Shown in pieces: positions 1-64,000 of a stretch of 64,000 bases of DNA. How positions within the stretch are numbered: the stretch's first letter is position 1; every line of letters begins with the position of its first letter. The stretch is from Parazoarcus communis. GTDB taxonomy: Bacteria; Pseudomonadota; Gammaproteobacteria; Burkholderiales; Rhodocyclaceae. Under the pieces are notes generated by a model, which was not told the origin of the DNA, did not search any database, and saw nothing but the letters and a program-made list of their open reading frames with translations. The stretch is taken from contig NZ_CP022187.1 in NCBI RefSeq assembly GCF_003111645.1, positions 2,604,001 to 2,668,000 on the forward strand. Reading direction: 5' to 3'. Position numbers and translations under genes: made by a program.

Positions 1-914
1 TTCTTGGCAATGATGCGGCCAAGAATGAAGTCTTCCGGCACCGTGATGGTCTTGACGCCAGCCTGGTCGAGTTCACGAATGTGCTTGGCGGTGATGCGCT
101 TGTCGCGCGCAACGATCAGCTTGCCATCGGGCGATACGATGTCGAAGCGCGCCACTTCGCCACGCAGGCGATCGGGCACGAGATCGAAATGGATCGCGTC
201 GGCCGACAGATGGAATGCGTCGAAATCGTGGAAGGTCTCGAGGATCTCTTCGGGCGTCAGTCCAATGGCGCGCAGCAGGATCGTTACCGGCATCTTCCGG
301 CGACGGTCAACGCGGAAGTACAGATAGTCCTTGGGGTCGTACTCGAAGTCGAGCCACGAACCGCGGTAAGGAATGATACGTGCCGAGAACAGCAGCTTGC
401 CGGAGGAATGCGTCTTGCCGCGGTCGTGCTCGAAGAACACGCCGGGCGAACGGTGCAGCTGCGACACGATGACACGCTCGGTGCCGTTGATCACGAAAGA
501 ACCGGTGTCGGTCATGAGCGGAATCTCGCCCATGTAGACTTCCTGTTCCTTCACTTCCTTGATGGTCTCCTTGGGCGCTTCGCGATCCATGATCACGAGA
601 CGCACACGGGCCCGCAAGGGCGAGGCGAAGGTCAGGCCACGCTGCTGACATTCCTTCACGTCGAATGCGGGCTCGCCCAGCATGTACTGGACGAACTCGA
701 GGCGGGCGTTGCCGCTGTGGCTTGAAATCGGGAAAATCGAGGTAAAGGCCGCCTGCAGGCCATCGTTGAGCCGCGTCTCGGGCGGGGTATCCGCCTGCAG
801 GAATGCAGCAAACGACTCGATCTGGGTGGCGAGCAGGAAAGGCGCATCGAGCACGGCCGCGCGCTTGGCGAAGCTCTTGCGGATACGCTTTTTCTCAGTG
901 TAGGAATACGCCAT
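1..914 (-). CDS. rpoB: RNA polymerase subunit beta, N-terminal part (truncated by window edge)
   Basis: The frame opens with ATG at 914 ([18 protein letters not shown]) and runs without a stop off the left edge, so 304 of roughly 1,400 residues are present. The N-terminal lobe and protrusion are recognisable: [10 protein letters not shown]-like residues read here as [14 protein letters not shown], followed by [31 protein letters not shown], split here only by its conserved register, which is typical of bacterial beta subunits. The subunit forms the catalytic core of RNA polymerase together with beta-prime. It is the last gene seen of the L11-L10-beta operon and lies 180 bases downstream of rplL, behind two tandem hairpins. 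Confidence 0.98.
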
Positions 915-1023
915 GGATGCTCCGGCTAGAGGTCGAACGTCGGGAAGACAGAACACAACGCCCACGTTCTGGACTTGATTGACACTTTTACGCGCAGAAA
1001 ATTCGGGGACGCTTTGTTCTGTC

Positions 1024-1078
1024 TTCGTGCTTAGTACAAAGCACGAAAGGGCTGGTGCTCATCACGAGCGCCAGCCCT
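1024..1078 (-). promoter_or_regulatory. Tandem hairpins in the rplL-rpoB spacer
   Basis: Two inverted repeats abut exactly. In transcript order, the first pairs 1066-1078 with 1048-1060 (13 bp with one wobble, 5-base loop). The second pairs 1039-1047 with 1024-1032 (9 bp, 6-base loop). Neither is followed by a real U-run. In E. coli this spacer holds a partial attenuator and an RNase III processing site that set the ratio of L7/L12 to beta. The same role is inferred here from position and structure. Confidence 0.6.
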
Positions 1079-1094
1079 GCAGCGAAAGCGAGAC

Positions 1095-1469
1095 TTACTT
1101 GATCTCGACCTTCGCGCCTGCATCTTCCAGTTGCTTCTTCAGCGCGTCGGCGTCAGCCTTCGACACGCCTTCCTTCACAGCCTTGGGAGCGCCGTCAACG
1201 ACGTCCTTGGCTTCCTTCAGGCCGAGGCCGGTAGCAGCACGCACGACCTTGATGACCTCAACCTTCTTGTCGCCGGTGGCAACGAGGATCACGTCAAATT
1301 CGGTCTGCTCTTCAACAGCAGCGGCGGCAGCGCCGGCGCCCGGTGCAGCCACGGCCATGGAGGCAGCGGAAACGCCGAACTTCTCTTCGAACGCCTTAAC
1401 CAGGTCGTTCAGGTCCATCACGGTCATCGAGCCAACGGCTTCGAGGATGTCTTCTTTGCTGATTGCCAT
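1095..1469 (-). CDS. rplL: 50S ribosomal protein L7/L12
   Basis: 124 residues, the normal length. The N-terminal dimerisation helix region ([20 protein letters not shown]), an Ala/Gly-rich hinge around residues 40-52, and the C-terminal globular domain with the factor-binding stretch [18 protein letters not shown] are all visible. L7/L12 forms the mobile ribosomal stalk that recruits translation factors. It is 37 bases downstream of rplJ, whose product L10 anchors it, and the two are expected to be translated from the same transcript. Confidence 0.99.
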
Positions 1470-1506
1470 TTAAATCACTCCAAAATCGAAACTTTTCAGA
1501 AAACGG

Positions 1507-2007
1507 TCAGGCGGCCGCTTCTTCCTCGCGCTTCTTGGCGAGGGCGGCGAGCGTGCAAGCAAAGCCGGTAACCGGCGCCTGCATGATGCCCAACAGCTTG
1601 GCGAGCAACTCTTCGCGGCTCGGAATCGAAGCCAGGGACTGAAGAGCGGCCTTGTCGAGCGTGTTGCCCGCATAGGAACCGGCTTTCAGAACCAGCTTGT
1701 CATTCGTCTTGGCGAAGTCGTTGAGCACCTTGGCTGCGGCGACGGGATCTTCCGAGATGCCATAGATCAACGGACCGACCAGCTGGTCCGACAACCCGGC
1801 AAACGGGGTTTCGGCGATCGCACGACGCACCAGGGTATTCTTCAGCACACGCAGATAAACGCCAGCTTCACGGGCCTTGGAACGCAGCACAGTGAGGTCA
1901 CCCACTTCCATGCCGCGATACTCGGCCACCGCGATAGTCTGGGCGTTGGCTACTTGTGCCGACACCTCTGCCACTACGGCTTTCTTATCATCGAGATTGA
2001 GACTCAC
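1507..2007 (-). CDS. rplJ: 50S ribosomal protein L10
   Basis: 166 residues beginning [18 protein letters not shown]. The start codon is GTG (2005-2007), supported by a strong AAAGGAGG ribosome-binding site eight bases upstream. L10 anchors L7/L12 dimers to 23S rRNA and, with L12, represses its own translation by binding the leader. A 232-base spacer with several hairpins separates it from rplA, as expected for that autoregulatory leader. The C-terminus ends in the acidic/alanine tail that binds L12. Confidence 0.98.
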
Positions 2008-2034
2008 AGGCCTTTCCTCCTTTCAAGTCAACAC

Positions 2035-2239
2035 GTGAATCGCACTGCGATTCACACCCACGGCGACCTGGATCAGGAGTACGACTGAAGCATCAGCCAA
2101 AATCCTGTTCTGGGTTCACCGTCTGCGCAGGCCGCCCGAGGGCTGATTAGACGCTTGCCGAGGCAAGCGCACCTGCGGTCTTTGACGATCCGTCCGGTAC
2201 CGAAGCACCGGAACGGCCCAAAGTTTGTGACTCCGCAGC
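2035..2239 (-). ncRNA. L10 leader (ribosomal protein autoregulatory RNA)
   Basis: The rplA-rplJ spacer, read on the minus strand, contains a hairpin across the rplA stop (2231-2252), an 8-bp hairpin around 2152-2171, and a 9-bp hairpin at 2035-2055 just before the rplJ ribosome-binding site. Between them is the segment GGTGAACCCAGAACAGG, which resembles the conserved core of bacterial L10 leaders. L10-(L12)4 binding to such leaders represses rplJL. Assignment rests on position and this core; a covariance-model scan would settle the boundaries. Confidence 0.7.
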
Positions 2240-2935
2240 TTAGCTTGCGGAGGTATTCGTTTCGATGCGCACACCGGCGCCCATCGTGCTCGACAGGGCC
2301 ATACGGCGCAGGTACACGCCCTTGGCAGCTGCGGGACGAGCCTTGACCAGCGCATCGACAAAAGCGTTGAGGTTCTGCTGCAGCGCTTCGACACCGAAGG
2401 ATGCACGACCGATGGTGGCGTGCACCAGACCACCCTTGTCGGTACGGTACTGAACCTGACCGGCCTTGGCGTTCTTGACTGCAGTGGTGACGTCCATGGT
2501 CACGGTGCCAACCTTCGGGTTCGGCATCAGACCACGAGGGCCGAGAATCTGACCCAGCTGACCGACGACGCGCATTGCATCGGGGGTCGCGATACACAGA
2601 TCGAAGTCGATGTTGCCAGCCTTGACCTGCTCGGCGAGGTCGTCGAAACCGACGACGTCAGCACCAGCAGCGCGGGCGGCTTCGGCCTTGTCGCCCTGGG
2701 CGAACACAGCCACGCGAACCGACTTGCCGGTACCGGCGGGCAGCACCACGGAACCACGAACGACCTGGTCCGACTTGCGTGCATCGACGCCGAGGTTAAC
2801 GGCCACGTCGATCGACTCGTCGAACTTCGCGGTTGCGCATTCCTTGATCAGCGTCAGCGCTTCGGCAACGGGGTAGACCTTGTTGCGGTCGACTTTGGCG
2901 CGCAGCGCCTGAACTCGCTTGGAAATCTTAGCCAT
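2240..2935 (-). CDS. rplA: 50S ribosomal protein L1
   Basis: 231 residues, normal length, beginning [22 protein letters not shown]. The motif [18 protein letters not shown] (residues about 130-147) is the L1 signature. L1 binds 23S rRNA at the E-site stalk and in many bacteria represses the L11-L1 mRNA. It follows rplK by two bases, implying translational coupling. A stem-loop spans its stop codon and may mark the boundary with the L10 leader. Confidence 0.99.
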
Positions 2936-2937
2936 GA

Positions 2938-3369
2938 TTAGAGGCCCTCCACGGTGATGCCCATGCTGCGCGCGGAACCGGCGATCGTACGCACGGCGGC
3001 TTCCATGTTTGCAGCGGTGAGGTCGGCCATCTTGGTGGTGGCGATTTCCTCGATCTGCGCACGGGTGACCGAACCGACCTTGTCGGTATGCGGCTTCGGC
3101 GAACCCTTCTGGATACCGGCGGCCTTCTTGATCAGAACCGTGGCCGGCGGCGTCTTCATGATGAAGGTGAAGCTCTTGTCAGCGAAGGCGGTGATCACCA
3201 CCGGAATCGGCAGACCGGGTTCCATGCCTTGAGTCTTGGCATTGAAGGCCTTGCAGAATTCCATGATGTTCAGACCGCGCTGACCCAGCGCCGGACCGAT
3301 CGGGGGGCTGGGGTTGGCCTTACCGGCCGGAACCTGCAGCTTGATGTAACCAATAATCTTCTTTGCCAT
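2938..3369 (-). CDS. rplK: 50S ribosomal protein L11
   Basis: 143 residues starting [20 protein letters not shown]. The proline-rich N-terminal linker [13 protein letters not shown] and the C-terminal rRNA-binding domain ending in [13 protein letters not shown] are typical. L11 forms the GTPase-associated centre and is needed for RelA sensing of uncharged tRNA. It is 107 bases downstream of nusG; that spacer has two strong hairpins and probably a processing or partial termination site. Confidence 0.99.
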
Positions 3370-3423
3370 TGCGGCTTGCTCCTGTGATGAGTGCTAGCGC
3401 GCCGACGATGCCGACGCTCCTCG

Positions 3424-3467
3424 CATTGCCCGCGTGAACGGGCAATGGCGGGCGCATGGCGCCCGCC
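3424..3467 (-). promoter_or_regulatory. Two tandem hairpins between nusG and rplK
   Basis: In transcript order, a 9-bp GC-rich hairpin pairs 3459-3467 with 3447-3455 (3-base loop), and a second 9-bp hairpin pairs 3439-3447 with 3424-3432 (6-base loop). They share base 3447, so full formation of both is mutually limiting. There is no U-run, so partial attenuation or RNA processing between secE-nusG and the L11 genes is more likely than full termination. Confidence 0.5.
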
Positions 3468-3476
3468 TTTGAACGC

Positions 3477-4010
3477 TCAGGTCTTCTCGACCTGGGCGAA
3501 ATCCAGCTCTACCGGCGTCGAACGACCAAAAATGGTCACCGCCACCCGCAGCTTGCTCTTTTCGTAGTTCACATCTTCGACGGCGCCATGGAAATCCGTG
3601 AATGGACCTTCCTTGACCCGAACGACTTCACCGGTCTCGAACAACACCTTCGGACGCGGCTTCTCGACGCCTTCCTGCATCTGCTGCATGATCTTGTCGA
3701 CTTCCTTCTCGGTGATCGGAGAAGGCTTGTTCGCCGTGCCACCGACAAAGCCGGTGACTTTCGGCGTCGACTTGACCAAGTGCCAGGACTCGTCGTTCAT
3801 TTCCATTTCCACGAGCACATAGCCCGGGAAAAACTTGCGCTCAGTGATGCTCTTCTGACCGCCTTTCATTTCCACCACTTCTTCGACCGGCACCAGAATC
3901 TGCCCGAAAGCATCCTGCATTCCGGCGCGGGCGATGCGGTCAACCAGTGCACGCTGAACGGACTTCTCGAAGCCCGAATAAGCGTGCACAACATACCAGC
4001 GCTTTGTCAT
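3477..4010 (-). CDS. nusG: Transcription termination/antitermination factor NusG
   Basis: 177 residues from ATG at 4010 ([20 protein letters not shown]). An upstream in-frame ATG would add 13 residues that are not part of the family and would overlap secE. The NGN domain covers residues 1-115, with [11 protein letters not shown], and a C-terminal KOW domain contains [16 protein letters not shown]. NusG binds RNA polymerase, links it to Rho, S10 and the ribosome, and suppresses pausing. It follows secE by two bases, the conserved secE-nusG arrangement. Confidence 0.98.
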
Positions 4011-4012
4011 GA

Positions 4013-4360
4013 TTATTTCCAGCCCAGAATCAGGTCGTACAGAACCCACTCCAGACTCTTGTCGGTCAGCCAGAGGAAGAGTGCCATCACCACAACGAAG
4101 GCGAAAACCAAGCCAGTCGTCTGAACCGTTTCCTTGCGGCTCGGCCAGACCACTTTTTTCGTTTCGGTAACCGCCTCACGTGCGAACTCAACAAAGCGGC
4201 GACCCGCTTCGGAGTACCAGGCAACGACCAGACCAGCGCCCAGACCTGCAAGAACACTCAGGACACGGAGGACCAGAGCCTGTTCTGACAGGAGGTAAAA
4301 GCCGACCACGCCGGCCGCAACCAATGCCAGAGCCAGCGCGAACTTCAACTTATCGGCCAT
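4013..4360 (-). CDS. secE: Preprotein translocase subunit SecE
   Basis: 115 residues from ATG at 4360 ([17 protein letters not shown]). Three hydrophobic segments lie near residues 8-25, 30-48 and 83-105. The conserved amphipathic motif [10 protein letters not shown] near residues 68-77 precedes the last membrane helix. SecE clamps SecY in the inner membrane. The frame stays open upstream through the tRNA-Trp gene, but that extension is translated tRNA and is not accepted as coding. Confidence 0.97.
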
Positions 4361-4386
4361 CGAGGTAATGACTTCCGGAAAAATTA

Positions 4387-4462
4387 TGGCAGGGGCAGAG
4401 GGAATCGAACCCCCAACCTTCGGTTTTGGAGACCGACGCTCTGCCAGTTGAGCTATACCCCT
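4387..4462 (-). tRNA. trnW: tRNA-Trp (CCA anticodon)
   Basis: 76 bases including an encoded 3' CCA. The acceptor stem is AGGGGTA/TGCCCCT, the anticodon loop CTCCAAA is closed by TCGGT/ACCGA, and the T-arm GGTTCGATTCC is canonical. It sits between tuf and secE, the standard position in beta- and gammaproteobacteria, and is probably processed from the tuf-secE transcript. Confidence 0.98.
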
Positions 4463-4478
4463 GCAGCAGAGACTACAA

Positions 4479-4500
4479 AGCGCATCCTTTCGGATGCGCT
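4479..4500 (-). terminator. Hairpin downstream of tuf
   Basis: A perfect 9-bp stem (AGCGCATCC with GGATGCGCT) with loop GAAA on the minus strand lies 26 bases after the tuf stop and before tRNA-Trp. The following TTTGTAGT is a weak U-tract. It may be a partial terminator or a tRNA-processing boundary. Confidence 0.5.
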
Positions 4501-4525
4501 CCTGATCGATCAATCGCCGAGGCGA

Positions 4526-5716
4526 TTACTCGATGATCTTGGCGACGACACCGGCGCCAACAGTACGGCCACCTTCGCGGATTGCGAAGCGCAGACCTTC
4601 TTCCATGGCGATCGGGGCGATCAGCTTGACGGTGATCGACACGTTGTCGCCCGGCATGACCATCTCGGTGCCTTCCGGCAGCGTGATCGAACCGGTCACG
4701 TCCGTGGTACGGAAGTAGAACTGCGGACGGTAGTTCGCGAAGAACGGGGTGTGACGACCACCCTCTTCCTTCGACAGTACATACACCTCACCCGTGAAGT
4801 GGGTGTGCGGCTTGATCGAACCCGGCTTGCACAGCACCTGGCCACGCTCGACGTCTTCACGCTTGGTGCCGCGCAGCAGCACGCCAACGTTGTCGCCAGC
4901 CTGACCCTGGTCAAGCAGCTTGCGGAACATTTCAACGCCGGTACAGGTGGTCTTGACCGTGGCCTTGATACCCACGATTTCGATTTCTTCACCGACCTTG
5001 ACGACACCGCGCTCAACACGACCGGTCACCACGGTACCGCGACCGGAGATCGAGAACACGTCTTCGATCGGCAGCAGGAAGGGCTTGTCGATTGCACGCT
5101 CAGGCGTCGGGATGTAGCTGTCAAGCGCAGCAGCCAGTTCGAAAATGGCCGGCTCGCCGATCGGCGACTGGTCACCCTCGAGCGCCTTCAGCGCCGAACC
5201 CTTGACGATGGGCACATCGTCGCCCGGGAAGTCGTACTTGGACAGCAGCTCGCGAACTTCCATCTCGACGAGCTCAAGCAGCTCTTCGTCGTCGACCATG
5301 TCGCACTTGTTCAGGAACACGATGATGTACGGAACACCAACCTGACGCGCCAGCAGAATGTGCTCGCGAGTCTGGGGCATCGGGCCGTCAGCGGCCGAAC
5401 ACACCAGGATCGCGCCGTCCATCTGCGCAGCACCGGTAATCATGTTCTTCACGTAGTCAGCGTGACCCGGGCAGTCAACGTGAGCGTAGTGACGATTCTC
5501 GGTTTCGTACTCGACGTGTGCGGTGTTGATCGTGATACCGCGTGCCTTTTCTTCAGGCGCGCTGTCGATCGACGCATAGTCCTTGGCCTCGCCACCGAAC
5601 TTCTTCGACAGAATCGTCGTGATTGCCGCCGTCAGCGTGGTCTTGCCATGGTCAACGTGACCAATGGTGCCAACGTTTACGTGCGGCTTCGTACGCTCAA
5701 ACTTACCCTTAGCCAT
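4526..5716 (-). CDS. tuf: Elongation factor Tu
   Basis: 396 residues, starting [20 protein letters not shown]. The GTPase motifs are GHVDHGKT (residues 19-26), DCPGH and NKCD; domains 2 and 3 follow, with the terminal [16 protein letters not shown]-Tu delivers aminoacyl-tRNA to the ribosome. The gene lies between three tRNA genes upstream and tRNA-Trp downstream. Many betaproteobacteria have a second tuf copy near rpsG-fusA; that cannot be judged here. Confidence 0.99.
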
Positions 5717-5794
5717 ATCGATACCTTTTAATCAGAATCAGAAATTTCGAAGCGATGACTCCGACACCGTCACGCTTGACGAGGCAGATAGATG

Positions 5795-5869
<75 letters not shown>

Positions 5870-5896
5870 GCCGAAACCTGTACTACAACAAACTGC

Positions 5897-5970
5897 TGGA
5901 GCGGGTGAAGGGAATCGAACCCTCGTCATAAGCTTGGAAGGCTTCTGCTCTACCATTGAGCTACACCCGC
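5897..5970 (-). tRNA. trnG: tRNA-Gly (TCC anticodon)
   Basis: 74 bases with encoded CCA. The acceptor stem is GCGGGTG/CACCCGC, the anticodon loop is CTTCCAA, and the T-loop is GGTTCGATTCC. It lies 27 bases from tRNA-Thr in the same transcript. Confidence 0.97.
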
Positions 5971-6043
5971 ACATGCCAAACGCCAGCTGACTCACTACAA
6001 CCGCTTCGCGTGCCGCAATCTACAACAGCACAACGAAATGTGC

Positions 6044-6129
<86 letters not shown>

Positions 6130-6145
6130 AAGCGCGAAGCCACGC

Positions 6146-6174
6146 ACTATAGTGGCGGTTTCCCGGCTTGTCAA
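6146..6174 (-). promoter_or_regulatory. Sigma70 promoter of the tRNA-tuf operon
   Basis: On the minus strand, a consensus -35 TTGACA (6169-6174) and a -10 TATAGT (6146-6151) are separated by exactly 17 bases. The predicted start lies a few bases upstream of tRNA-Tyr. A near-consensus promoter is expected for a highly expressed stable-RNA and EF-Tu transcript. Confidence 0.85.
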
Positions 6175-6303
6175 ACCATTCTGCAAAAAAAGTTTGAAAT
6201 AGACGCTCTGCGGGCATCTGCCGTTCGCCGGCGCGTTCTTCGCACCGGATTGACGCAGGACTCCGGCGGCCAACAGAATGACCCGATCGTACAGGAACAG
6301 CCC

Positions 6304-6942
6304 ATGCCCGCCTTTGACACTCTTGCTGCCTTTCTCGCCGTCTCTGTACTCATTACGCTCGCTCCCGGGCCGGACAACCTCATGGTCCTGGGGCAGAGCC
6401 TTGCGCGCGGCCGCGCCGCCGGGTTCGGCATCGCGGTGGGATGCGCGCTGGGGTGCTTCACACATACGCTGTGGGCAGCGCTTGGCGTGAGCGCGGCACT
6501 GGCATCGTCTCCGACCGTGTTTGCGGCCCTCAAACTGGCGGGTGCCGGCTATCTGTGCTGGATCGGCATCCAGACCCTGATCAACGCACGTGTTGCGCAG
6601 GTTGTGCGCAATGGCGGCAGTACGCCCGCCCCATGGGCGAGCCAGGTGCGCAGGGGCTTCATTGCAAACGCCATCAATCCGAAAGTCGCGCTCTTCTTCC
6701 TCGCTTTCCTGCCACAATTCGTGCGCGCGGAGGACGGCGGCGCAACCGCACAGATGATCGCGCTCGGCGCGGTCTTCGCGTTACAGACCATCTTCGTGTT
6801 CGGTGCGATTGCATCCGCAGCGGGGATGCTCGGCAGGGCGCTGGCGCGCCATGGACGGGCCAGCATCTGGCTCGAGCGCATGGCGGGCGTGCTCTTCATC
6901 GGGCTGGCCGCAAGGCTCGCGCTGGACGATCACACGCTGTAG
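6304..6942 (+). CDS. LysE/RhtB-family amino-acid exporter
   Basis: 212 residues from ATG at 6304 (MPAFDTLAAFLAVSVLITLAPGPDN), matching the 205-212-residue family norm; an earlier in-frame ATG adds 18 polar residues and is not preferred. The family N-terminal motif TLAPGPDNLMVLGQSLARG is clear, and the protein has about six hydrophobic segments. These inner-membrane proteins export amino acids such as lysine, threonine or homoserine lactone; the substrate here cannot be read. The next gene starts 39 bases downstream, so co-transcription is possible. Confidence 0.9.
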   Translation: MPAFDTLAAFLAVSVLITLAPGPDNLMVLGQSLARGRAAGFGIAVGCALGCFTHTLWAALGVSAALASSPTVFAALKLAGAGYLCWIGIQTLINARVAQVVRNGGSTPAPWASQVRRGFIANAINPKVALFFLAFLPQFVRAEDGGATAQMIALGAVFALQTIFVFGAIASAAGMLGRALARHGRASIWLERMAGVLFIGLAARLALDDHTL

Positions 6943-6981
6943 CCGCGCCCTCCCGATCACACAACAGGACCATCCCATTCA

Positions 6982-8793
6982 ATGAGACGCGCCTCCGCGA
7001 CCGCCCTCCCCGCCCCCGAAACCGGCGAACGCAGGGACTGGCAGACGATCAAGAATCTCATGCCCTTCATCTGGGCGTACAAGTACCGGGTGATCTTTGC
7101 CCTTTCTTGCCTGCTGGCCGCCAAGGGCGCCAACGTCACCGTTCCGATCACTTTCAAGCACCTGATCGACGCGCTCACACTGACCGAAGGGCAGGCCCTC
7201 ATCGTGGTTCCGGCTGCCGTGCTGCTGGCTTATGGCGTGCTGCGCTTTTCCACGTCGCTGTTCACCGAGTTGCGGCAGATCGTGTTTGCACGGGTCACGC
7301 AGCAGGCTGTACGCGAGATCACCCTGCAACTGTTCCGTCATCTGCACGCCCTCAGCCTGCGCTTTCATCTGGAGCGCCAGACCGGCGGCCTCACCCGCGA
7401 CATCGAACGCGGCACCCGCTCCATCAACTCCCTGATCAGCTACACCCTGTACTCGATCCTCCCCACGCTGGTTGAAATCGGCCTCGTCATGGGCATCCTG
7501 CTGGTGGAGTACGACGCCGTGTTTGCGCTCATCACGCTCGCAACCCTGACCGCCTATATCGTATTCACGGTCAAGGTCACCAACTGGCGGACAGCGCTGC
7601 GGCGACAGGCCAATGAACTCGACTCGGCCGCCAATGCGCGCGCCATCGACAGCCTGATCAACTACGAAACGGTGAAGTACTTCAACAACGAAGCATACGA
7701 GGCCGCCCGCTATGATCAGGAACTCGCAAAATGGACCTCGGCGCAGATCACCAACCAGTACTCGCTGTCGGGACTGAATGTCGGGCAGGCTGCGATCATC
7801 GCGGTCGGGGTGACGGCGATGATGTGGCAGGCCGCCAGCCGGGTTGCAAGCGGCGAGATGACCATCGGCGACATCGTGCTGGTCAATGCCTTCATGATCC
7901 AGCTCTATATCCCGCTCAATTTCCTCGGGATGATGTATCGCGAACTGCGCCAGGCACTCACCGACATCGAGCGCATGTTCGGACTCATGCACGAGCACCA
8001 GGAGATCGCCGACGCACCTGACGCACTCACCTTGCCCCCCGGTCCGGCGAGCGTTCGCTTCGAACACGTCGGCTTTGCCTACGATGCCAAGCGCCCCATC
8101 CTGCACGACCTCGACTTCGAAGTCCCCGCAGGGCGCACGGTCGCCATCGTCGGACACTCGGGGTCAGGCAAATCGACACTTGCGCGCCTGCTGTACCGCT
8201 TCTACGACGTGCAGTCGGGCGCGATCCGCGTCAATGGCCACGACCTGCGCCAGCTCACCCAGGACAGCCTGCACGCGGCGATCGGCATCGTTCCTCAGGA
8301 CACGGTGCTGTTCAACGACACGCTGTTCTACAACATCCAGTACGGCCGGCCGAGCGCCAGCCGCGAAGAGGTCGACGCCGCCGCGCGCGCCGCCCAGCTG
8401 ACCGAATTCATCCAGCGCCTGCCCGACGGTTACGAAACACGCGTGGGGGAGCGCGGACTGAAGCTCTCGGGCGGCGAGAAGCAGCGCGTCGCCATCGCCC
8501 GCGCCCTGCTCAAGAACCCTGCGATCCTGATTTTCGACGAAGCCACCTCGGCCCTCGATTCGAAAACGGAAAAAGCCATACAGGCGCAGATCGAGTTGGC
8601 CGCAAGCGGACGCACCGCACTGGTCATCGCCCACCGGCTATCGACGGTCATGAACGCCGACGAGATCATCGTGCTTGATCAGGGCCGCATCGTGGAGCGC
8701 GGCAGGCATGGCGCACTGCTGGCGCGCGCGGGCGCCTATGCGCAGATGTGGATGCTGCAGCAACAGGAGGACGGCGAGCAGACCGCAGACTGA
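6982..8793 (+). CDS. Atm1-type ABC exporter (fused membrane and ATPase domains)
   Basis: 603 residues. The membrane domain spans about residues 30-330 with six helices and the Atm1-like segment NYETVKYFNNE. The ATPase domain has Walker A GHSGSGKST (about 390), signature LSGGE (about 495), Walker B ILIFDEATSALDS (about 515) and H-loop IAHRLST (about 550). Atm1/ABCB7-like exporters work as homodimers and move glutathione-linked sulfur or metal compounds across the inner membrane. Specificity here is by family resemblance only; other MsbA-like substrates remain possible. Confidence 0.9.
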   Translation: MRRASATALPAPETGERRDWQTIKNLMPFIWAYKYRVIFALSCLLAAKGANVTVPITFKHLIDALTLTEGQALIVVPAAVLLAYGVLRFSTSLFTELRQIVFARVTQQAVREITLQLFRHLHALSLRFHLERQTGGLTRDIERGTRSINSLISYTLYSILPTLVEIGLVMGILLVEYDAVFALITLATLTAYIVFTVKVTNWRTALRRQANELDSAANARAIDSLINYETVKYFNNEAYEAARYDQELAKWTSAQITNQYSLSGLNVGQAAIIAVGVTAMMWQAASRVASGEMTIGDIVLVNAFMIQLYIPLNFLGMMYRELRQALTDIERMFGLMHEHQEIADAPDALTLPPGPASVRFEHVGFAYDAKRPILHDLDFEVPAGRTVAIVGHSGSGKSTLARLLYRFYDVQSGAIRVNGHDLRQLTQDSLHAAIGIVPQDTVLFNDTLFYNIQYGRPSASREEVDAAARAAQLTEFIQRLPDGYETRVGERGLKLSGGEKQRVAIARALLKNPAILIFDEATSALDSKTEKAIQAQIELAASGRTALVIAHRLSTVMNADEIIVLDQGRIVERGRHGALLARAGAYAQMWMLQQQEDGEQTAD

Positions 8794-8800
8794 GTCAACG

Positions 8801-8826
8801 AAAAACGGCGCCGGGATGGCGCCGTT
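8801..8826 (-). terminator. Rho-independent terminator of the PEP-CTERM gene
   Basis: A perfect 9-bp stem (8804-8812 with 8818-8826, 5-base loop) is followed on the minus strand by TTTTTCGTT. This places it as the terminator for the minus-strand gene ending at 8848; the plus-strand ABC exporter lacks a U-run here but may use the hairpin. Confidence 0.75.
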
Positions 8827-8847
8827 CCGGATGAAGCATTGCTCAAC

Positions 8848-9615
8848 TCAGCGTTCGGACTTGCGGCGACGCATGCCGATCAAGCCCAGCACACCGAGCC
8901 CTGCCAGCGCGAGCGAACCGGGCTCGGGTACCGAACCGCCCGGCGTGTTCGGCTTCACAGTCCCGCCTACGCTGGCGACCTTCATATAGTCGTAGTAGTT
9001 GTTGCTGCCATACCCGACCGAGGTGCCGCTCACCGCGCCTGCACCGATCAGCCAGAAACTGGAATAGGTCGCACCGGGACTCAGCGTATAGCCTCCCTGA
9101 CCGCTACCGCCATAGTTTCCGACCAGCGTCCATCCGCTGCCGAGCGACAGCAGATCGGAGTAACTCTTGCCCGTCAGGTCGCCGCTGAACGCGGTTGATC
9201 CAGTGTATGCAAGAACGAAGAAATCGGAGCGCCTGCTATCGTTGTTGTATACCCAACCCAAGCCAACGGAATCAAGCTGGACGTCAGCACTGAAGTCCAG
9301 CAGTACCGACTCGAACCTGTCTTTGTTGTCCATCGCGTGGTTCGGGCTTTGAGACGACTCACCGCTGTACTGGACGCCGACCCCGTTCCAGCTCTCGATA
9401 TAGCCCTTGGAAAGCACACTCCCCGAACTGGCACCGCTCCAACCGGTGACCGTTACGGAAGGGCCTCCCGCCGGATTACTCGTTTGCGAATCGGAGGGCA
9501 TCTGGCTGCAGGCAAAATCTCCGCAGCTCAGATCCCAGTTCCAGGCGGCCGACGCCGCGCCACTGAAGGCCGACAGCCCCGACACAAGAAGCGCAACTGC
9601 GGTGCATTTTTTCAT
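8848..9615 (-). CDS. PEP-CTERM sorting-domain surface protein
   Basis: 255 residues. There is a signal peptide (MKKCTAVALLVSGLSAFSGAASA), a Ser/Gly-rich exported body with a CGDFAC cysteine pair, and a C-terminal VPEPGS motif, hydrophobic helix and RRRK tail at about residues 228-255. That tripartite end is the exosortase recognition signal. Such proteins are expected to be cut and released or attached to extracellular polymer. The body resembles no enzyme I recognise. Its promoter is sigma54-like (see 9646-9661), and prsT lies directly upstream on the same strand. Confidence 0.93.
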   Translation of the reverse strand: MKKCTAVALLVSGLSAFSGAASAAWNWDLSCGDFACSQMPSDSQTSNPAGGPSVTVTGWSGASSGSVLSKGYIESWNGVGVQYSGESSQSPNHAMDNKDRFESVLLDFSADVQLDSVGLGWVYNNDSRRSDFFVLAYTGSTAFSGDLTGKSYSDLLSLGSGWTLVGNYGGSGQGGYTLSPGATYSSFWLIGAGAVSGTSVGYGSNNYYDYMKVASVGGTVKPNTPGGSVPEPGSLALAGLGVLGLIGMRRRKSER

Positions 9616-9645
9616 TTTGAACCCCTCTGCATTTTGGCTGTTTTG

Positions 9646-9661
9646 AGCAAAAATCGCGCCA
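9646..9661 (-). promoter_or_regulatory. Sigma54-type promoter of the PEP-CTERM gene
   Basis: On the minus strand TGGCGCGATTTTTGCT matches the -24/-12 consensus TGGCACRNNNNTTGCW with one change (A to G), with the correct 10-base gap between GG and GC. The predicted start lies about 20 bases before the ATG, leaving room for the GAGGGG ribosome-binding site. PEP-CTERM genes in Zoogloea are known to depend on RpoN and the PrsK/PrsR pair, so this fits. Confidence 0.75.
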
Positions 9662-9754
9662 AAAGCTAGATTCCTCTATTTTTCAACAACTTAAATTCAC
9701 AACAAAACGCCAAAAAAACGCGAATGTAAAAATACTCGACACTTTCACTCACCG

Positions 9755-12562
9755 CTATCGGCTCACGTTACGGAGCAATTCGCGCGCCTCGGTTTCACCG
9801 TCAAAGAAGCGCCCATTCGCGAGGGCCGATTCGAGCTCCCGCCGTGCCTCTGACTGCCTTCCCATTTGTGCCAGCACGTAGCCGAGGTGCCACTTGATAT
9901 CCGCGCTGTCGGGCAGGCGCAGACGGGCCTCACGCAAATGGGGCAATGCCTCTTCGAAGCGGTTCTGGCTCGCGAGCGCCCAGCCCAGCGTATCGCGCGC
10001 GGTTCCGCTTTCCGGCCCACGGGCAACCGACTGCTCAGCCATCGAGACTGCGGCTGGGTCGCGCAACTCGATCAGGACATTGGCAAGGTTGTTATAAACA
10101 CCGGCATCGGCAACGCCCTTGTTCACGAGTTTCATGTACTCGGCTTTCGCTGCGGACCAGTCTCGCGCCTGCGCATGAAGGTCGGCCAGCGCCCGTCTGG
10201 CCAGGTCGTCGTCCGGGTGCGTCTTGAGCCACTGCATGAGGGGAGGAATTCCGCCTTTCGGATCACGCTGTGCGATGAAGACATTGACCTGCCGCAGCAC
10301 GGACTCGGTCGACGGCGCCAACGCGAATGCCTGCCGATACGCACTGGCCGCGGCCTTGAAGTCCTTGCGCGCGTGAGCGATGTCTCCCGTCAGCAGAAAC
10401 CCCTTTGCGTTCGAAGGATGTGCGGCGCGCAGCGCTGCGGCCCGTTTTTCGGCTCCGTCGAAATCCTTCGCAGCCAGGGCAGCCTCGGTCGCGAGGATCA
10501 TTGCTCCCGCATCCTTCGCCCGCCCCTGAAGGGCTTTTTGTGCGCTGTAGGCTGCACCGCTGAGGTCAGACGCTGCCAGCTGCAGATAGCCAACCCTGAC
10601 CAGCGCAGCCGGATCGTATTCGGCCAGGCGCGTCATGTCCTTGAGCACCTGCTGCGCATCCTTGAGCGCACCGACATCGATCTCGGTGCGCGCAAGCGCT
10701 TCGAGTACCCCCAGGTCGTCGCGCTGCCGGACCGAGAGCGCCCGTGCGGCATCGCGAGCGCCCAGCTTGTCGCCCTTGGCCGAGCGCATCTCGATCAGGC
10801 CCAGGCCGATTCTCGCGTCACCGGGCTGCTCTGCTGCGGCCTTTTCGCTCCAGCGCAGCGCCTCGTCGAGGCGTCCCGCTCGCCGCTCGAGCAAGGCTGA
10901 TTCGTACATTGCGGTCGCATCGCGCCGGTTGACACGAAGCATGTCGGCGTAGGCTTTCCTGGCTTCGGCGAAACGCCCCTCCTCAACATCGAGGCGCGCA
11001 AGATTCAGGCGTGCGGACATGAAGCCCGCATCGTGCTGCAGGGCCTCGGCATAGGCGCGACGCGCGCCCGCAAGGTCTGCGCTCGCCCCTCTCACGACCC
11101 CCAGCAGGTTGAGCGCCGCCGGGTTGCGCGGAAGGGCGTCATTCAGACGCTGCGCAACGGCGAGCGCCATCTTGATGTCGCCTTGGCGCATGTACAGGTT
11201 GGCAAGCGGCATTGCGAGCGTAAGGTCACCGGGCGCCTTGTCGAACGCCGCCTGCAGATTGCCGGCCGCAGCATCCGACTTGCCCTCACCCAGCTGGCTG
11301 AAACCCAGGGATGCACGCAAACCCGCATCGCCGCCGCCAAGTGCAAGTGCGCGTTCGAGCAGGCCGGAAGCCTTGGAATAGCGCTGCTGCCCGAGATAGG
11401 CCCGGCCGAGCAGGTGCAATGCCTGGGGATCGTCGGATTGCGCCCGCAGCACGTGCTCCAGCAGGCTTATCGCGCGTGGGTAATCAGCAGTATCGACATA
11501 AACGGCAGCAAGCAGCTTGCGTGCCCCCATGTTGCGCGGGTAGCGCGACGTCAGCACATCAAGGTACTTGCGTGCCTTTTCATACTGGCGCCCGGCGTGA
11601 TGCGCCAGCGCGCCAGTCATCAGCAGCTGCTCCTGGCCGGCAACCCATTCCACTGGCAGCGCATCGACCAGCCTTGCGACATTCTCGAGATGCGAGGCGG
11701 CAGCCAGGGAGTCACCCCGCCGTCCGGCAAGCAGCGCGCGCAGATACGCGACACGCGGCTCCGACGGCGCAAACGCCGCAAGTGCGGTGAGGTCCTTGTC
11801 TGCCTCCGGGTCGCGACCAAGGTCAATCAGGATGCCCGCTCGCGCGACGCGCGCATCCAGGTGGTCGGGCTGGACCGCAATCGCCCGTTCGTAGTCCCTG
11901 AGCGCATCCGCCAGTTCTCCCGCGGCATGTGCAACCGAGGCACGTGCATTCAGCGCCTCCGCGCTGTCGGGCGCCAGTTCAACGGCACGGTTTGCCATGC
12001 CCCGGGCTTCGCCCCCCTTGCCCGCAGCGATCAGAACCGGAACTTCAGCCACCAGTGGCATGACAGAAGCAGGGTCTATCGCACGAGCATCGGCGAAGGC
12101 GCGCGTGGCCTCGGCAGACTTGCCCAGCGCAGCGTAGGCCTTGCCTCGCAGCACCAGGACTTCCAGCCGCGTCGCAGCAGGCAGACCGTCGGCAGGAATC
12201 GTGTCGATCAGCACCTGCGGCTTGCCCTGCATCAGATAGATGCGCCCCAGCGGCACCGCCACTTCGGCACGATTCACCCCCAGCTTGAGCGCTTCCCGGA
12301 ATGCCACCTCGGCCGGCCCCACGTCGCCGTCTGCAAGATAGGCCTTGGCCAGCAGCAGATGCGCGGCGAGCATGTTTCGATCCTGCTGCAACGCGTTCTT
12401 GAGCTGGATGATCGCCCCTGGCAGATCCTGCTTGCCGTAGCGGGACAGACCGTCCTCGTAGTATCGGCTGGCCTTGACCGTGTCCGCCTGAACCGGAAGT
12501 GCAAGCGCCAGAAACAGCGGCAAAGCGGCAATTCGAATGGAGCGGGAATATCGGCTCTTCAT
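9755..12562 (-). CDS. prsT: PEP-CTERM system TPR-repeat protein PrsT
   Basis: 935 residues from ATG at 12562 (MKSRYSRSIRIAALPLFLAL), which begins a clear signal peptide; the frame is open 89 codons further upstream but that part lacks family features. The rest is a solenoid of about 20 or more TPR units (for example residues 40-110, LAAHLLLAKAYLADGDVGPAEVAFREAL). Proteins of this length and type accompany exosortase and polysaccharide genes and are thought to be periplasmic or lipid-anchored scaffolds for export. No exosortase or polysaccharide gene lies nearby, so this is a detached member of the system. Confidence 0.88.
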   Translation of the reverse strand: MKSRYSRSIRIAALPLFLALALPVQADTVKASRYYEDGLSRYGKQDLPGAIIQLKNALQQDRNMLAAHLLLAKAYLADGDVGPAEVAFREALKLGVNRAEVAVPLGRIYLMQGKPQVLIDTIPADGLPAATRLEVLVLRGKAYAALGKSAEATRAFADARAIDPASVMPLVAEVPVLIAAGKGGEARGMANRAVELAPDSAEALNARASVAHAAGELADALRDYERAIAVQPDHLDARVARAGILIDLGRDPEADKDLTALAAFAPSEPRVAYLRALLAGRRGDSLAAASHLENVARLVDALPVEWVAGQEQLLMTGALAHHAGRQYEKARKYLDVLTSRYPRNMGARKLLAAVYVDTADYPRAISLLEHVLRAQSDDPQALHLLGRAYLGQQRYSKASGLLERALALGGGDAGLRASLGFSQLGEGKSDAAAGNLQAAFDKAPGDLTLAMPLANLYMRQGDIKMALAVAQRLNDALPRNPAALNLLGVVRGASADLAGARRAYAEALQHDAGFMSARLNLARLDVEEGRFAEARKAYADMLRVNRRDATAMYESALLERRAGRLDEALRWSEKAAAEQPGDARIGLGLIEMRSAKGDKLGARDAARALSVRQRDDLGVLEALARTEIDVGALKDAQQVLKDMTRLAEYDPAALVRVGYLQLAASDLSGAAYSAQKALQGRAKDAGAMILATEAALAAKDFDGAEKRAAALRAAHPSNAKGFLLTGDIAHARKDFKAAASAYRQAFALAPSTESVLRQVNVFIAQRDPKGGIPPLMQWLKTHPDDDLARRALADLHAQARDWSAAKAEYMKLVNKGVADAGVYNNLANVLIELRDPAAVSMAEQSVARGPESGTARDTLGWALASQNRFEEALPHLREARLRLPDSADIKWHLGYVLAQMGRQSEARRELESALANGRFFDGETEARELLRNVSR

Positions 12563-12831
12563 GACTCGCTGGGTATCCGGAGCAAGATGTATCAGGCCTT
12601 CAATATATGCAAAAAGCACCAGAAAGGCCGTTAAATCCTCCCTCTGACGCCGCAACTCTGCATTTGAACGACGCTTACGGTGCGCAAACAGCATCAACGT
12701 AATAAGCAACAACGACGGCAATTCCCCGACACGCGAATGCCCCGCCTGCGTTTCCGCACACCCGCGCCCCGGCACATGGCGGGCTTGCATTACACTGCGG
12801 GGCATACCAACGACAAAGTCGCAGCACATTC
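12563..12831. other. Divergent intergenic region between prsT and the Kef-type antiporter
   Basis: 269 bases serving as 5' regions for both neighbours. It includes AT-richer stretches near 12600-12720. I find no convincing promoter hexamers, riboswitch or small gene. A GG/GC pair near 12614-12630 has the wrong spacing for sigma54. Confidence 0.5.
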
Positions 12832-14571
12832 ATGGAAGCACACGCCGCCTTCCCGTTCCTGAAGGAGACCATCCTCTTCCTCGCCTTGTCGGGAATCCTG
12901 ATTCCGCTCCTGGCACGACTGCGCATCAATCCGGTACTCGGTTTCCTGGCCGTGGGAACACTGCTCGGCCCCTACGGGCTGGCAAGTTTCAGCGAAACAA
13001 CGCCGTGGCTGAGTTACGTCACCTTTTCGCGCCAGGACGACGTCGAGACGCTTGCCGAACTGGGGGTGATCTTCCTCATGTTCATGATCGGGCTCGAGAT
13101 GTCGATCGACCGCCTGTGGTCGATGCGCAAGCTGGTGTTCGGTCTTGGCAGCATGCAGGTCGGGATCACGGCACTCGTGATCGTCGTGGTGGCGGTCGGG
13201 TTCGAGCACGGTACCGAAGCCTCTGTTGTACTCGGTCTCGCACTGGCCTTCTCGTCCACCGCCATCGTGATGCAGTTGCTGATCCAGCGCCGCGAACTGG
13301 GCACGCCGCTCGGCCAGGCGGCCTTTGCCATCCTGCTGCTGCAGGATCTGGCCGTGGTGCCGCTGCTTGTCCTGATCAGCATCCTTGGCGCCAACGACGG
13401 CGGCGGCAGTTTCGGCATGCTGCTCGGCACCGCTGCGGTAAAGGGACTGGTGACGGTCGGGGTGATCTACCTTGTCGGACGCCGGGTGGTGCGCCCGGTA
13501 TTCCACCAGATTGCGGCAAACCGCCAGCCCGACACCTTCATGGCGCTCACCCTGCTGTCCACCCTGGGCGTTGCAGCGCTCACCTGGGCCGCAGGACTAT
13601 CGATGGCGCTGGGCGCGCTGCTGGCGGGCCTGATCATTGCTGAAACCGAATTCAGACACGAGGTCGAGGTCACCATCGAGCCCTTCAAGGGCCTGCTGAT
13701 GGGCCTCTTCTTCCTCTCGGTCGGCATGGGCATCGACCTCCGCGCGCTGGTCGCGGAGCCGCTGTGGACGCCACTGTCGGTGGTCGGACTGATCCTGATC
13801 AAGGGCGCCATCATCTTCTTTCTGCTGCGCGCGTTCGGTCTCACCTGGGGACGTGCGGCCGAAGGCGGACTGCTGCTGGGCCAGGGCAGCGAGTTCGCCT
13901 TCATCGTGATCGGACTGGCGCTGTCCTTCAACGTCCTGCCGCGCGACACAGGGCAGTTCATGCTTCTGGTGGTCGGCCTGAGCATGCTTGCAGCCCCGCT
14001 CGTGGCTCGCCTGGGGAGCCTGATCGGTGCCCATTTCGAGCGCCGTCAGGTTCAGCGCGAAACGCTCGATACCGACGAATTCGGTGAGATGCGCGGTCAC
14101 GTCATCATCGCCGGTTATGGCCGCGTCGGGCAGATGGTGGGGCAGTTGCTGGCCGAACAGGGCGTGCCGCATCTGGCCATCGAGAGCGACGCCAAACTCG
14201 TCGCACGGCAACGCAAGGATGGCGTGCCGGTCATCTACGGCGATGCAAGCCGGCCCGAACTGCTGCGCCGCCTGCGCCTGGACCGGGCGCAGGCGGTGGT
14301 GCTGACGATGGACCATGTCGCCGCCGCCATCCATGCGGTCAAGGGCGTACGCCAGACCATGCCGCACATCCGCATCATCGCCCGTGCGCGCGACGAAAAA
14401 CATGCACTGGCCCTGCGCGAGGCAGGCGCCAGCTCGGTGGTGCCGGAAACGCTGGAGTCGAGCCTCAAGCTCGCAGGGTCGGTACTCGAAACGCTTGGCG
14501 TGCCCTCCGATGCCGCCGCCCGCCTGCTAGAGCAGGAACGCGAACGTCGCATCACCGCGTTCCGGGACTGA
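12832..14571 (+). CDS. Kef-type monovalent cation:proton antiporter with RCK domain (CPA2 family)
   Basis: 579 residues. An N-terminal Na/H-exchanger domain with about 12 membrane segments (residues 1-390) includes GLEMSIDRLW and FSSTAIVMQLL. A cytoplasmic TrkA-N/RCK domain follows, with the dinucleotide motif GYGRVG near residue 425 and a partner acidic residue ending the second strand (AIESD). The family exports K+ or Na+ in exchange for protons under nucleotide control. KefB/KefC-like glutathione gating is possible, but no KefF/KefG-type ancillary gene is adjacent. Confidence 0.9.
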   Translation: MEAHAAFPFLKETILFLALSGILIPLLARLRINPVLGFLAVGTLLGPYGLASFSETTPWLSYVTFSRQDDVETLAELGVIFLMFMIGLEMSIDRLWSMRKLVFGLGSMQVGITALVIVVVAVGFEHGTEASVVLGLALAFSSTAIVMQLLIQRRELGTPLGQAAFAILLLQDLAVVPLLVLISILGANDGGGSFGMLLGTAAVKGLVTVGVIYLVGRRVVRPVFHQIAANRQPDTFMALTLLSTLGVAALTWAAGLSMALGALLAGLIIAETEFRHEVEVTIEPFKGLLMGLFFLSVGMGIDLRALVAEPLWTPLSVVGLILIKGAIIFFLLRAFGLTWGRAAEGGLLLGQGSEFAFIVIGLALSFNVLPRDTGQFMLLVVGLSMLAAPLVARLGSLIGAHFERRQVQRETLDTDEFGEMRGHVIIAGYGRVGQMVGQLLAEQGVPHLAIESDAKLVARQRKDGVPVIYGDASRPELLRRLRLDRAQAVVLTMDHVAAAIHAVKGVRQTMPHIRIIARARDEKHALALREAGASSVVPETLESSLKLAGSVLETLGVPSDAAARLLEQERERRITAFRD

Positions 14572-14639
14572 GCGGGGCGCATTTCGAGCTTCGCCCGCGA
14601 GCGGCTACACTGCAGACCTACCCGAACCGATCCGATCGC

Positions 14640-15530
14640 ATGAACCGTTTCTTCCGGCTTGCCCTTTTCCTGGGCGCGCTTCTCGCTGCTACGGCATCCC
14701 TTGCTGCGCCCGGCACGCTCGATCGCATTCGCGCCGAGGGCGTCATCCACCTTGGCTACCGCGCATCGTCTGCGCCGTTTTCCTATCTCGACGCAAACGG
14801 CAAGGTCCAGGGCTACTCGCACGAGTTTGCGCTTCGAATCGTGGAAGCGGTGCAGCGTCACCTCGGTCTGAAGAAGCTCGAGATCAGGCTGGTGCCGATC
14901 ACTTCGCAGAATCGCTTCCTGCTGGTCGACAGCGGGCGCATCGACCTCGAGTGCGGCTCGACGACGCACAATCAAGACCGCGAGCGCCTCGCGACCTTTT
15001 CCAACACCCTGTTCATCGCCGGCACCCGACTCCTGACCCGCAGCAACAGCAAGATTCACGATTTCGATGATCTTGGCGGCCAGCGCGTGGTGACCACCGC
15101 CGGCACAACGTCGGACCAGTTGCTGTATCGGCTCAACGCCGAACGCGAGATCGCGATGACGATACTGTCGGCACGCGACCACGACGACGCTTTCGCCACC
15201 CTCGAGGCCGGGCGCGCGAGCGCCTACATGATGGACGATGCGCTTCTGTACGGTGCCCGCGCCAAGGCGGCAAGGCCCGCAGACTGGCACGTCACCGGCA
15301 AACCGAAATCCTTCGAGGCCTACGCCTGCATGCTGAAAAAGGGCGATCTCGCCTTCAAGCGCGTCGTGGATGAGGCAATCGTCGCGAGCATGCGCAGTGG
15401 CGAAGCGGAAAGGCTCTATGCTCAATGGTTCACACAGCCCATTCCCGCGCACGGTCTGAATCTTGAATTTCCGCTGTCCGATGCCATGCGGGCACTGTTC
15501 AGAAACCCCAACGACGAACCACTCGAATGA
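14640..15530 (+). CDS. Periplasmic amino-acid-binding protein (SBP family 3)
   Basis: 296 residues with a signal peptide (MNRFFRLALFLGALLAATAS, cut after SLA). The fold signature is LDRIRAEGVIHLGYRASSAPFSYLDANGKVQGYS, and the GSTTHNQDR segment is seen in glutamate/aspartate binding proteins (GltI type). It should bind a polar amino acid in the periplasm. No permease or ATPase gene is adjacent. Its stop overlaps the asparaginase start by 4 bases (ATGA), so the two are coupled, suggesting Asn, Asp, Gln or Glu as ligand. Confidence 0.88.
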   Translation: MNRFFRLALFLGALLAATASLAAPGTLDRIRAEGVIHLGYRASSAPFSYLDANGKVQGYSHEFALRIVEAVQRHLGLKKLEIRLVPITSQNRFLLVDSGRIDLECGSTTHNQDRERLATFSNTLFIAGTRLLTRSNSKIHDFDDLGGQRVVTTAGTTSDQLLYRLNAEREIAMTILSARDHDDAFATLEAGRASAYMMDDALLYGARAKAARPADWHVTGKPKSFEAYACMLKKGDLAFKRVVDEAIVASMRSGEAERLYAQWFTQPIPAHGLNLEFPLSDAMRALFRNPNDEPLE

Positions 15531-16501
15531 ACCACAAGCCCAGCATTGCACTGATCGCCACCGGTGGCACGATCGCAGGCGCGGCAACGTCGGCAAGCGA
15601 CACCACGGGTTATGCGGCCGGCGCGATCAAGGTCGCGGCGCTGCTCGAAGCCGTTCCCGGCCTTGAAGCGATCGCCGACATCCGGCCCGAAACGCTGTTC
15701 GCGCTCGACAGCAAGGACATGACCCCCGCGCACTGGCTTACCCTGGCGCAGCGCGTGCAAAGCCTCGCCGAGCAGCGCGACATCGACGGCATCGTCATCA
15801 CCCACGGCACCGACACCCTTGAGGAGACGGCCTTCTTCCTCCATCTGACCCTTGGCACAGACAAGCCGGTGGTTCTGACCGCCGCCATGCGGCCGGCCAC
15901 CGCACTCTCTGCGGACGGGCCGATGAATCTCTTCGCTGCGGTCAGCGTGGCCGGATCCGCCGAATTTCGCGGCCTCGGCACCCTGGTCGCCGTCAACGAC
16001 CGCGTCTTCGCAGCGCGCGAGGTGAGCAAGTGGCACACGCGGGCCGTGGAAGGCGTCGGCAGCCCCGAAACCGGCGCGCTGGGCTGGGCCAATCCGCCGC
16101 GTCTGCGCCGCCCGTCCCATGAGTTTGACCGTGGCGTGCTGCCCCTGGCAGCCGTCGACGCTGCGCGCTGGCCGCTCGCGGTGGAAGTCTTCTACCTCAC
16201 GGCCGGCGCCTCGCCCATGCTCCTCGACGCCGCGGTCGACGCCGGGCTGCGCGGTGCCGTGCTGGCCTGTGCGGGCCACGGCAGCCTGCCCGACAGCTGG
16301 CTGCCGGCGGTCGAACGCGCAATCGCGAACGGCTGCGCAGTGGTTCGCGCCAGTCGGGTTGCACAGGGGAGCGTCGGTGCGGGCCATGGCCCCGCGGGCC
16401 TGCTCAACGCGGGCACGCTGTCGCCCTCGAAAGCACGTGTCGCGCTGATGCTCTGTCTGGCGAGCTCGGCAGCGGAGCGCTTCGGGGAGATCGCCTCCTA
16501 G
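15527..16501 (+). CDS. L-asparaginase
   Basis: 324 residues. The two catalytic threonine motifs are present: ATGGTIAG (residues 12-19) and HGTDTLEET (about 87-95), with a lysine in the MRP segment further on. The enzyme hydrolyses asparagine to aspartate and ammonia. There is no signal peptide, so a cytoplasmic enzyme is predicted although the sequence is closer to type II proteins. It is translationally coupled to the upstream binding protein and overlaps the 3' end of convergent cysB by 4 bases. Confidence 0.93.
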   Translation: MNHKPSIALIATGGTIAGAATSASDTTGYAAGAIKVAALLEAVPGLEAIADIRPETLFALDSKDMTPAHWLTLAQRVQSLAEQRDIDGIVITHGTDTLEETAFFLHLTLGTDKPVVLTAAMRPATALSADGPMNLFAAVSVAGSAEFRGLGTLVAVNDRVFAAREVSKWHTRAVEGVGSPETGALGWANPPRLRRPSHEFDRGVLPLAAVDAARWPLAVEVFYLTAGASPMLLDAAVDAGLRGAVLACAGHGSLPDSWLPAVERAIANGCAVVRASRVAQGSVGAGHGPAGLLNAGTLSPSKARVALMLCLASSAAERFGEIAS

Positions 16502-17439
16502 AGCTGGTAGTTGTCCGCCGTGCCACTCAAGGCCGTTTCGACCATGCGTCGCGTGAGGTGGGGCGCGAAGCCCTCGATGAAGGCGTACACATAACCGCGC
16601 AGCCAGGCGCGACGGCGCAGCCCGATGCGGGTGGTGCTGGATTCAAACAGGTGGGCGGCGTCGATCATGCCGAGATCGCGGTCGACTGCGGGGTCGTAGG
16701 CCATGCGCGCGAGAATGCCGATCCCGAGGTCCATCGCCACATACGTCTTGATCACATCGGAGTCGATTGCGGTCAGCACCAGATTGGGCTTGAGACCACG
16801 CCCGAGAAATGCCTTGTTGATCTGCCCACGTCCGGTGAAGGCGTCGTCGTAGGTAATCAGCGGGTAACGGGCAATCGCCTCAAGCGTCAGCGGCTGCTCT
16901 TTCAGGATCGGATGGCGGGGCGCGGCGACCACACAGCGGTTCCACTGGTGGCAGGGCAGCATCACGAGTTCGTCGTATTCCGAGATGGCCTCGGTCGCGA
17001 GCGCGATGTCGGCCGTGCCGTCGAGCACCATCTCGCACACCTGGCGGGGGTTGCCCTGGTGCAGCGAGAGCTTGACCTGCGGGTAGCGGCGCATGAAGTC
17101 GCGGATCACCCGTGGCAAGGCATAGCGCGCCTGAGTGTGCGTGGTCGCGATCGAGAGACTGCCCGCATGCTCGTTGGCGAACTCCTGGCCGACCTGCTGC
17201 AGGTTGTCCATGTCGGCCAGCATGCGCTCGGCAATGCCGAGCACGGCCCGACCAGGCTCGGTCACCGCCACCAGACGTTTGCCATGACGCGCAAAGATCT
17301 CGATGCCGAGTTCGGCCTCGAGCAGGCGGATCTGCTTGGAGACGCCGGGTTGCGAGGTAAACAGGGCATCAGCGGCATCGGAAACGTTGAGACCACGCCG
17401 GGCCACTTCATGGATGTAACGCAGTTGCTGCAGGTTCAT
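16498..17439 (-). CDS. cysB: CysB-type LysR regulator of sulfate assimilation
   Basis: 313 residues. The N-terminal winged helix is MNLQQLRYIHEVARRGLNVSDAADALFTSQPGVSKQIR, a CysB/Cbl hallmark, followed by the inducer-binding domain (about 95-290) with ATTHTQARYALP. CysB activates cys genes when N- or O-acetylserine signals sulfur shortage. It is divergent from cysI, and the 181-base region between them is the natural operator. Cbl-type paralogues have the same layout, but the context favours CysB. Confidence 0.93.
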   Translation of the reverse strand: MNLQQLRYIHEVARRGLNVSDAADALFTSQPGVSKQIRLLEAELGIEIFARHGKRLVAVTEPGRAVLGIAERMLADMDNLQQVGQEFANEHAGSLSIATTHTQARYALPRVIRDFMRRYPQVKLSLHQGNPRQVCEMVLDGTADIALATEAISEYDELVMLPCHQWNRCVVAAPRHPILKEQPLTLEAIARYPLITYDDAFTGRGQINKAFLGRGLKPNLVLTAIDSDVIKTYVAMDLGIGILARMAYDPAVDRDLGMIDAAHLFESSTTRIGLRRRAWLRGYVYAFIEGFAPHLTRRMVETALSGTADNYQL

Positions 17440-17620
17440 GGCATTCTCTAAATAACCAATTCTTCTTAAAGTCTAACGCAAACCCCCTTTATGAACCTAA
17501 ACATCCCGACTACGATGCAACGCAACATGAGCCACCTGCAGGCGCATCCGCCGGGCGCTCGTAAATCAGATGCAAGGCCGGCCCCGCAGAGGTGGCGCCG
17601 ACCGCAACCAGAGAGACGTG
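17440..17620. promoter_or_regulatory. cysB-cysI divergent control region
   Basis: The first 40 bases (17445-17485) are markedly AT-rich, with TAAATAACCAATTCTTCTTAAAG-like content, unlike the GC-rich surroundings. CysB sites are AT-rich half-sites of about this kind, so this is the most likely binding region. No clear -35/-10 pair can be assigned by eye. Confidence 0.5.
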
Positions 17621-19300
17621 ATGTACCAATACGACGAATACGATCAGCGCATTGTGGATGAACGGGTTGCCCAGTTCCGTGATCAGACGCAACGCTATCT
17701 GGCAGGCGAACTCGGCGAGGACGAATACCGCCCGCTGCGCCTGCAGAACGGCCTCTACATCCAGCGCTACGCCCCGATGCTGCGTATCGCCGTGCCCTAC
17801 GGCAATCTGCGCGCCGATCAGGTCCGCATGCTCGGCCATATCGCGCGCACCTACGACCGCGGCTACGGCCACTTCACCACGCGCCAGAACATGCAGTTCA
17901 ACTGGCCGAAGCTGGAAGATGTGCCGGAGATCCTCGCCCAGCTGGCCACCGTGCAGATGCACGCCATCCAGACCTCGGGCAACTGTATCCGCAACGTCAC
18001 CTCCGACCCCTTCGCGGGAGTCGCAGCCGACGAGGAGATCGATCCGCGTCCGTGGTGCGAGATCGTGCGCCAGTGGAGCACCTTCCACCCAGAGTTCGCC
18101 TTTCTTCCGCGCAAGTTCAAGATCGCCGTCAACGGTGCGAAGGAAGACCGCGCAGTCATCCAGGTGCACGACATCGGCCTCGACCTCAAGCGCAGTGCCG
18201 AAGGCACGATCGGCTTTCGCGTGCTGGTTGGGGGCGGCCTTGGCCGTACGCCGATCATCGGCGAAGAGATCTCGTCCTTCGTGCCGTGGCAGGACATCCT
18301 CAGCTACTGCGAGGCCATCCTGCGCGTCTATAACCTCAACGGTCGCCGCGACAATGCCTACAAGGCCCGCATCAAGATCCTGGTGAAGGCGCTCGGCATC
18401 GACGCCTTCCGCAGCCAGGTCGAGGCGGAGTTTGCTCACCTCAAGGGCGGCCCGTCGACGCTGACCGTGGAAGAAGTGCACCGCGTCGCCGACCACTTCG
18501 TCGATCCGTCCTACGAGACGCTGCCGGCATCCGACGCGGGCTACACCGCCCAGCTCGCGGCAAACAAGGCCTTCGCAGCCTGGGCGAGACGCAACGTGCG
18601 CGCTCACAAGCAGCCTGGTTACGCCAGCGTGGTGCTGTCGCTGAAGAAGCCCGGCATTGCACCGGGCGACATCACCGCCGATCAGCTCGACAGCGTGGCC
18701 GCGCTTGCCGATGCCTTCAGCTTCGGCGAAGTCCGTGTCACCCACGAGCAGAACATGGTACTGGCCGACGTCCGGCAGTCGGACCTGTTCGCCGTCTGGG
18801 AAGGCGCGCGCGAGGCCGGTCTCGCCACCCCGAACATCGGCCTGCTGACCGACATCATCGCCTGTCCCGGCGGCGATTTCTGTGCGCTGGCCAATGCCAA
18901 GTCGATCCCGATCGCCAACGCCATCCAGGCCCGCTTCGACGACCTCGACTACCTGCACGACATCGGTGAGATCGAGATCAACATCTCCGGCTGCATGAAT
19001 GCCTGCGGTCACCACCACGTCGGTCACATCGGCGTGCTCGGCGTGGATAAGAACGGCCAGGAGTGGTACCAGGTAAGCATCGGTGGCGACCAAGGCAACG
19101 ACACCTCGCTCGGCAAGGTCATCGGCCCGTCCTTCGCCGCAGACGAAATGCCGGACGTCGTCAGCTCGCTGGTTCAGACCTATACCGCCAACCGCCACGA
19201 CGACGAGCGCTTCATCGATACCGTGCGCCGTGTCGGCGCAGAACCGTTCAAGACGCAGGTCTATGCAGACCGCGAAGAAAGGAAGCAAGCCCATGTCTGA
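17621..19300 (+). CDS. cysI: Siroheme-dependent sulfite (nitrite/sulfite) reductase, hemoprotein subunit
   Basis: 559 residues from ATG at 17621 (MYQYDEYDQRIVDERVAQFR). The duplicated ferredoxin-like and siroheme domains are present. The cluster/siroheme ligands are CPGGDFC (C-x5-C) and CMNAC (C-x3-C) at about residues 420 and 465. The enzyme reduces sulfite to sulfide with six electrons. The neighbours DUF934, cysH, cysD and cysN identify sulfite rather than nitrite as substrate. No flavoprotein partner (cysJ) is present, so electrons probably come from ferredoxin or another donor. Confidence 0.95.
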   Translation: MYQYDEYDQRIVDERVAQFRDQTQRYLAGELGEDEYRPLRLQNGLYIQRYAPMLRIAVPYGNLRADQVRMLGHIARTYDRGYGHFTTRQNMQFNWPKLEDVPEILAQLATVQMHAIQTSGNCIRNVTSDPFAGVAADEEIDPRPWCEIVRQWSTFHPEFAFLPRKFKIAVNGAKEDRAVIQVHDIGLDLKRSAEGTIGFRVLVGGGLGRTPIIGEEISSFVPWQDILSYCEAILRVYNLNGRRDNAYKARIKILVKALGIDAFRSQVEAEFAHLKGGPSTLTVEEVHRVADHFVDPSYETLPASDAGYTAQLAANKAFAAWARRNVRAHKQPGYASVVLSLKKPGIAPGDITADQLDSVAALADAFSFGEVRVTHEQNMVLADVRQSDLFAVWEGAREAGLATPNIGLLTDIIACPGGDFCALANAKSIPIANAIQARFDDLDYLHDIGEIEINISGCMNACGHHHVGHIGVLGVDKNGQEWYQVSIGGDQGNDTSLGKVIGPSFAADEMPDVVSSLVQTYTANRHDDERFIDTVRRVGAEPFKTQVYADREERKQAHV

Positions 19301-19832
19301 GATCATCAAGAATGGCGTCGTCCATGAGGACGACTGGACCGTGCTCCGCCTCGCCGAAGGCGAGGAGGCAGCCACCGTCGAACTGCCCGCCGGCCGTGTG
19401 ATCGTGCCGCTCGCAGTCTGGCTCGCACGCCGCGATGCGCTTGGCGCACAGGCTGAGGCCGGCGTGCTGGGCGTGTGGCTCGCCGGCACCGAAGACCCCG
19501 CAGCCCTTGCCGACGACCTGCTGCGGCTGCAGCTGATCGCGGTCGACTTCCCCAAGTTTGCAGACGGTCGCGGCTACTCCATCGCCACCCTGCTGCGCGC
19601 CCGCCACGGCTATGGCGGTGAGTTGCGTGCCATCGGAGAAGTGCTGCGCGACCAGTTCTTCTTCCTGACCCGCTGCGGTTTTGACGCGCTGCAGCCGGCA
19701 GCCGGTCGATACACGCCCGAGCAGCTCAAGATCGCACTGGAGAGCTTCAGGGATTTCACCGAGCCCTACCAGGGTGCAGTGGATCGTGCGGAGCCCCTGT
19801 TCCGCCGACTGGCGCGCAAGGTGGCCGCATGA
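19293..19832 (+). CDS. DUF934 protein of the sulfate-assimilation operon
   Basis: 179 residues from ATG at 19293 (MSEIIKNGVVHEDDWTVLRL), overlapping the cysI stop by 8 bases. The segments DFPKFADGRGYSIATLLRAR and GEVLRDQFFFLTRCGFDAL are the conserved core of the family. Its biochemical role is unproven. Its constant place between cysI and cysH in proteobacteria suggests an accessory role in sulfite reduction. No membrane segment or cofactor motif is visible. Confidence 0.92.
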   Translation: MSEIIKNGVVHEDDWTVLRLAEGEEAATVELPAGRVIVPLAVWLARRDALGAQAEAGVLGVWLAGTEDPAALADDLLRLQLIAVDFPKFADGRGYSIATLLRARHGYGGELRAIGEVLRDQFFFLTRCGFDALQPAAGRYTPEQLKIALESFRDFTEPYQGAVDRAEPLFRRLARKVAA

Positions 19833-20611
19833 ACGCAAGCGTCTCCATGCTGCGCCCCGGCACCGGTGGCGCACCGCGCAACCCGGCCACCCACCCCGAA
19901 CTCACCCCGGAACTGCGCGAAAGCGTCGTAGCCAAGACCGCTGCGGTCGTTGACCTGCTGCAGGCGGTGGTGGCCGAACTCGGCAGCGAAGGCGAAGTGA
20001 CCTTCGCCAACAGTTTTGGCGCCGAAGACATGGTGCTCACCGACATCATCCTCAGCCGCAAGCTGCAGGTCGAAATCTTCTCGCTCGACACCGGACGCCT
20101 GCCCGCCGAGACCTACAAGCTGATGGGCGAGGTCGAGCAGCGCTATCGCACCCGCCTCAAGGTGTTCTTTCCCGATGCTACCGCGGTTGAACACTACGTT
20201 CGCACCGAGGGCATCAACGCCTTCTACGACTCCGTCGAGCTGCGCAAGGCCTGCTGCCAGGTGCGCAAGGTCGAGCCCCTGCGCAGGGCACTGGCGGGCA
20301 AGAAGGCATGGGTGACCGGTCAGCGCGCCGCCCAGTCGACGACCCGCAGCGGTCTGCCGCTGCGCGAGTTCGACGCCGGCAATGGCCTGGAGAAGCTCAA
20401 TCCGCTCTCCGACTGGACCGAGGCCGAGGTCTGGGCCTATCTGCGCCTGAACGAAGTGCCTTATAACGCGCTGCACGACCAGTTCTTCCCGAGCATCGGC
20501 TGCGCCCCCTGCACCCGCGGCGTTGCCGTGGGCGAGGACGTCCGGGCCGGACGCTGGTGGTGGGAAGACCCCACCTCCAAGGAATGCGGCCTTCACGTGA
20601 AAAAGGACTGA
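19829..20611 (+). CDS. cysH: Adenylylsulfate (APS) reductase, iron-sulfur type
   Basis: 260 residues, overlapping DUF934 by 4 bases. Residues ACCQVRK (about 144-150) and CAPC (about 230-233) supply the CC...CxxC ligands of a [4Fe-4S] cluster, and ECGLH near the C-terminus carries the catalytic cysteine. These cysteine pairs mark the assimilatory APS reductases and are absent from enterobacterial PAPS reductase. The enzyme reduces APS to sulfite with thioredoxin or a similar donor. The absence of an APS kinase (cysC) in the operon agrees. Confidence 0.94.
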   Translation: MNASVSMLRPGTGGAPRNPATHPELTPELRESVVAKTAAVVDLLQAVVAELGSEGEVTFANSFGAEDMVLTDIILSRKLQVEIFSLDTGRLPAETYKLMGEVEQRYRTRLKVFFPDATAVEHYVRTEGINAFYDSVELRKACCQVRKVEPLRRALAGKKAWVTGQRAAQSTTRSGLPLREFDAGNGLEKLNPLSDWTEAEVWAYLRLNEVPYNALHDQFFPSIGCAPCTRGVAVGEDVRAGRWWWEDPTSKECGLHVKKD

Positions 20612-20613
20612 AC

Positions 20614-20721
20614 ATGTTCACCGTCACCCTGAAGCAACGCTTCCTCGCAATCCGTGCAGGTCTGCGCGCCGCCCTGCGGGCCCTGCGCATGACGGATGGC
20701 GCTCAACTCTCGAAACGGTAA
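20614..20721 (+). CDS. 35-residue hypothetical small protein between cysH and cysD
   Basis: An ATG two bases after the cysH stop opens 35 codons (MFTVTLKQRFLAIRAGLRAA and on to LSKR), ending 7 bases before the cysD start. An AAGGA ribosome-binding site precedes it by about 10 bases. The product is basic, with several arginines and an amphipathic look. Placement inside a tightly packed operon and the spacing favour translation, but it could be leader sequence for cysD. I recognise no homologue. Confidence 0.4.
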   Translation: MFTVTLKQRFLAIRAGLRAALRALRMTDGAQLSKR

Positions 20722-20728
20722 GGCAACA

Positions 20729-21643
20729 ATGTCGACTCTCACCAAACAGACGCTCTCCCACCTCGACTGGCTTGAAGCCGAGGCAATCCACATCCTGCGC
20801 GAGGTGGCTGGCCAGTGCGCAAACCCGGTGCTGCTGTTTTCCGGCGGCAAGGATTCGATCTGCCTGCTGCGCCTCGCCGAGAAGGCTTTTCGCCCGGGTC
20901 GCTTCCCCTTTCCGCTGATGCACATCGACACCGGCCACAACTACAAGGAAGTGACCGACTTCCGCGACAAGCGCGCCGCCGAACTGGGCGAGCGCCTGAT
21001 CGTGCGCTCGGTCGAGGATTCGATGGCGCGCGGCACCGTGGTGCTGAAGTCGGCCGATGAGTCACGCAACAAGCATCAGTCGGTCACGCTGCTCGAAGCC
21101 ATCGAGGAATTCGGTTTCGATGCGTGTATCGGCGGCGCCCGCCGGGACGAGGAGAAGGCCCGGGCGAAGGAGCGGATCATGAGCTTCCGCGACGAGTTCG
21201 GTCAGTGGGACCCGAAGAACCAGCGCCCTGAGCTGTGGAACCTGTACAACGCGCGATCGCACAAGGGCGAGAACATCCGCGCCTTCCCGATCAGCAACTG
21301 GACCGAGCTCGACGTGTGGCAATACATCGCCCGCGAGCAGCTTGAGCTGCCGTCGATCTATTTCGCCCACACCCGCCCGGTGGTGCGCAAGAACGGGCTG
21401 ATGCAGCCGGTGACCGACGTGACCCCGGCAAAGCCTGGCGACAAGATCGAGCAAGTGCTGGTGCGTTTCCGCACCGTGGGTGACATCACCTGCACGGCAC
21501 CGGTTGAGTCCGACGCGGACACGGTGGAGAAGATTCTTGCCGAGACCGCAACGACGACGATCACCGAACGTGGCGCGACGCGAATGGACGATCAGACCTC
21601 CGAGGCGTCGATGGAGCAGCGCAAGAAGGAAGGGTATTTCTGA
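20729..21643 (+). CDS. cysD: Sulfate adenylyltransferase, small subunit
   Basis: 304 residues from ATG at 20729 (MSTLTKQTLSHLDWLEAEAI). The PP-loop motif LLFSGGKDSICLLRLAEKAF lies near residues 34-53. With CysN it makes APS from ATP and sulfate. The C-terminal STITERGATRMDD-type segment appears here as TTTITERGATRMDDQTSEASM and is conserved. Normally cysN follows within a few bases; here a 482-base spacer rich in repeats intervenes. Confidence 0.96.
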   Translation: MSTLTKQTLSHLDWLEAEAIHILREVAGQCANPVLLFSGGKDSICLLRLAEKAFRPGRFPFPLMHIDTGHNYKEVTDFRDKRAAELGERLIVRSVEDSMARGTVVLKSADESRNKHQSVTLLEAIEEFGFDACIGGARRDEEKARAKERIMSFRDEFGQWDPKNQRPELWNLYNARSHKGENIRAFPISNWTELDVWQYIAREQLELPSIYFAHTRPVVRKNGLMQPVTDVTPAKPGDKIEQVLVRFRTVGDITCTAPVESDADTVEKILAETATTTITERGATRMDDQTSEASMEQRKKEGYF

Positions 21644-21647
21644 TCTA

Positions 21648-21717
21648 TTGCTTGTTGCTTGTTGCTTGTTGCTTGTTGCTTGTTGCTTGTTGCTTGTTGC
21701 TTGTTGCTTGTTGCTTG
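21648..21717. repeat. Perfect 10-copy heptamer tandem repeat (TTGCTTG)n
   Basis: Ten uninterrupted copies of TTGCTTG start 5 bases after the cysD stop codon. The unit is not a multiple of three. Perfect identity over 70 bases suggests recent slippage or ongoing copy-number change. It lies inside the cysD-cysN transcript. Confidence 0.97.
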
Positions 21718-21753
21718 TTCTTTGTGAGTTGCGTGTTGTGCCGGGGTAGCGCA

Positions 21754-21825
21754 CTGGGTGTTTGTGCCGAGGGCTGCGGAACTCGCTGCGCTCAGACAGT
21801 CCTCGCCCTCGGCACAAACACCCAG
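21754..21825. repeat. Stem-loop element A (perfect 21-bp arms)
   Basis: Bases 21754-21774 are the exact reverse complement of 21805-21825, with a 30-base loop between them. The loop, read on the minus strand, begins GAGGACTGTCTGAGCGCAGC and ends GAGTTCCGCA. This loop recurs in element B with different arms. It is non-coding, within the cysD-cysN spacer. Confidence 0.9.
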
Positions 21826-21956
21826 CACACCACCTGAACGTGTGTGCCTGAACCGGGTTAAAGACAGCGGGGAGCGAGGCGAGAGCAAAGCTTGGTTCGA
21901 CGTACCGCAGCCTCCCTGCAAAGGACGCTTCTGACTGCGGAGCCATCCGGACAAGA

Positions 21957-22056
21957 GCCGGGGATGTGTGAGGCATTCGTGGCGAAGGTGAGGACTGTCC
22001 GAGCCCGCAGGGCGAGTTCCGCAGCCTTCAGAACGAATGCCTCATGCAGCCCCGGC
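21957..22056. repeat. Stem-loop element B with loop related to element A
   Basis: Outer arms GCCGGGG (21957-21963) and CCCCGGC (22050-22056) and inner 12-bp perfect arms (21969-21980 with 22033-22044) enclose bases 21990-22023. That segment matches the element A loop in opposite orientation (GAGGACTGTCCGAGC ... GCGAGTTCCGCA) with a few substitutions and two short insertions. The arms are unrelated to those of element A. Confidence 0.85.
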
Positions 22057-22125
22057 GACTTAGCAGCACACACAATCCAGCACAAAACAAAGCACCAACC
22101 GAATTCTGGAAAGCTTGAAGGAAAA

Positions 22126-23412
22126 ATGACCATGTCCGCACTTGAACAACTGCCCGAGATCGACAACGGCCTGCTGCGCTTTCTGACCTGCGGCAGCGTC
22201 GACGACGGCAAGAGCACCCTGATCGGCCGCCTGCTGTTCGACACCAAGACCATCCTCGCCGACACCATGAACGCGATCGAGAAGACCTCGGCCAAGCGCG
22301 GCATGACCGCGGTCGACCTCTCGCTGCTCACCGACGGCCTGCAGGCAGAGCGCGAACAAGGCATCACCATCGATGTCGCCTATCGCTACTTCACCACCGG
22401 CACACGGAAGTACATCATCGCCGACGCGCCCGGGCACGAGCAGTACACCCGCAACATGGTCACCGCCGCGTCGACCGCCAACCTTGCGATCATCCTCATC
22501 GATGCACGCAAGGGCGTACTCACGCAGACCCGTCGCCATTCATACCTCGCCAGCCTGGTCGGCATCCCCCACCTGCTGGTCGCGGTGAACAAGATGGACC
22601 TCGTCGACTACGACGAAGCCACCTTCGAGCGCATCAAGGCCGACTACCTCGCCTTCGCCGCCCAGCTCGGCATCAAGGACGTGCGCTTCATCCCGATCTC
22701 GGCACTCGCCGGCGACATGATCGTCGATCGCGGCGCGCGTCTCGGCTGGTACAAGGGCCCCACCCTGCTCGAGATTCTCGAAGCCGCCCCCGCCGCCCAC
22801 ACCGAGAAAGCCGAGGACTTCCGCCTCCCGGTGCAGTTCGTCTGCCGTCCGCACGACTCGGCCAACCCCGAACTGCACGACTATCGCGGCTTCATGGGCC
22901 GTGTCGAATCCGGCGAGATCCGCGTCGGCGACGCGGTGACGGTGCTGCCCTCGGGCGCCTCAAGCAAGGTCAAGGCCATCAGCATTGGCACCGAACAGCT
23001 TGAGCGCGCCATCCACGAACAGTCCATCACCCTGCTGCTCGAGGACGAAATCGACATCTCGCGCGGCGACATGATCGTGAAATCGGCCGAAGCGCCGGCA
23101 GCCGTCAAGCAGATCGACGCCACCGTGTGCTGGCTTTCGGAGACGCCGATGTCGCCGGCCCGCACCTATCTCGTTCGTCATACCACGCGCGAAGCCAAGG
23201 CCAAGATCGCCAAGATCGACTACCGCCTCGATGTGAACACGCTCGAACAGCAGCCTGTCACCAGCCTGGCCATGAACGACATCGCGCGCCTCACGCTCAA
23301 GCTCGCACAACCCATCGTTGCCGACCGTTACGCAGCCAACCGTGCAACCGGCGCCTTCATCATCATCGATGAAAGCACCAACAACACCGTCGGCGCCGGC
23401 ATGATCGGCTGA
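22126..23412 (+). CDS. cysN: Sulfate adenylyltransferase, large (GTPase) subunit
   Basis: 428 residues from ATG at 22126; a second ATG two codons on (22132) is equally possible given the GAAGGA ribosome-binding site. The GTPase motifs are GSVDDGKSTL, DAPGHEQYTRN and NKMD, followed by EF-Tu-like beta-barrel domains. GTP hydrolysis by CysN drives APS formation by CysD. There is no fused C-terminal APS kinase, so APS rather than PAPS is the end product, in line with the APS-type CysH. Confidence 0.96.
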   Translation: MTMSALEQLPEIDNGLLRFLTCGSVDDGKSTLIGRLLFDTKTILADTMNAIEKTSAKRGMTAVDLSLLTDGLQAEREQGITIDVAYRYFTTGTRKYIIADAPGHEQYTRNMVTAASTANLAIILIDARKGVLTQTRRHSYLASLVGIPHLLVAVNKMDLVDYDEATFERIKADYLAFAAQLGIKDVRFIPISALAGDMIVDRGARLGWYKGPTLLEILEAAPAAHTEKAEDFRLPVQFVCRPHDSANPELHDYRGFMGRVESGEIRVGDAVTVLPSGASSKVKAISIGTEQLERAIHEQSITLLLEDEIDISRGDMIVKSAEAPAAVKQIDATVCWLSETPMSPARTYLVRHTTREAKAKIAKIDYRLDVNTLEQQPVTSLAMNDIARLTLKLAQPIVADRYAANRATGAFIIIDESTNNTVGAGMIG

Positions 23413-23423
23413 ACGCCGCTGCT

Positions 23424-23462
23424 TTCCGGACGGGCAGATGCGTGCCCGTCCGGAAGGTTTTT
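23424..23462 (+). terminator. Rho-independent terminator of the cys operon
   Basis: A perfect 13-bp stem (23424-23436 with 23443-23455, 6-base loop) is followed by GGTTTTT, 12 bases after the cysN stop. This is a strong intrinsic terminator. Confidence 0.92.
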
Positions 23463-23676
23463 CACACTCACCTTTCCCGCCCGCCCCACGGGCGCTGAGG
23501 ACACAGGGCCGGCACGGCCTGCGCGGTCAGACCACCTCAAGCCCCGCCTCGAAACCCTCCGCAGCCCCCCGAAGTCGCTGCGCTGACGACAAGCCTTTGC
23601 CATACTGCCACCGCTTGTCGTACCCTCCAGCCCCGCTTCCGCATACGCTGCGCCCGCAATCCGGCGCGCTCCCGCC

Positions 23677-24609
23677 ATGTCCGTATTCACGCTGATCGTA
23701 TTCAAACTCGCCGCCGGCCTGCTTCTGGACCGGCTGTTTGGAGAAGTGCCCCGCTACCATCCGCTGGTCGGCTTCGGGCGCTGGTCGAATGCTGTCGAAG
23801 CCAGGGTCAGAGCCTGGTCTGCGTCCCGCCTGGCGGGCATGCTGGCGTGGCTGCTTGCTGTCGGCCCTTGGGTCGGACTGGCACTGCTCGTGCGTGACGT
23901 GCATCCGCTGGCGCACTGGCCGATCGACATCGGCTTGCTGTACTTCGCGCTCGGCGGGCGCAGCCTCACCGAACACGCCGAGGCCATCGCCCTGCCACTT
24001 GAGGCAGGCAATCTGGATGAAGCACGCCAGCGTACAAGCTGGATCGTGAGTCGCGACACCAGCGTACTCGATGCCGAGGGCGTGGCCCGTGCGGGCACCG
24101 AATCCGTGCTGGAAAACGGCAACGACGCCGTCTTCGGCGCCCTGTTCTGGTTTCTGCTCGCCGGCGGACCCGGCGTGCTGCTGTTTCGCCTCGCCAACAC
24201 GCTGGACGCGATGTGGGGCTACCGCACGCAGCAATACCTTCGTTTCGGCTGGGCTGCCGCCCGCATCGACGACCTCCTCAACGCACTTCCCGCCCGCCTC
24301 ACCGCGCTCACCTACGCCGCGCTTGGCCGTACCCGCCAGGCGCTTGAGTGCTGGCGCAGACAGGCACCTTCCTGGGATAGCCCCAACGCAGGACCGGTGA
24401 TGGCCGCCGGCGCGGGAGCGCTCGATCTCAAGCTCGGTGGTGCAGCGATTTACCACGGACAGGAGGAGCTTCGCCCTCAACTCGGCGAAGGCAGTGCGCC
24501 CGATGCGCGCGCCATCCGCGCGGCCGTCAGCCTGGTCCGTCGCGGCATTCTGCTGTGGCTCGCCGTCGCCGGCCTGATCGCACTCGCGCTGGAACGCCTC
24601 CATGCTTGA
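23677..24609 (+). CDS. cobD: Adenosylcobinamide-phosphate synthase (CobD/CbiB)
   Basis: 310 residues with four or five hydrophobic segments, beginning [20 protein letters not shown]. Conserved family motifs include [14 protein letters not shown] near residue 22, [23 protein letters not shown] and [14 protein letters not shown]. This inner-membrane enzyme attaches (R)-1-amino-2-propanol phosphate to cobyric acid. It overlaps cobC by 8 bases. The 214 bases upstream, after the cys terminator, show no riboswitch I can recognise. Confidence 0.93.
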
Positions 24610-25600
24610 GCACGGCGGACGGCTGCGCCGCGCAGCCAGCGACTACGGGATCCCGCTGCAGGACTGGCTCGACCTCTCGACCGGCATCAACCCCACGCCC
24701 TGGCCTGTGCCCGAGATTCCGCTGTCCGCCTGGCACAGGCTGCCGGAAGACAATGACGGCCTGGAAGCGGCTGCGGCAAACTATTACGGCACGGACCAAC
24801 TCCTTGCCGTCGCCGGCTCGCAAGCCGCAATCCAGTCGCTCCCGACGCTGATCCCAGGGGCTCGCATCACGATCCCCGGTCCGACCTATGCGGAACACCC
24901 GCACGCGTGGCGGGGCACCACACTGCAACGGATCGACGCGAGCGTCGGTCGCATCGACGCCGCCATCGATGCGACCGACGTGCTCGTGCTGGTGAATCCG
25001 AACAACCCCTCGGGCGAACACTACGACCGTGCGCAACTGCTGGAGTGGCACCGCCGCCTTGCGTCTCGTGGCGGCTGGCTGGTAATCGACGAAGCCTTCA
25101 TCGATACGGCGCCGTCCAACAGTCTCGCCGCCGAGGCAGGGCGCCCGGGCCTCGTGGTGCTGCGCTCGATCGGAAAGTTCTTTGGACTGGCCGGCGCCAG
25201 AACCGGTTTTGTACTCGGCCCGCGGGCACTGCGCGCAGCACTCGCAGAGCACCTGGGACCATGGGCCGTGAGCGGCCCTGCCCGAATCGTCACGCAGGCT
25301 GCGCTACGCGACCACGCATGGCAGGAAAGCGCCCGCACCCGATTGCTCGCGCAGGGACAACGGCTTGGCGCGCTGCTGCATGCTGCCGGTTTCGGCAATG
25401 CCCGCGGCCCAGCCCTGTTTCAGTGGTTCGAACACCCCGATGCAGACACACTCCGCCACCGACTCGCCACGCATGGCATTCTTGTGCGGCACTTCGATTC
25501 GCCGGCGAGCCTGCGCTTCGGACTCCCTGCGCTCGAAGCCGACTGGCAGCGACTCGCCGACGCCCTGGATACGCCGGGCATCAAGGATCTCTCAAGATGA
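24602..25600 (+). CDS. cobC: L-threonine-O-3-phosphate decarboxylase
   Basis: 332 residues, a fold-type I PLP enzyme. [12 protein letters not shown] near residue 23 is the family start, [13 protein letters not shown] holds the ring-contacting Asn, and [13 protein letters not shown] holds the PLP lysine near residue 199. It makes (R)-1-amino-2-propanol phosphate, the linker used by the overlapping cobD product. Histidinol-phosphate aminotransferases are related, but the gene context fixes the assignment. Confidence 0.92.
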
Positions 25601-26499
25601 AAACCGCCCTACGCCTCATCGCAGTTGCCTGTGCCACATCGAGTCTTGCTGCCGTCGCTGCCGATCTCCGCATCACCGATGACACGGGTGCAGCGCTGCA
25701 CCTGAAGCAGCCGGCCCAGCGCATCGTCAGTCTCGCACCACATCTCACCGAACTGCTTTTTGCCGCAGGCGCCGGAAGCAAGGTCGTCGGCGTGGTGTCG
25801 TACAGCGATTTCCCGGAGGCCGCCAAGGCACTCCCCCAAGTCGGCAGCTACACCAACGTCGACATGGAAGCACTTGCAGCGCTCAAACCCGACCTGGTGG
25901 TGGCATGGAAGAGCGGCAACCGCAATGCCCACCTCGATCGCCTGTCCGCGCTTGGCATCCCGGTCTTCATCAACGAACCGCGCAACCTTGACGATGTGGC
26001 GCGCGCACTGGAGACCTTCGGCGAACTCGCAGGGACATCCGCCGAAGCGCGCACTGCTGCAGCGCGCTTCCGTGCGCGTCTGACATCACTGCGCAGCCGC
26101 TACTCGACGCTGCCGCCGGTGCGCACCTTCTATCAGGTCTGGGACCGCCCGTTGATGACGATCAATGGCGAGCATCTGATTGGCGACGTCATCCGCCTGT
26201 GTGGTGGAGAGAACGTCTTTGCCGATCTTCCCCAGCTGGCACCGACGGTGAACGCGGAGTCGGTGCTGGCGGCCAATCCGGAAGCGATCGTCGCCAGCGG
26301 AATGGGAGACGCCCGTCCCGAATGGCTTGATCAGTGGCGCCGCTGGCCGAGCATTTCCGCAGTCGCGGGCGACAATCTGTTCTTCATCCCACCGACGATC
26401 ATCCAGCGCCATACGCCACGCATCCTGGACGGCGCCAGTCGTCTGTGCGAGCAGCTCAACGAGGCGCGCCAGCGCCGCCCCCAGAACACGCTCAAATAA
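25597..26499 (+). CDS. btuF: Periplasmic cobalamin-binding protein (BtuF-like)
   Basis: 300 residues from ATG at 25597, overlapping cobC by 4 bases. A signal peptide ([20 protein letters not shown]) precedes a helical-backbone metal-receptor fold: QRIVSLAPHLTELLFAAGAGSKVVG, then GSYTNVDMEALAALKPDLVV. It should bind corrinoids for a BtuCD importer. No btuC or btuD is adjacent, so the rest of the transporter is elsewhere, or the protein serves cobinamide salvage with cobD/cobC. It overlaps the 3' end of the convergent acyltransferase by 8 bases. Confidence 0.87.
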   Translation: MKTALRLIAVACATSSLAAVAADLRITDDTGAALHLKQPAQRIVSLAPHLTELLFAAGAGSKVVGVVSYSDFPEAAKALPQVGSYTNVDMEALAALKPDLVVAWKSGNRNAHLDRLSALGIPVFINEPRNLDDVARALETFGELAGTSAEARTAAARFRARLTSLRSRYSTLPPVRTFYQVWDRPLMTINGEHLIGDVIRLCGGENVFADLPQLAPTVNAESVLAANPEAIVASGMGDARPEWLDQWRRWPSISAVAGDNLFFIPPTIIQRHTPRILDGASRLCEQLNEARQRRPQNTLK

Positions 26500-27787
26500 A
26501 GCGCGTCGCCTCTTCGAGTTCGTCATGCGTTCGCGCGCGGCTCAATGCGCTGACAAACTTGCGCCAGGCCAGGTCTGCATGGTCGATGCGGATCAACGCA
26601 ATGCATTCGTCATGCGAGCCGAGACGAAGAACGGTGACTTTCATCCTGCTGCGGTCCGACGCACCCAGCTCGATCGAGACTTCGCCACTGACGCCGACGG
26701 GCAGCTTGCGCTCCGATCGCACCCGAAAACCGGATCCCGAGCACTCGAACACCTTCAACGGATAACGGCGACGCAGACCGGGCAGGCCTGCACTGAACTC
26801 ACCCGGACACATGACCGGAAACCGCCTGTGCGTGCGCCTGCGCATCTCCGAGCGCGGGGTGTCGTCGGGCACCAGCGGCAGACAGCGCTTGTACTCGGGC
26901 AAGTCGTAGATCGAGTGCAGCAGGAGCAATTCGCCCATGCGCAATCCGGCAAACACGCGCGTACGGACGTTGAAGAAATATTCGATCAACTCCGGCGTCA
27001 TCACCGGGTCAGTCGTCGTATAGAAACGCTTCTCGGGAAAGTGAATATTGGGGACGGTCGTTTCGGTGAAATACCGGAACAGATTCTTGGACGCCGGCAT
27101 GCGCCCATAGCGACGTTGATACTCCGCTGGGGCCGCAGCGAGATCCAGGTACGCACCCACCGCCGGCGCGCCATTGACGAAATCGTAATGCGCCACGGTG
27201 TGCTGAGCCAGACGGCGAAAGCACAGCACCGACTCGTAGAAGCCGACATGCCGCGGGTTCACTGCAATGACGAGGTGGCGGGTATCGAACTGGCGCGTCG
27301 CATACTCGTACATGAATTTCATCAGCGGCAGCAGGATCTTGCCGCTTGCTGATCGAAAACGGCGGTCGATGGCGAGCGCCGACACCTCGGCAACATTCCC
27401 GCCCGCCTGCCTGACCCCACCCAGATCGAAGATGCGCTGCATCGGAAAACCCAATGCGCTCTCCCGAATCAGCGACAGCGTGCCCACTACGCGGTCGCCA
27501 TAGCGACACAGGAGCGTAGAGGTCGTGGGCAATGCGTGATACACCGTGACCCGCATGGCCGAGGGGTCCGGCGTCATGAAGCCGGCGTCGACATAGGCGT
27601 CGTGCAGCAGATGGAAACAGGCTTCGAGCTCCTCGCGCGTCTCGGCAAGCTTGAACACCATCTTGTCGGAGAGTTCGGCGTCGCAGCGAATGAGCTTGCT
27701 GTATGCCGAAAAACGCCACTTCGCCGGCAGCAGGGGGGCGCACCGCCGTAACAGTCGTTTCCCCAGTTCAATCATGTGTTTTTTCAT
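26492..27787 (-). CDS. N-acyl amino acid synthase (FeeM-like) with C-terminal PilZ-like domain
   Basis: 431 residues. Residues about 35-250 resemble the GNAT-like FeeM/acyl-homoserine-lactone-synthase fold seen in PEP-CTERM/exosortase-associated acyltransferases (ELEACFHLLHDAYVDAGFM; VSALAIDRRFR). Residues about 310-431 look like a PilZ domain: the basic RRRTHRR segment fits RxxxR, and ECSGSG stands where (D/N)xSxxG is expected. The enzyme probably transfers a fatty acyl group to an amino acid, possibly under c-di-GMP control. No signal peptide or membrane helix is seen. The Asp/Asn to Glu change could weaken ligand binding. Confidence 0.78.
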   Translation of the reverse strand: MKKHMIELGKRLLRRCAPLLPAKWRFSAYSKLIRCDAELSDKMVFKLAETREELEACFHLLHDAYVDAGFMTPDPSAMRVTVYHALPTTSTLLCRYGDRVVGTLSLIRESALGFPMQRIFDLGGVRQAGGNVAEVSALAIDRRFRSASGKILLPLMKFMYEYATRQFDTRHLVIAVNPRHVGFYESVLCFRRLAQHTVAHYDFVNGAPAVGAYLDLAAAPAEYQRRYGRMPASKNLFRYFTETTVPNIHFPEKRFYTTTDPVMTPELIEYFFNVRTRVFAGLRMGELLLLHSIYDLPEYKRCLPLVPDDTPRSEMRRRTHRRFPVMCPGEFSAGLPGLRRRYPLKVFECSGSGFRVRSERKLPVGVSGEVSIELGASDRSRMKVTVLRLGSHDECIALIRIDHADLAWRKFVSALSRARTHDELEEATRFI

Positions 27788-28012
27788 CGACGCTGCACGC
27801 CTGTGGCGAAGGACTTGGCTTCGGCCTACTGTTATCTCCGGCTGAAAGCATAACGCGCCGGCGCGCGCCCAAAGACGACCCCGGTCAAAAAAACCGTTGT
27901 TGGCAGAGCAGCGTGGATTTTGAGAGCGACGAGGGCGCGCAGCTGCGGCGCAGGTCGTCCCGGCTTAGCTGGCGGGTGGCAGCCTCAGCAGCCTGGACAA
28001 GCGCGCGAACGC

Positions 28013-29158
28013 CTAGTCACGGCTGCTGCGCCGGGCGCGCGCGTACTGGCTGCGCCAGCCCGAACGGACGTCCTGCCACCATGCGTGATCGAACACCCAC
28101 GCCAGCGATGGCAGAAGGGGCGCAAAGTAGTGCCTCGCGGCCGACGGACGGTCGACCTGGGCCGCGCGCAGCGGAACCCTCAACGCGCTCAGACGCTGAT
28201 GCAGCGACGGATGAAATGGCAGGGAGACGTCTTCCTCGTCCTCAAGCAGCACCGCGGTGACTGCGCGCACCGATGCCGGCCGCAGGAACCCGGTCTCCAC
28301 GCCCAGCCCCATCTCGCGGTAGGGGCGGATGCTCGGTCGGGCACGGCTCTCGCTTTGTGCCATGACCTTGGGCCAGTAATCCTGACGCAGGAAGCGCTCC
28401 TTGAGCGTTACTTCGACCAGGGTCTCTCCGAGAAGCCCCGCCCCGACCAGCTTTGCCGCAATGGCGTCAGCCTCGAACTCTTCGATGCGCGAGAGCCGCA
28501 GCATGTCACGGTAGAAGCGGCGCAAGACGCGATCGGCCAGGGTTTCTACGATGGGCATGCTCTCGCACATTGCGTCGAGCACACGAAACCACCATGCCCG
28601 CACGTGTGCGCCGAGCTTTCCGAGCCCATTGCGCTGCAGGGCAAGATGGGCGAACTCATGCGCCATGACCGCCGCAAGCTGCGAGCGCGAAACGCTATGC
28701 ACCAGCGGCAGCCCCAGCAGGAGGTGAGACTCGATGCGGCCCACGCAGCCCCAGCGCGCACGCTGCAGCACTGTCGCGTTCGGGTCGCGGGTGATCCACA
28801 CGCGATCAATTGGGTCGGCACCAAGATGGCTGCCGATATCGTCCATCAGGCAGTAAAACTCGGGGGCCGCATCGGGCGGCAGGAGAATGCCCTCGGGCTC
28901 GGGAGCAGGCACGTAGAAGATTGTCGTCAGGCGGGCGCACAGATACGCGGCACACACCGCCGCCAGACTCGACGCCACCGTGGCCAGTGGCTCACCCTCG
29001 TTAAGGGTCTGCCAGCTGTGCATCAACGCAAGCACCACGGCGCAGAAGGCAAGCACCATCAGGGCCCCCACTGCCGACAGCCCCGCAAACGCGATCAGCC
29101 CGAGCCGACGCGCAAGGCGTGGTCGCAAATCGAACAGGCGGGAACGAGGCACGTACAT
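28013..29158 (-). CDS. M48-family membrane metalloprotease
   Basis: 381 residues. Two hydrophobic segments lie at about 20-48 and 60-82. The zinc motif HEFAH is at residues 167-171 (VMAHEFAHLAL), followed by FEADAIAAKLVG, which supplies the third ligand Glu. Similar to HtpX/Ste24-type peptidases, it would cut membrane or envelope proteins from the cytoplasmic face. It is divergent from rhlE across a 289-base spacer and does not form an operon with the acyltransferase 225 bases downstream. The substrate is unknown. Confidence 0.87.
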   Translation of the reverse strand: MYVPRSRLFDLRPRLARRLGLIAFAGLSAVGALMVLAFCAVVLALMHSWQTLNEGEPLATVASSLAAVCAAYLCARLTTIFYVPAPEPEGILLPPDAAPEFYCLMDDIGSHLGADPIDRVWITRDPNATVLQRARWGCVGRIESHLLLGLPLVHSVSRSQLAAVMAHEFAHLALQRNGLGKLGAHVRAWWFRVLDAMCESMPIVETLADRVLRRFYRDMLRLSRIEEFEADAIAAKLVGAGLLGETLVEVTLKERFLRQDYWPKVMAQSESRARPSIRPYREMGLGVETGFLRPASVRAVTAVLLEDEEDVSLPFHPSLHQRLSALRVPLRAAQVDRPSAARHYFAPLLPSLAWVFDHAWWQDVRSGWRSQYARARRSSRD

Positions 29159-29447
29159 GGGAGCACACTCCGGCGACAGCCGTTAGGCGGGCCTGAATAT
29201 ACACGTTGTCGGCAGGGGGAGATATTCAACGAAAGGCTTAGGAAGCCTCATGCAAAGGGAGGAAACCCTCTGATTTCAGTGAATTCTCGCTTTCCGCGCC
29301 TGAACAATCTATAGTAAGAGGCTGTTGCGTGCCCGACCAATCGGCCGCAGCACTTTCCAACGACCTTTTCCGGTCACGAATCCCGCCCGCCTCGATTGGT
29401 GTCGTACGCCCTGCGCACGACAGGCCGTCGCTGGAGCATTTTCTCGC
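29159..29447 (+). promoter_or_regulatory. Divergent M48/rhlE upstream region
   Basis: 289 bases. A TATAGT -10-like hexamer (29310-29315) lies 132 bases before the rhlE ATG, with only a weak -35. Two short stem-loops (around 29236-29250 and 29261-29275) lie on the upstream side. A long untranslated leader is common for cold-inducible RNA helicases. No small ORF or riboswitch is recognised. Confidence 0.35.
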
Positions 29448-31007
<1,560 letters not shown>

Positions 31008-31036
31008 TCACTGATCCGCGCTGCACGACACGTGAA

Positions 31037-31067
31037 GAAGGCCACCGCAAGGTGGCCTTCTTTTTTT
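31037..31067 (+). terminator. Rho-independent terminator of rhlE
   Basis: A 10-bp stem GAAGGCCACC/GGTGGCCTTC with GCAA tetraloop is followed by seven T residues, 29 bases after the rhlE stop. On the minus strand it sits just past the bluB stop, but without a good U-run. Confidence 0.95.
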
Positions 31068-31080
31068 GGAACGAAAGTAC

Positions 31081-31746
31081 TCAATCAGCCGAAGATGGCC
31101 ACACGTTCTCGGACAATACGTCCTCGATCGGCATGCGCTCGGCCCATTTCTCGATCTCCAGCATCGGCTTCGGGTAGAAGGCCTCGACGTGGCCGATACA
31201 CAGCACCGCAACCGGGCAGGCGCCTTCGGGCATGGACAGCAGCGTCGCAAGCTTGTCCGGATCGAAGATCGACACCCAGCCCATGCCAAGTCCTTCGGCG
31301 CGCGCCGCCAGCCACATGTTCTGAATCGCACAGGCCACCGAGGCCAGATCCATTTCGGGCAAGGTCCGGCGCCCGAACACATGCTTCTCGCGCCCTTCGG
31401 CAAGTGCGACCACCAGCACCTCGCCGGCGTCGAGCACGCCTTCGACCTTGAGCTTCATGAAGTCTTCCGCACGCTCGCCAAGCGCCTCGGCAGTGGCAAT
31501 CCGCTCTTCCTCCACCAGCGCGTGCATGCGCTCGCGCAAGGCGGGGTCGGTGATGCGGATGAAGCGCCAGGGCTGCATGTAACCGACACTCGGTGCATGG
31601 TGGGCAGCCCACAGCAGTCGCCGCAGGACTTCGGGATCGACGGCATCCGGCAGGAAGTGGCGCATGTCACGACGTTCGGCGATCACGCGATAAACGGCAG
31701 CGATCTCCGCGCTGGAGAAGGCGAGCGAAGCAGTGTTTGAAGGCAT
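31081..31746 (-). CDS. bluB: 5,6-dimethylbenzimidazole synthase
   Basis: 221 residues from ATG at 31746 (MPSNTASLAFSSAEIAAVYR). Nitroreductase-like FMN fold with the BluB motifs ERRDMRHFLPDAVDP, AAHHAPSVGYMQPWRFI and GLGMGWVSIFDP. It consumes FMNH2 and O2 to make dimethylbenzimidazole, the lower ligand of cobalamin, which needs oxygen even though the corrin ring route here is oxygen-independent. It is divergent from the riboswitch-controlled cobalamin operon. Confidence 0.93.
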   Translation of the reverse strand: MPSNTASLAFSSAEIAAVYRVIAERRDMRHFLPDAVDPEVLRRLLWAAHHAPSVGYMQPWRFIRITDPALRERMHALVEEERIATAEALGERAEDFMKLKVEGVLDAGEVLVVALAEGREKHVFGRRTLPEMDLASVACAIQNMWLAARAEGLGMGWVSIFDPDKLATLLSMPEGACPVAVLCIGHVEAFYPKPMLEIEKWAERMPIEDVLSENVWPSSAD

Positions 31747-31871
31747 GAAATCAGGACTCCGGCAAGCAGGGCTGCAGTGTAGCGCACCGGTGGCCACACA
31801 CCTTCGTTCCACCCGCTTGCCGTAAGGACAGCTTGCAAACACCCATGAACCTCGACTAAGCTCCGCCCCAC

Positions 31872-32080
31872 ATTCGATCCGGGTGCCTTGTCATAAAGTC
31901 TTATGACGGGTGAAACGGGAAGTCCGGTGACGCTGATCGCACATGCGCTCAGCCACTCCGGCGCAGCCCCCGCTGCTGTAAGCCTGACGAATCCGCTGCA
32001 ACACAGATGACCACTGGGTTTCTCCCCGGGAAGGTCGGCGGATGAGGAAGATGGTGAGCCAGAAGACCGGCCCGATCGAG
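31872..32080 (+). ncRNA. Cobalamin riboswitch
   Basis: Characteristic segments appear in order: GGGTGCC (31881-31887), GAAACGGGAAGTCCGGTG, CAGCCCCCGCTGCTGTAA, and the B12 box AGCCAGAAGACCGGCC (32057-32072). The closing stem pairs CGATC (31875-31879) with GATCG (32074-32078). It faces the cbiM-like gene 200 bases downstream and should shut off the whole operon when adenosylcobalamin is plentiful. An expression platform is not obvious by eye. Confidence 0.95.
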
Positions 32081-32279
32081 ATGAAAGAGATGTGAATCCC
32101 GGGGTGAGGGTTCGATCCGACTGCTTGGTCGCGGCCGTATTTTCTTCGTACGCCTCCATGCCAGCCGCATTCGATATTCGTTTTGCGTAGACGTTCGCAC
32201 GTTCATGGACTGCCCATGCGCGCTTTCGCCTGCCTCCCCGGCTTCAGGTCGCCAGCCAAGCACACGAGGGGAGTTCTTC

Positions 32280-32906
32280 ATGCATATCGAACCGGGTTAC
32301 GTTTCCACCGCCAAAATCGCTGCCGCCAACATCGCAGCCACCGGACTGCTTGCCAGTCATGCCCTGCCGCTGCTGCGGCAACCGCAACTGATCCTGCGCT
32401 CGCTGCTCGCCGCGCTGTTCTTTTCGGTGTTCATGCAGAGCTTCCACCTTGCCGTCGGTCCGTCCGAACTGCATTTCATCGGCGCGATGCCGATGTACCT
32501 GATCCTCGGATTCGTGCCCACGCTGCTTGGTTTCGGCATCGGTCTGGCCTTGCAGGGGCTGTTCTTCGAACCCGCCGATCTTGTCCATCTCGGCATCAAC
32601 ACCCTGTCGCTTGCGGTGCCACTGATGCTGGTGCACCACACCGTCGGCAAGCGCTTCGACAGCCTCAGGCTGCGCAACATCATGAAACTCGACGCGGTGT
32701 TCTACACCGGCGTAACCGCCATGGTCGGCTTCTGGCTCGCCATTGGCGAAGTGGCCACGCCGCTTGCCGACTGGGCTGCCTTCGCGATTGCCTATGCTCC
32801 GCTGGTCGTTCTCGAACCGCTGATCACCTTCAGCCTGATCCGCCTGCTGCAGCCCTATGCCGCCAGCACGGCGATGAAGCTGTGCACCACCCTGCGGGCA
32901 GGCTGA
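32280..32906 (+). CDS. cbiM: CbiM-like cobalt (energy-coupling factor) permease
   Basis: 208 residues from ATG at 32280, preceded by GAGGGGAG. The N-terminus MHIEPGYVS matches the MHIPDGFLS start of CbiM, whose Met1-His2 bind Co2+. About six membrane helices follow. It is the first gene behind the cobalamin riboswitch. No cbiN, cbiQ or cbiO is present, so it is either a stand-alone CbiM or uses partners elsewhere. The sequence is divergent enough that nickel transport cannot be excluded, but context favours cobalt. Confidence 0.82.
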   Translation: MHIEPGYVSTAKIAAANIAATGLLASHALPLLRQPQLILRSLLAALFFSVFMQSFHLAVGPSELHFIGAMPMYLILGFVPTLLGFGIGLALQGLFFEPADLVHLGINTLSLAVPLMLVHHTVGKRFDSLRLRNIMKLDAVFYTGVTAMVGFWLAIGEVATPLADWAAFAIAYAPLVVLEPLITFSLIRLLQPYAASTAMKLCTTLRAG

Positions 32907-32910
32907 GCAC

Positions 32911-33732
32911 ATGGGCATCATCTGGTTCGTCGGCGCCGGCCCCGGCGACCCCGACCTGATCACGGTCAAGGGTCGCGGGCTGCTCGAACAGGCGGGCGCG
33001 ATCCTCTTTGCCGGGTCGCTGGTCGACCAGGCTGCCACGCGCTTTGCCCCACCGGGTTGCGAGATTCGCGACTCCAAGGACATGACGCTGGAGGAGATGA
33101 GCGCATGGCTGCTCGACGCCTGCGCCCGACATGCAACGGTGGTGCGCCTGCAGACCGGCGACCCCGGGCTGTATGGGGCGCTGGTGGAGATGACCCGCCC
33201 GCTCGACGCCGCCGGCGTGCAGTGGAAGGTCGTGCCGGGCGTGTCTTCGGCGATGGCCGCCGCAGCTGCGGCAGGCGAAACCCTGACCCTGCCTGAAGTC
33301 ACCCAGACCGTGATTCTCACCCGCGTTGCCGGGCGCACGCCGATGCCTGCAGGCGAAGAGCTCGAGGCGCTGGCAGCGCATCGCAGCACCTTGTGCATCT
33401 TTCTGTCGATCACGCTGCTGCATGAAGTCCAGCGTGCGTTGCGCAGCGCCGGATGGTCCGAGGACGCACCCATCGTCGTGGTGCAGAAGGCCAGCTGGCC
33501 CGGGGCGGAAAAGATCGTGCGCGGCACGCTCGCCGACATCAAGCGTCGCTGCCAGGACGAGAAGATCGCCTCGCAGGCCATGATCATCGCCAGCCCCGCG
33601 CTGGGCGCGCGCGACTGGGCCGATATCGCCCGCTCCAAACTCTACGACCCCGGTTTTTCACACCGTTTCCGCAAAGCCACCCTGATGCAGGACGACGGCA
33701 CGGAAAGCGCAACCACCGAGATTCCGTCATGA
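32911..33732 (+). CDS. cobM: Precorrin-4 / cobalt-precorrin-4 C11-methyltransferase
   Basis: 273 residues. Tetrapyrrole-methylase fold with VGAGPGDPDLITVKGRGLLEQA at the start, RLQTGDPGLYGAL, and VVPGVSSAMAAAAAAGETLTLPEV, matching CobM/CbiF. It methylates C11 with S-adenosylmethionine. It begins 4 bases after the cbiM-like stop and overlaps cbiX by 4 bases. The last 20 residues are an acidic extension. Confidence 0.94.
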   Translation: MGIIWFVGAGPGDPDLITVKGRGLLEQAGAILFAGSLVDQAATRFAPPGCEIRDSKDMTLEEMSAWLLDACARHATVVRLQTGDPGLYGALVEMTRPLDAAGVQWKVVPGVSSAMAAAAAAGETLTLPEVTQTVILTRVAGRTPMPAGEELEALAAHRSTLCIFLSITLLHEVQRALRSAGWSEDAPIVVVQKASWPGAEKIVRGTLADIKRRCQDEKIASQAMIIASPALGARDWADIARSKLYDPGFSHRFRKATLMQDDGTESATTEIPS

Positions 33733-34628
33733 ACGATCACACCATCCTCCTCGTCGGCCATGGTTCGCGCAATCGCGAAGGCAACCGCGAGATCCTGCAG
33801 TTCGCCACCCAGTGGCAGGCGCGTCACCCGGGCTGGCGCATCGAAGCCTGCTTCATCGAACATGCGGAAGTCCTGCTCGACGAGGGCCTGGACCGCGCCG
33901 CCCGGAACGCACGCCGGGTCACCGTCGTACCCTTCATTCTCAACGCAGCGGGCCATGTGAAGATGGAACTGCCGGCGGCAGTGTCGCGTGCGCGCGCCCG
34001 CCATCCTGAGGTGGACTTCGTGTGCACCCGCCACCTGGGCATGGGCCGCGAGATGCTTGCCGTGCTCAAGGGCCAGCTCGACCGCCTGCTGCACCAGCTC
34101 GCCACCCCGGACCCGCGCACCACCGGCGTCATCCTGCTCGGCCGCGGCTCGTCCGATGCCGGTGCCAATGGCGAGCTCGCCCGCATGACGCGCTGGGTGT
34201 TCGAAGACTACGACCACGATCTGGTCGACCTTGCCTTCACCAGCATCACCTGGCCGCGGCTCGAAACCGTGGTTCAGCGCCAGATCCGCCTTGGCATGAT
34301 GCAGATCTGCATCGTGCCGGTGTATCTCTTCAGCGGCGTGCTGATGGACCGCATCAAGACCCAGACCGAACGCCTGCAAGCCCAGTTTCCGCACCTTGCC
34401 TTTGCCCTCGGCACCCATTTCGGTTTCGACAAGGGCATCTTCGATCTGCTCGACAGCCGCATCGGCGAGTCGGGCGCCGCAGAAGGCGGCCTGCTCGAAT
34501 GCGACGGCTGCAAGTATCGCGTCGCCGCCGAAGCCGAACATCTGCACGACCACAGCCACACCCACGTGCATGCCGCGCATTCGCTGGGTCACGGGCATGA
34601 ACACCACCACGACCATGCACCCGCCTGA
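33729..34628 (+). CDS. cbiX: Sirohydrochlorin cobaltochelatase CbiX (long form, His-rich tail)
   Basis: 299 residues from ATG at 33729. Two chelatase half-domains are fused: LLVGHGSRNREGNRE near residue 7 and VILLGRGSSDAGANGE near residue 137, with a metal-binding His in each. The last 29 residues hold 13 histidines and are typical of a metal-storage tail in long CbiX proteins. It inserts Co2+ into sirohydrochlorin, the committing step of the oxygen-independent (early-cobalt) route. Confidence 0.94.
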   Translation: MNDHTILLVGHGSRNREGNREILQFATQWQARHPGWRIEACFIEHAEVLLDEGLDRAARNARRVTVVPFILNAAGHVKMELPAAVSRARARHPEVDFVCTRHLGMGREMLAVLKGQLDRLLHQLATPDPRTTGVILLGRGSSDAGANGELARMTRWVFEDYDHDLVDLAFTSITWPRLETVVQRQIRLGMMQICIVPVYLFSGVLMDRIKTQTERLQAQFPHLAFALGTHFGFDKGIFDLLDSRIGESGAAEGGLLECDGCKYRVAAEAEHLHDHSHTHVHAAHSLGHGHEHHHDHAPA

Positions 34629-34650
34629 GCTCAGCGCCCGGAACCCGACC

Positions 34651-35331
34651 ATGACCGCAAACACCGTTACCGAGCAGCTCACCGCCGCGGGTCGTGCCAT
34701 CGAGCATGACTCCTTTGCCGTCATCGACGCCGAGGTCGTCCGGCACGACTATCGCCCCGAGCAATGGCCCATCGTGCGCCGCATGATTCACGCCAATGCC
34801 GACTTCGACTTCAACGGCCTCACCGACTTTCATCCCGCGGCGGTCGAAGCAGGGCTTGCAGCCATCCTGCGGGGCGGAGCGGCGATCGTGGCCGATGTCG
34901 AGATGATCTGTGTCGGCCTGTCGGCGTCACGACTGGCGCACTTCGGCATGCACGCCCACCAGTTCATCTCCGACGCCGACGTCATCGAGCTCGCCAATGC
35001 GGAGAACACCACGCGTGCCGTGCAGGCGATGCGCAAGGCGCACCGGCAAGGCCTGCTCGACGGTGCGCTGGTCGGCATCGGCAATGCACCCACCGCGCTG
35101 ATCGAGATCGTGCGCCTGATCCGCGAGGAAGGCGCACGCCCCGCGCTGGTCGTCGGCATGCCGGTGGGCTTCGTCTCCGCCGCCGAATCGAAGGACCTGA
35201 TGGCCGGGCTCACCGAGGTGCCGTGGATCGTGATCCGTGGGCGCAAGGGGGGCTCGACGCTGGTGGTCGCGGCACTGCATGCACTGCTCGGACTGGCCGA
35301 AGCACGCCAGCTGCAGCCCGCGCAAGCCTGA
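34651..35331 (+). CDS. cobH: Precorrin-8X methylmutase (CobH/CbiC)
   Basis: 226 residues from ATG at 34651. Family motifs: SFAVIDAEV, MIHANADFDF, GAAIVADVEMICVGLS, GNAPTAL and VVGMPVGFVSAAESKDLM; the catalytic His is in the MIHA segment. It moves a methyl group from C11 to C12 to give (cobalt-)hydrogenobyrinate. An ATG at 34615 is an alternative start overlapping cbiX; the later one fits family length better, although its ribosome-binding site is weak. Confidence 0.93.
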   Translation: MTANTVTEQLTAAGRAIEHDSFAVIDAEVVRHDYRPEQWPIVRRMIHANADFDFNGLTDFHPAAVEAGLAAILRGGAAIVADVEMICVGLSASRLAHFGMHAHQFISDADVIELANAENTTRAVQAMRKAHRQGLLDGALVGIGNAPTALIEIVRLIREEGARPALVVGMPVGFVSAAESKDLMAGLTEVPWIVIRGRKGGSTLVVAALHALLGLAEARQLQPAQA

Positions 35332-35338
35332 ACACGCC

Positions 35339-36517
35339 ATGGCAGCCGGTCACACGCTCCCCGAGAAGGTTCGCAAGGGTGATCCCAAGCGCGACCGCGG
35401 CAACCGCACCGGTTTCTCGACCGGCGCCAATGCCGCGGCAGCGGCCACTGCGGCCACGCTCGGACTGGTGCAGGGCGTGGTGCCCGAGGCGGTCGAATGC
35501 GTGCTGCCGAACACCCTGCGCGTGCGCTTCAACATCTGCGACGGCCGCGTGACGCATCACCCGGAAGGCGACTGCGCACATGCAGTCTCGATCAAGGACG
35601 CAGGCGACGACCCCGACGCCACGCATGGCGCCCACCTCACCGCCGACGTGCGACGCATCATTGGCGGAGGCGGTGCCATCGTCCTCAAGGGCGGGCGCGG
35701 TGTCGGCGTCGTCACCAAGCCCGGCCTCGGGCTCGATGTCGGCGGCCCCGCGATCAACCCTGCGCCACGACGCAGCATCACCGAAAACGTCGCCACCGCG
35801 GGCGCAGCCATTCTTTCCGCGGGCGACAGTCTGGAAGTCACCATCTCGGTACCGGGTGGCGAAGAGATGGCCAAGAAAACGCTGAATGCCCGGCTCGGCA
35901 TTCTTGGCGGCATCAGCATTCTCGGCACCACCGGCATCGTCCGCCCCTATTCGACCGCGGCCTTTCGTGCGAGCGTGATCCAGGCCGTGGATGTAGCGGC
36001 GAACCAGGGCCAGACCTCGGTGGTGTTCACGACGGGCGGCCGGACCGAAAAATGCGCGATGCGCGAGTTTCCGCAACTCGACGAAGCCTGTTTCGTGCAG
36101 ATGGGCGACTTCGTCAAGGCCGCGTTCGCCACCGCGCTCAAGCACGACATGCAGCACATCATCATCGGCGCGATGGTGGGCAAGCTGACCAAGATCGCCC
36201 AGGGCCTGTCGGTGACGCACGCCTGGCGCGAGGAGGTCGACCGCGACCTGATCGCCGGCGCCGCCGCCGAAGTCGGCGCACCAGCCGATCTGATCGAGGA
36301 GATCCGCGCCGCCGAAACCGCCCGCTTCGCTGCCGAACGACTGGCCGAACTTGGCCTTGCCGTGACCTTTCACCGCGCGCTCGCTGCCCGCGCCATCCGC
36401 AGCCTGCGCGAGCGCTACCCCGGCCCCCACCGCCTCACCGTGCTGGCCTGCAATTTCGAAGGCGTGCCGATCGTGACCCTGAACGAAGAAGAACTGATGG
36501 AACCCGCTCATGCCTGA
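35339..36517 (+). CDS. cbiD: Cobalt-precorrin-5B C1-methyltransferase
   Basis: 392 residues from ATG at 35339. The CbiD signature NRTGFSTGANAAAAATAA is near residue 22, and GRGVGVVTKPGLGLDVGGPAINP near residue 120. CbiD is specific to the oxygen-independent pathway, replacing CobF. It starts 7 bases after cobH and overlaps cobL by 8 bases. Confidence 0.94.
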   Translation: MAAGHTLPEKVRKGDPKRDRGNRTGFSTGANAAAAATAATLGLVQGVVPEAVECVLPNTLRVRFNICDGRVTHHPEGDCAHAVSIKDAGDDPDATHGAHLTADVRRIIGGGGAIVLKGGRGVGVVTKPGLGLDVGGPAINPAPRRSITENVATAGAAILSAGDSLEVTISVPGGEEMAKKTLNARLGILGGISILGTTGIVRPYSTAAFRASVIQAVDVAANQGQTSVVFTTGGRTEKCAMREFPQLDEACFVQMGDFVKAAFATALKHDMQHIIIGAMVGKLTKIAQGLSVTHAWREEVDRDLIAGAAAEVGAPADLIEEIRAAETARFAAERLAELGLAVTFHRALAARAIRSLRERYPGPHRLTVLACNFEGVPIVTLNEEELMEPAHA

Positions 36518-37919
36518 AAACCAACGCCCGCTGTGCTGCGTGATCGGCGTCATCGATGACGGCTGGGCCAGCCTGTCCGCAGCCGCCCAGGCACGACTGC
36601 GCACCGCCAGCGTTCTGATCGGCGCTCGGCGCACGCTTGATCTCGTCGCGCCCTTCCTGCCCGAAGACACCGAGTGTCTCGACATGGACGGTGCGCTGTC
36701 GCAAACGCCAGGATGGATCGCCAGCGCGCTCGATGCGGGCAGACCGGTTGCGATACTCGCCACGGGCGATCCGCTGTGTCACGGCATTGCCCGCTTTCTG
36801 ATCGGCAAGCTCGGCGCCGGCGCTGTCGAGGTCATGCCCGCGCCATCGACCATTCAGCTCGCCTTCGCCCGCCTCAAGAAGCCGTGGCAGGACGCGCGCA
36901 TCAGCTCCTGCCACGGCCCCGATGCAGGCGAGTGGCCCGGTGACGACGCGACTCCCGGCCCGACACCGGCACACGGCCTGTACAAACTGGTGCGCGCAGT
37001 CGCCAGCCATCCGCTGGTCGCCACCTTCACCAGCCCGCACAACGGCCCGGACCGCATCGCCCGCGCACTGCTCGCCGCCGGCTATGGCGATGATGCGCAC
37101 GAAAGCGTCAGACTGTCCGTCGTCGCCTGCCTGTGTCACGCGGACGAAGCCGTCTTTGCCAACCTGCGCCTGACCGACGCAGCGCGCCGCCGCTTTCCCG
37201 ACCCCAACGTCGTCATCATCGAACGCATCGCACGGGCAGGCGACGGGTACGCACCGACGCGCTACCCGCCCGACCTCGTCTCGAGCATTCCACATAGCGC
37301 ACCGGTATTCGGCTTCGACGATCTCGATTACGTACAACGCACGCCCGAGAAGGGGCTGATCACAAAGCTCGAAGCACGTGCGGTGTCGCTCGCCCGCCTC
37401 GGCCTGCGCGCCGACAGCATCGTATGGGATATCGGCGCTGGCTCGGGCTCGGTCGGCCTTGAAGCCAGCCGCATCGCTCACCTGGGCCACGTGTGGGCGA
37501 TCGAGAAGAACAGCGGCGACGCGACCAACGCGCGCATCAATGCACGGCGCATGCGCGCAAGCAATTACAGCCTGTTCGAGGGCAAGGCGCCTGCCGGACT
37601 CGATACATGGCCCGCACCCGACGCGGTTTTCATCGGCGGCTCCGGCGGCGAACTGGGGGAACTCATCGCACTGGTCCTTGGCAGGCTCAAGCCCCGCGGG
37701 CACCTGGTGATGAACTTCGTCACCCTGGAAAACCTCGCCCTCGCCACCCGGACACTTCAGCAGCTTGGCGCCACCTGGGACGTCACCATGCTCTCGGCCG
37801 CACGCAGTCAGCCGATTCTCGACATGCACCGCCTCGCCGCCCAGAACCCGGTCTGGATCGTCAGCGCGCAGGCTGCAGGCCGTCCATCAGACCCCGCAGG
37901 AGGCAACACCCATGAATGA
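36510..37919 (+). CDS. cobL: Precorrin-6Y methyltransferase/decarboxylase, CbiE-CbiT fusion
   Basis: 469 residues. The N-terminal part (1-200) is a CbiE-type tetrapyrrole methylase (LIGARRTLDLV, ILATGDPLCHGIARFL, PAPSTIQLAFARL). The C-terminal part (about 270-430) is a CbiT Rossmann methyltransferase (KLEARAVSLARLGL, WDIGAGSGSVGLEASR). It methylates C5 and C15 and decarboxylates the C12 acetate. The fused form is typical of the CobL name although the surrounding genes are of the anaerobic set. Confidence 0.94.
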   Translation: MPENQRPLCCVIGVIDDGWASLSAAAQARLRTASVLIGARRTLDLVAPFLPEDTECLDMDGALSQTPGWIASALDAGRPVAILATGDPLCHGIARFLIGKLGAGAVEVMPAPSTIQLAFARLKKPWQDARISSCHGPDAGEWPGDDATPGPTPAHGLYKLVRAVASHPLVATFTSPHNGPDRIARALLAAGYGDDAHESVRLSVVACLCHADEAVFANLRLTDAARRRFPDPNVVIIERIARAGDGYAPTRYPPDLVSSIPHSAPVFGFDDLDYVQRTPEKGLITKLEARAVSLARLGLRADSIVWDIGAGSGSVGLEASRIAHLGHVWAIEKNSGDATNARINARRMRASNYSLFEGKAPAGLDTWPAPDAVFIGGSGGELGELIALVLGRLKPRGHLVMNFVTLENLALATRTLQQLGATWDVTMLSAARSQPILDMHRLAAQNPVWIVSAQAAGRPSDPAGGNTHE

Positions 37920-38751
37920 CATGACTCCCCCCCACCTTCAGGCATCGCAACCTGCCTTACGCTTCGGCCGCCTGATCGGTGTCTCGCTCGGCCCCGGCGA
38001 TCCCGATCTCATCACCCGCCGTGGCTGGGCGGCGCTGCAATCCGGCGCGCGCTGGGCCTACCCGGTCAAACGCGCGGAGGAAAGCTCTTACGCGCTCGGC
38101 ATCGCCCGCCGGGGTGGTCTCGAGATCCCGGCCGATGTCGCCGAACTGGTCTTTCCAATGACGCGCGACGCGACCGCACTGGCCAAGGCGTGGACGCGCG
38201 CCGCCAGCCGCACGGTCGAGTGGCTGGCGAGCGGGCGTGATGTCGCTTTTCTGGTCGAGGGCGATGCCTCCACTTACTCCACCTTCCGCCACCTAGCGCG
38301 CGCAGTGCGCGAACTGGCGCCCGCTGTCACCGTGGAGACCATCCCCGGCGTCAGTTCATTTGCCGCGGCCGCCGCCCGTGCGGATGTGGCGCTGGCCGAG
38401 GAGGACGAGACCTTGGCCATCATCCCCGCCGCCTACGGCGTGCCAGTGATCGATCATCTGCTCGACGAGTTCGACACCCTGGTGCTGATGAAGGTGAAGC
38501 CGCTGCTGGACGAAGTGCTGGACCTGCTCGAACGACGCGGGCTGATCGCCACCAGCTGCTTCATCGAGAAGGTTGGCTCACCCGAGGAGCGGGTGGTGCG
38601 CGACGTCGCCAGTCTGCGCGGCGAGAAGGTGAATTACCTGTCGCTGTTGCTCGTGCAGAACCCGAAGCGCGTGCGCGGAGAACTGCGCCGCGGCTGTCGC
38701 AAGAGATCAGAGGCCTCGTATATCCCTGCAGCAGCAGAGGCCGCCACGTGA
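37912..38751 (+). CDS. cobI: Precorrin-2 / cobalt-precorrin-2 C20-methyltransferase
   Basis: 279 residues from ATG at 37912, with an AGGAGG ribosome-binding site. Motifs: GVSLGPGDPDLITRRGWAAL, LVEGDASTYSTFRHLA, and ETIPGVSSFAAAAARADVALAEEDE, matching CobI/CbiL. It overlaps cobL by 8 bases. Its last codons lie within the left arm of a long palindrome (38734-38963), so the C-terminal SEASYIPAAAEAAT may be element-derived. Confidence 0.93.
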   Translation: MNDMTPPHLQASQPALRFGRLIGVSLGPGDPDLITRRGWAALQSGARWAYPVKRAEESSYALGIARRGGLEIPADVAELVFPMTRDATALAKAWTRAASRTVEWLASGRDVAFLVEGDASTYSTFRHLARAVRELAPAVTVETIPGVSSFAAAAARADVALAEEDETLAIIPAAYGVPVIDHLLDEFDTLVLMKVKPLLDEVLDLLERRGLIATSCFIEKVGSPEERVVRDVASLRGEKVNYLSLLLVQNPKRVRGELRRGCRKRSEASYIPAAAEAAT

Positions 38752-38963
38752 AGCGCGCCGCTGTGGTTGGCGGTCGGGCTGTCGAGAGCGCCGGATCGTC
38801 GGGCGTCTGCGGGGAAACAAGACGGTGCATGTCTGAGTGAGCGTAGCGAGCGAGTTTGCACCGTCGCCCCGCAGACGTTCGACGAGCCGGGAAGCCGAAG
38901 GCCGCGAACGTCTGCCCGACCGACAACCGCAGCGGTACGAGCGCTTCGCGTGGCGGCCTCTGC
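38734..38963. repeat. 230-bp nested imperfect palindrome inside the cobalamin operon
   Basis: Three nested pairs of arms share a centre: 38734-38756 with 38941-38963 (22 of 23 bases), 38761-38778 with 38915-38932 (16 of 18), and 38804-38814/38821-38829 with 38867-38877/38857-38865 (perfect, one bulge). The terminal loop 38830-38857 reads TGTCTGAGTGAGCGTAGCGA followed by GCGAGTTT and resembles the loops of elements A and B near cysN. No ORF is credible within it. Confidence 0.9.
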
Positions 38964-39023
38964 GGGCCACCCCCACCTGGACGTAACGACTTAACAGGAT
39001 CCATATAGAAGAAAGAATCCGCC

Positions 39024-39800
39024 ATGACCCAACACCTCCCCTTCCCCAATAACAAAGTCGCCGTCGTCTCGATCACCCGGCACGGCATTGCGCTCGCCGG
39101 CAAGGTGGTGGCCGCCCTGCCCGGCGCCACCCTGTTCGCGCCGGAGAAATTTCACCGCGAAGCCGAGGCGGCCGCACCGGGTGCCTTTGCCTGCTTCACC
39201 GGCAAGACCGGCGATCAGATTCCCGCACTGTTCGCGGCTTTCGACGGCATCATCTGTATCGTTTCGCTCGGTGCGGTCGTTCGACTCATCGCACCGCATC
39301 TGAAGAACAAGGAGAGCGATCCCGGCATCGTGGTACTCGACGAAGCCGGGCGTTACGCCATCCCCGTACTCTCCGGGCACCTGGGCGGCGCCAACGCACT
39401 GGCCGGCGTGCTTGCGCAGACCCTTGGCGCACAGCAGGTGCTCACCACGGCCTCAGATGCCCGCGAAACCCTCGCGGTCGATCTGCTCGGTCGCGAACTG
39501 GGCTGGACTTTCGAAGCCAGCCATGACGAAATCGTGCGAGCCAGCGCCGCCGTCGTGAACGACGAACCGGTTGCGCTGGTACAGGAAACCGGCAGCACCG
39601 ACTGGTGGACGCGCCACGCCAACGGTCGCAGCGGCAGCCTGCCCGCCAATCTGCACCGCTTCGACCGCCTTGAAGACATCGACCCGGATGCCTTCGGCGC
39701 CGTGCTGTGGGTCAGCAACCGCAGCCTGCCTGACACGCTTGCCGAGCGTTTAAGTGGCAAGAAGGTCATCTACCGCCCCACTGCTGCGAGCGTGCAATGA
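39024..39800 (+). CDS. cbiG: CbiG, N-terminal and central domains (cobalt-precorrin-5A hydrolase, part 1)
   Basis: 258 residues. KVAVVSITRHGIALAGKVVAALPGA and FDGIICIVSLGAVVRLIAPHLKNKESDPGIVVLDEAGRYAIPVLSGHLGGAN are CbiG core motifs, split here for length only. The protein stops where the full-length family continues with a C-terminal domain, which is supplied by the next gene. CbiG opens the delta-lactone and releases acetaldehyde in the anaerobic route. It resumes the operon after the palindrome, 272 bases beyond cobI. Confidence 0.88.
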   Translation: MTQHLPFPNNKVAVVSITRHGIALAGKVVAALPGATLFAPEKFHREAEAAAPGAFACFTGKTGDQIPALFAAFDGIICIVSLGAVVRLIAPHLKNKESDPGIVVLDEAGRYAIPVLSGHLGGANALAGVLAQTLGAQQVLTTASDARETLAVDLLGRELGWTFEASHDEIVRASAAVVNDEPVALVQETGSTDWWTRHANGRSGSLPANLHRFDRLEDIDPDAFGAVLWVSNRSLPDTLAERLSGKKVIYRPTAASVQ

Positions 39801-40192
39801 AAGTCGCACTTGGGCTCGGCTGCGACCGCGGCACTCCGTTCGAAACCCTCGCCCGTGCGGTCAATGAAGCGCTGGCGGCCGCCGGCGTCGGTCTGGAAGC
39901 GGTCAGCGCAGTGGCCAGCATCGACCTCAAGGCAGACGAACCCGGCCTGGCGCTGCTCGCAGCCGTTCACGGCTGGCGCATCGCGTTTCACCCTGCCGCC
40001 CGCCTCGCCGCGATCGCGGTACCCAACCCGTCCGACACCGTGCGTCGCTACACCGGCACGCCCTCGGTCTCGGAAGCCGCCGCGCTGCTCGCGGCCAATG
40101 CGGGCCAGGACGCGCTGCTGGTCGAAAAACACAAGGTGCGCGGCACTGACGGCAAGAACGCCACCATCTCCATCGCAAGGATCACCGAATGA
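39797..40192 (+). CDS. CbiG C-terminal domain / CobE-like protein (part 2)
   Basis: 131 residues, overlapping the previous stop by 4 bases (ATGA). MKVALGLGCDRGTPFETLARAV, SIDLKADEPGLALLA and YTGTPSVSEAAALLA are the CobE/CbiG-C fold. In most anaerobic operons this is fused to CbiG. As a separate gene it resembles CobE. Translational coupling suggests a 1:1 complex with the upstream product. Confidence 0.87.
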   Translation: MKVALGLGCDRGTPFETLARAVNEALAAAGVGLEAVSAVASIDLKADEPGLALLAAVHGWRIAFHPAARLAAIAVPNPSDTVRRYTGTPSVSEAAALLAANAGQDALLVEKHKVRGTDGKNATISIARITE

Positions 40193-41172
40193 ACACGACA
40201 ACTGGCAAGGGCAAGATCATGCTCGTGGGCCTCGGCCCCGGCAGTCACGACCACCTCACCGCGCGTGCGCGCGCCGCCATCGCGGAGGCCGACACCATCA
40301 TCGGCTACGTCACCTATATCAAGCTCGTCGCCGACCTGCTCGAAGGCAAGGAAGTGATCAGAAAGTCGATGACGGAGGAACTTGACCGCGCCATCGAATC
40401 GCTCGCCCGCGCCCGGCAGGGCAAGAAGGTGGCGCTGATCTCCTCGGGCGATGCCGGTGTATATGGCATGGCGGGGCCGACCTTCGAAGTGCTGTTTCAG
40501 GCCGGGTGGACACCCGACTCGGACATCGAGGTCGAGATCATCCCCGGCGCATCCGCACTCAACACCTGCGCAGCGCTGGTCGGCGCCCCGCTCACGCACG
40601 ATTTCTGCGCCATTTCGCTGTCCGATCTGCTTACCCCCTGGGCCACCATTGCGCGCCGCCTCGACGCCGTCGCCTACGCCGATTTCGTGGTCGCCCTCTA
40701 CAACCCCAAGAGCGGTCGCCGCACACGCCAGATCGTCGAAGCCCAGCGCCTGTTCCTGCGCCACCGCCGGCCGGATACCCCGGTGGCGATCGTCAAGTCG
40801 GCCTATCGCCCAAAACAACGCATCGAGTTCACCACACTGGAGAGGATGAGCGAGTGCGACATCGGCATGCTCACCACCGTCCTCATCGGCAACTCAAACA
40901 CCTTCGTGCGCGACGGCCTGATGGTGACGCCACGCGGCTACAGCAACAAGTACGACGTCGCCGATGGCGAGCGCGCCACCCGCAGCGGCGAACAGGCCGG
41001 GCGCTCGCTCAGCACCGGCCTCAATGGCTGGCTGGAATCCCTTCGCATAAGCGATGAAACGCCCGCACAACTGGCAGCGCATTACAGACTTCCGCTCGAT
41101 TACATCATCGCCACGCTTGCCGATCTGCCCCACACTGAGGCCGAGCCCGTCACCGAGGAGGGCCACGCATGA
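40189..41172 (+). CDS. cobJ: Precorrin-3B / cobalt-precorrin-3 C17-methyltransferase (ring contraction)
   Basis: 327 residues. IMLVGLGPGSHDHLTARARAAI, ISSGDAGVYGMAGP and IIPGASALNTCAALVGAPLTHDFC match CobJ/CbiH. The methylase core ends near residue 265; the remaining 60 residues form an extension rich in Glu and Leu without cysteines. It carries out C17 methylation with ring contraction. It overlaps both neighbours by 4 bases, tying it to the CobE-like protein and the ferredoxin-like protein. Confidence 0.92.
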   Translation: MNTTTGKGKIMLVGLGPGSHDHLTARARAAIAEADTIIGYVTYIKLVADLLEGKEVIRKSMTEELDRAIESLARARQGKKVALISSGDAGVYGMAGPTFEVLFQAGWTPDSDIEVEIIPGASALNTCAALVGAPLTHDFCAISLSDLLTPWATIARRLDAVAYADFVVALYNPKSGRRTRQIVEAQRLFLRHRRPDTPVAIVKSAYRPKQRIEFTTLERMSECDIGMLTTVLIGNSNTFVRDGLMVTPRGYSNKYDVADGERATRSGEQAGRSLSTGLNGWLESLRISDETPAQLAAHYRLPLDYIIATLADLPHTEAEPVTEEGHA

Positions 41173-41549
41173 ACCATCACGATTCAACTGAAAAACCCGG
41201 TACAGGCGCCTTGGTCGAGAAGCCGAAGCTCGGCAGCTACCGCCGCCATCTTCTGGTGTGCACCGGTCCGCGCTGCAGCGCCAACAGCGAGGCGCAGGCC
41301 GTGTTCGACAGCCTGGGCGAGCGCTTCAAGCTCGCCGGGCTGGACCAGGGCGAGCTGCGCGTGAAACGCACCCGGGTGTCCTGCTTTGCAGCGTGCAAGG
41401 GCGGTCCCATCCTGTGCGTGCAGCCGGACGGCGTGTGGTACTACAACGTCACCCCGGAAAACATGCAGCGAATCGTCGACCAGCACCTGGTGGGCGGCAA
41501 GGTGGTTACCGATCTCGTCTTTCACCAGGGCCCCACCCTTACCGCCTGA
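41169..41549 (+). CDS. Small (2Fe-2S) ferredoxin-like protein of the cobalamin operon
   Basis: 126 residues. The thioredoxin-like ferredoxin pattern is visible: LLVCTGPRCSANSE (C-x4-C) at about residue 30, then SCFAACKGGPILCVQPDGVWY with the remaining cysteines at about residues 71-75 and 82. Similar proteins are encoded in cobalamin operons of other proteobacteria (sometimes named CbiW). It is the last gene of the operon and overlaps cobJ by 4 bases. A role in electron transfer or cluster assembly for a corrin enzyme is inferred. Confidence 0.83.
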   Translation: MNHHDSTEKPGTGALVEKPKLGSYRRHLLVCTGPRCSANSEAQAVFDSLGERFKLAGLDQGELRVKRTRVSCFAACKGGPILCVQPDGVWYYNVTPENMQRIVDQHLVGGKVVTDLVFHQGPTLTA

Positions 41550-41559
41550 CGCCACTCAG

Positions 41560-41592
41560 TCCATACGCACGGGTATGGAATATACGTATAAT
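41560..41592 (+). promoter_or_regulatory. Candidate promoter and operators upstream of the acetyl-CoA hydrolase gene
   Basis: A perfect TATAAT (41587-41592) lies 50 bases before the ATG. Overlapping or just upstream are an inverted repeat TCCATAC-N6-GTATGGA (41560-41579) and the palindrome TATACGTATA (41581-41590). No good -35 exists, which suggests an activator- or repressor-controlled promoter. Confidence 0.5.
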
Positions 41593-41642
41593 CCCCTATA
41601 CAGACGCATATAAAAGCATTTGATAGGAGAGAGAGGGTGAGC

Positions 41643-42932
41643 ATGCAGACGCTTTACGATCAGAAGAGGATGAGCCCGGCCGACGCCGTGGGCATGATCA
41701 GCAACGGCAACACCGTCGTGGTCCCGACCGGTGTTGGCGAACCGCCTGCGCTGCTGCAGGCGCTGTCCGACCGCCGCCACACGCTGCGCGATGTCGCCGT
41801 CAGCCAGATCTTGCCGCTGCGCAAGTTCGCCTACCTCGACCCTGAGACCCATGCCAACATCCGGCATGACGCCTATTTCTTCGGCGGCGCCACCCGCGCG
41901 GGTGGGCAGTCGGGCTGGGTCGATTTCGTCCCCGCCTACTTTTCCGAACTGCCGATGCTGATCGACCGCGGGCTGACCCCGGCCGACGTGGTCATGACCA
42001 TGGCTTCGCCGATGGACGAGTACGGCTACTTCTCGCTCTCGCTTGCACCTGACTACACCATGGCTGCCGTGCGCAAGGCGCGCGTCATCCTGCTCGAGGT
42101 GAACCCGAACGTTCCCTACGCCAACGGCGACTGCCACGTGCACATCTCGCAGGTGTCCGGCCTGGTCGAAAGCGACGATGAACTGTTTGAAGTCGGCCTG
42201 CCGACCATCGGCCCGATCCAGGAAGCCATTGGCAAGCACGTGGCCGAACTCATCGACGATGGCGCCACGCTGCAGATCGGCTACGGTGGCATTCCCGATG
42301 CGGTCGTGATGCAGTTGCAGCACAAGCGCGACCTCGGCATTCACACCGAAATGATCGGCGACGGCATCCTGTCGCTGATCGAAAGTGGCGCCGTCACCAA
42401 CCGCCGCAAGACCTTCATGCCCGGCAAGATGGTCGCCACCTTCGCGCTCGGTTCGCGCAAGCTGTATCGCTTCCTGCATCGCAACCCGATGCTGGAGATG
42501 CATCCGGTCGACTTCACCAACGACCCCTACATCGCCGCCCGCAACGACAATCTGTGCTGCATCAACGCCACGCTGCAGATCGATCTGCTCGGACAGTGCG
42601 GTTCGGAAAGCCTCGGCCACACGCCCTACTCAGGCACCGGCGGGCAGGTGGACTTCGTGCGCGCTGCCAACCGCTCGAAAAACGGCAAGGCCTTCATCGT
42701 GCTGCCTTCGACCGCAAAGAACGACACCATCTCGCGCATCGCGCCGGTGCTGTGCCCGGGCACCCACGTGACCACCAGCAAGAACGACATCAACTACGTG
42801 GTGACCGAGTACGGCGTTGCACAACTGCGAGGCAAGACCGCCAGGCAACGCGCAGAAGCGCTCATCGGCATCGCGCACCCGAACTTCCGCGAAGAACTGC
42901 GTGAAGCCGCGCGCAAGATGAATCTGGCTTGA
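41643..42932 (+). CDS. Acetyl-CoA hydrolase/transferase family protein
   Basis: 429 residues from ATG at 41643; a GTG two codons earlier (41637) is an alternative, both served by AGGAGAGAG. The coenzyme A transferase fold shows GYGGIPDAVVMQL and TEMIGDGILSLIESGAVTNRRKT-type conservation, and the catalytic Glu near IHTEM. The C-terminal half has VTEYGVAQLRGKTARQRAEALI. It would move CoA between acetyl-CoA and another acid, or hydrolyse it. The gene is transcribed separately from the cobalamin operon. The substrate cannot be told. Confidence 0.88.
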   Translation: MQTLYDQKRMSPADAVGMISNGNTVVVPTGVGEPPALLQALSDRRHTLRDVAVSQILPLRKFAYLDPETHANIRHDAYFFGGATRAGGQSGWVDFVPAYFSELPMLIDRGLTPADVVMTMASPMDEYGYFSLSLAPDYTMAAVRKARVILLEVNPNVPYANGDCHVHISQVSGLVESDDELFEVGLPTIGPIQEAIGKHVAELIDDGATLQIGYGGIPDAVVMQLQHKRDLGIHTEMIGDGILSLIESGAVTNRRKTFMPGKMVATFALGSRKLYRFLHRNPMLEMHPVDFTNDPYIAARNDNLCCINATLQIDLLGQCGSESLGHTPYSGTGGQVDFVRAANRSKNGKAFIVLPSTAKNDTISRIAPVLCPGTHVTTSKNDINYVVTEYGVAQLRGKTARQRAEALIGIAHPNFREELREAARKMNLA

Positions 42933-42975
42933 CGCTTGAACCGTGGGCAGTGACAGATGCCCACTCGCAACATCT

Positions 42976-43017
42976 GATCGGAGACGCGAACGGGTCACCC
43001 CGTTCCCGTCTCCGATC
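42976..43017 (+). terminator. Long hairpin after the acetyl-CoA hydrolase gene
   Basis: 19-bp arms (42976-42994 with 42999-43017, one mismatch) with a 4-base loop, 43 bases after the stop. The trailing TGCTTTCC is a poor U-tract, but stem stability favours termination. Confidence 0.75.
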
Positions 43018-43098
43018 TGCTTTCCGCCTCACCCAGGGGCGTCAACACCTGAACAGACATCTGTATGGAGCGGAAAGACGCCTCTAAGACTTCAGCGA

Positions 43099-43114
43099 TG
43101 TGACGTAACGCACA
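43099..43114 (+). promoter_or_regulatory. CRP/FNR-family-like site upstream of the second PEP-CTERM gene
   Basis: TGTGACGTAACGCACA fits TGTGA-N6-TCACA with one mismatch and is centred on a longer inverted repeat CGATGTG/CACATCG. It lies about 100 bases before the start codon. The binding protein is unknown. Confidence 0.4.
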
Positions 43115-43152
43115 TCGAGCACTTTTATTCGATTTCGGCGTTTTAACCAGTA

Positions 43153-43185
43153 ATGGATAATTTATCCATTGCCGGGGATATCCCC
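43153..43185 (+). promoter_or_regulatory. Two adjacent perfect palindromes ahead of the second PEP-CTERM gene
   Basis: ATGGATAA-T-TTATCCAT (43153-43169) and GGGGATATCCCC (43174-43185) lie 28-60 bases before the ATG. Either may be an operator; the second would also form a hairpin in the leader RNA near the AGGAG ribosome-binding site. Confidence 0.45.
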
Positions 43186-43212
43186 CAACCCGATCGAACA
43201 GGAGCCCTCAAC

Positions 43213-43932
43213 ATGCGCATTCGCCCCCTCATTACCGCACTCGCACTTGGCGCCGGTGCGCTCGGGGCCAATCTCGCGCATGCAGACCTGATCCTGAATT
43301 TCCAGAACGTCGTCGCCGGCTCATCGAACGGCTCCATCAGCGTCCTCTCCAACGGCACCGTCAAGACCTCGACGGTCAGCGCCGGCATGATCAGTTTCAA
43401 GCAGAAGGCGCCGGGCGCAAGCGCTTACGACGACGACCTGCTCAACAGCTTCTGCATCGAACCCAAGACCAGCCTGCTGCGTGGCGACACCCTGTTCTCC
43501 ACCGGCACCCTCGCAGACCGCTTCGGTCAGCCGCAGCAGAATCTCATCTCGCGCCTCTACGATCTGCACTACGAGACCGTAGGCAGCGTCGCCGGCGCAG
43601 CACCGGCGTTCCAGCTCGCGCTATGGGAGATTGTGACTGACGGTGCCAGCCTGAGCCTGAGCGGCGGCAACTTCCTCACGACATCGAGCTTCGGCGGGGC
43701 TTTGACCATGGCCACGACCTGGCTGACCGAGCTCGCAACATGGAGCACCCAACTCGGGAGCCAGCCCTACAGCTCCGCGATGTACGACTTCGTCGCGCTG
43801 AGCGCAGGAAACTCGCAGGATCAGCTCACGGTAACGCGCCGTGCTCAGGACGTGCCGGAACCGGGCGTGCTGGCACTGCTGGGGATTGGCGCCGTTGCAG
43901 CGCTGGCGCGCCGACGCAGCGCCACCGTCTAG
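43213..43932 (+). CDS. PEP-CTERM sorting-domain protein (second copy type)
   Basis: 239 residues from ATG at 43213 (MRIRPLITALALGAGALGAN), with a signal peptide cut after AHA. An upstream in-frame ATG lies inside a palindrome and is rejected. The body resembles thioester-domain-like or Cys-poor exported proteins (NSFCIEPKTSL; FQLALWEIVTD). The end carries VPEPGVLALLGIGAVAALARRRS, an exosortase signal. It is unlike the first PEP-CTERM protein in sequence and control region. Confidence 0.92.
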   Translation: MRIRPLITALALGAGALGANLAHADLILNFQNVVAGSSNGSISVLSNGTVKTSTVSAGMISFKQKAPGASAYDDDLLNSFCIEPKTSLLRGDTLFSTGTLADRFGQPQQNLISRLYDLHYETVGSVAGAAPAFQLALWEIVTDGASLSLSGGNFLTTSSFGGALTMATTWLTELATWSTQLGSQPYSSAMYDFVALSAGNSQDQLTVTRRAQDVPEPGVLALLGIGAVAALARRRSATV

Positions 43933-43954
43933 GACCCGAAACGCCATCACGCCG

Positions 43955-43972
43955 ACGCCCCGCAAGGGGCGT
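43955..43972 (+). terminator. Terminator of the second PEP-CTERM gene
   Basis: A 7-bp GC-rich stem ACGCCCC/GGGGCGT with a GCAA tetraloop lies 22 bases after the stop and is followed by TTCTC, a short U-tract. Confidence 0.7.
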
Positions 43973-44039
43973 TTCTCACTGATGAGCGGGACCGGACGAG
44001 GCGCAGCAGAATCTGACTGGCCAGTCTCCTGTCAGCCAG

Positions 44040-44243
44040 CGTCAACATTTGACATTCATGACCAGAAAACGTCAGTGCTTGACAGTCGCGCGTGACAATT
44101 CAAGCCCGGACACTGAAATCGATTGGCGACACGATCGCCCCTGACATTCACAGACAATACTCAAGCCACTGTTATTGAATGACAATCTTAAATATATCCT
44201 GAACTTCCCACTCCAGACCGAAGAACTGGCACAGCGCTTGCGA
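44040..44243 (+). promoter_or_regulatory. pilA control region: sigma54-type promoter with clustered GACA motifs
   Basis: TGGCACAGCGCTTGCG (44228-44243) matches the sigma54 -24/-12 consensus except the last base, about 50 bases before pilA. Upstream, eight GACA tetramers start at 44051, 44081, 44094, 44109, 44128, 44143, 44153 and 44181. In Pseudomonas, PilR activates pilA from repeated TGTC-type sites (GACA on the other strand), so this fits a PilR-like activator region. The sequence from 43973 to 44040 shows nothing else. Confidence 0.75.
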
Positions 44244-44292
44244 TAGCTAAGTCAAGCGGGTCTTCCGCGTTGATCCATCAAGGAGAGAAGTC

Positions 44293-44730
44293 ATGAAAAA
44301 AGTCCAACAAGGTTTCACCCTTATCGAACTGATGATCGTCGTGGCGATCATCGGCATTCTGGCTGCTGTGGCCATCCCCCAGTACCAGGACTACGTCACC
44401 CGCGCCAAGCTTTCGAAGGTCAACGTCGCCGTCGATCCGGTCAAGACCGCTGTCGCGATGTTCGCTCAGGAAAACGCCGGTGTCGGCACGATCCCGGCCA
44501 ACGGCTGGACCTCGCTCGGCCTTGCAGGCGCTCCGACGGCAACGACCGAGGTCTCCGGCATCACTGTGACGGCAGCGACCGGCGCGATCGTGGCCACGCT
44601 TCGTAGCATCGGTACCGGCTATGATGGCTCAACCGTGACCTACACGCCGACGGTTGGCAACTCTGCCGTGACCTGGGCGGTTACCTGCAGCTACTCGCAT
44701 GCAAACATGACGAAGACCTTCGGTTGCTAA
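44293..44730 (+). CDS. pilA: Type IV major pilin
   Basis: 145 residues. Short 7-residue leader MKKVQQG is followed by [20 protein letters not shown], the prepilin peptidase site and N-terminal helix with Glu5. Two cysteines near the C-terminus ([15 protein letters not shown]) should form the disulfide loop. The small size and Ser/Thr-rich loop suit a major pilin. It stands alone, under a sigma54-type promoter, and is closed by a terminator shared in position with the convergent gene. Confidence 0.95.
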
Positions 44731-44749
44731 GCTTCACCAGCTAAGCGCC

Positions 44750-46393
44750 CTACCTCAAGGGGCAGGCTTCAGACTCTGAAGCCTGCCCTTTTTCCGTTCG
44801 TTTTTCCGCAAGTTCGTCCAGTTTCATTTTCGCAAACAGGACCCCCAGCGTCCGGCCGCGCTCGTAATCGCGCTCCGCTGCAAGCAGGCAGCCCATGCGC
44901 TCGAACGCCAGACCTCTGCCGTAGAACGAAGCCCCCACCTCGTGCAAGTCAATTGCGTGGCTGAAGTCGGCAACGGCTTCCGGATAGCGCCCCAGCCTCA
45001 GGTACGCCTCGGCCCGCTGCTCATAGGCCTGACGCACGCCCGGGCTCAGCGCGATGACCCGGTCCAGATCGGCAACCCCCTCCGCTATCCTCCTCGCCTT
45101 GATGCTCTGCAAGCCCCGGTTGAAAAAGATCCGGTCCGCACCCCGGACATCGGCAGCCGGCAGCTTTCTGGCTGCGTCGTCCCATGCAGACCATTCGCTT
45201 TCCATGCTGTGCAGGCGATCCTCCGACAGGTAAAACAGTACGCCGCAGGCCAGCACTGTCAGCACCACAAGCCCCTTCACCGGCAACAGTCTCAGGAGTG
45301 AGGCAAGCACCATGACAAAGCCAGGCGCCCAGAGATAGCTGCGATAGAGGACAAAAGGCTCCTGAAATCGAACTGACGAGAACTCCACGAGAAACGAAAT
45401 CCAGAAATACAGAATGCCGACGCCTGCGAGCTTCCAGCGTCTTGACACGAAGACGAGTGCAGCGCCGAGGAGCCCACAGGCCATGAACGCCACCAGCTTG
45501 AATACATCGGTCAGGCCCGGGGAGCCGCCAGCGATATATGCCCTCAGATCAATGGACATGGCACCCGTATCGGGAACGATCCACAGATACCAGTAGCGGA
45601 AGAAGAGCCCCGCCTGTGCCAGCGCACTGATCGACCAGCTTGATGCCGCCTTCCCGGCGCTGGCGTCAGCAAGCAGGTCGATTGCCACCGCTTGGGCACC
45701 GGGCTCAGCGACCGCCCCAACCAGCCCTTTCAGGGACAGAAAAACACGAAGCGCAGGCAATGCGCACAAGGCCAGATAGAGCAGGGTGCGGGGAAGCACC
45801 CCCGGTCTGCGGGCAGCGATGCCCAGCGCGCATGCAACAGCAGGCAGCAGGATCGCATGCTCTTTTGAGAACACCGCCATCGCATAGAACAAGGCCGAAA
45901 CGACAACATCCCGATAGCGCCCGTCTTCAATGGCGCGCCAGTAAAAGAGCAAGGACAGCAAGGAGAACAACGAGGCAAACAAGACCGTTCGTTGGACAAG
46001 GTAGGCAACGCCGTAGACCGCGACCGGATGAACGGCGAACACGGCACAGGCTGCAATCGCCCCCCACACGGCAGTGCTGGGCGGCGCTGAAAGATCAACG
46101 CTGGAGACCCGTGAGCACAGTGCAATCAGCACGAACACGTTCGCGAGATGCAGCATGAGGTTGAAAGCGCGCTGAACCTCTATGCTGCCGAAGATCAGCT
46201 GTATGAACCCGATGGTGAAGTACGGAAACGTCCTGGCATAGAAATCGAAAACGTTCTGGGCGTGATCAAACACCCGCCCCCCTGCGAACAGGTTATGGTC
46301 ATCAAATATGAGTGGATTGGAAAAGAACGGGGCATAAAGCACGACGGTGAAGACTGCGACGAGTCCAAGCACCAGTGAGCGAGTCTTGTTCAT
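44750..46393 (-). CDS. Multi-spanning membrane protein with C-terminal TPRs (glycosyltransferase-like)
   Basis: 547 residues. About ten membrane segments cover residues 1-400. An acidic motif FDDHNLF at about residue 30 and LVQRTVLFASLFSLLSLLFY resemble TMTC/PMT-type GT-C glycosyltransferases, which use a periplasmic acidic residue and a lipid-linked sugar. Residues about 425-520 hold two or three TPR units (FNRGLQSIKARRIAEGVADLD; AYLRLGRYPEAVADFSHAID). Position next to pilA, as with pilin O-glycosyltransferases in Pseudomonas, suggests pilin or surface-protein glycosylation, but this is inference. The orientation is convergent. Confidence 0.65.
   Translation of the reverse strand: MNKTRSLVLGLVAVFTVVLYAPFFSNPLIFDDHNLFAGGRVFDHAQNVFDFYARTFPYFTIGFIQLIFGSIEVQRAFNLMLHLANVFVLIALCSRVSSVDLSAPPSTAVWGAIAACAVFAVHPVAVYGVAYLVQRTVLFASLFSLLSLLFYWRAIEDGRYRDVVVSALFYAMAVFSKEHAILLPAVACALGIAARRPGVLPRTLLYLALCALPALRVFLSLKGLVGAVAEPGAQAVAIDLLADASAGKAASSWSISALAQAGLFFRYWYLWIVPDTGAMSIDLRAYIAGGSPGLTDVFKLVAFMACGLLGAALVFVSRRWKLAGVGILYFWISFLVEFSSVRFQEPFVLYRSYLWAPGFVMVLASLLRLLPVKGLVVLTVLACGVLFYLSEDRLHSMESEWSAWDDAARKLPAADVRGADRIFFNRGLQSIKARRIAEGVADLDRVIALSPGVRQAYEQRAEAYLRLGRYPEAVADFSHAIDLHEVGASFYGRGLAFERMGCLLAAERDYERGRTLGVLFAKMKLDELAEKRTEKGQASESEACPLR
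44760..44793 (+). terminator. Rho-independent terminator of pilA
   Basis: A perfect 13-bp stem GGGCAGGCTTCAG/CTGAAGCCTGCCC with a 3-base loop and TTTTT, 30 bases after the pilA stop. It lies within the last codons of the convergent gene. Confidence 0.92.
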
Positions 46394-46618
46394 TGTTTCA
46401 TCATCCGATTACCTGACATCCCTGCGGCAATAGTCTTCAAGACCTCGAACACAGCACCAGGCAGGCACTGCGGACGCAAGACGCACTCACGTGGGCACGC
46501 TGCCCAGACAGGGGAGAATACGACTTCGAGTTCCCGGCTTCCCTACCGGAGAAAGGCGCTGACAGTCTAAAGATATTCGGCGCGCTGCCGAAACTGTCTA
46601 CAGCGCAAAGGAATTTCG

Positions 46619-48325
46619 ATGACCACCCCTTTTCCACCCCACTCCTCTCTACGGTATCTCTTGCTCGCGGCGGCACTGCTCGTCAGCGCGCCGGTTGATG
46701 CCGCCGACTGGCAGAAGGTCCTCAGCGACAAGGGGCGGACCATCGAGATCGACCGCGCGAGCATCTTCGACTCCGACCGTGGCACCAAGGTGTCATGGGG
46801 GCGCGTGGTGCTCGGAAACGAGGAAGCCGCGCAGGCGGGTTATCGCACGGTGAAGGCGCTCAATCGCTACGACTGTCGCAACAGCAGCTTCTTCACCATC
46901 AAGCGCGTGTATCTGGATGCGGCAGAGCGGGTGCTGCGGGAAGAGTCCGTCGCCGATCAGACGCCGGTTGTGGTGACAAGGAACTCGGTGGATGAGCGAA
47001 TGTGGCGGGAGGTGTGCAAACCGCCCGGACTCGCAGACCTGGAAAAGATCGCTGACGCCGCGAGCCAGTCGGCTGCCGCTGCCAGCGCAGAAACCCGGCC
47101 CGTCGCTGCCGTGCCACCGCTGGTCCAGCCACCGGCCAAACCGCCCGTCGCCGCAACTGCGAAGGTTGAGCACCGGCCGCAGCCGCCGGTGGCAACGCCG
47201 CGCGAGAAGATGCCAGCAAAGGCGGCAGCGCCTGCCGTTGCAGCCCCGCCGGTCAAGGACACCCCCGCAGAGGCCTTGATCAAGGAGAAGGCGGCAGCGG
47301 AGGTCGCCCCTGAGCCGACGCCTGCGGCAATGCCGATCCCGTCCATTCGTCCGAATCTCGCCCCCCTGGTTGCAAAGGACGCGGTCAAGGATGCGCCGAC
47401 AAAGCCTGAGGCCGTCGAGCCGAAGCCGGCGATGCGGATCTCTGCGCCCGCGCCAGCCAAGGTAGAACCGCCTCCGCCGCGCGACAAGGTCGCAGAAACC
47501 GTGAAGAAGGAAGCTGCACCACCCACCCGCCCGCCGAGGCCGGCCGCAAAGCCGAAGGCACCTGTGGTGAAGAAAGAACCGAAGGCAGCGCCGGAAGTCA
47601 AGACACAAGTGAAGCCAAGCCCATCGCTTACCGTCGAGCAGGTGAAGGGCGAAGGCTGGAGCTACGGTGGCGACACCGGCCCGGAGCGCTGGGGCAGCCT
47701 GCGGCCGGACTGGAAGATCTGCAGCGAAGGCAAGCGCCAGTCACCTATCAACCTGCAGAACGGGGTTGCGGTGGATCTCGACCCGGTGAAGTTCGACTAC
47801 CGTGCGACACGCTTTCGTACCACGGACACCGGCAACCTGCTGCGAGTGTCAGTCGGCGAAGGCATGAGCATCGAGGTGCGTGGCAGGCGTTACGAACTTG
47901 AACACCTGACCCTGCACCGTCCGTCCGAAGAGCGGGTGGGCGGTGGCGCCTCCGACATGGCGGTGCACTTCCATCACCGCAGCGCGGAAGGCCGGCAGGC
48001 CATCGTGGCCGTGTTGCTTGAGCGCGGCGAGCAGCCGAACGCGATGCTGCAGGCCGTACTCAACAATCTGCCGCTGGAGAAGGGCAACACCTACATGCCT
48101 GATGTCACCATCGACCTTGCGGCCTTTCTGCCAACGCAGCCAGCGCATTTCCTCTACATGGGATCGCAGACCACGCCGCCCTGCACCGAAGATGTCCTGT
48201 GGGTGGTAATGAAGCAGACGGTTTCACTGTCGGACGATCAGCTCGCAATTTTCAACCGGCTCTACCCGCGCAACTCGAGACCGATTCAGCCCACCAACGG
48301 CAGGCTGGTGCTGGAGTCGCGCTAA
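46619..48325 (+). CDS. Exported protein: adhesin-E-like domain, Pro/Ala-rich linker and carbonic-anhydrase-like domain lacking a zinc ligand
   Basis: 568 residues. A signal peptide ends near residue 29 (VDAADW). Residues 30-135 resemble the surface-adhesin-E family (W..V, KALNRYDCRNSSFFTIKR). Residues 140-340 are a Pro/Ala/Lys linker. From residue 348 an alpha-carbonic anhydrase fold follows: SPINL (375-379), LEHLTLHRPSEE (427-438), MAVHFHH (447-453) and TTPPCTE. Where active enzymes have FHFH, this has LTLH: Thr431 replaces the first zinc His while His433 and His450 remain, and the partner Glu before the third His is Ala448. The domain is probably not an active anhydrase. A binding or envelope-structural role is inferred. 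Confidence 0.8.
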   Translation: MTTPFPPHSSLRYLLLAAALLVSAPVDAADWQKVLSDKGRTIEIDRASIFDSDRGTKVSWGRVVLGNEEAAQAGYRTVKALNRYDCRNSSFFTIKRVYLDAAERVLREESVADQTPVVVTRNSVDERMWREVCKPPGLADLEKIADAASQSAAAASAETRPVAAVPPLVQPPAKPPVAATAKVEHRPQPPVATPREKMPAKAAAPAVAAPPVKDTPAEALIKEKAAAEVAPEPTPAAMPIPSIRPNLAPLVAKDAVKDAPTKPEAVEPKPAMRISAPAPAKVEPPPPRDKVAETVKKEAAPPTRPPRPAAKPKAPVVKKEPKAAPEVKTQVKPSPSLTVEQVKGEGWSYGGDTGPERWGSLRPDWKICSEGKRQSPINLQNGVAVDLDPVKFDYRATRFRTTDTGNLLRVSVGEGMSIEVRGRRYELEHLTLHRPSEERVGGGASDMAVHFHHRSAEGRQAIVAVLLERGEQPNAMLQAVLNNLPLEKGNTYMPDVTIDLAAFLPTQPAHFLYMGSQTTPPCTEDVLWVVMKQTVSLSDDQLAIFNRLYPRNSRPIQPTNGRLVLESR

Positions 48326-48329
48326 GCGC

Positions 48330-49733
48330 TCACGCTGTATCGAGCGCGTCGCTCAGGAAACGCTCAACCCGGGGCTGGGTTGCAAACGCCACATTGAAAC
48401 GCATCCACGGGCTGGGCTGCATCTGGGGGCGAAAGACCTTGCCGGGCGCGAGCATGATGTCCTGCTCCGCAGCCCTCGAGGCAATTTCCGCCACGTCCTC
48501 GAACCCGGGCGGCCTGGCCCAGATGAACAAGCCGCCTTTGGGCTCGAGATACACTTCCAGCCCGACGCGTTCGAGCATGCGCAGACACGCATCGCTCGCC
48601 TGTGCGAGCCGCCCCTGCAGCCGGTCCAGATACTTCCGGTAGTGTCCATCGGTCAGCATCTGGTACACCAGCTGCTCATTGAACTCGCTCGAACACAAGG
48701 CGGTAAGCGTCTTCACATCGTTCAGTTCGGCCGCGAGATCGGGGCGCGCGGCCAGATAGCCCACCCTCAGACTCCCCGACAGGGTCTTGGAGAAGCTGCC
48801 GACGAAGATCACCCGATTGAGCTGATCGAGGTTTGCCAGCCGGGTGGTCGAGTGGGGATGAAAGTCGGCGTAGGTATCGTCCTCGATCACCAGAAAGTCG
48901 TGTTTCTCGGCCAGTTGCAGGATGCGGAACGCGACCCCAGGCGACAGGTTCGCCCCGGTCGGGTTGTGCAGCACCGAGTGGGTGAAGAACACCTTGGGCT
49001 TGTGGTGGGCGAGAAGCGCTTCCAGTTGCGCCACATCCGGGCCGTCGGTGTTTCGTGGCACACCCACCAGGGTCGCGCCCTGCAGACGCAGATTGCCGAA
49101 GAAGTTGAAGTAGCCGGGATCGTCCACCAGTACGGTGTCTCCTGGTTTGACCAGGTGCCGGGCAAGGATGTCGAGCGCACGGGTGGCGCCCTCGGTCAGT
49201 ACGATCTGATGTGGCGCAGCTCCGATTCCGAATTCGGCGAGCTTGACCTGCAACTGCTGGCGCAGCGGCAGATAGCCCTGAGCCGTTCCGTAACTCGTCA
49301 GGCGAACGTCGGGGCGCCGCGAGAGCGTCCTCAGATGTCGGCGCAAGCCTTCTCCGTCCAGCCAGTCCGAGGGCAACCAGCCCGCGCTGGCCTTGATCAG
49401 ACCAGGGCGGTCATCCAGCCCCTGACGCATCATCCACGCCACATCGACGGCGCGATCGGTGCTTGGCTGCTGTCGCCCCTCTCCACGTTCGCGACGGGGT
49501 GCGACATAGAATCCTGAACCGCGGCGCGAGCGCAGGTAGCCGAGCGCAACCAGCCGGTCGTAGGCCTCCACCACGGTAAACCGGCTGACCAGCTGACTCT
49601 CCGCGAGCTTGCGGATTGGCGGCAGTTTCATGCCAGGTCGCAGGATGCGGTCGTCGATCTGTGTGCGAACGGCATCGACGATCTGCTCCACCAGCGGCGT
49701 GGCTTGCGAACTATCGAGACTGACCATCAGCAT
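48330..49733 (-). CDS. MocR-type GntR/aminotransferase regulator
   Basis: 467 residues. An N-terminal GntR winged helix (LVEQIVDAVRTQIDDRILRPGMKLPPIRKLAESQLVSRFTVVEAY, motif positions 14-58, broken by family variation) is joined to a class I aminotransferase domain with HNPTGANLSPG and the PLP-lysine motif VGSFSKTLSGSLRVGY. MocR proteins sense PLP or amino compounds and act on adjacent divergent genes. The upstream region has phased GTGTC repeats facing the lipoprotein gene. The start may be the second Met at 49727. Confidence 0.9.
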   Translation of the reverse strand: MLMVSLDSSQATPLVEQIVDAVRTQIDDRILRPGMKLPPIRKLAESQLVSRFTVVEAYDRLVALGYLRSRRGSGFYVAPRRERGEGRQQPSTDRAVDVAWMMRQGLDDRPGLIKASAGWLPSDWLDGEGLRRHLRTLSRRPDVRLTSYGTAQGYLPLRQQLQVKLAEFGIGAAPHQIVLTEGATRALDILARHLVKPGDTVLVDDPGYFNFFGNLRLQGATLVGVPRNTDGPDVAQLEALLAHHKPKVFFTHSVLHNPTGANLSPGVAFRILQLAEKHDFLVIEDDTYADFHPHSTTRLANLDQLNRVIFVGSFSKTLSGSLRVGYLAARPDLAAELNDVKTLTALCSSEFNEQLVYQMLTDGHYRKYLDRLQGRLAQASDACLRMLERVGLEVYLEPKGGLFIWARPPGFEDVAEIASRAAEQDIMLAPGKVFRPQMQPSPWMRFNVAFATQPRVERFLSDALDTA

Positions 49734-49816
49734 TGCGTTACTCCAGGGTGCGAAGGGTGTCGAACAAGCCTGTACCGCTCGTTCGACCAGTACGATTCCA
49801 GCATTGATCGGGCAAG

Positions 49817-49852
49817 GTGTCCGTTTCAGACAACAAAGTGTCAGGTAGTGTC
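49817..49852. promoter_or_regulatory. Phased GTGTC repeats, candidate MocR operator
   Basis: GTGTC occurs at 49817, 49838 and 49848. The last two are 10 bases apart within the direct repeat TGTCaGGT/TGTCtGGT, and the first is 21 bases (two turns) away. An inverted TGTC-N7-GACA (49818-49832) is also present. It lies between the divergent MocR and lipoprotein genes. Confidence 0.5.
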
Positions 49853-49886
49853 TGGTCCACGAAGCACGACTGTCAAGGAGCCAGAC

Positions 49887-50342
49887 ATGAACCAGAGATC
49901 ATTCACTTCCCTCGCACTGTTTGCAGCCTGCACCATGCTCGCCGGTTGCGGTCAGCCGCAGACGGACGCGGCAGTGGATATTGCCTGGCCGGAACGGCAG
50001 TCGATCTATCGCCTGAACCCCGAGCGGACCCAGGTCGATGTTTACTCGTTCCGCAACGGCGTCGCGCCCTTGGGCAGCATCCGCTTGCCTTCAGGCCTGT
50101 GCCCGGTCGCGATGACCCTCGATGAGCAAGGCAACCGCCTGTGGCTGTGGAGCGATCGGGGGGGTGCAGCCTTCGACGCGCGCTCGCTCAGACAAATCGA
50201 AAGCTGGAATACCAGCGTTGACACCCCCTCCCCGGTTCCACCCGGGGTCGCCTTGCGCAGCATGATCTTTCGCACGGGCACTGCATGCAGAACGCTGCCT
50301 GCGAGCCTTCAGGCCATGGCAGGAAAAGACCTCGAGAATTGA
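49887..50342 (+). CDS. Small lipoprotein of unknown function
   Basis: 151 residues from ATG at 49887, preceded by AAGGAG. A lipoprotein signal ends in LAGC (MNQRSFTSLALFAACTMLAG|C). The mature part has RLNPERTQVDVYSFRNGVAPLG and PVAMTLDEQGNRLWLWSDRG, suggesting beta-propeller-like or lipocalin-like strands; I recognise no family. It should sit in the outer membrane or periplasm. It is divergent from the MocR gene and may be its target. Confidence 0.75.
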   Translation: MNQRSFTSLALFAACTMLAGCGQPQTDAAVDIAWPERQSIYRLNPERTQVDVYSFRNGVAPLGSIRLPSGLCPVAMTLDEQGNRLWLWSDRGGAAFDARSLRQIESWNTSVDTPSPVPPGVALRSMIFRTGTACRTLPASLQAMAGKDLEN

Positions 50343-50361
50343 CTTGCCGCCTGCCTTAAAA

Positions 50362-50399
50362 CCGCGTTTAATGACTAACCAGTCAGTTATTAAACGCGG
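50362..50399. promoter_or_regulatory. Palindromic TetR operator
   Basis: A 38-base palindrome with outer arms CCGCGTTTAAT/ATTAAACGCGG (one offset) and an inner TGACTAACCAGTCA. The core resembles TetR/AcrR operators of the TGACTNNNNAGTCA kind. It lies 108 bases before tetR. Confidence 0.8.
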
Positions 50400-50507
50400 A
50401 GTAGCGCATGCCGTCGCAACCCACTCGGCCCCGGGAACGAAGCACCGCTTCAACCCAAGGACACTTCCTTACCGGCAACACTGCCCCCCGTCTCGAGGTG
50501 CCAGCGA

Positions 50508-51161
50508 ATGCCCGCTAAGGAGGTGGCGCCGCGCCGCCGGCGCAAGGAAGCCCGCCCGCAGGAGCTGACCGCCGCCGCACTGGCCCTGTTCGTCGAAAAG
50601 GGCTTCTCGGCCACCCGGCTCGATGAGATCGCTGCGCGAGCGGGCGTATCGAAGGGCACGCTTTACCTGTATTTCGACAGCAAGGAAGCCTTGTTCAAGG
50701 CTGTCATCAGCGAGGGCGTCGTCCCGACGATCGAGGCCGGCGAAGCGATGCTAACGGAGTCTCCGGACGACCCTGTCGCCCTGTTGCGCACCTTCCTGCT
50801 GTCATGGTGGGAGCTGATCGGCAGCACACCACTGGGCGGCATTCCCAAGCTCATGATGTCCGAAGCCGGCAACTTTCCCGAGCTCGCCCGCTATTATGAC
50901 GAGGTCGTGATCCAGCGTGGTCTTGCACTGCTGCGTACCGCAGTTCAACGCGGCATCGACCAGGGTCTTTTCCGCCCTGTCGATCCCGTGCTGACCAGCA
51001 CGCTGCTGGTTGCACCCCTGGTCCATCTCGCGAACTGGAAACACTCCTTTGCCAACTGCTGCGGCGGCCAGGTCGACGCCCTCGCCTATGTGGACGCCCA
51101 TATCGACCTCGTCCTCCACGGACTCACCGTCCGCAACGACGAACAGGAAGAACAGTCATGA
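50508..51161 (+). CDS. TetR-family repressor of the RND efflux operon
   Basis: 217 residues. The N-terminal helix-turn-helix LDEIAARAGVSKGTLYLYFDSKEALFKAV (residues about 38-66, broken into the standard TetR helices) is followed by a C-terminal ligand domain of the TetR_C type. It overlaps the adaptor gene by 4 bases, so it is in the same operon and probably represses it through the palindrome at 50362-50399. Inducers are unknown. Confidence 0.93.
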   Translation: MPAKEVAPRRRRKEARPQELTAAALALFVEKGFSATRLDEIAARAGVSKGTLYLYFDSKEALFKAVISEGVVPTIEAGEAMLTESPDDPVALLRTFLLSWWELIGSTPLGGIPKLMMSEAGNFPELARYYDEVVIQRGLALLRTAVQRGIDQGLFRPVDPVLTSTLLVAPLVHLANWKHSFANCCGGQVDALAYVDAHIDLVLHGLTVRNDEQEEQS

Positions 51162-52252
51162 AACCGCTTCGCCTGATATCGGCTCTCCCACTGCTTGTTG
51201 CGCTCGCTGCCTGCTCACCACCTGCAACGCAAGCCCCCGTCACCCCGGCCGTGCTGGTACGCAGCTTCGACGGCGCCGCCAATGCGGCATCGGTCCAGAC
51301 CTATACGGGCGAAATCCGGGCGCGCTTTGAAAGCGAACGCGCGTTCCGGGTCGGCGGCAAGATGACCGAACGCAGTGTCGATGTCGGCGCCCTCGTCACC
51401 CGCGGGCAACTGCTTGCGAGACTTGACCCACAGGACGCCCAACTCGCCGCCACGGCGGCCAGAAGCCAGATCACCGCGGCCGAAGCGGACGCCGCACTTG
51501 CGCGCGCCGAGCTCAAGCGCACCGAGGTCTTGCTCGCAAAGGGCTTTGTCAGCGCGTCCGCGCTCGACTCACAGCGCGCAACACTCGACGCCGCAGAGGC
51601 CAGACTGCAGCAGGCGCGCATGCAGGCGGCGACGGCCAGCAACCAGACCGCCTACACCGAACTCCACGCCGACAGTGCCGGCGTCATCACTCAGGTGTTC
51701 GCCGAAGCGGGCCAGGTGGTCTCGGCCGGTCAGGCGGTCTTTCGCATTGCCCGCCCCGGAGAGCGCGAACTCCTGATCTACGTTCCCGAGAGCAGGATTG
51801 GCTCGATTGAAACGGGCGAAGCAGTCGAAGTACGCCCGTGGATTGCGCAGGATCAGCCATCTCCCGGAATCGTGCGTGAAGTGTCGCCCGTGGCGGACAG
51901 TGCTACACGGACCTATGGCGTACGCATCAGCCTACCCGATGGCGACGCCCTGCCGCTCGGGGCGACGGCAACCGCGTTGTTTTCCCGCGCTCAGGCAAGC
52001 CGGCTTGTCCTGCCGCTGAGCGCGGTAACCCGCAACGGTGACCAGGCTTCGATCTGGCTGGTCGATGGCGAAAACCGGCTCAACCCGGTTGCAGTCGACG
52101 TTCTCGCCTTTCGCGAAGACGGTGCGGTTCTGCGCGACCGACTGCCTGAGGGCAGCCGGGTAGTCGTTGCCGGCGTACATAAACTCGTCGCCGGCGCAGC
52201 GGTTCGCCCCGTCGAAGAGGGCAGCACCCCCGCACTGGACGTAAGGCGATGA
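51158..52252 (+). CDS. RND efflux periplasmic adaptor (membrane fusion lipoprotein)
   Basis: 364 residues with a lipobox LAAC at residue 19. A lipoyl/barrel-sandwich half (RVGGKMTERSVDVGALVTRGQLLARLDPQD), a helical hairpin (about 92-150, rich in Ala/Gln/Glu) and beta-barrel and membrane-proximal domains follow. It links the RND pump to an outer-membrane channel. It overlaps tetR and the pump gene by 4 bases on each side. Confidence 0.93.
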   Translation: MKPLRLISALPLLVALAACSPPATQAPVTPAVLVRSFDGAANAASVQTYTGEIRARFESERAFRVGGKMTERSVDVGALVTRGQLLARLDPQDAQLAATAARSQITAAEADAALARAELKRTEVLLAKGFVSASALDSQRATLDAAEARLQQARMQAATASNQTAYTELHADSAGVITQVFAEAGQVVSAGQAVFRIARPGERELLIYVPESRIGSIETGEAVEVRPWIAQDQPSPGIVREVSPVADSATRTYGVRISLPDGDALPLGATATALFSRAQASRLVLPLSAVTRNGDQASIWLVDGENRLNPVAVDVLAFREDGAVLRDRLPEGSRVVVAGVHKLVAGAAVRPVEEGSTPALDVRR

Positions 52253-55200
52253 AGGCCGCGCGCTCGCGTTTCAACGTCTCCGAATGGGGACTGGCGCACC
52301 CCTCGCTGGTGCTCTACTTCCTCGTGGCGCTGACCCTGATCGGGATGCTGTCCTATACCCGGCTGGGACAATCGGAAGATCCGCCCTTCACCTTCAAGGT
52401 CATGGTGGTCAAGGCCGAATGGCCCGGCGCCAGTGCGCGCGAGATGGAAGCGCAGGTGACCGACAAGATCGAGAAGAAGCTCCAGGAAGTCGATCAGATC
52501 GACGTCGTGCGCAGCTATTCCAAGCCGGGTGAAACCCTGGTGTTCTTCCTCGCCAAGGACTCCACCCATTCGCGCGACATTCCGGACGTGTGGTACCAGG
52601 TTCGCAAGAAGATCGGCGACATGCAGAACACCTTGCCGACCGGTGTCAAAGGCCCCTATTTCAATGACGAATTCGGCGACACCTACGGCAACGTCTTCGC
52701 CGTCGTCGGCGAAGGTGTGCCCCATGCAGAACTCAAGCGCCATGCGGAGGCGATCCGCAACGAGATCCTGCGCGTCAAGGACGTGGCCAAGGTCAGCTTC
52801 TTCGGCGAGCAGTCGCAGCGCATCTACATCGAACTGTCCAACACCAAGCTTGCGACATTTGGCCTGAACATCGCCGACATCGCCGGCGCCCTGTCCACCC
52901 AGAACGCGGTGACGGGTGCCGGCTACTTTGAAACCGCCGACGAACGCATCTGGCTGCGCCCCAGCGGCAGCTTCGACGATCTCGACGCGATCCGCGACAC
53001 CCTGATCCGGGCCAAGGGTCGCGCCTTCCGTCTTGGTGACGTGGCGGACGTGAAGCGCGGACTGATCGACCCGCCGGGCGAACGCATGCGCTTCATGGGC
53101 GAAGACGCCTTCGGCATCGGCGTCTCCATGCGCGACGGCGGCGACATTGTCGCGCTCGGTCACCACCTTGACGATGCAGTGACCCGCATCGAGTCGCAAT
53201 TGCCGCTCGGCATCCGGCTCGAGCGCGTCGCCGACCAGCCGCGCGCGGTACGCAATTCGGTCGGCGAGTTCGTCAAGGTCCTGGCCGAGGCGGTCGTGAT
53301 CGTGATGGCGGTCAGCCTGCTGTCGCTCGGTTTCCGCACTGGCGTAGTGGTGCTGATCATCATTCCGGTGGTGCTGGCGATCACCTTTCTGTTCATGTCC
53401 ATGTTCGATATCGGACTGCACAAGATTTCGCTCGGTGCGCTGATCATTGCGCTTGGCCTGCTGGTAGACGACGCCATCATTGCGGTCGAGATGATGGCAA
53501 CCAAGATGGAACAGGGCTGGGAGCGTGCCAAGGCTGCCAGTTTTGCCTACACATCGACCGCGATGCCGATGCTCTCGGGCACGCTGATCACGGCAGCAGG
53601 CTTCCTGCCGATTGCCACGGCCGCCTCGGCTACCGGCGAATATACGCGCTCAATCTTTCAGGTCACCGTAATCGCGCTGCTGGTGTCCTGGGTTGCGGCG
53701 GTCCTGTTCGTGCCCTACCTCGGCTTTCACCTGCTGCCGGATTTCCGCAAGAAGAATGGCAAGCCCTCGCTGCTTGCACGACTGATCGCGCGGGTTTCGC
53801 CAACACTTGGGGCACGCATCGCCGCGCGCGCAACTCACGTCCATGAGCAGCACGACGAATTTGCGATCTACCACACGCCGTTCTACAACCGCTTTCGCGC
53901 CCTGGTCAGCGGCTGCGTGCGGCACCGCTGGCTGGTGATCGCAGCCACCCTCCTCATCTTCGCGCTGTCGCTGGTGGTGTTCGTGCGGGCGGTTCCGCAG
54001 CAGTTCTTCCCCGATTCGACCCGCCCTGAACTGCTGATCGACCTGCGCCTGACCGAGGGCGCCTCACATCAGGCAACCGAGAGCGCAGTAAAACGGCTCG
54101 AGCACTTCCTTGAGCAACAGGACGGAATCGACAACTACGTCGCCTGGCTCGGCGGCGGCAGCCCGCGCTTCTACCTTCCGCTCGATCAGCAACTGGCACA
54201 GACCAACTTTGCGCAGTTCGTGGTGCTCACCAAGGGCAGCGCCGAGCGCGAAGCCCTGCGCACCCGGCTGATCGAACTGTTCGAGTCCGAGCCATGGCCG
54301 CTACGGGCCACCGTCAACCGCCTGGAGAACGGCCCGCCGGTGGGATTTCCGGTGCAGTACCGGGTCAGCGGGCAGGATGCCGACGAGATGCGACGCTTCG
54401 CCCATCAGGTCGCGGCCGCGATGCGATCCAACCCCCACCTGTCCAACGTGCATCTCGACTGGGAGGAGCCGTCCAAGGCCATCCGGCTGAAGATCGACCA
54501 GGACAAGGCACGCCTGCTGGGCGTATCGAGCGCGGACATCTCCACCCTGCTCGCCACCTCATTGCAGGGCACGACCGTCACCCAGTTCCGCGAAGGCACG
54601 GAAACCATCTCGGTCGTGCTCCGCGGCTCGGCCTCGGAGCGGCTGCATCTTGGCCTGCTGCCAGACCTCGCACTGCCTGTCAGTGGCGGGCGCAGTGTGC
54701 CGCTGGCGCAGGTCGCCACAGCAGAGTACGGCTTCGAGGAGGGCGTGATCTGGCGCCGCAACCGGGTCCCGACGGTGACCGTCCGTGCCAGTCTGTACGG
54801 CACGGTCCAGCCCGCCGTCGTGGTCGGGCAGCTTGCGGGGCAAATTGCCAGCATCGAAAGGACACTGCCGCTGGGCTATCGTCTGGAAGTCGGCGGCTCG
54901 GTCGAAGAGAGCGGCAAGGGCGGCAGCTCGGTTGCGGCCGGCGTACCGCTCTTCATTCTGGTCGTACTCACCGTGCTGATGCTGCAGCTTCAGAGCTTTT
55001 CGCGCACCCTGATCGTGGTACTGACAGCGCCGCTGGGCATGATCGGCGTCACTGCCTTCCTGCTCGCCTTCAACAAGCCCTTCGGCTTCGTCGCCATGCT
55101 GGGCACGATCGCGCTGTCGGGCATGATCATGCGCAACTCGGTAATCCTCGTCGACCAGATCGAACAGGACACGCACTCAGGTCATCCGCCATGGGAGGCC

Positions 55201-55422
55201 ATCGTGGAGTCCACCGTGCGCCGCTTCCGCCCCATCATGCTCACGGCGGCCGCGGCCATCCTGGCCATGATCCCCTTGTCGCGCTCGGCCTTCTTCGGGC
55301 CGATGGCAGTGGCCATCATGGGCGGACTGACCGTCGCAACCCTGCTCACCATGCTGTTTCTGCCCGCACTCTACGCCGCCTGGTACCGGGTAAAGCCCGC
55401 GGCGAACGCCGAGGCCACGTGA
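52249..55422 (+). CDS. RND multidrug efflux pump (AcrB/HAE1-like)
   Basis: 1057 residues with 12 membrane segments and two large periplasmic loops. The TM4 acid motif GLLVDDAIIAVEMM lies near residue 408, and GFLPIATAASATGEYTRSIF near residue 455. The C-terminal half repeats the fold (MLGTIALSGMIMRNSVILVDQI). It works as a trimer, exchanging protons for hydrophobic or cationic substrates. No outer-membrane factor is in the operon; tolC lies 1.2 kb downstream in a different unit. Confidence 0.94.
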   Translation: MKAARSRFNVSEWGLAHPSLVLYFLVALTLIGMLSYTRLGQSEDPPFTFKVMVVKAEWPGASAREMEAQVTDKIEKKLQEVDQIDVVRSYSKPGETLVFFLAKDSTHSRDIPDVWYQVRKKIGDMQNTLPTGVKGPYFNDEFGDTYGNVFAVVGEGVPHAELKRHAEAIRNEILRVKDVAKVSFFGEQSQRIYIELSNTKLATFGLNIADIAGALSTQNAVTGAGYFETADERIWLRPSGSFDDLDAIRDTLIRAKGRAFRLGDVADVKRGLIDPPGERMRFMGEDAFGIGVSMRDGGDIVALGHHLDDAVTRIESQLPLGIRLERVADQPRAVRNSVGEFVKVLAEAVVIVMAVSLLSLGFRTGVVVLIIIPVVLAITFLFMSMFDIGLHKISLGALIIALGLLVDDAIIAVEMMATKMEQGWERAKAASFAYTSTAMPMLSGTLITAAGFLPIATAASATGEYTRSIFQVTVIALLVSWVAAVLFVPYLGFHLLPDFRKKNGKPSLLARLIARVSPTLGARIAARATHVHEQHDEFAIYHTPFYNRFRALVSGCVRHRWLVIAATLLIFALSLVVFVRAVPQQFFPDSTRPELLIDLRLTEGASHQATESAVKRLEHFLEQQDGIDNYVAWLGGGSPRFYLPLDQQLAQTNFAQFVVLTKGSAEREALRTRLIELFESEPWPLRATVNRLENGPPVGFPVQYRVSGQDADEMRRFAHQVAAAMRSNPHLSNVHLDWEEPSKAIRLKIDQDKARLLGVSSADISTLLATSLQGTTVTQFREGTETISVVLRGSASERLHLGLLPDLALPVSGGRSVPLAQVATAEYGFEEGVIWRRNRVPTVTVRASLYGTVQPAVVVGQLAGQIASIERTLPLGYRLEVGGSVEESGKGGSSVAAGVPLFILVVLTVLMLQLQSFSRTLIVVLTAPLGMIGVTAFLLAFNKPFGFVAMLGTIALSGMIMRNSVILVDQIEQDTHSGHPPWEAIVESTVRRFRPIMLTAAAAILAMIPLSRSAFFGPMAVAIMGGLTVATLLTMLFLPALYAAWYRVKPAANAEAT

Positions 55423-55550
55423 TATGCCCGCGCGACTTGCACCGCCCGCCCCCACATTGGCCAGCACGATGACTCAGCCGGTCGGGGGCACAGCGTGCGG
55501 TGCACCAACTGCGTTAGAATATGAAGGTTTCTCATTCGGTCACGCTATAC

Positions 55551-55566
55551 ATTAGCGTGTGCTAAT
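55551..55566. promoter_or_regulatory. ATTAGC-N4-GCTAAT palindrome before pcm
   Basis: A perfect 6+6 palindrome ending 19 bases before the pcm start, overlapped by a second inverted repeat CACGCT/AGCGTG (55541-55559). It has the size of a MarR- or TetR-class operator. The rest of the 163-base spacer after the pump shows no clear terminator. Confidence 0.45.
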
Positions 55567-55585
55567 ATTTAGCCAGGAGTACCTG

Positions 55586-56239
55586 ATGAACTTCGAACAA
55601 GCGCGCTTCAACATGGTCGAGCAGCAGATCCGTCCCTGGGAGGTCCTGGATCAGGGTGTGCTCGACCTCCTGATGACCGTGAAGCGCGAGGAATTCGTGC
55701 CTGCGGCCTCCCGCTCGCTGGCCTTTGCCGACGTGGAAATTCCGATCGGCGCGGGTCAGGTCATGCTCAAGCCGGTGATCGAAGGCAAGATTCTGCAATC
55801 GCTCCAGCTGCATCGCTCCGACTCCGTGCTCGAGATCGGTGCCGGCTCCGGCTACTTCGCCGCCCTGCTTGCAGCCAAGACCGAATGGGTGCGCACCGTC
55901 GACATCGAACCCGAACTGGTCAAGCTCGCCCACGCCAACCTCGCCCGGAATGGCGTCGAAAACGTCATCGTCGAAGAAGGTGACGCAGCCCAGGGCTGGG
56001 CCGAGCGTGCCCCCTACGACGTGATCGTGGTTTCGGGCGGACTGCCCTTCCTGCCGCAATCGCTGCTCGCGCAGCTCAAGGTCGGTGGCCGGCTGTTTGC
56101 CTTTGTTGGCGAAGCCCCGGTCATGAAGGCCCGCCTCGTCACCTGCGAAGCCGAAGGCCGCTTCCGTACCGAAGACGTTTTTGAAACCATGGTGCCGATG
56201 CTGCGTAACGCGCAGCGTCATGACACCTTCCGCTTCTGA
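55586..56239 (+). CDS. Protein-L-isoaspartate O-methyltransferase family protein
   Basis: 217 residues from ATG at 55586, preceded by CAGGAG. N-terminal NFEQARFNMVEQQIRPWEVLD, then the SAM motif VLEIGAGSGYFAALLAAK at about residue 80. The family repairs isoaspartyl residues. This short type, next to rhodanese and tolC, is common in Betaproteobacteria, and whether it has the classical Pcm activity is not certain. The next gene starts 9 bases downstream. Confidence 0.88.
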   Translation: MNFEQARFNMVEQQIRPWEVLDQGVLDLLMTVKREEFVPAASRSLAFADVEIPIGAGQVMLKPVIEGKILQSLQLHRSDSVLEIGAGSGYFAALLAAKTEWVRTVDIEPELVKLAHANLARNGVENVIVEEGDAAQGWAERAPYDVIVVSGGLPFLPQSLLAQLKVGGRLFAFVGEAPVMKARLVTCEAEGRFRTEDVFETMVPMLRNAQRHDTFRF

Positions 56240-56248
56240 TCGACTGCC

Positions 56249-56572
56249 ATGCGTCACATTTCCCCCCTTGAACTGGCGGAATGGCTCAATGATCCGCAGC
56301 AGCCATCACCACTGCTCCTCGATGTGCGCGAGCCATGGGAGTTCGAGCTCTGTCATATCGAAGGCTCGCAGGCGATGCCGATGAACTCGGTGCCAGCCCG
56401 CAGCCAGGAGCTCGACCGCGAGCGCGAAATCGTCGTGATCTGCCATCACGGCGGACGCAGCGCGCAGGTTGCGATGTTCCTTGAGCGCCAAGGCTTCGGC
56501 AAGGTCATCAACCTTGCCGGCGGAGTGTCCGAGTGGGCTGGCCGGGTCGATCCGAAGATGCCGCAGTACTGA
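56249..56572 (+). CDS. Single-domain rhodanese
   Basis: 107 residues, one rhodanese domain: LLLDVREPWEFELCHIEGSQAMPM and the active-site loop VICHHGGRSAQVA, with the catalytic cysteine at about residue 67. It would transfer sulfane sulfur in the cytoplasm. It lies between pcm and tolC, 17 bases before tolC. Confidence 0.92.
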   Translation: MRHISPLELAEWLNDPQQPSPLLLDVREPWEFELCHIEGSQAMPMNSVPARSQELDREREIVVICHHGGRSAQVAMFLERQGFGKVINLAGGVSEWAGRVDPKMPQY

Positions 56573-56589
56573 GAACCACGGAGAATCAA

Positions 56590-57894
56590 ATGAAGCGCGC
56601 CCTGGCGATTTGCCTTTCGAGTCTGTTTGCGAGCGCAGCCTTTGCCGCCGACCTGACACAGGTCTACCGCGATGCGCTGGCAAACGACGCCAAGTTTTCC
56701 GCAGCCAGAGCACAGTTCGAGGCTGGACAGGAAAAGGTGGTCCAGGGGCGTGCGGGTCTGCTTCCCGTCATCGCAGCGTCTGCAACATCAACCTGGAACG
56801 ATGTCAGCTACCGGGCTTCAAGGGCGAGCAGCGATTACACGTATAACAGCAATGGCTACGCCGTTCAGCTGACCCAGCCGCTGTTCCGCTGGCAGAACTG
56901 GGTGCAATACAAGCAGGGCGAACTGCAGACAGCGCTCGCGGGCAGTCAGTACGGACAGGCGCGTCAGGACCTGATCCTGCGCACTGCCGAGGCCTATTTC
57001 AACGTGCTCAATGCCGAAGACACACTGGCGGCCGTGAGCCAGTTGCGCACTGCCGCCGCCGAACAGCTGGAAATTGCCAAGACCAGCTTCGAGGTCGGCA
57101 CCGTCACCATCACCGACGTGCACGAAGCGCAGTCACGCTTCGACCTCGCCTCGGCACAGGAAATCGCTGCGCGCAACGACCTCGACGTCCGTCGCGAATC
57201 GCTTGCGCAAATCATTGGCAAGGAGCCGGAGCCGCTCGCGGGCCTGCGTTCGGGCGTTGAGCTCCAGCGCCCCCAGCCCGACAACATCGGTGAGTGGGTC
57301 TCTGCCGCCGAGCAAGGCAGCTTCGGCGTTCAGGCACAGCAACTGGCGCGCGAGATTGCCACCCGCGAGGTGTCGCGGGTCAGTGGCGGACACATGCCCA
57401 CGCTCGACCTCGTCGCCACGCACAGCCTGAACAATCGCCCGTCGATCTCCTACGACCGCAGCGACACCACAACCGTCGGCCTGCAGCTCAACGTCCCCCT
57501 GTATCAGGGCGGCGGCGTGTCCTCACGCGAGCGTGAAGCTGCCGCACTCAAGCTCAAGGCGGACGCCGACCTCGAAGATGCACGCCGCAGCGCAGCGCTC
57601 GCCGCACGGCAGTCCTACCTCGGCGTGACCAGTGGCATGGCCCAGGTCCGTGCGCTCGAAGCGGCCAGACTGTCCTCAACCTCTGCGCTGGAAGCCAACA
57701 AGCTGGGATACGAAGTTGGCGTGCGGATCAACATCGACGTCCTCAACGCCCAGAGCCAGCTCGCGGATACGCTGCAGAAGCTGTCCCGTGCCCGCTACGA
57801 CACCCTCCTGGCCCAACTGCGCCTGAAAGCCGCAGCCGGCACACTTGGCGAAGAAGACGTCCTCGCCATCAACGCGCTGCTCGCCGAGCGCTGA
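56590..57894 (+). CDS. tolC: TolC-family outer-membrane channel
   Basis: 434 residues from ATG at 56590 with a signal peptide (MKRALAICLSSLFASAAFA). Two TolC repeats each carry coiled-coil helices (for example LAGSQYGQARQDLILRTAEAYFNVLNAEDTL) and outer-membrane strands. It trimerises as an export duct for RND pumps and type I systems. It may serve the RND pump encoded upstream, though on a separate transcript with pcm and rhodanese. Confidence 0.93.
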   Translation: MKRALAICLSSLFASAAFAADLTQVYRDALANDAKFSAARAQFEAGQEKVVQGRAGLLPVIAASATSTWNDVSYRASRASSDYTYNSNGYAVQLTQPLFRWQNWVQYKQGELQTALAGSQYGQARQDLILRTAEAYFNVLNAEDTLAAVSQLRTAAAEQLEIAKTSFEVGTVTITDVHEAQSRFDLASAQEIAARNDLDVRRESLAQIIGKEPEPLAGLRSGVELQRPQPDNIGEWVSAAEQGSFGVQAQQLAREIATREVSRVSGGHMPTLDLVATHSLNNRPSISYDRSDTTTVGLQLNVPLYQGGGVSSREREAAALKLKADADLEDARRSAALAARQSYLGVTSGMAQVRALEAARLSSTSALEANKLGYEVGVRINIDVLNAQSQLADTLQKLSRARYDTLLAQLRLKAAAGTLGEEDVLAINALLAER

Positions 57895-57902
57895 CCTCCG
57901 AT

Positions 57903-57935
57903 CACATCGCGCCGATATCCCGTCGGCGTGATGTG
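57903..57935 (+). terminator. Hairpin after tolC
   Basis: 13-bp arms (57903-57915 with 57923-57935, one wobble) with a 7-base loop, 9 bases after the stop. There is no U-run, so termination may be Rho-assisted. Confidence 0.5.
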
Positions 57936-58040
57936 TCTGCTTCGCTACAAATCCGCTAAGCACACCCTGCCCGACTCCGGGAAAATGCTGCCTTGCCGCC
58001 GTCACTGACGCGGTCCTTTGGTCGCCGGGAGTCACAAGCA

Positions 58041-58757
58041 ATGCAAGCCCGAATACTGATCGTCGACGACGATCCCCAGATCCGCAAACTCCTGTCCGAG
58101 TTCCTGGATGGCTACGGCTTCAGCTGCAAGCTGGCCACAGACGGTCAAGAGATGCGCCGTGTCATGGCGCACAGCGAAATCGACGTCATCATTCTCGACC
58201 TGATGCTGCCTGGCGAGAACGGACTCAGCCTGTGCCGGCAGTTGCGGGCCGACAGCCAGATCCCGATCATCATGGTGACCGCGCGCGGCGAACTGTCCGA
58301 CCGCATCGTCGGCCTCGAACTCGGCGCCGACGACTATGTCGTGAAGCCTTTTGAGCCACGCGAACTGGTGGCCCGCATCAACACCATCCTGCGTCGCACG
58401 CGCACTGCAGCGCCAGCCAGCAATGTCTCGCCGCGGAAAAAGGCCGAGGTGCGCTTTGACGGCTGGCACCTCAACCCGCTCACGCGCCTGCTCACCTCTC
58501 CTGCCCAGCTCGCGATTCCGCTGTCAAATGCGGAGTTCAGACTGCTATGGGCATTCATCGAGCGGCCGCGCTGCGTACTCAATCGGGACCAGTTGCTCGA
58601 CGCCGCCCGGGGCCGTGCGGCTGAAGCCTTTGATCGCAGCATCGACCTGCTCGTGTCGCGCCTGCGGCAGAAACTGCAGGAAGATCCGCGGCTGCCACGT
58701 CTGCTGAAGACCGTTCGCGGCGAGGGCTACCTGTTCGACGCCGAGGTTTCCCAGTGA
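58041..58757 (+). CDS. OmpR-family response regulator
   Basis: 238 residues from ATG at 58041 (MQARILIVDDDPQIRKLLSE). Receiver domain with acidic pair D10/D11, phospho-acceptor Asp53 (ILDLMLPGENG) and Lys in VVKPF; a winged-helix DNA-binding domain from about residue 135 (LSNAEFRLLWAFIERP; LLKTVRGEGYLF). It overlaps the sensor kinase gene by 4 bases. The target genes are unknown; tolC upstream is a possibility. Confidence 0.95.
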   Translation: MQARILIVDDDPQIRKLLSEFLDGYGFSCKLATDGQEMRRVMAHSEIDVIILDLMLPGENGLSLCRQLRADSQIPIIMVTARGELSDRIVGLELGADDYVVKPFEPRELVARINTILRRTRTAAPASNVSPRKKAEVRFDGWHLNPLTRLLTSPAQLAIPLSNAEFRLLWAFIERPRCVLNRDQLLDAARGRAAEAFDRSIDLLVSRLRQKLQEDPRLPRLLKTVRGEGYLFDAEVSQ

Positions 58758-59806
58758 AACGCTTCATGCCGGATACGGTGTTCGGGCGACTGTTCGGGCT
58801 GGTGGTGCTGGCGGTCCTTGCAAGCCACATCCTGGTCTTCGCAGTATTCATCAACCTCGCACCTGGCGGCCCGTCTGCGGAGCGCCCCGCGCCCCAGTCC
58901 AGCGCACTGCGTCCGGACCGAGCGCAGCCTCCTGACGGGCTTCGTCGTCCGCCGCCACCCCTGAACGGAATGCTGATCGGCCTGCTCATCCAGTTCATCG
59001 CGGTCACCGTGGCGGCGTGGTACGGAGCACGCATGCTCGCCCGACCGATCCAGCAGCTTGCATCTGCAGCGGAGAAACTGGGCGACAACCTGAGCAGCCC
59101 GCCAATCGAAGAACAGGGCCCACGGGAAGCTCGCAGCGCAAGTCGCGTGTTCAACCGCATGCAGGACAATGTCCGGGCGCAGATTGAAGCGCGCGAACGC
59201 TTTCTTGCTGCCGTGTCACATGATCTGCGCACGCCGCTCACACGCATGAAACTGAGCATCGAGTCCCTTGCCGACACTGACGTCGGCGAAAGGCTGCGCA
59301 ACGATATCGGCGAGATGACCTCGATGCTCGACGCCACCCTCAGCTACCTGCGCGGCGAAGCGCAGGACGAGGCCTGGCAACGCATCGATATCCAGTCACT
59401 GGTCGACTCCGTCGCCGAGGACGCGCAGGAGAATGGCAATCAGGTCAGCGTCATCGGACAGACAGAACCGATTGAAGGCCTGCCGCATGCGCTGCGCCGT
59501 TGCCTCGACAACCTCGTCGACAATGCGGTCCGCTACGGTGAAGCGGCGACACTGAGTCTCACCGACGGGCCGTCAAGCCTGGTCATCGAAGTCAGGGACA
59601 AGGGGCCGGGCATTCCGGAGAACCGCATCGCCCAGGTCATGGAACCCTTCGTCCGCATCGAGGACTCGCGCAACCGGAACTCGGGCGGCGTCGGGCTGGG
59701 GCTGTCGATTGCACGCGATACGGCGCATCGCAACCGCGGCGAGCTGAGCCTGCGCAATGCTCCCGGAGGCGGACTCATTGCCCGCGTCACCCTGCCACGG
59801 GACTGA
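58754..59806 (+). CDS. Membrane sensor histidine kinase
   Basis: 350 residues. Two membrane segments (about 10-32 and 72-90) flank a short Pro-rich periplasmic loop of about 40 residues. HAMP-like region, then the H-box AVSHDLRTPLTR with His156, and the ATPase domain with N-box NLVDNAVRYG, DKGPGIP and GVGLGLSIARD. The short sensory loop suggests it senses membrane state or works with a partner. It is EnvZ-like in layout. Confidence 0.94.
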   Translation: MKRFMPDTVFGRLFGLVVLAVLASHILVFAVFINLAPGGPSAERPAPQSSALRPDRAQPPDGLRRPPPPLNGMLIGLLIQFIAVTVAAWYGARMLARPIQQLASAAEKLGDNLSSPPIEEQGPREARSASRVFNRMQDNVRAQIEARERFLAAVSHDLRTPLTRMKLSIESLADTDVGERLRNDIGEMTSMLDATLSYLRGEAQDEAWQRIDIQSLVDSVAEDAQENGNQVSVIGQTEPIEGLPHALRRCLDNLVDNAVRYGEAATLSLTDGPSSLVIEVRDKGPGIPENRIAQVMEPFVRIEDSRNRNSGGVGLGLSIARDTAHRNRGELSLRNAPGGGLIARVTLPRD

Positions 59807-59827
59807 CCCCCGCCCCCCCTGCGCTGC

Positions 59828-59853
59828 GCCTCGTATCAGAACGGATACGAGGC
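59828..59853 (+). terminator. Hairpin after the kinase gene
   Basis: A perfect 10-bp stem GCCTCGTATC/GATACGAGGC with a 6-base loop, 22 bases after the stop. There is no U-run. Confidence 0.5.
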
Positions 59854-59943
59854 AGACAAACTACAGCTACATCCGGCGCATAGATTATGAAAGCGTGCGG
59901 CTCCATCTGCAGCCGCAACCTCGACCAGACAAGGAGTCACACC

Positions 59944-60639
59944 ATGACCAGCTCAATCAGTAGCAGCGGAGTGTCTTATACCAACTGGGCCAGCACCCAG
60001 AGCAGTCAGTCGATGCCCCGTCGCCCCGACGCGTCCCGGATGTCGGAAGACTTGTTCTCGAAGCTCGACACGAAAAGCCAGGGCTATCTCGAGCAAAGTG
60101 ATTTTGAACCCGCGCTGAGCGGCCTGTCGGACACCAGCGCCAGCGCCGAAGAGCTGTTCACTGCGCTCGACAGCAACGAAGACGGAAAGCTCACGCAGGA
60201 CGAACTGTCTTCGCGCCTTCAGCAACTCGGTGACCAGCTCGACAGCCAGTTCCAGCAGATGCGCATGGCGCAAAGCGGCATGGGCGCAATGGGGGGCATG
60301 CCGCCGCCGCAAGGGAGCGACGACAGTGGCCTCAGTCAGGACGAGCTCACAACCATGGCCAGCGAAGCAAGCAACAGCAAAGTCGCTTCGATGTTCTCCG
60401 CGCTCGCAACAAACTTTGATACGGCAGATGCAGACGGTGACGGGCTGGTGAGCGCAAGTGAAGCGCGCGCCTACGGACAGTCCCAGCAGGCCGGCGCCAC
60501 GTCGGACTCAGACGCAAGTGGCGGGCAATCGGTGCCGAACGAAGCGCGCCTTCTCAAGCAGATCACGGAGATGGCCGCATCCTACGGGAGCAACGCTTCG
60601 GCATCGATCAGCGGCTCACTGCTCAGCGCCAGCGCCTGA
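59944..60639 (+). CDS. EF-hand calcium-binding protein
   Basis: 231 residues from ATG at 59944, with AAGGAG upstream. Two canonical EF loops are at 76-87 (D-S-N-E-D-G-K-L-T-Q-D-E) and 162-173 (D-A-D-G-D-G-L-V-S-A-S-E). A degenerate pair is at about 42-53 (LDTKSQGYLEQSDF) and 125-135. The N-terminus is Ser/Thr-rich and there is no signal peptide, so export, if any, would be by a leaderless route. Function unknown; calcium sensing or secretion is inferred. Confidence 0.85.
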   Translation: MTSSISSSGVSYTNWASTQSSQSMPRRPDASRMSEDLFSKLDTKSQGYLEQSDFEPALSGLSDTSASAEELFTALDSNEDGKLTQDELSSRLQQLGDQLDSQFQQMRMAQSGMGAMGGMPPPQGSDDSGLSQDELTTMASEASNSKVASMFSALATNFDTADADGDGLVSASEARAYGQSQQAGATSDSDASGGQSVPNEARLLKQITEMAASYGSNASASISGSLLSASA

Positions 60640-60655
60640 CAGCAACACACTGAAG

Positions 60656-60707
60656 CCAACCCTGCGCGCTTTCAGATCTCGTCGATGACCTGAAAGCTCA
60701 GGGTTGG
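60656..60707 (+). terminator. Likely terminator of the EF-hand gene
   Basis: CCAACCCTG (60656-60664) pairs with CAGGGTTGG (60699-60707), and inner CTTTCAG/CTGAAAG extends the stem. It overlaps the 3' end of the convergent cyclase gene. Confidence 0.45.
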
Positions 60708-61586
60708 TGCAGTAAAGTCGTCGGGCGCAGCCCCAAGCCCGATCTCTCCCCGCCCATGCAGCATGCAGCTTTCGCGCTTGAGCATCACCGGCGAAACCGC
60801 GCCGGCAAAACTCACCCATGTGCCATTACTGCTGAAGTCGGTCAGCAAGCACTGACCGTTGACCCATTCGATCCGGGCGTGGCGACGTGACACCCTCGGG
60901 TCGTTGATGTTCATGCCCACTTCGTCACCACGTCCGATCACCAGCGGACCGTCCGAGGGCAACAGCTTCAAGTGCTGATCGAGCAGATTCAGATCGAGCC
61001 GCTGCAGCACTTGCGCACGCGAGCCTCCGGCAATGGTGTCGATTGATACCGTGATGGTGGACTCGGCCGTGCGGGCCCAGTCGATACGCCACACCCTGAT
61101 CGGCTCCGACTTTCCCTTGACCGTGATCCGGTCGAGGCTGCTGCATGACTGGCGCAGATGCTCGGGCAAACGACGGAACACCGGTTCGCCGATCAGGATT
61201 TCATTGGCTTCGGCCCGGTCGCTCAACCGCGACGCGACATTGACCGCGTCGCCATAGCAATCGCCATCCTGCTCGATGATCGGACCGTGTTCGATCCCGA
61301 TCTTGAAACCAAGCGGCGCATGACGAAACTGGTCGGCGTTGATGTCGTGCAGGATGTCCTTGGTGCGGATACAGGCTTCGACCGCTGCCACCGTGTCATC
61401 GAAGGTCACCAGCACGCCGTCGCCGAGGTACTTCACCATGTGTCCGCCCGCGCGCGCAAAGTGCGCGCCGAGCGTTTGCGTGCAGCGCGTCACGACATGC
61501 GTCGCGACGACGTTGCCAGCCGACTCAAACAGTCCGGTGCTACCGGTCAGGTCGGCAAACACGACAGTTTTTCCCGCTTGCTCCAC
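60672..61586 (-). CDS. Class III adenylate/guanylate cyclase with C-terminal FHA domain
   Basis: 304 residues if started at GTG 61586, chosen because GAGG lies 6 bases upstream and the catalytic domain begins at once (KTVVFADLTGSTGLFESAGN). ATG at 61700 or GTG at 61598 are alternatives without a good ribosome-binding site. The cyclase domain (about 5-165) has the metal Asp pair in FADLTGS and YLGDGVLVTF. The FHA domain (about 200-304) has VIGRGDEVGMNINDPRVSRRHARI and SSNGTWV, which bind phosphothreonine. It may make cAMP in response to a Ser/Thr kinase signal. No kinase gene is adjacent. Confidence 0.87.
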   Translation of the reverse strand: MEQAGKTVVFADLTGSTGLFESAGNVVATHVVTRCTQTLGAHFARAGGHMVKYLGDGVLVTFDDTVAAVEACIRTKDILHDINADQFRHAPLGFKIGIEHGPIIEQDGDCYGDAVNVASRLSDRAEANEILIGEPVFRRLPEHLRQSCSSLDRITVKGKSEPIRVWRIDWARTAESTITVSIDTIAGGSRAQVLQRLDLNLLDQHLKLLPSDGPLVIGRGDEVGMNINDPRVSRRHARIEWVNGQCLLTDFSSNGTWVSFAGAVSPVMLKRESCMLHGRGEIGLGAAPDDFTAPTLSFQVIDEI

Positions 61587-61734
61587 ACGCCCCCTCACTT
61601 GCCAAGAAATGATTGTGCAAGCCCGTCGTGTGACAAATTCACTTGACGGGCCAGAGATCCTAGCATTACCGGCCGTACTCGTCATCGATAATGGAAGCAT
61701 CCGGCAGATCTGAAGCGTCAGGCGCCACTCAGGA

Positions 61735-62301
61735 TCAGCGTCCGGGGCCAGGATGGCGGAAGCAATCGGTCGTGTGATCGTTCACCATGCCCACCGCCTG
61801 CATGAACGCGTAACAGATCGTCGGCCCAACAAACTTGAAACCCCTCTTGCGCAAGGCCTTGCTCATCGCTTCGCTGACCGGGGTGCTTGCCGGCACCTCC
61901 GCCAGCGACGCAAAGGCATTGACCTGCGGTTTCCCGCCGACAAACTGCCACAGCCACACGGCGGGATCGAGCCCCTCTTCCTGCATTGCCAGCCAGGCCC
62001 GAGCATTGATCGCAGCTGCCTCGATCTTGGCACGATTGCGGATGATGCCGGCGTCGGCCATCAGCGCAGCCTTCTTGCCATCATCCCAGCACGCAATCCG
62101 TACCGGATCGAAACCATCAAACACGTCCCGATAATGCGCCCGCTTCTTCAGGACCGTAATCCAGGACAACCCGGCCTGCGCGCCCTCCAGCAACAGGAAC
62201 TCGAACAGCCCCGCTGCATCGTGACGCGCCACACCCCACTCGTTATCGTGATAATCGATGTACAGCGGATCGTCCGACACCCAGGCGCAGCGGCAGTTCA
62301 T
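61735..62301 (-). CDS. tag: DNA-3-methyladenine glycosylase I
   Basis: 188 residues from ATG at 62301 (MNCRCAWVSDDPLYIDYHDN). HDNEWGV and the helical core LSWITVLKKRAHYRDVF match Tag. Zinc ligands are two N-terminal residues (Cys and His) and the C-terminal HTTDC. It removes 3-methyladenine from DNA. It overlaps the PRPP-synthase-like gene by 4 bases, an odd partner suggesting operon membership by chance or shared control. Confidence 0.94.
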   Translation of the reverse strand: MNCRCAWVSDDPLYIDYHDNEWGVARHDAAGLFEFLLLEGAQAGLSWITVLKKRAHYRDVFDGFDPVRIACWDDGKKAALMADAGIIRNRAKIEAAAINARAWLAMQEEGLDPAVWLWQFVGGKPQVNAFASLAEVPASTPVSEAMSKALRKRGFKFVGPTICYAFMQAVGMVNDHTTDCFRHPGPGR

Positions 62302-63179
62302 TTCAGACTCCGCAATGCCTGCGCCAGCATGGGTGCCACACCGACCGCATTGCTGGGATGCGCGATACAGTCGGTGCTCCACACCGCCCCCACCCCGGCG
62401 GCCTGCACTGTCTGCAGTGCATTGTCGGCAAACAGGGCATGGGTCACGGCGACGTCGACCGATGCCGCGCCGGCCGCCAGCAGCTGCTTGGCCGCAACGG
62501 CCAGGGTATGTCCGCTGCTGGCCACATCGTCGATCAGGACCACCTGCCGCCCGGCAAATGCCATTTCCGGCAGGGTGACATGCACCTCGCGATCACCATG
62601 GCGCTGCTTGCTGCACACGCCATGGTCGAAAGCATGCGCCTGCGCCGCGGCAGCCACCCACTGAGCGGCCTCTGCATCGGGTCCAAGCAACAGCGCTGCG
62701 GGGCGCCTGGCCGCGATCAACTCCGCCAGCAAGGGGGCGGCAGACAAGGCCAGGGCCTGCGCGACGGGAACCGCCTCGGACAAGCGACTGATACGGTGCA
62801 GATGCGGGTCGACGGTGAGCACGGCATCGAACAGCGAAGCCAGAAACTCTCCGACAACGCGCTGGCTGACCACTTCACCGGGCGCAAACGCGATGTCCTG
62901 CCGCATGTAGCCGAGATAGGGCGCGATGAGCACCAGTTGGCCGGCACCCAGGGTGCGCGCCGTGCGCGCGCACAGCAGCAGTTCGACCAGTTTCTCGTTC
63001 GGATGGTCGAGACCGCGCAGTATCGCCACGCGCGCCGGCACCGCCGACGGCAGGCGCAGCTTCAGCTCGCCATCGGGGAAGCGGTGGCGCACCACCCGTT
63101 CGCAGGGCACGCCCGCGGCCTCCGCGATCCGTGCGGCCAGAGGCGCCTCGTCTTCGAAGCACAGCAACAGATCAATCAT
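62298..63179 (-). CDS. Ribose-phosphate pyrophosphokinase-like protein
   Basis: 293 residues from ATG at 63179 (MIDLLLCFEDEAPLAARIAE). PRPP-synthase motifs are retained: HRFPDGELKLRLP near residue 33, APYLGYMRQDIAFAPGEVVSQ, VDPHLHRI, the flexible-loop KQRHGDREV, and VVLIDDVASSGHTL near residue 207. Sequence differs from the main prs (TVDLH and DTGGT are altered), closer to archaeal-type enzymes. It should make or use PRPP. It lies 2 bases after the phosphorylase gene, suggesting a ribose/nucleotide salvage unit. Confidence 0.85.
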   Translation of the reverse strand: MIDLLLCFEDEAPLAARIAEAAGVPCERVVRHRFPDGELKLRLPSAVPARVAILRGLDHPNEKLVELLLCARTARTLGAGQLVLIAPYLGYMRQDIAFAPGEVVSQRVVGEFLASLFDAVLTVDPHLHRISRLSEAVPVAQALALSAAPLLAELIAARRPAALLLGPDAEAAQWVAAAAQAHAFDHGVCSKQRHGDREVHVTLPEMAFAGRQVVLIDDVASSGHTLAVAAKQLLAAGAASVDVAVTHALFADNALQTVQAAGVGAVWSTDCIAHPSNAVGVAPMLAQALRSLK

Positions 63180-63181
63180 GC

Positions 63182-64000
63182 TCAGAACTCCACGAAGCGA
63201 TGCGGAACATCGTCCGCCGAACCCAGCGTATAGCCAGAACTGCGCGCGCAAGCCTGGCGCGCAAACTCGAGATCGGACGGAAAGTCCGCATACACCCGGA
63301 ACAATGCCTGCCCCTTGGCGACGCGCTCGCCGAGCTTGTGAAACAGATCCACGCCCGCGCCCTGCACCTTCGGCGCACCTGCCACCCGCGCAATGCGCGC
63401 GATCTGCAGATTGTCGATACCGGTAATCACGCCATCCGTCTCGGCCAGCACGTCGAAGCTCAGGCTGCCACAGTCGGGATGCTCCTGACGGAAGGGCTTG
63501 GCGCCCTGGGCATCGATGATGGCCTGCATCTTCGCCAGCGCGCGGCCCGAATCCAGGATGTCGCGCGCGATCGCGAAGCCTTCACCGCCCCGCACATCGG
63601 GATCGAACTCCAGCATCCGGCCGGCGAGGCGCAAGGCTTTCTGTCGCAGATCGTTGGGGGCGGCGGGATCATTCTCCAGCACCTGCATCACGTCACGCGC
63701 CTCCAGCGCAGGCCCGATGCCATTGCCGATCGGCTGGCGGCCATCGGTTATCACCACGTCGAGCGTGAGATTGATGCGCCCGGCGACGAACTCGAACAGC
63801 TTGCGCAGGCGCTGAGCCTCGGGCATGGACCTGACTTTTGCAGTCGGGCCGACCGGGATGTCGAGTATCAGGTGGGAAGAGCCGGCGGCGATCTTCTTCG
63901 ACAGGATGGAGGCCACCATCTGGCCGGGCGAGTCGATCGACAGCGGACGCTCAACCGAAATCAGGACATCGTCGGCCGGCGACAGGTGTGCGGTGCCCCC
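63182..64000 (-). CDS. Thymidine/AMP phosphorylase family protein, C-terminal part (truncated by window edge)
   Basis: The frame is open to the right edge; 272 residues to the stop at 63182 are seen. [40 protein letters not shown] and [12 protein letters not shown] belong to the nucleoside-phosphorylase (deoA/AMP phosphorylase) fold. The C-terminal domain has [20 protein letters not shown] and the terminal barrel region. It splits nucleosides or NMPs with phosphate to ribose (1,5-bis)phosphate. The pairing with a PRPP-synthase-like gene points to the AMP-phosphorylase-like branch rather than plain thymidine phosphorylase. Confidence 0.87.

Follow-up and report, generated by a model that had tools for sequence, protein, structure and literature searches.

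The window, a 64,000-nt stretch of the Parazoarcus communis genome (G000), contains a cobalamin operon in which cobI (identified by TIGR01467) and cbiG (start at 39024) are separated by a spacer of 272 nt. The operon is otherwise tightly packed, as the first-pass annotation had described it: compared to this spacer, the three junctions further down between ORFs are 4-nt overlaps (39797-39800, 40189-40192 and 41169-41172). A cobalamin riboswitch (RF00174, 98.9 bits) lies upstream of the cob genes at 31864-32089. The end of cobI runs into a palindrome of 230 nt (38734-38963) that has the three nested tiers originally reported for it. The outermost arms match at 22 of 23 nt, the middle arms (38758-38784/38909-38935) at 85% over 27 nt, and the innermost arms (38791-38814/38867-38890) at 88% over 24 nt. 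Folded as RNA, the palindrome reaches -176.7 kcal/mol, compared to -119.05 ± 5.03 kcal/mol in 200 shuffles, none of which folded as well (0/200; z -11.46). The left arm indeed ends cobI, with the stop codon TGA at 38749-38751, and it holds five sense codons rather than the seven or so first counted. Three points are new relative to the earlier description: the 3' side carries an asymmetric bulge, two conserved blocks stay unpaired, and these blocks, rather than the arm sequences, are the part that other copies share (Table 1).

Table 1. Features of the cobI-cbiG element and of its cousins in the cysD-cysN spacer (window positions)
Feature	Position	Strand	Remarks
Outermost left arm	38734..38756	+	last five cobI codons and stop; arm-pair comparison, 22/23 nt
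Outer stem, 5' strand	38758..38775	+	varies among loci; pairs with about 38918-38935
Conserved 5' block GGGCTGTCGAGAGCGCC	38776..38792	+	alignment A1
Inner stem, 5' strand (22 nt)	38793..38814	+	variable, covarying
Conserved A-rich 5'-side bulge AAACAAG	38815..38821	+	alignment A1 and structure
Apical stem, 5' strand	38823..38829	+	partner 38857-38863; predicted structure
Terminal module TGTYTGAG-[variable tip]-CGAGTTTG	38830..38858	+	common to other-genus elements and cysD-cysN cousins
Inner stem, 3' strand	38867..38888	+	covariation, predicted structure
Conserved 3' block GGGAAGCCGAAGGCCGCGAACGTCTGCCC, with small internal hairpin	38889..38917	+	alignment A1 and structure
Outer stem, 3' strand	38918..38935	+	arm pairing, predicted structure
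Asymmetric 3'-side bulge TACGA	38936..38940	+	read from sequence
Outermost right arm	38941..38963	+	inverted near-copy of cobI 3' end
Cousin terminal module, cysD-cysN spacer	21779..21798	-	within a different long hairpin
Second cousin terminal module, cysD-cysN spacer	21996..22019	+	forms divergent pair with the 21779-21798 module

The 3'-side bulge has, by eye, a TTACC- or CTACC-like counterpart in the long-armed copies at loci L013, L022 and L028. Within 38400-39200, no intrinsic terminator (a GC stem followed by a T run) was found, and neither a promoter-like nor a terminator-like site was found inside the element. One promoter-like match (TTAACA, 16 nt, AAGAAT; 9/12; 0.1 expected in shuffles) lies between the element and cbiG at 38991-39018. 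The recurrence of the terminal loop in the cysD-cysN spacer was borne out, with one module on each strand. A (TTGCTTG)n tandem repeat at 21650-21720 adjoins this cousin element, and GTTGCC- or GGGGTT-like simple repeats precede several element copies of Luteimonas, Stenotrophomonas and Silvimonas too.

Similarity search with the 230-nt query revealed six related places in G000, one of them partial, and 5, 6, 8 and 10 match rows in the four genus-mates (G001-G004), with self-palindrome and partial rows counted. The palindrome is therefore not unique in its genome, and all four genus-mates hold copies, as expected of the repeat family that had been proposed. Among genomes of the same family, G013 and G030 gave one match each (E 6e-31 and 1e-9, respectively). 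Overall, 10 of 61 genomes matched the query, the weakest over short stretches only. A covariance model built from the genus copies together with those of G013 and G030 (R2) recovered the same six copies in G000 and matched 20 of 250 genomes of the order, 19 of them outside the training set; among good assemblies, 16 of 121 genera matched.

Alignment A1 comprises twenty-five copies, of which 18 have a cut length of exactly 186 nt; it leaves out the duplicates L009, L011 and L036, weaker or contig-end matches, and L006 and L032, which lack the 5' block. The latter two represent one locus, in G000 and G002, adjoining an aldehyde dehydrogenase gene, and keep the terminal module and AAACAAG without the GTCGAGAGCGCC block. 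Throughout A1, the 5' block, the AAACAAG bulge, the terminal module on both sides of its tip and the 3' block are invariant or nearly so. The two stems, of 22 bp (outer, as shown) and about 20 bp (inner), vary in sequence among loci and keep their complementarity. The RNAalifold structure on A1 has 96.4% of cells paired, with double compensatory changes in 48 of 66 pairs. Its covariation score is 0.639, compared to a mean of 0.172 in 500 shuffles (0/500 as high) and to at most 0.127 when the partner is slid by 1-3 columns, the latter control favouring the structure because this was derived from the same sequences.

Five same-orientation ortholog pairs, summed out of eleven computed and with one member shared by two of them, differ at 0 of 441 block positions and at 26 of 412 stem positions. 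A sixth pair (L021-L027) is consistent with this (blocks 0/85, stems 9/77). The five more distant or inverted pairs differ at 7, 1, 1, 4 and 2 of 89 block positions and at 26, 19, 31, 23 and 25 of 84 stem positions. As the block columns were defined on an alignment holding these very copies, the contrast between blocks and stems is partly built in. What the copies have in common is the unpaired blocks rather than the arm sequences, and the retention of these blocks in place suggests a resident function beyond what mobility alone explains.

The mismatches tolerated in the stems are unevenly distributed. Read on the TGTYTGAG strand, the genus stems hold 79 G-T(U) versus 12 A-C mismatches over all cells, and 31 versus 5 when flanked by Watson-Crick pairs and with one habitual wobble column excluded. 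Taking one copy per ortholog group, with second and later orthologs left out, the count is 36 G-U versus 8 A-C (p 2.5e-5). For 143 distinct elements from other genomes, whose arms were aligned without folding, it is 51 versus 11 (p 2.8e-7, an optimistic value because many of these elements come from the same few genera). An earlier and smaller sample from other genomes had given 3 versus 3 in inner stems and 20 versus 10 in outer stems. A cruciform formed by both strands would lack such a bias, which indicates that one defined strand is the folded molecule under selection. Counting against the one-strand case, other mismatches are as common as G-U (35 in the genus set and 83 elsewhere).

Outside the genus, copies share the same order of parts: the outer stem is followed by GCAGCCGAGCATCGCAG, then by a variable stem (about 10 bp), an A-rich bulge on the 5' side and the terminal module, and last comes CGAGAAGCGCAGGGAA, which includes a variable hairpin. 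Among the named-genome loci L291-L370, many copies have a second variable hairpin downstream, of the type TTTTGGTTACTTTTC...GAAAAGTAAC. The terminal module searched as a bare pattern occurs in 35 of 229 genomes of the class, compared to about 24 genomes, with 1-2 matches each, for a reversed control pattern; the pattern alone is therefore weak evidence, and the full element is stronger. Genome G132 nevertheless has 37 pattern matches versus none for the reversed control. A second covariance model (R1), built from 27 copies in nine genomes of taxonomic families other than that of the window, matched 34 of the 229 class genomes at E <= 1e-4, of which 25 were outside its training set. Its single match in G000 is the cobI-cbiG element itself (genome positions 2642788-2642913, E 6.5e-5).

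R1 was also applied to loci from the pattern scan, taken among the matches listed in named genomes and viral contigs, and 33 of 37 matched at E <= 0.001. Confirmed carriers among these listed matches include Luteimonas, Stenotrophomonas, Xanthomonas sp., Pseudoxanthomonas, Marinobacterium, Methylophaga, Silvimonas and Zhongshania, and, beyond Gammaproteobacteria, Desulfosarcina and deltaproteobacterial MAGs. The four of 37 loci without an R1 match were two in Halorhodospira, one in a Desulfobacterales MAG and one on a viral contig; Halorhodospira, which had matched the pattern, was accordingly dropped as a carrier. Viral contigs gave three matches to the class-type pattern, two of them confirmed by R1, and none to the genus-type pattern. 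Blastn of plasmids with the cobI-cbiG region and with a G132 copy, and of phages with a G140 copy, returned nothing. In genomes outside the genus, copies lying within 600 nt of each other form 40 inverted pairs (20 "-+" and 20 "+-") versus one tandem pair; the genus copies in the alignment are mostly single. By these model and pattern matches, the family spans many proteobacterial genomes, in the genus, in other Burkholderiales and in further Proteobacteria.

The cobI-cbiG element is present in G000, G001 and G002. By eye, the corresponding junction is short or overlapping and free of the element in G013, G016, G005 and G022, and no element is seen there in G015, G019 and G045 either, so that absence was recorded in seven genomes outside the genus (six of the same family and G045 of the same order); in G003 and G004, cobI had no good match. 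In G002, the flanks are collinear (about 93%, plus/plus) but the core of the element between them is inverted (85% over 173 nt, plus/minus). Two further loci show an inverted core: a metX-like one, in G000 relative to G001, where Pfam gives no more than an alpha/beta hydrolase and the gene name is our inference, and a release-factor one, in G001 relative to G000. These inversions in place at three loci partly support the earlier idea of a recombination target, although inverted arms alone could explain them.

The same junction also bears on the origin of the arms. In G002, the cobI end GCAGAGGCCGCCACGTGA occurs but no inverted partner accompanies it, so that at this one locus the right outer arm of G000 and G001 resembles the gene end copied in inverted orientation. 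Since the outer arms include such an inverted copy, of the 3' end of cobI, they were probably formed at the insertion site. At L029:1433-1668 in G001, a remnant copy (a right outer arm and part of the 3' block) adjoins an inverted copy whose outer arms are new, which looks like the rebuilding of an element within another. G001 shares all six G000 loci, which indicates that the copies are old, with no sign of recent movement in the genus.

The orientation of the element follows replication. Local GC skew was scored in windows no larger than 20 kb. The skew of the TGTYTGAG strand is negative in 25 of 29 genus copies (p 1e-4); for single copies in other genomes, the count is 32 of 41 (p 4e-4), or 28 of 34 at an absolute skew of at least 0.02. 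These counts exclude paired copies and L172, L173, L175 and L176, take one of the two copies at L238, and enter a locus with two same-strand copies once; the genus count omits G030 (skew 0.002). The G-rich strand is the leading strand; as judged by local GC skew, the folding strand thus lies on the leading-strand template in the same 25 of 29 and 32 of 41 copies. Three of the four exceptions in the genus are the inverted copies at the cobI, metX-like and release-factor loci. The fourth, in G004, shares part of its flank with a concordant G000 locus and may represent a fourth inversion. As orthologous copies are non-independent, one copy per locus (that of G000 where present) was also counted by hand, and 15 of 16 were concordant.

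Gene direction fails to explain this polarity, because just 30 of 54 neighbouring genes in the genus share the strand of the element (hand count on heuristic gene calls). The genus copies have ordinary genes on both sides, and their position relative to these is tandem, convergent, divergent or antisense; genes for alanyl-tRNA synthetase, a release factor and a permease are among the unrelated genes close to sister copies. Pfam matched 19 of 20 flanking proteins, none of them a transposase. In GC-rich named genomes, the 30 scorable single copies among the matches listed comprise 12 convergent, 9 tandem, 7 antisense to both neighbours and 2 divergent, which amounts to a mild excess (21/30) 3' of a same-strand gene; this count omits 52 paired copies, 31 copies at edges and every locus with a GC content below 55%.

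That excess, together with the rarity of divergent positions, would suit an element acting as RNA, whose TGTYTGAG strand is transcribed, either within the mRNA of a neighbour or separately, and whose rod and internal loops bind a protein or ribonuclease. The predominance of G-U over A-C mismatches and the asymmetric, invariant internal loops with their blocks conserved in place point the same way. Nevertheless, gene orientation in the genus is mixed by heuristic gene calls, with several copies between divergent genes or antisense to both; the cobI-cbiG element has no promoter-like or terminator-like site of its own; and orientation follows replication, not genes. Nor did Rfam offer a match above threshold: in Rfam 15, no family reached its curated or gathering score, the window copy being searched at the cut-offs, and a search of eight loci at E <= 5 gave five chance-level matches. 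One of these, sot0042 on L070, overlaps an element at 15.9 bits (cut-off 88, E 3.1). We regard action as RNA as a real possibility, although a distinctly less probable one than a mobile element.

Large quasi-palindromes devoid of function, in which template switching at the fork keeps the arms complementary and strand-biased instability produces the polarity, would account for complementary stems that change together, for inversions in place and for the replication polarity. However, template switching should erase unpaired blocks, which every aligned copy has and which show no change in five ortholog pairs, and it predicts equal numbers of G-T and A-C mismatches, where an inequality is seen; we consider this explanation unlikely. 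A further reading is an RNA processing or attenuation site specific to the cobalamin operon, the first-pass annotation having offered a processing site as a divide between early and late cobalamin genes. The position in the operon, the strong hairpin and the riboswitch upstream would suit it. It is very improbable, however, as sister copies adjoin unrelated genes whatever the orientation, G002 has the core inverted with respect to cobI, and seven relatives outside the genus have no element at the junction.

The palindrome between cobI and cbiG thus belongs to a broadly distributed, structure-coded and strand-specific element family. The explanation we favour, to which we give about an even chance, is a dispersed, non-autonomous, intergenic mobile element recognised as a folded single strand, like attC or REPIN but neither of them. 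The mobile part of this reading rests on the dispersed copies, element-free relatives, inverted pairs and replication polarity, and a mobile or REP-like element is the best fit among the three possibilities raised at the outset; counting against it, no mobilising protein was found, nothing points to recent movement in the genus, and the blocks conserved in place suggest a resident function. According to this proposal, the TGTYTGAG strand would fold into a rod in which covarying stems alternate with fixed unpaired blocks, and the recognised form would be this folded strand rather than the double helix. Insertion or retention of copies would place the folding strand on the leading-strand template, which is also where the bottom strand of attC lies in chromosomal integrons. 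The unpaired blocks might be read by a host protein or by a structure-specific recombinase or transposase that tolerates any stem sequence. Folded single-stranded DNA is the active form that we favour, and RNA is its main rival. In IS200/IS605-type insertion, the folding strand is the lagging-strand template, and folding on that template should make the mismatch asymmetry run the opposite way.

More tentatively, the family could represent an undescribed class of structure-coded DNA elements of Proteobacteria, in which the unpaired blocks of one folded strand are the informative part, the stems can vary freely, being built or rebuilt at each site (as the arm copied from the host gene end would illustrate here), and a protein places or keeps the elements at a fixed fork polarity; we hold this broader proposal to be possible but rather doubtful. 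A search of open-access literature by sequence strings and topic, with most subscription journals outside its scope, found no description of the family; its three string matches are virus papers sharing one 15-letter string. Repeat finders keyed on sequence easily miss elements that conserve structure but not stem sequence. If a structure-specific enzyme does move or read the family, folded single strands would be the substrate of one more such system, whose replication polarity could be tested directly.

Several candidate movers were considered. At E <= 0.001, the Y1 transposase PF01797 was not found in G132 and G140, which hold many copies, nor in G002 and G030, and it was found in 32 of 38 genomes searched, element-bearing or not; the negative result in the copy-rich genomes is inconsistent with a Y1 transposase as the mover. 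The reverse transcriptase PF00078 was not found in 12 of 21 genomes searched, G000, G132 and G140 among them, and a group II intron or retroelement product was rejected on this ground. Integron integrase occurs in 21 of 34 element-bearing and 71 of 195 other genomes (p 0.0075, a value that ignores relatedness and genome size). In G000, its gene lies at C1:3808748-3809692, above the curated cut-off and about 73 kb from one element copy. Given this moderate co-occurrence, with no integrase found in 13 of the 34 element-bearing genomes, it was rejected as sole mover. The ends of attC sites follow the consensus RYYYAAC ... GTTRRRY of the R'' and R' boxes, and these boxes have no match on either strand of 38701-38990. 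sRNA-Xcc1, which is integron-borne, was dropped as a possible identity, as no match was found.

Compared to the structured RNAs of Rfam, the element likewise has covarying stems and invariant internal loops, but it belongs to no family at the gathering score. It also resembles the REP, BIME and REPIN sequences that are associated with RAYT (Y1) transposases, as set out in the passages of PMC2817692 and PMC3116915 on these repeats, in being dispersed, intergenic, palindromic, predicted to form hairpins, apparently non-autonomous and often arranged as inverted pairs. It differs from REPs and REPINs in its larger size (a core of about 140-150 nt), its multiple loops, stem sequences that are unconserved among loci, and copy-rich genomes (G132 and G140) in which the cognate transposase was not found; by the features tested, it is not a REP. 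Judged by eye, it also has no GTAG- or CGTC-type tag, and its blocks are unlike the REPs given in those passages of PMC2817692. The attC sites of integrons, in the portions of PMC2727003 and PMC11023631 devoted to them, are recognised by structure, not by sequence, on one strand only, through unpaired features and a variable tip, and in chromosomal integrons their folding strand lies on the leading-strand template. Unlike attC sites, the element is without R-box ends, the copies examined are single or paired beside ordinary genes, and not all genomes that bear it yielded an integrase. The two share a structure on one strand, unpaired features, a variable tip, and a folding strand on the leading-strand template.
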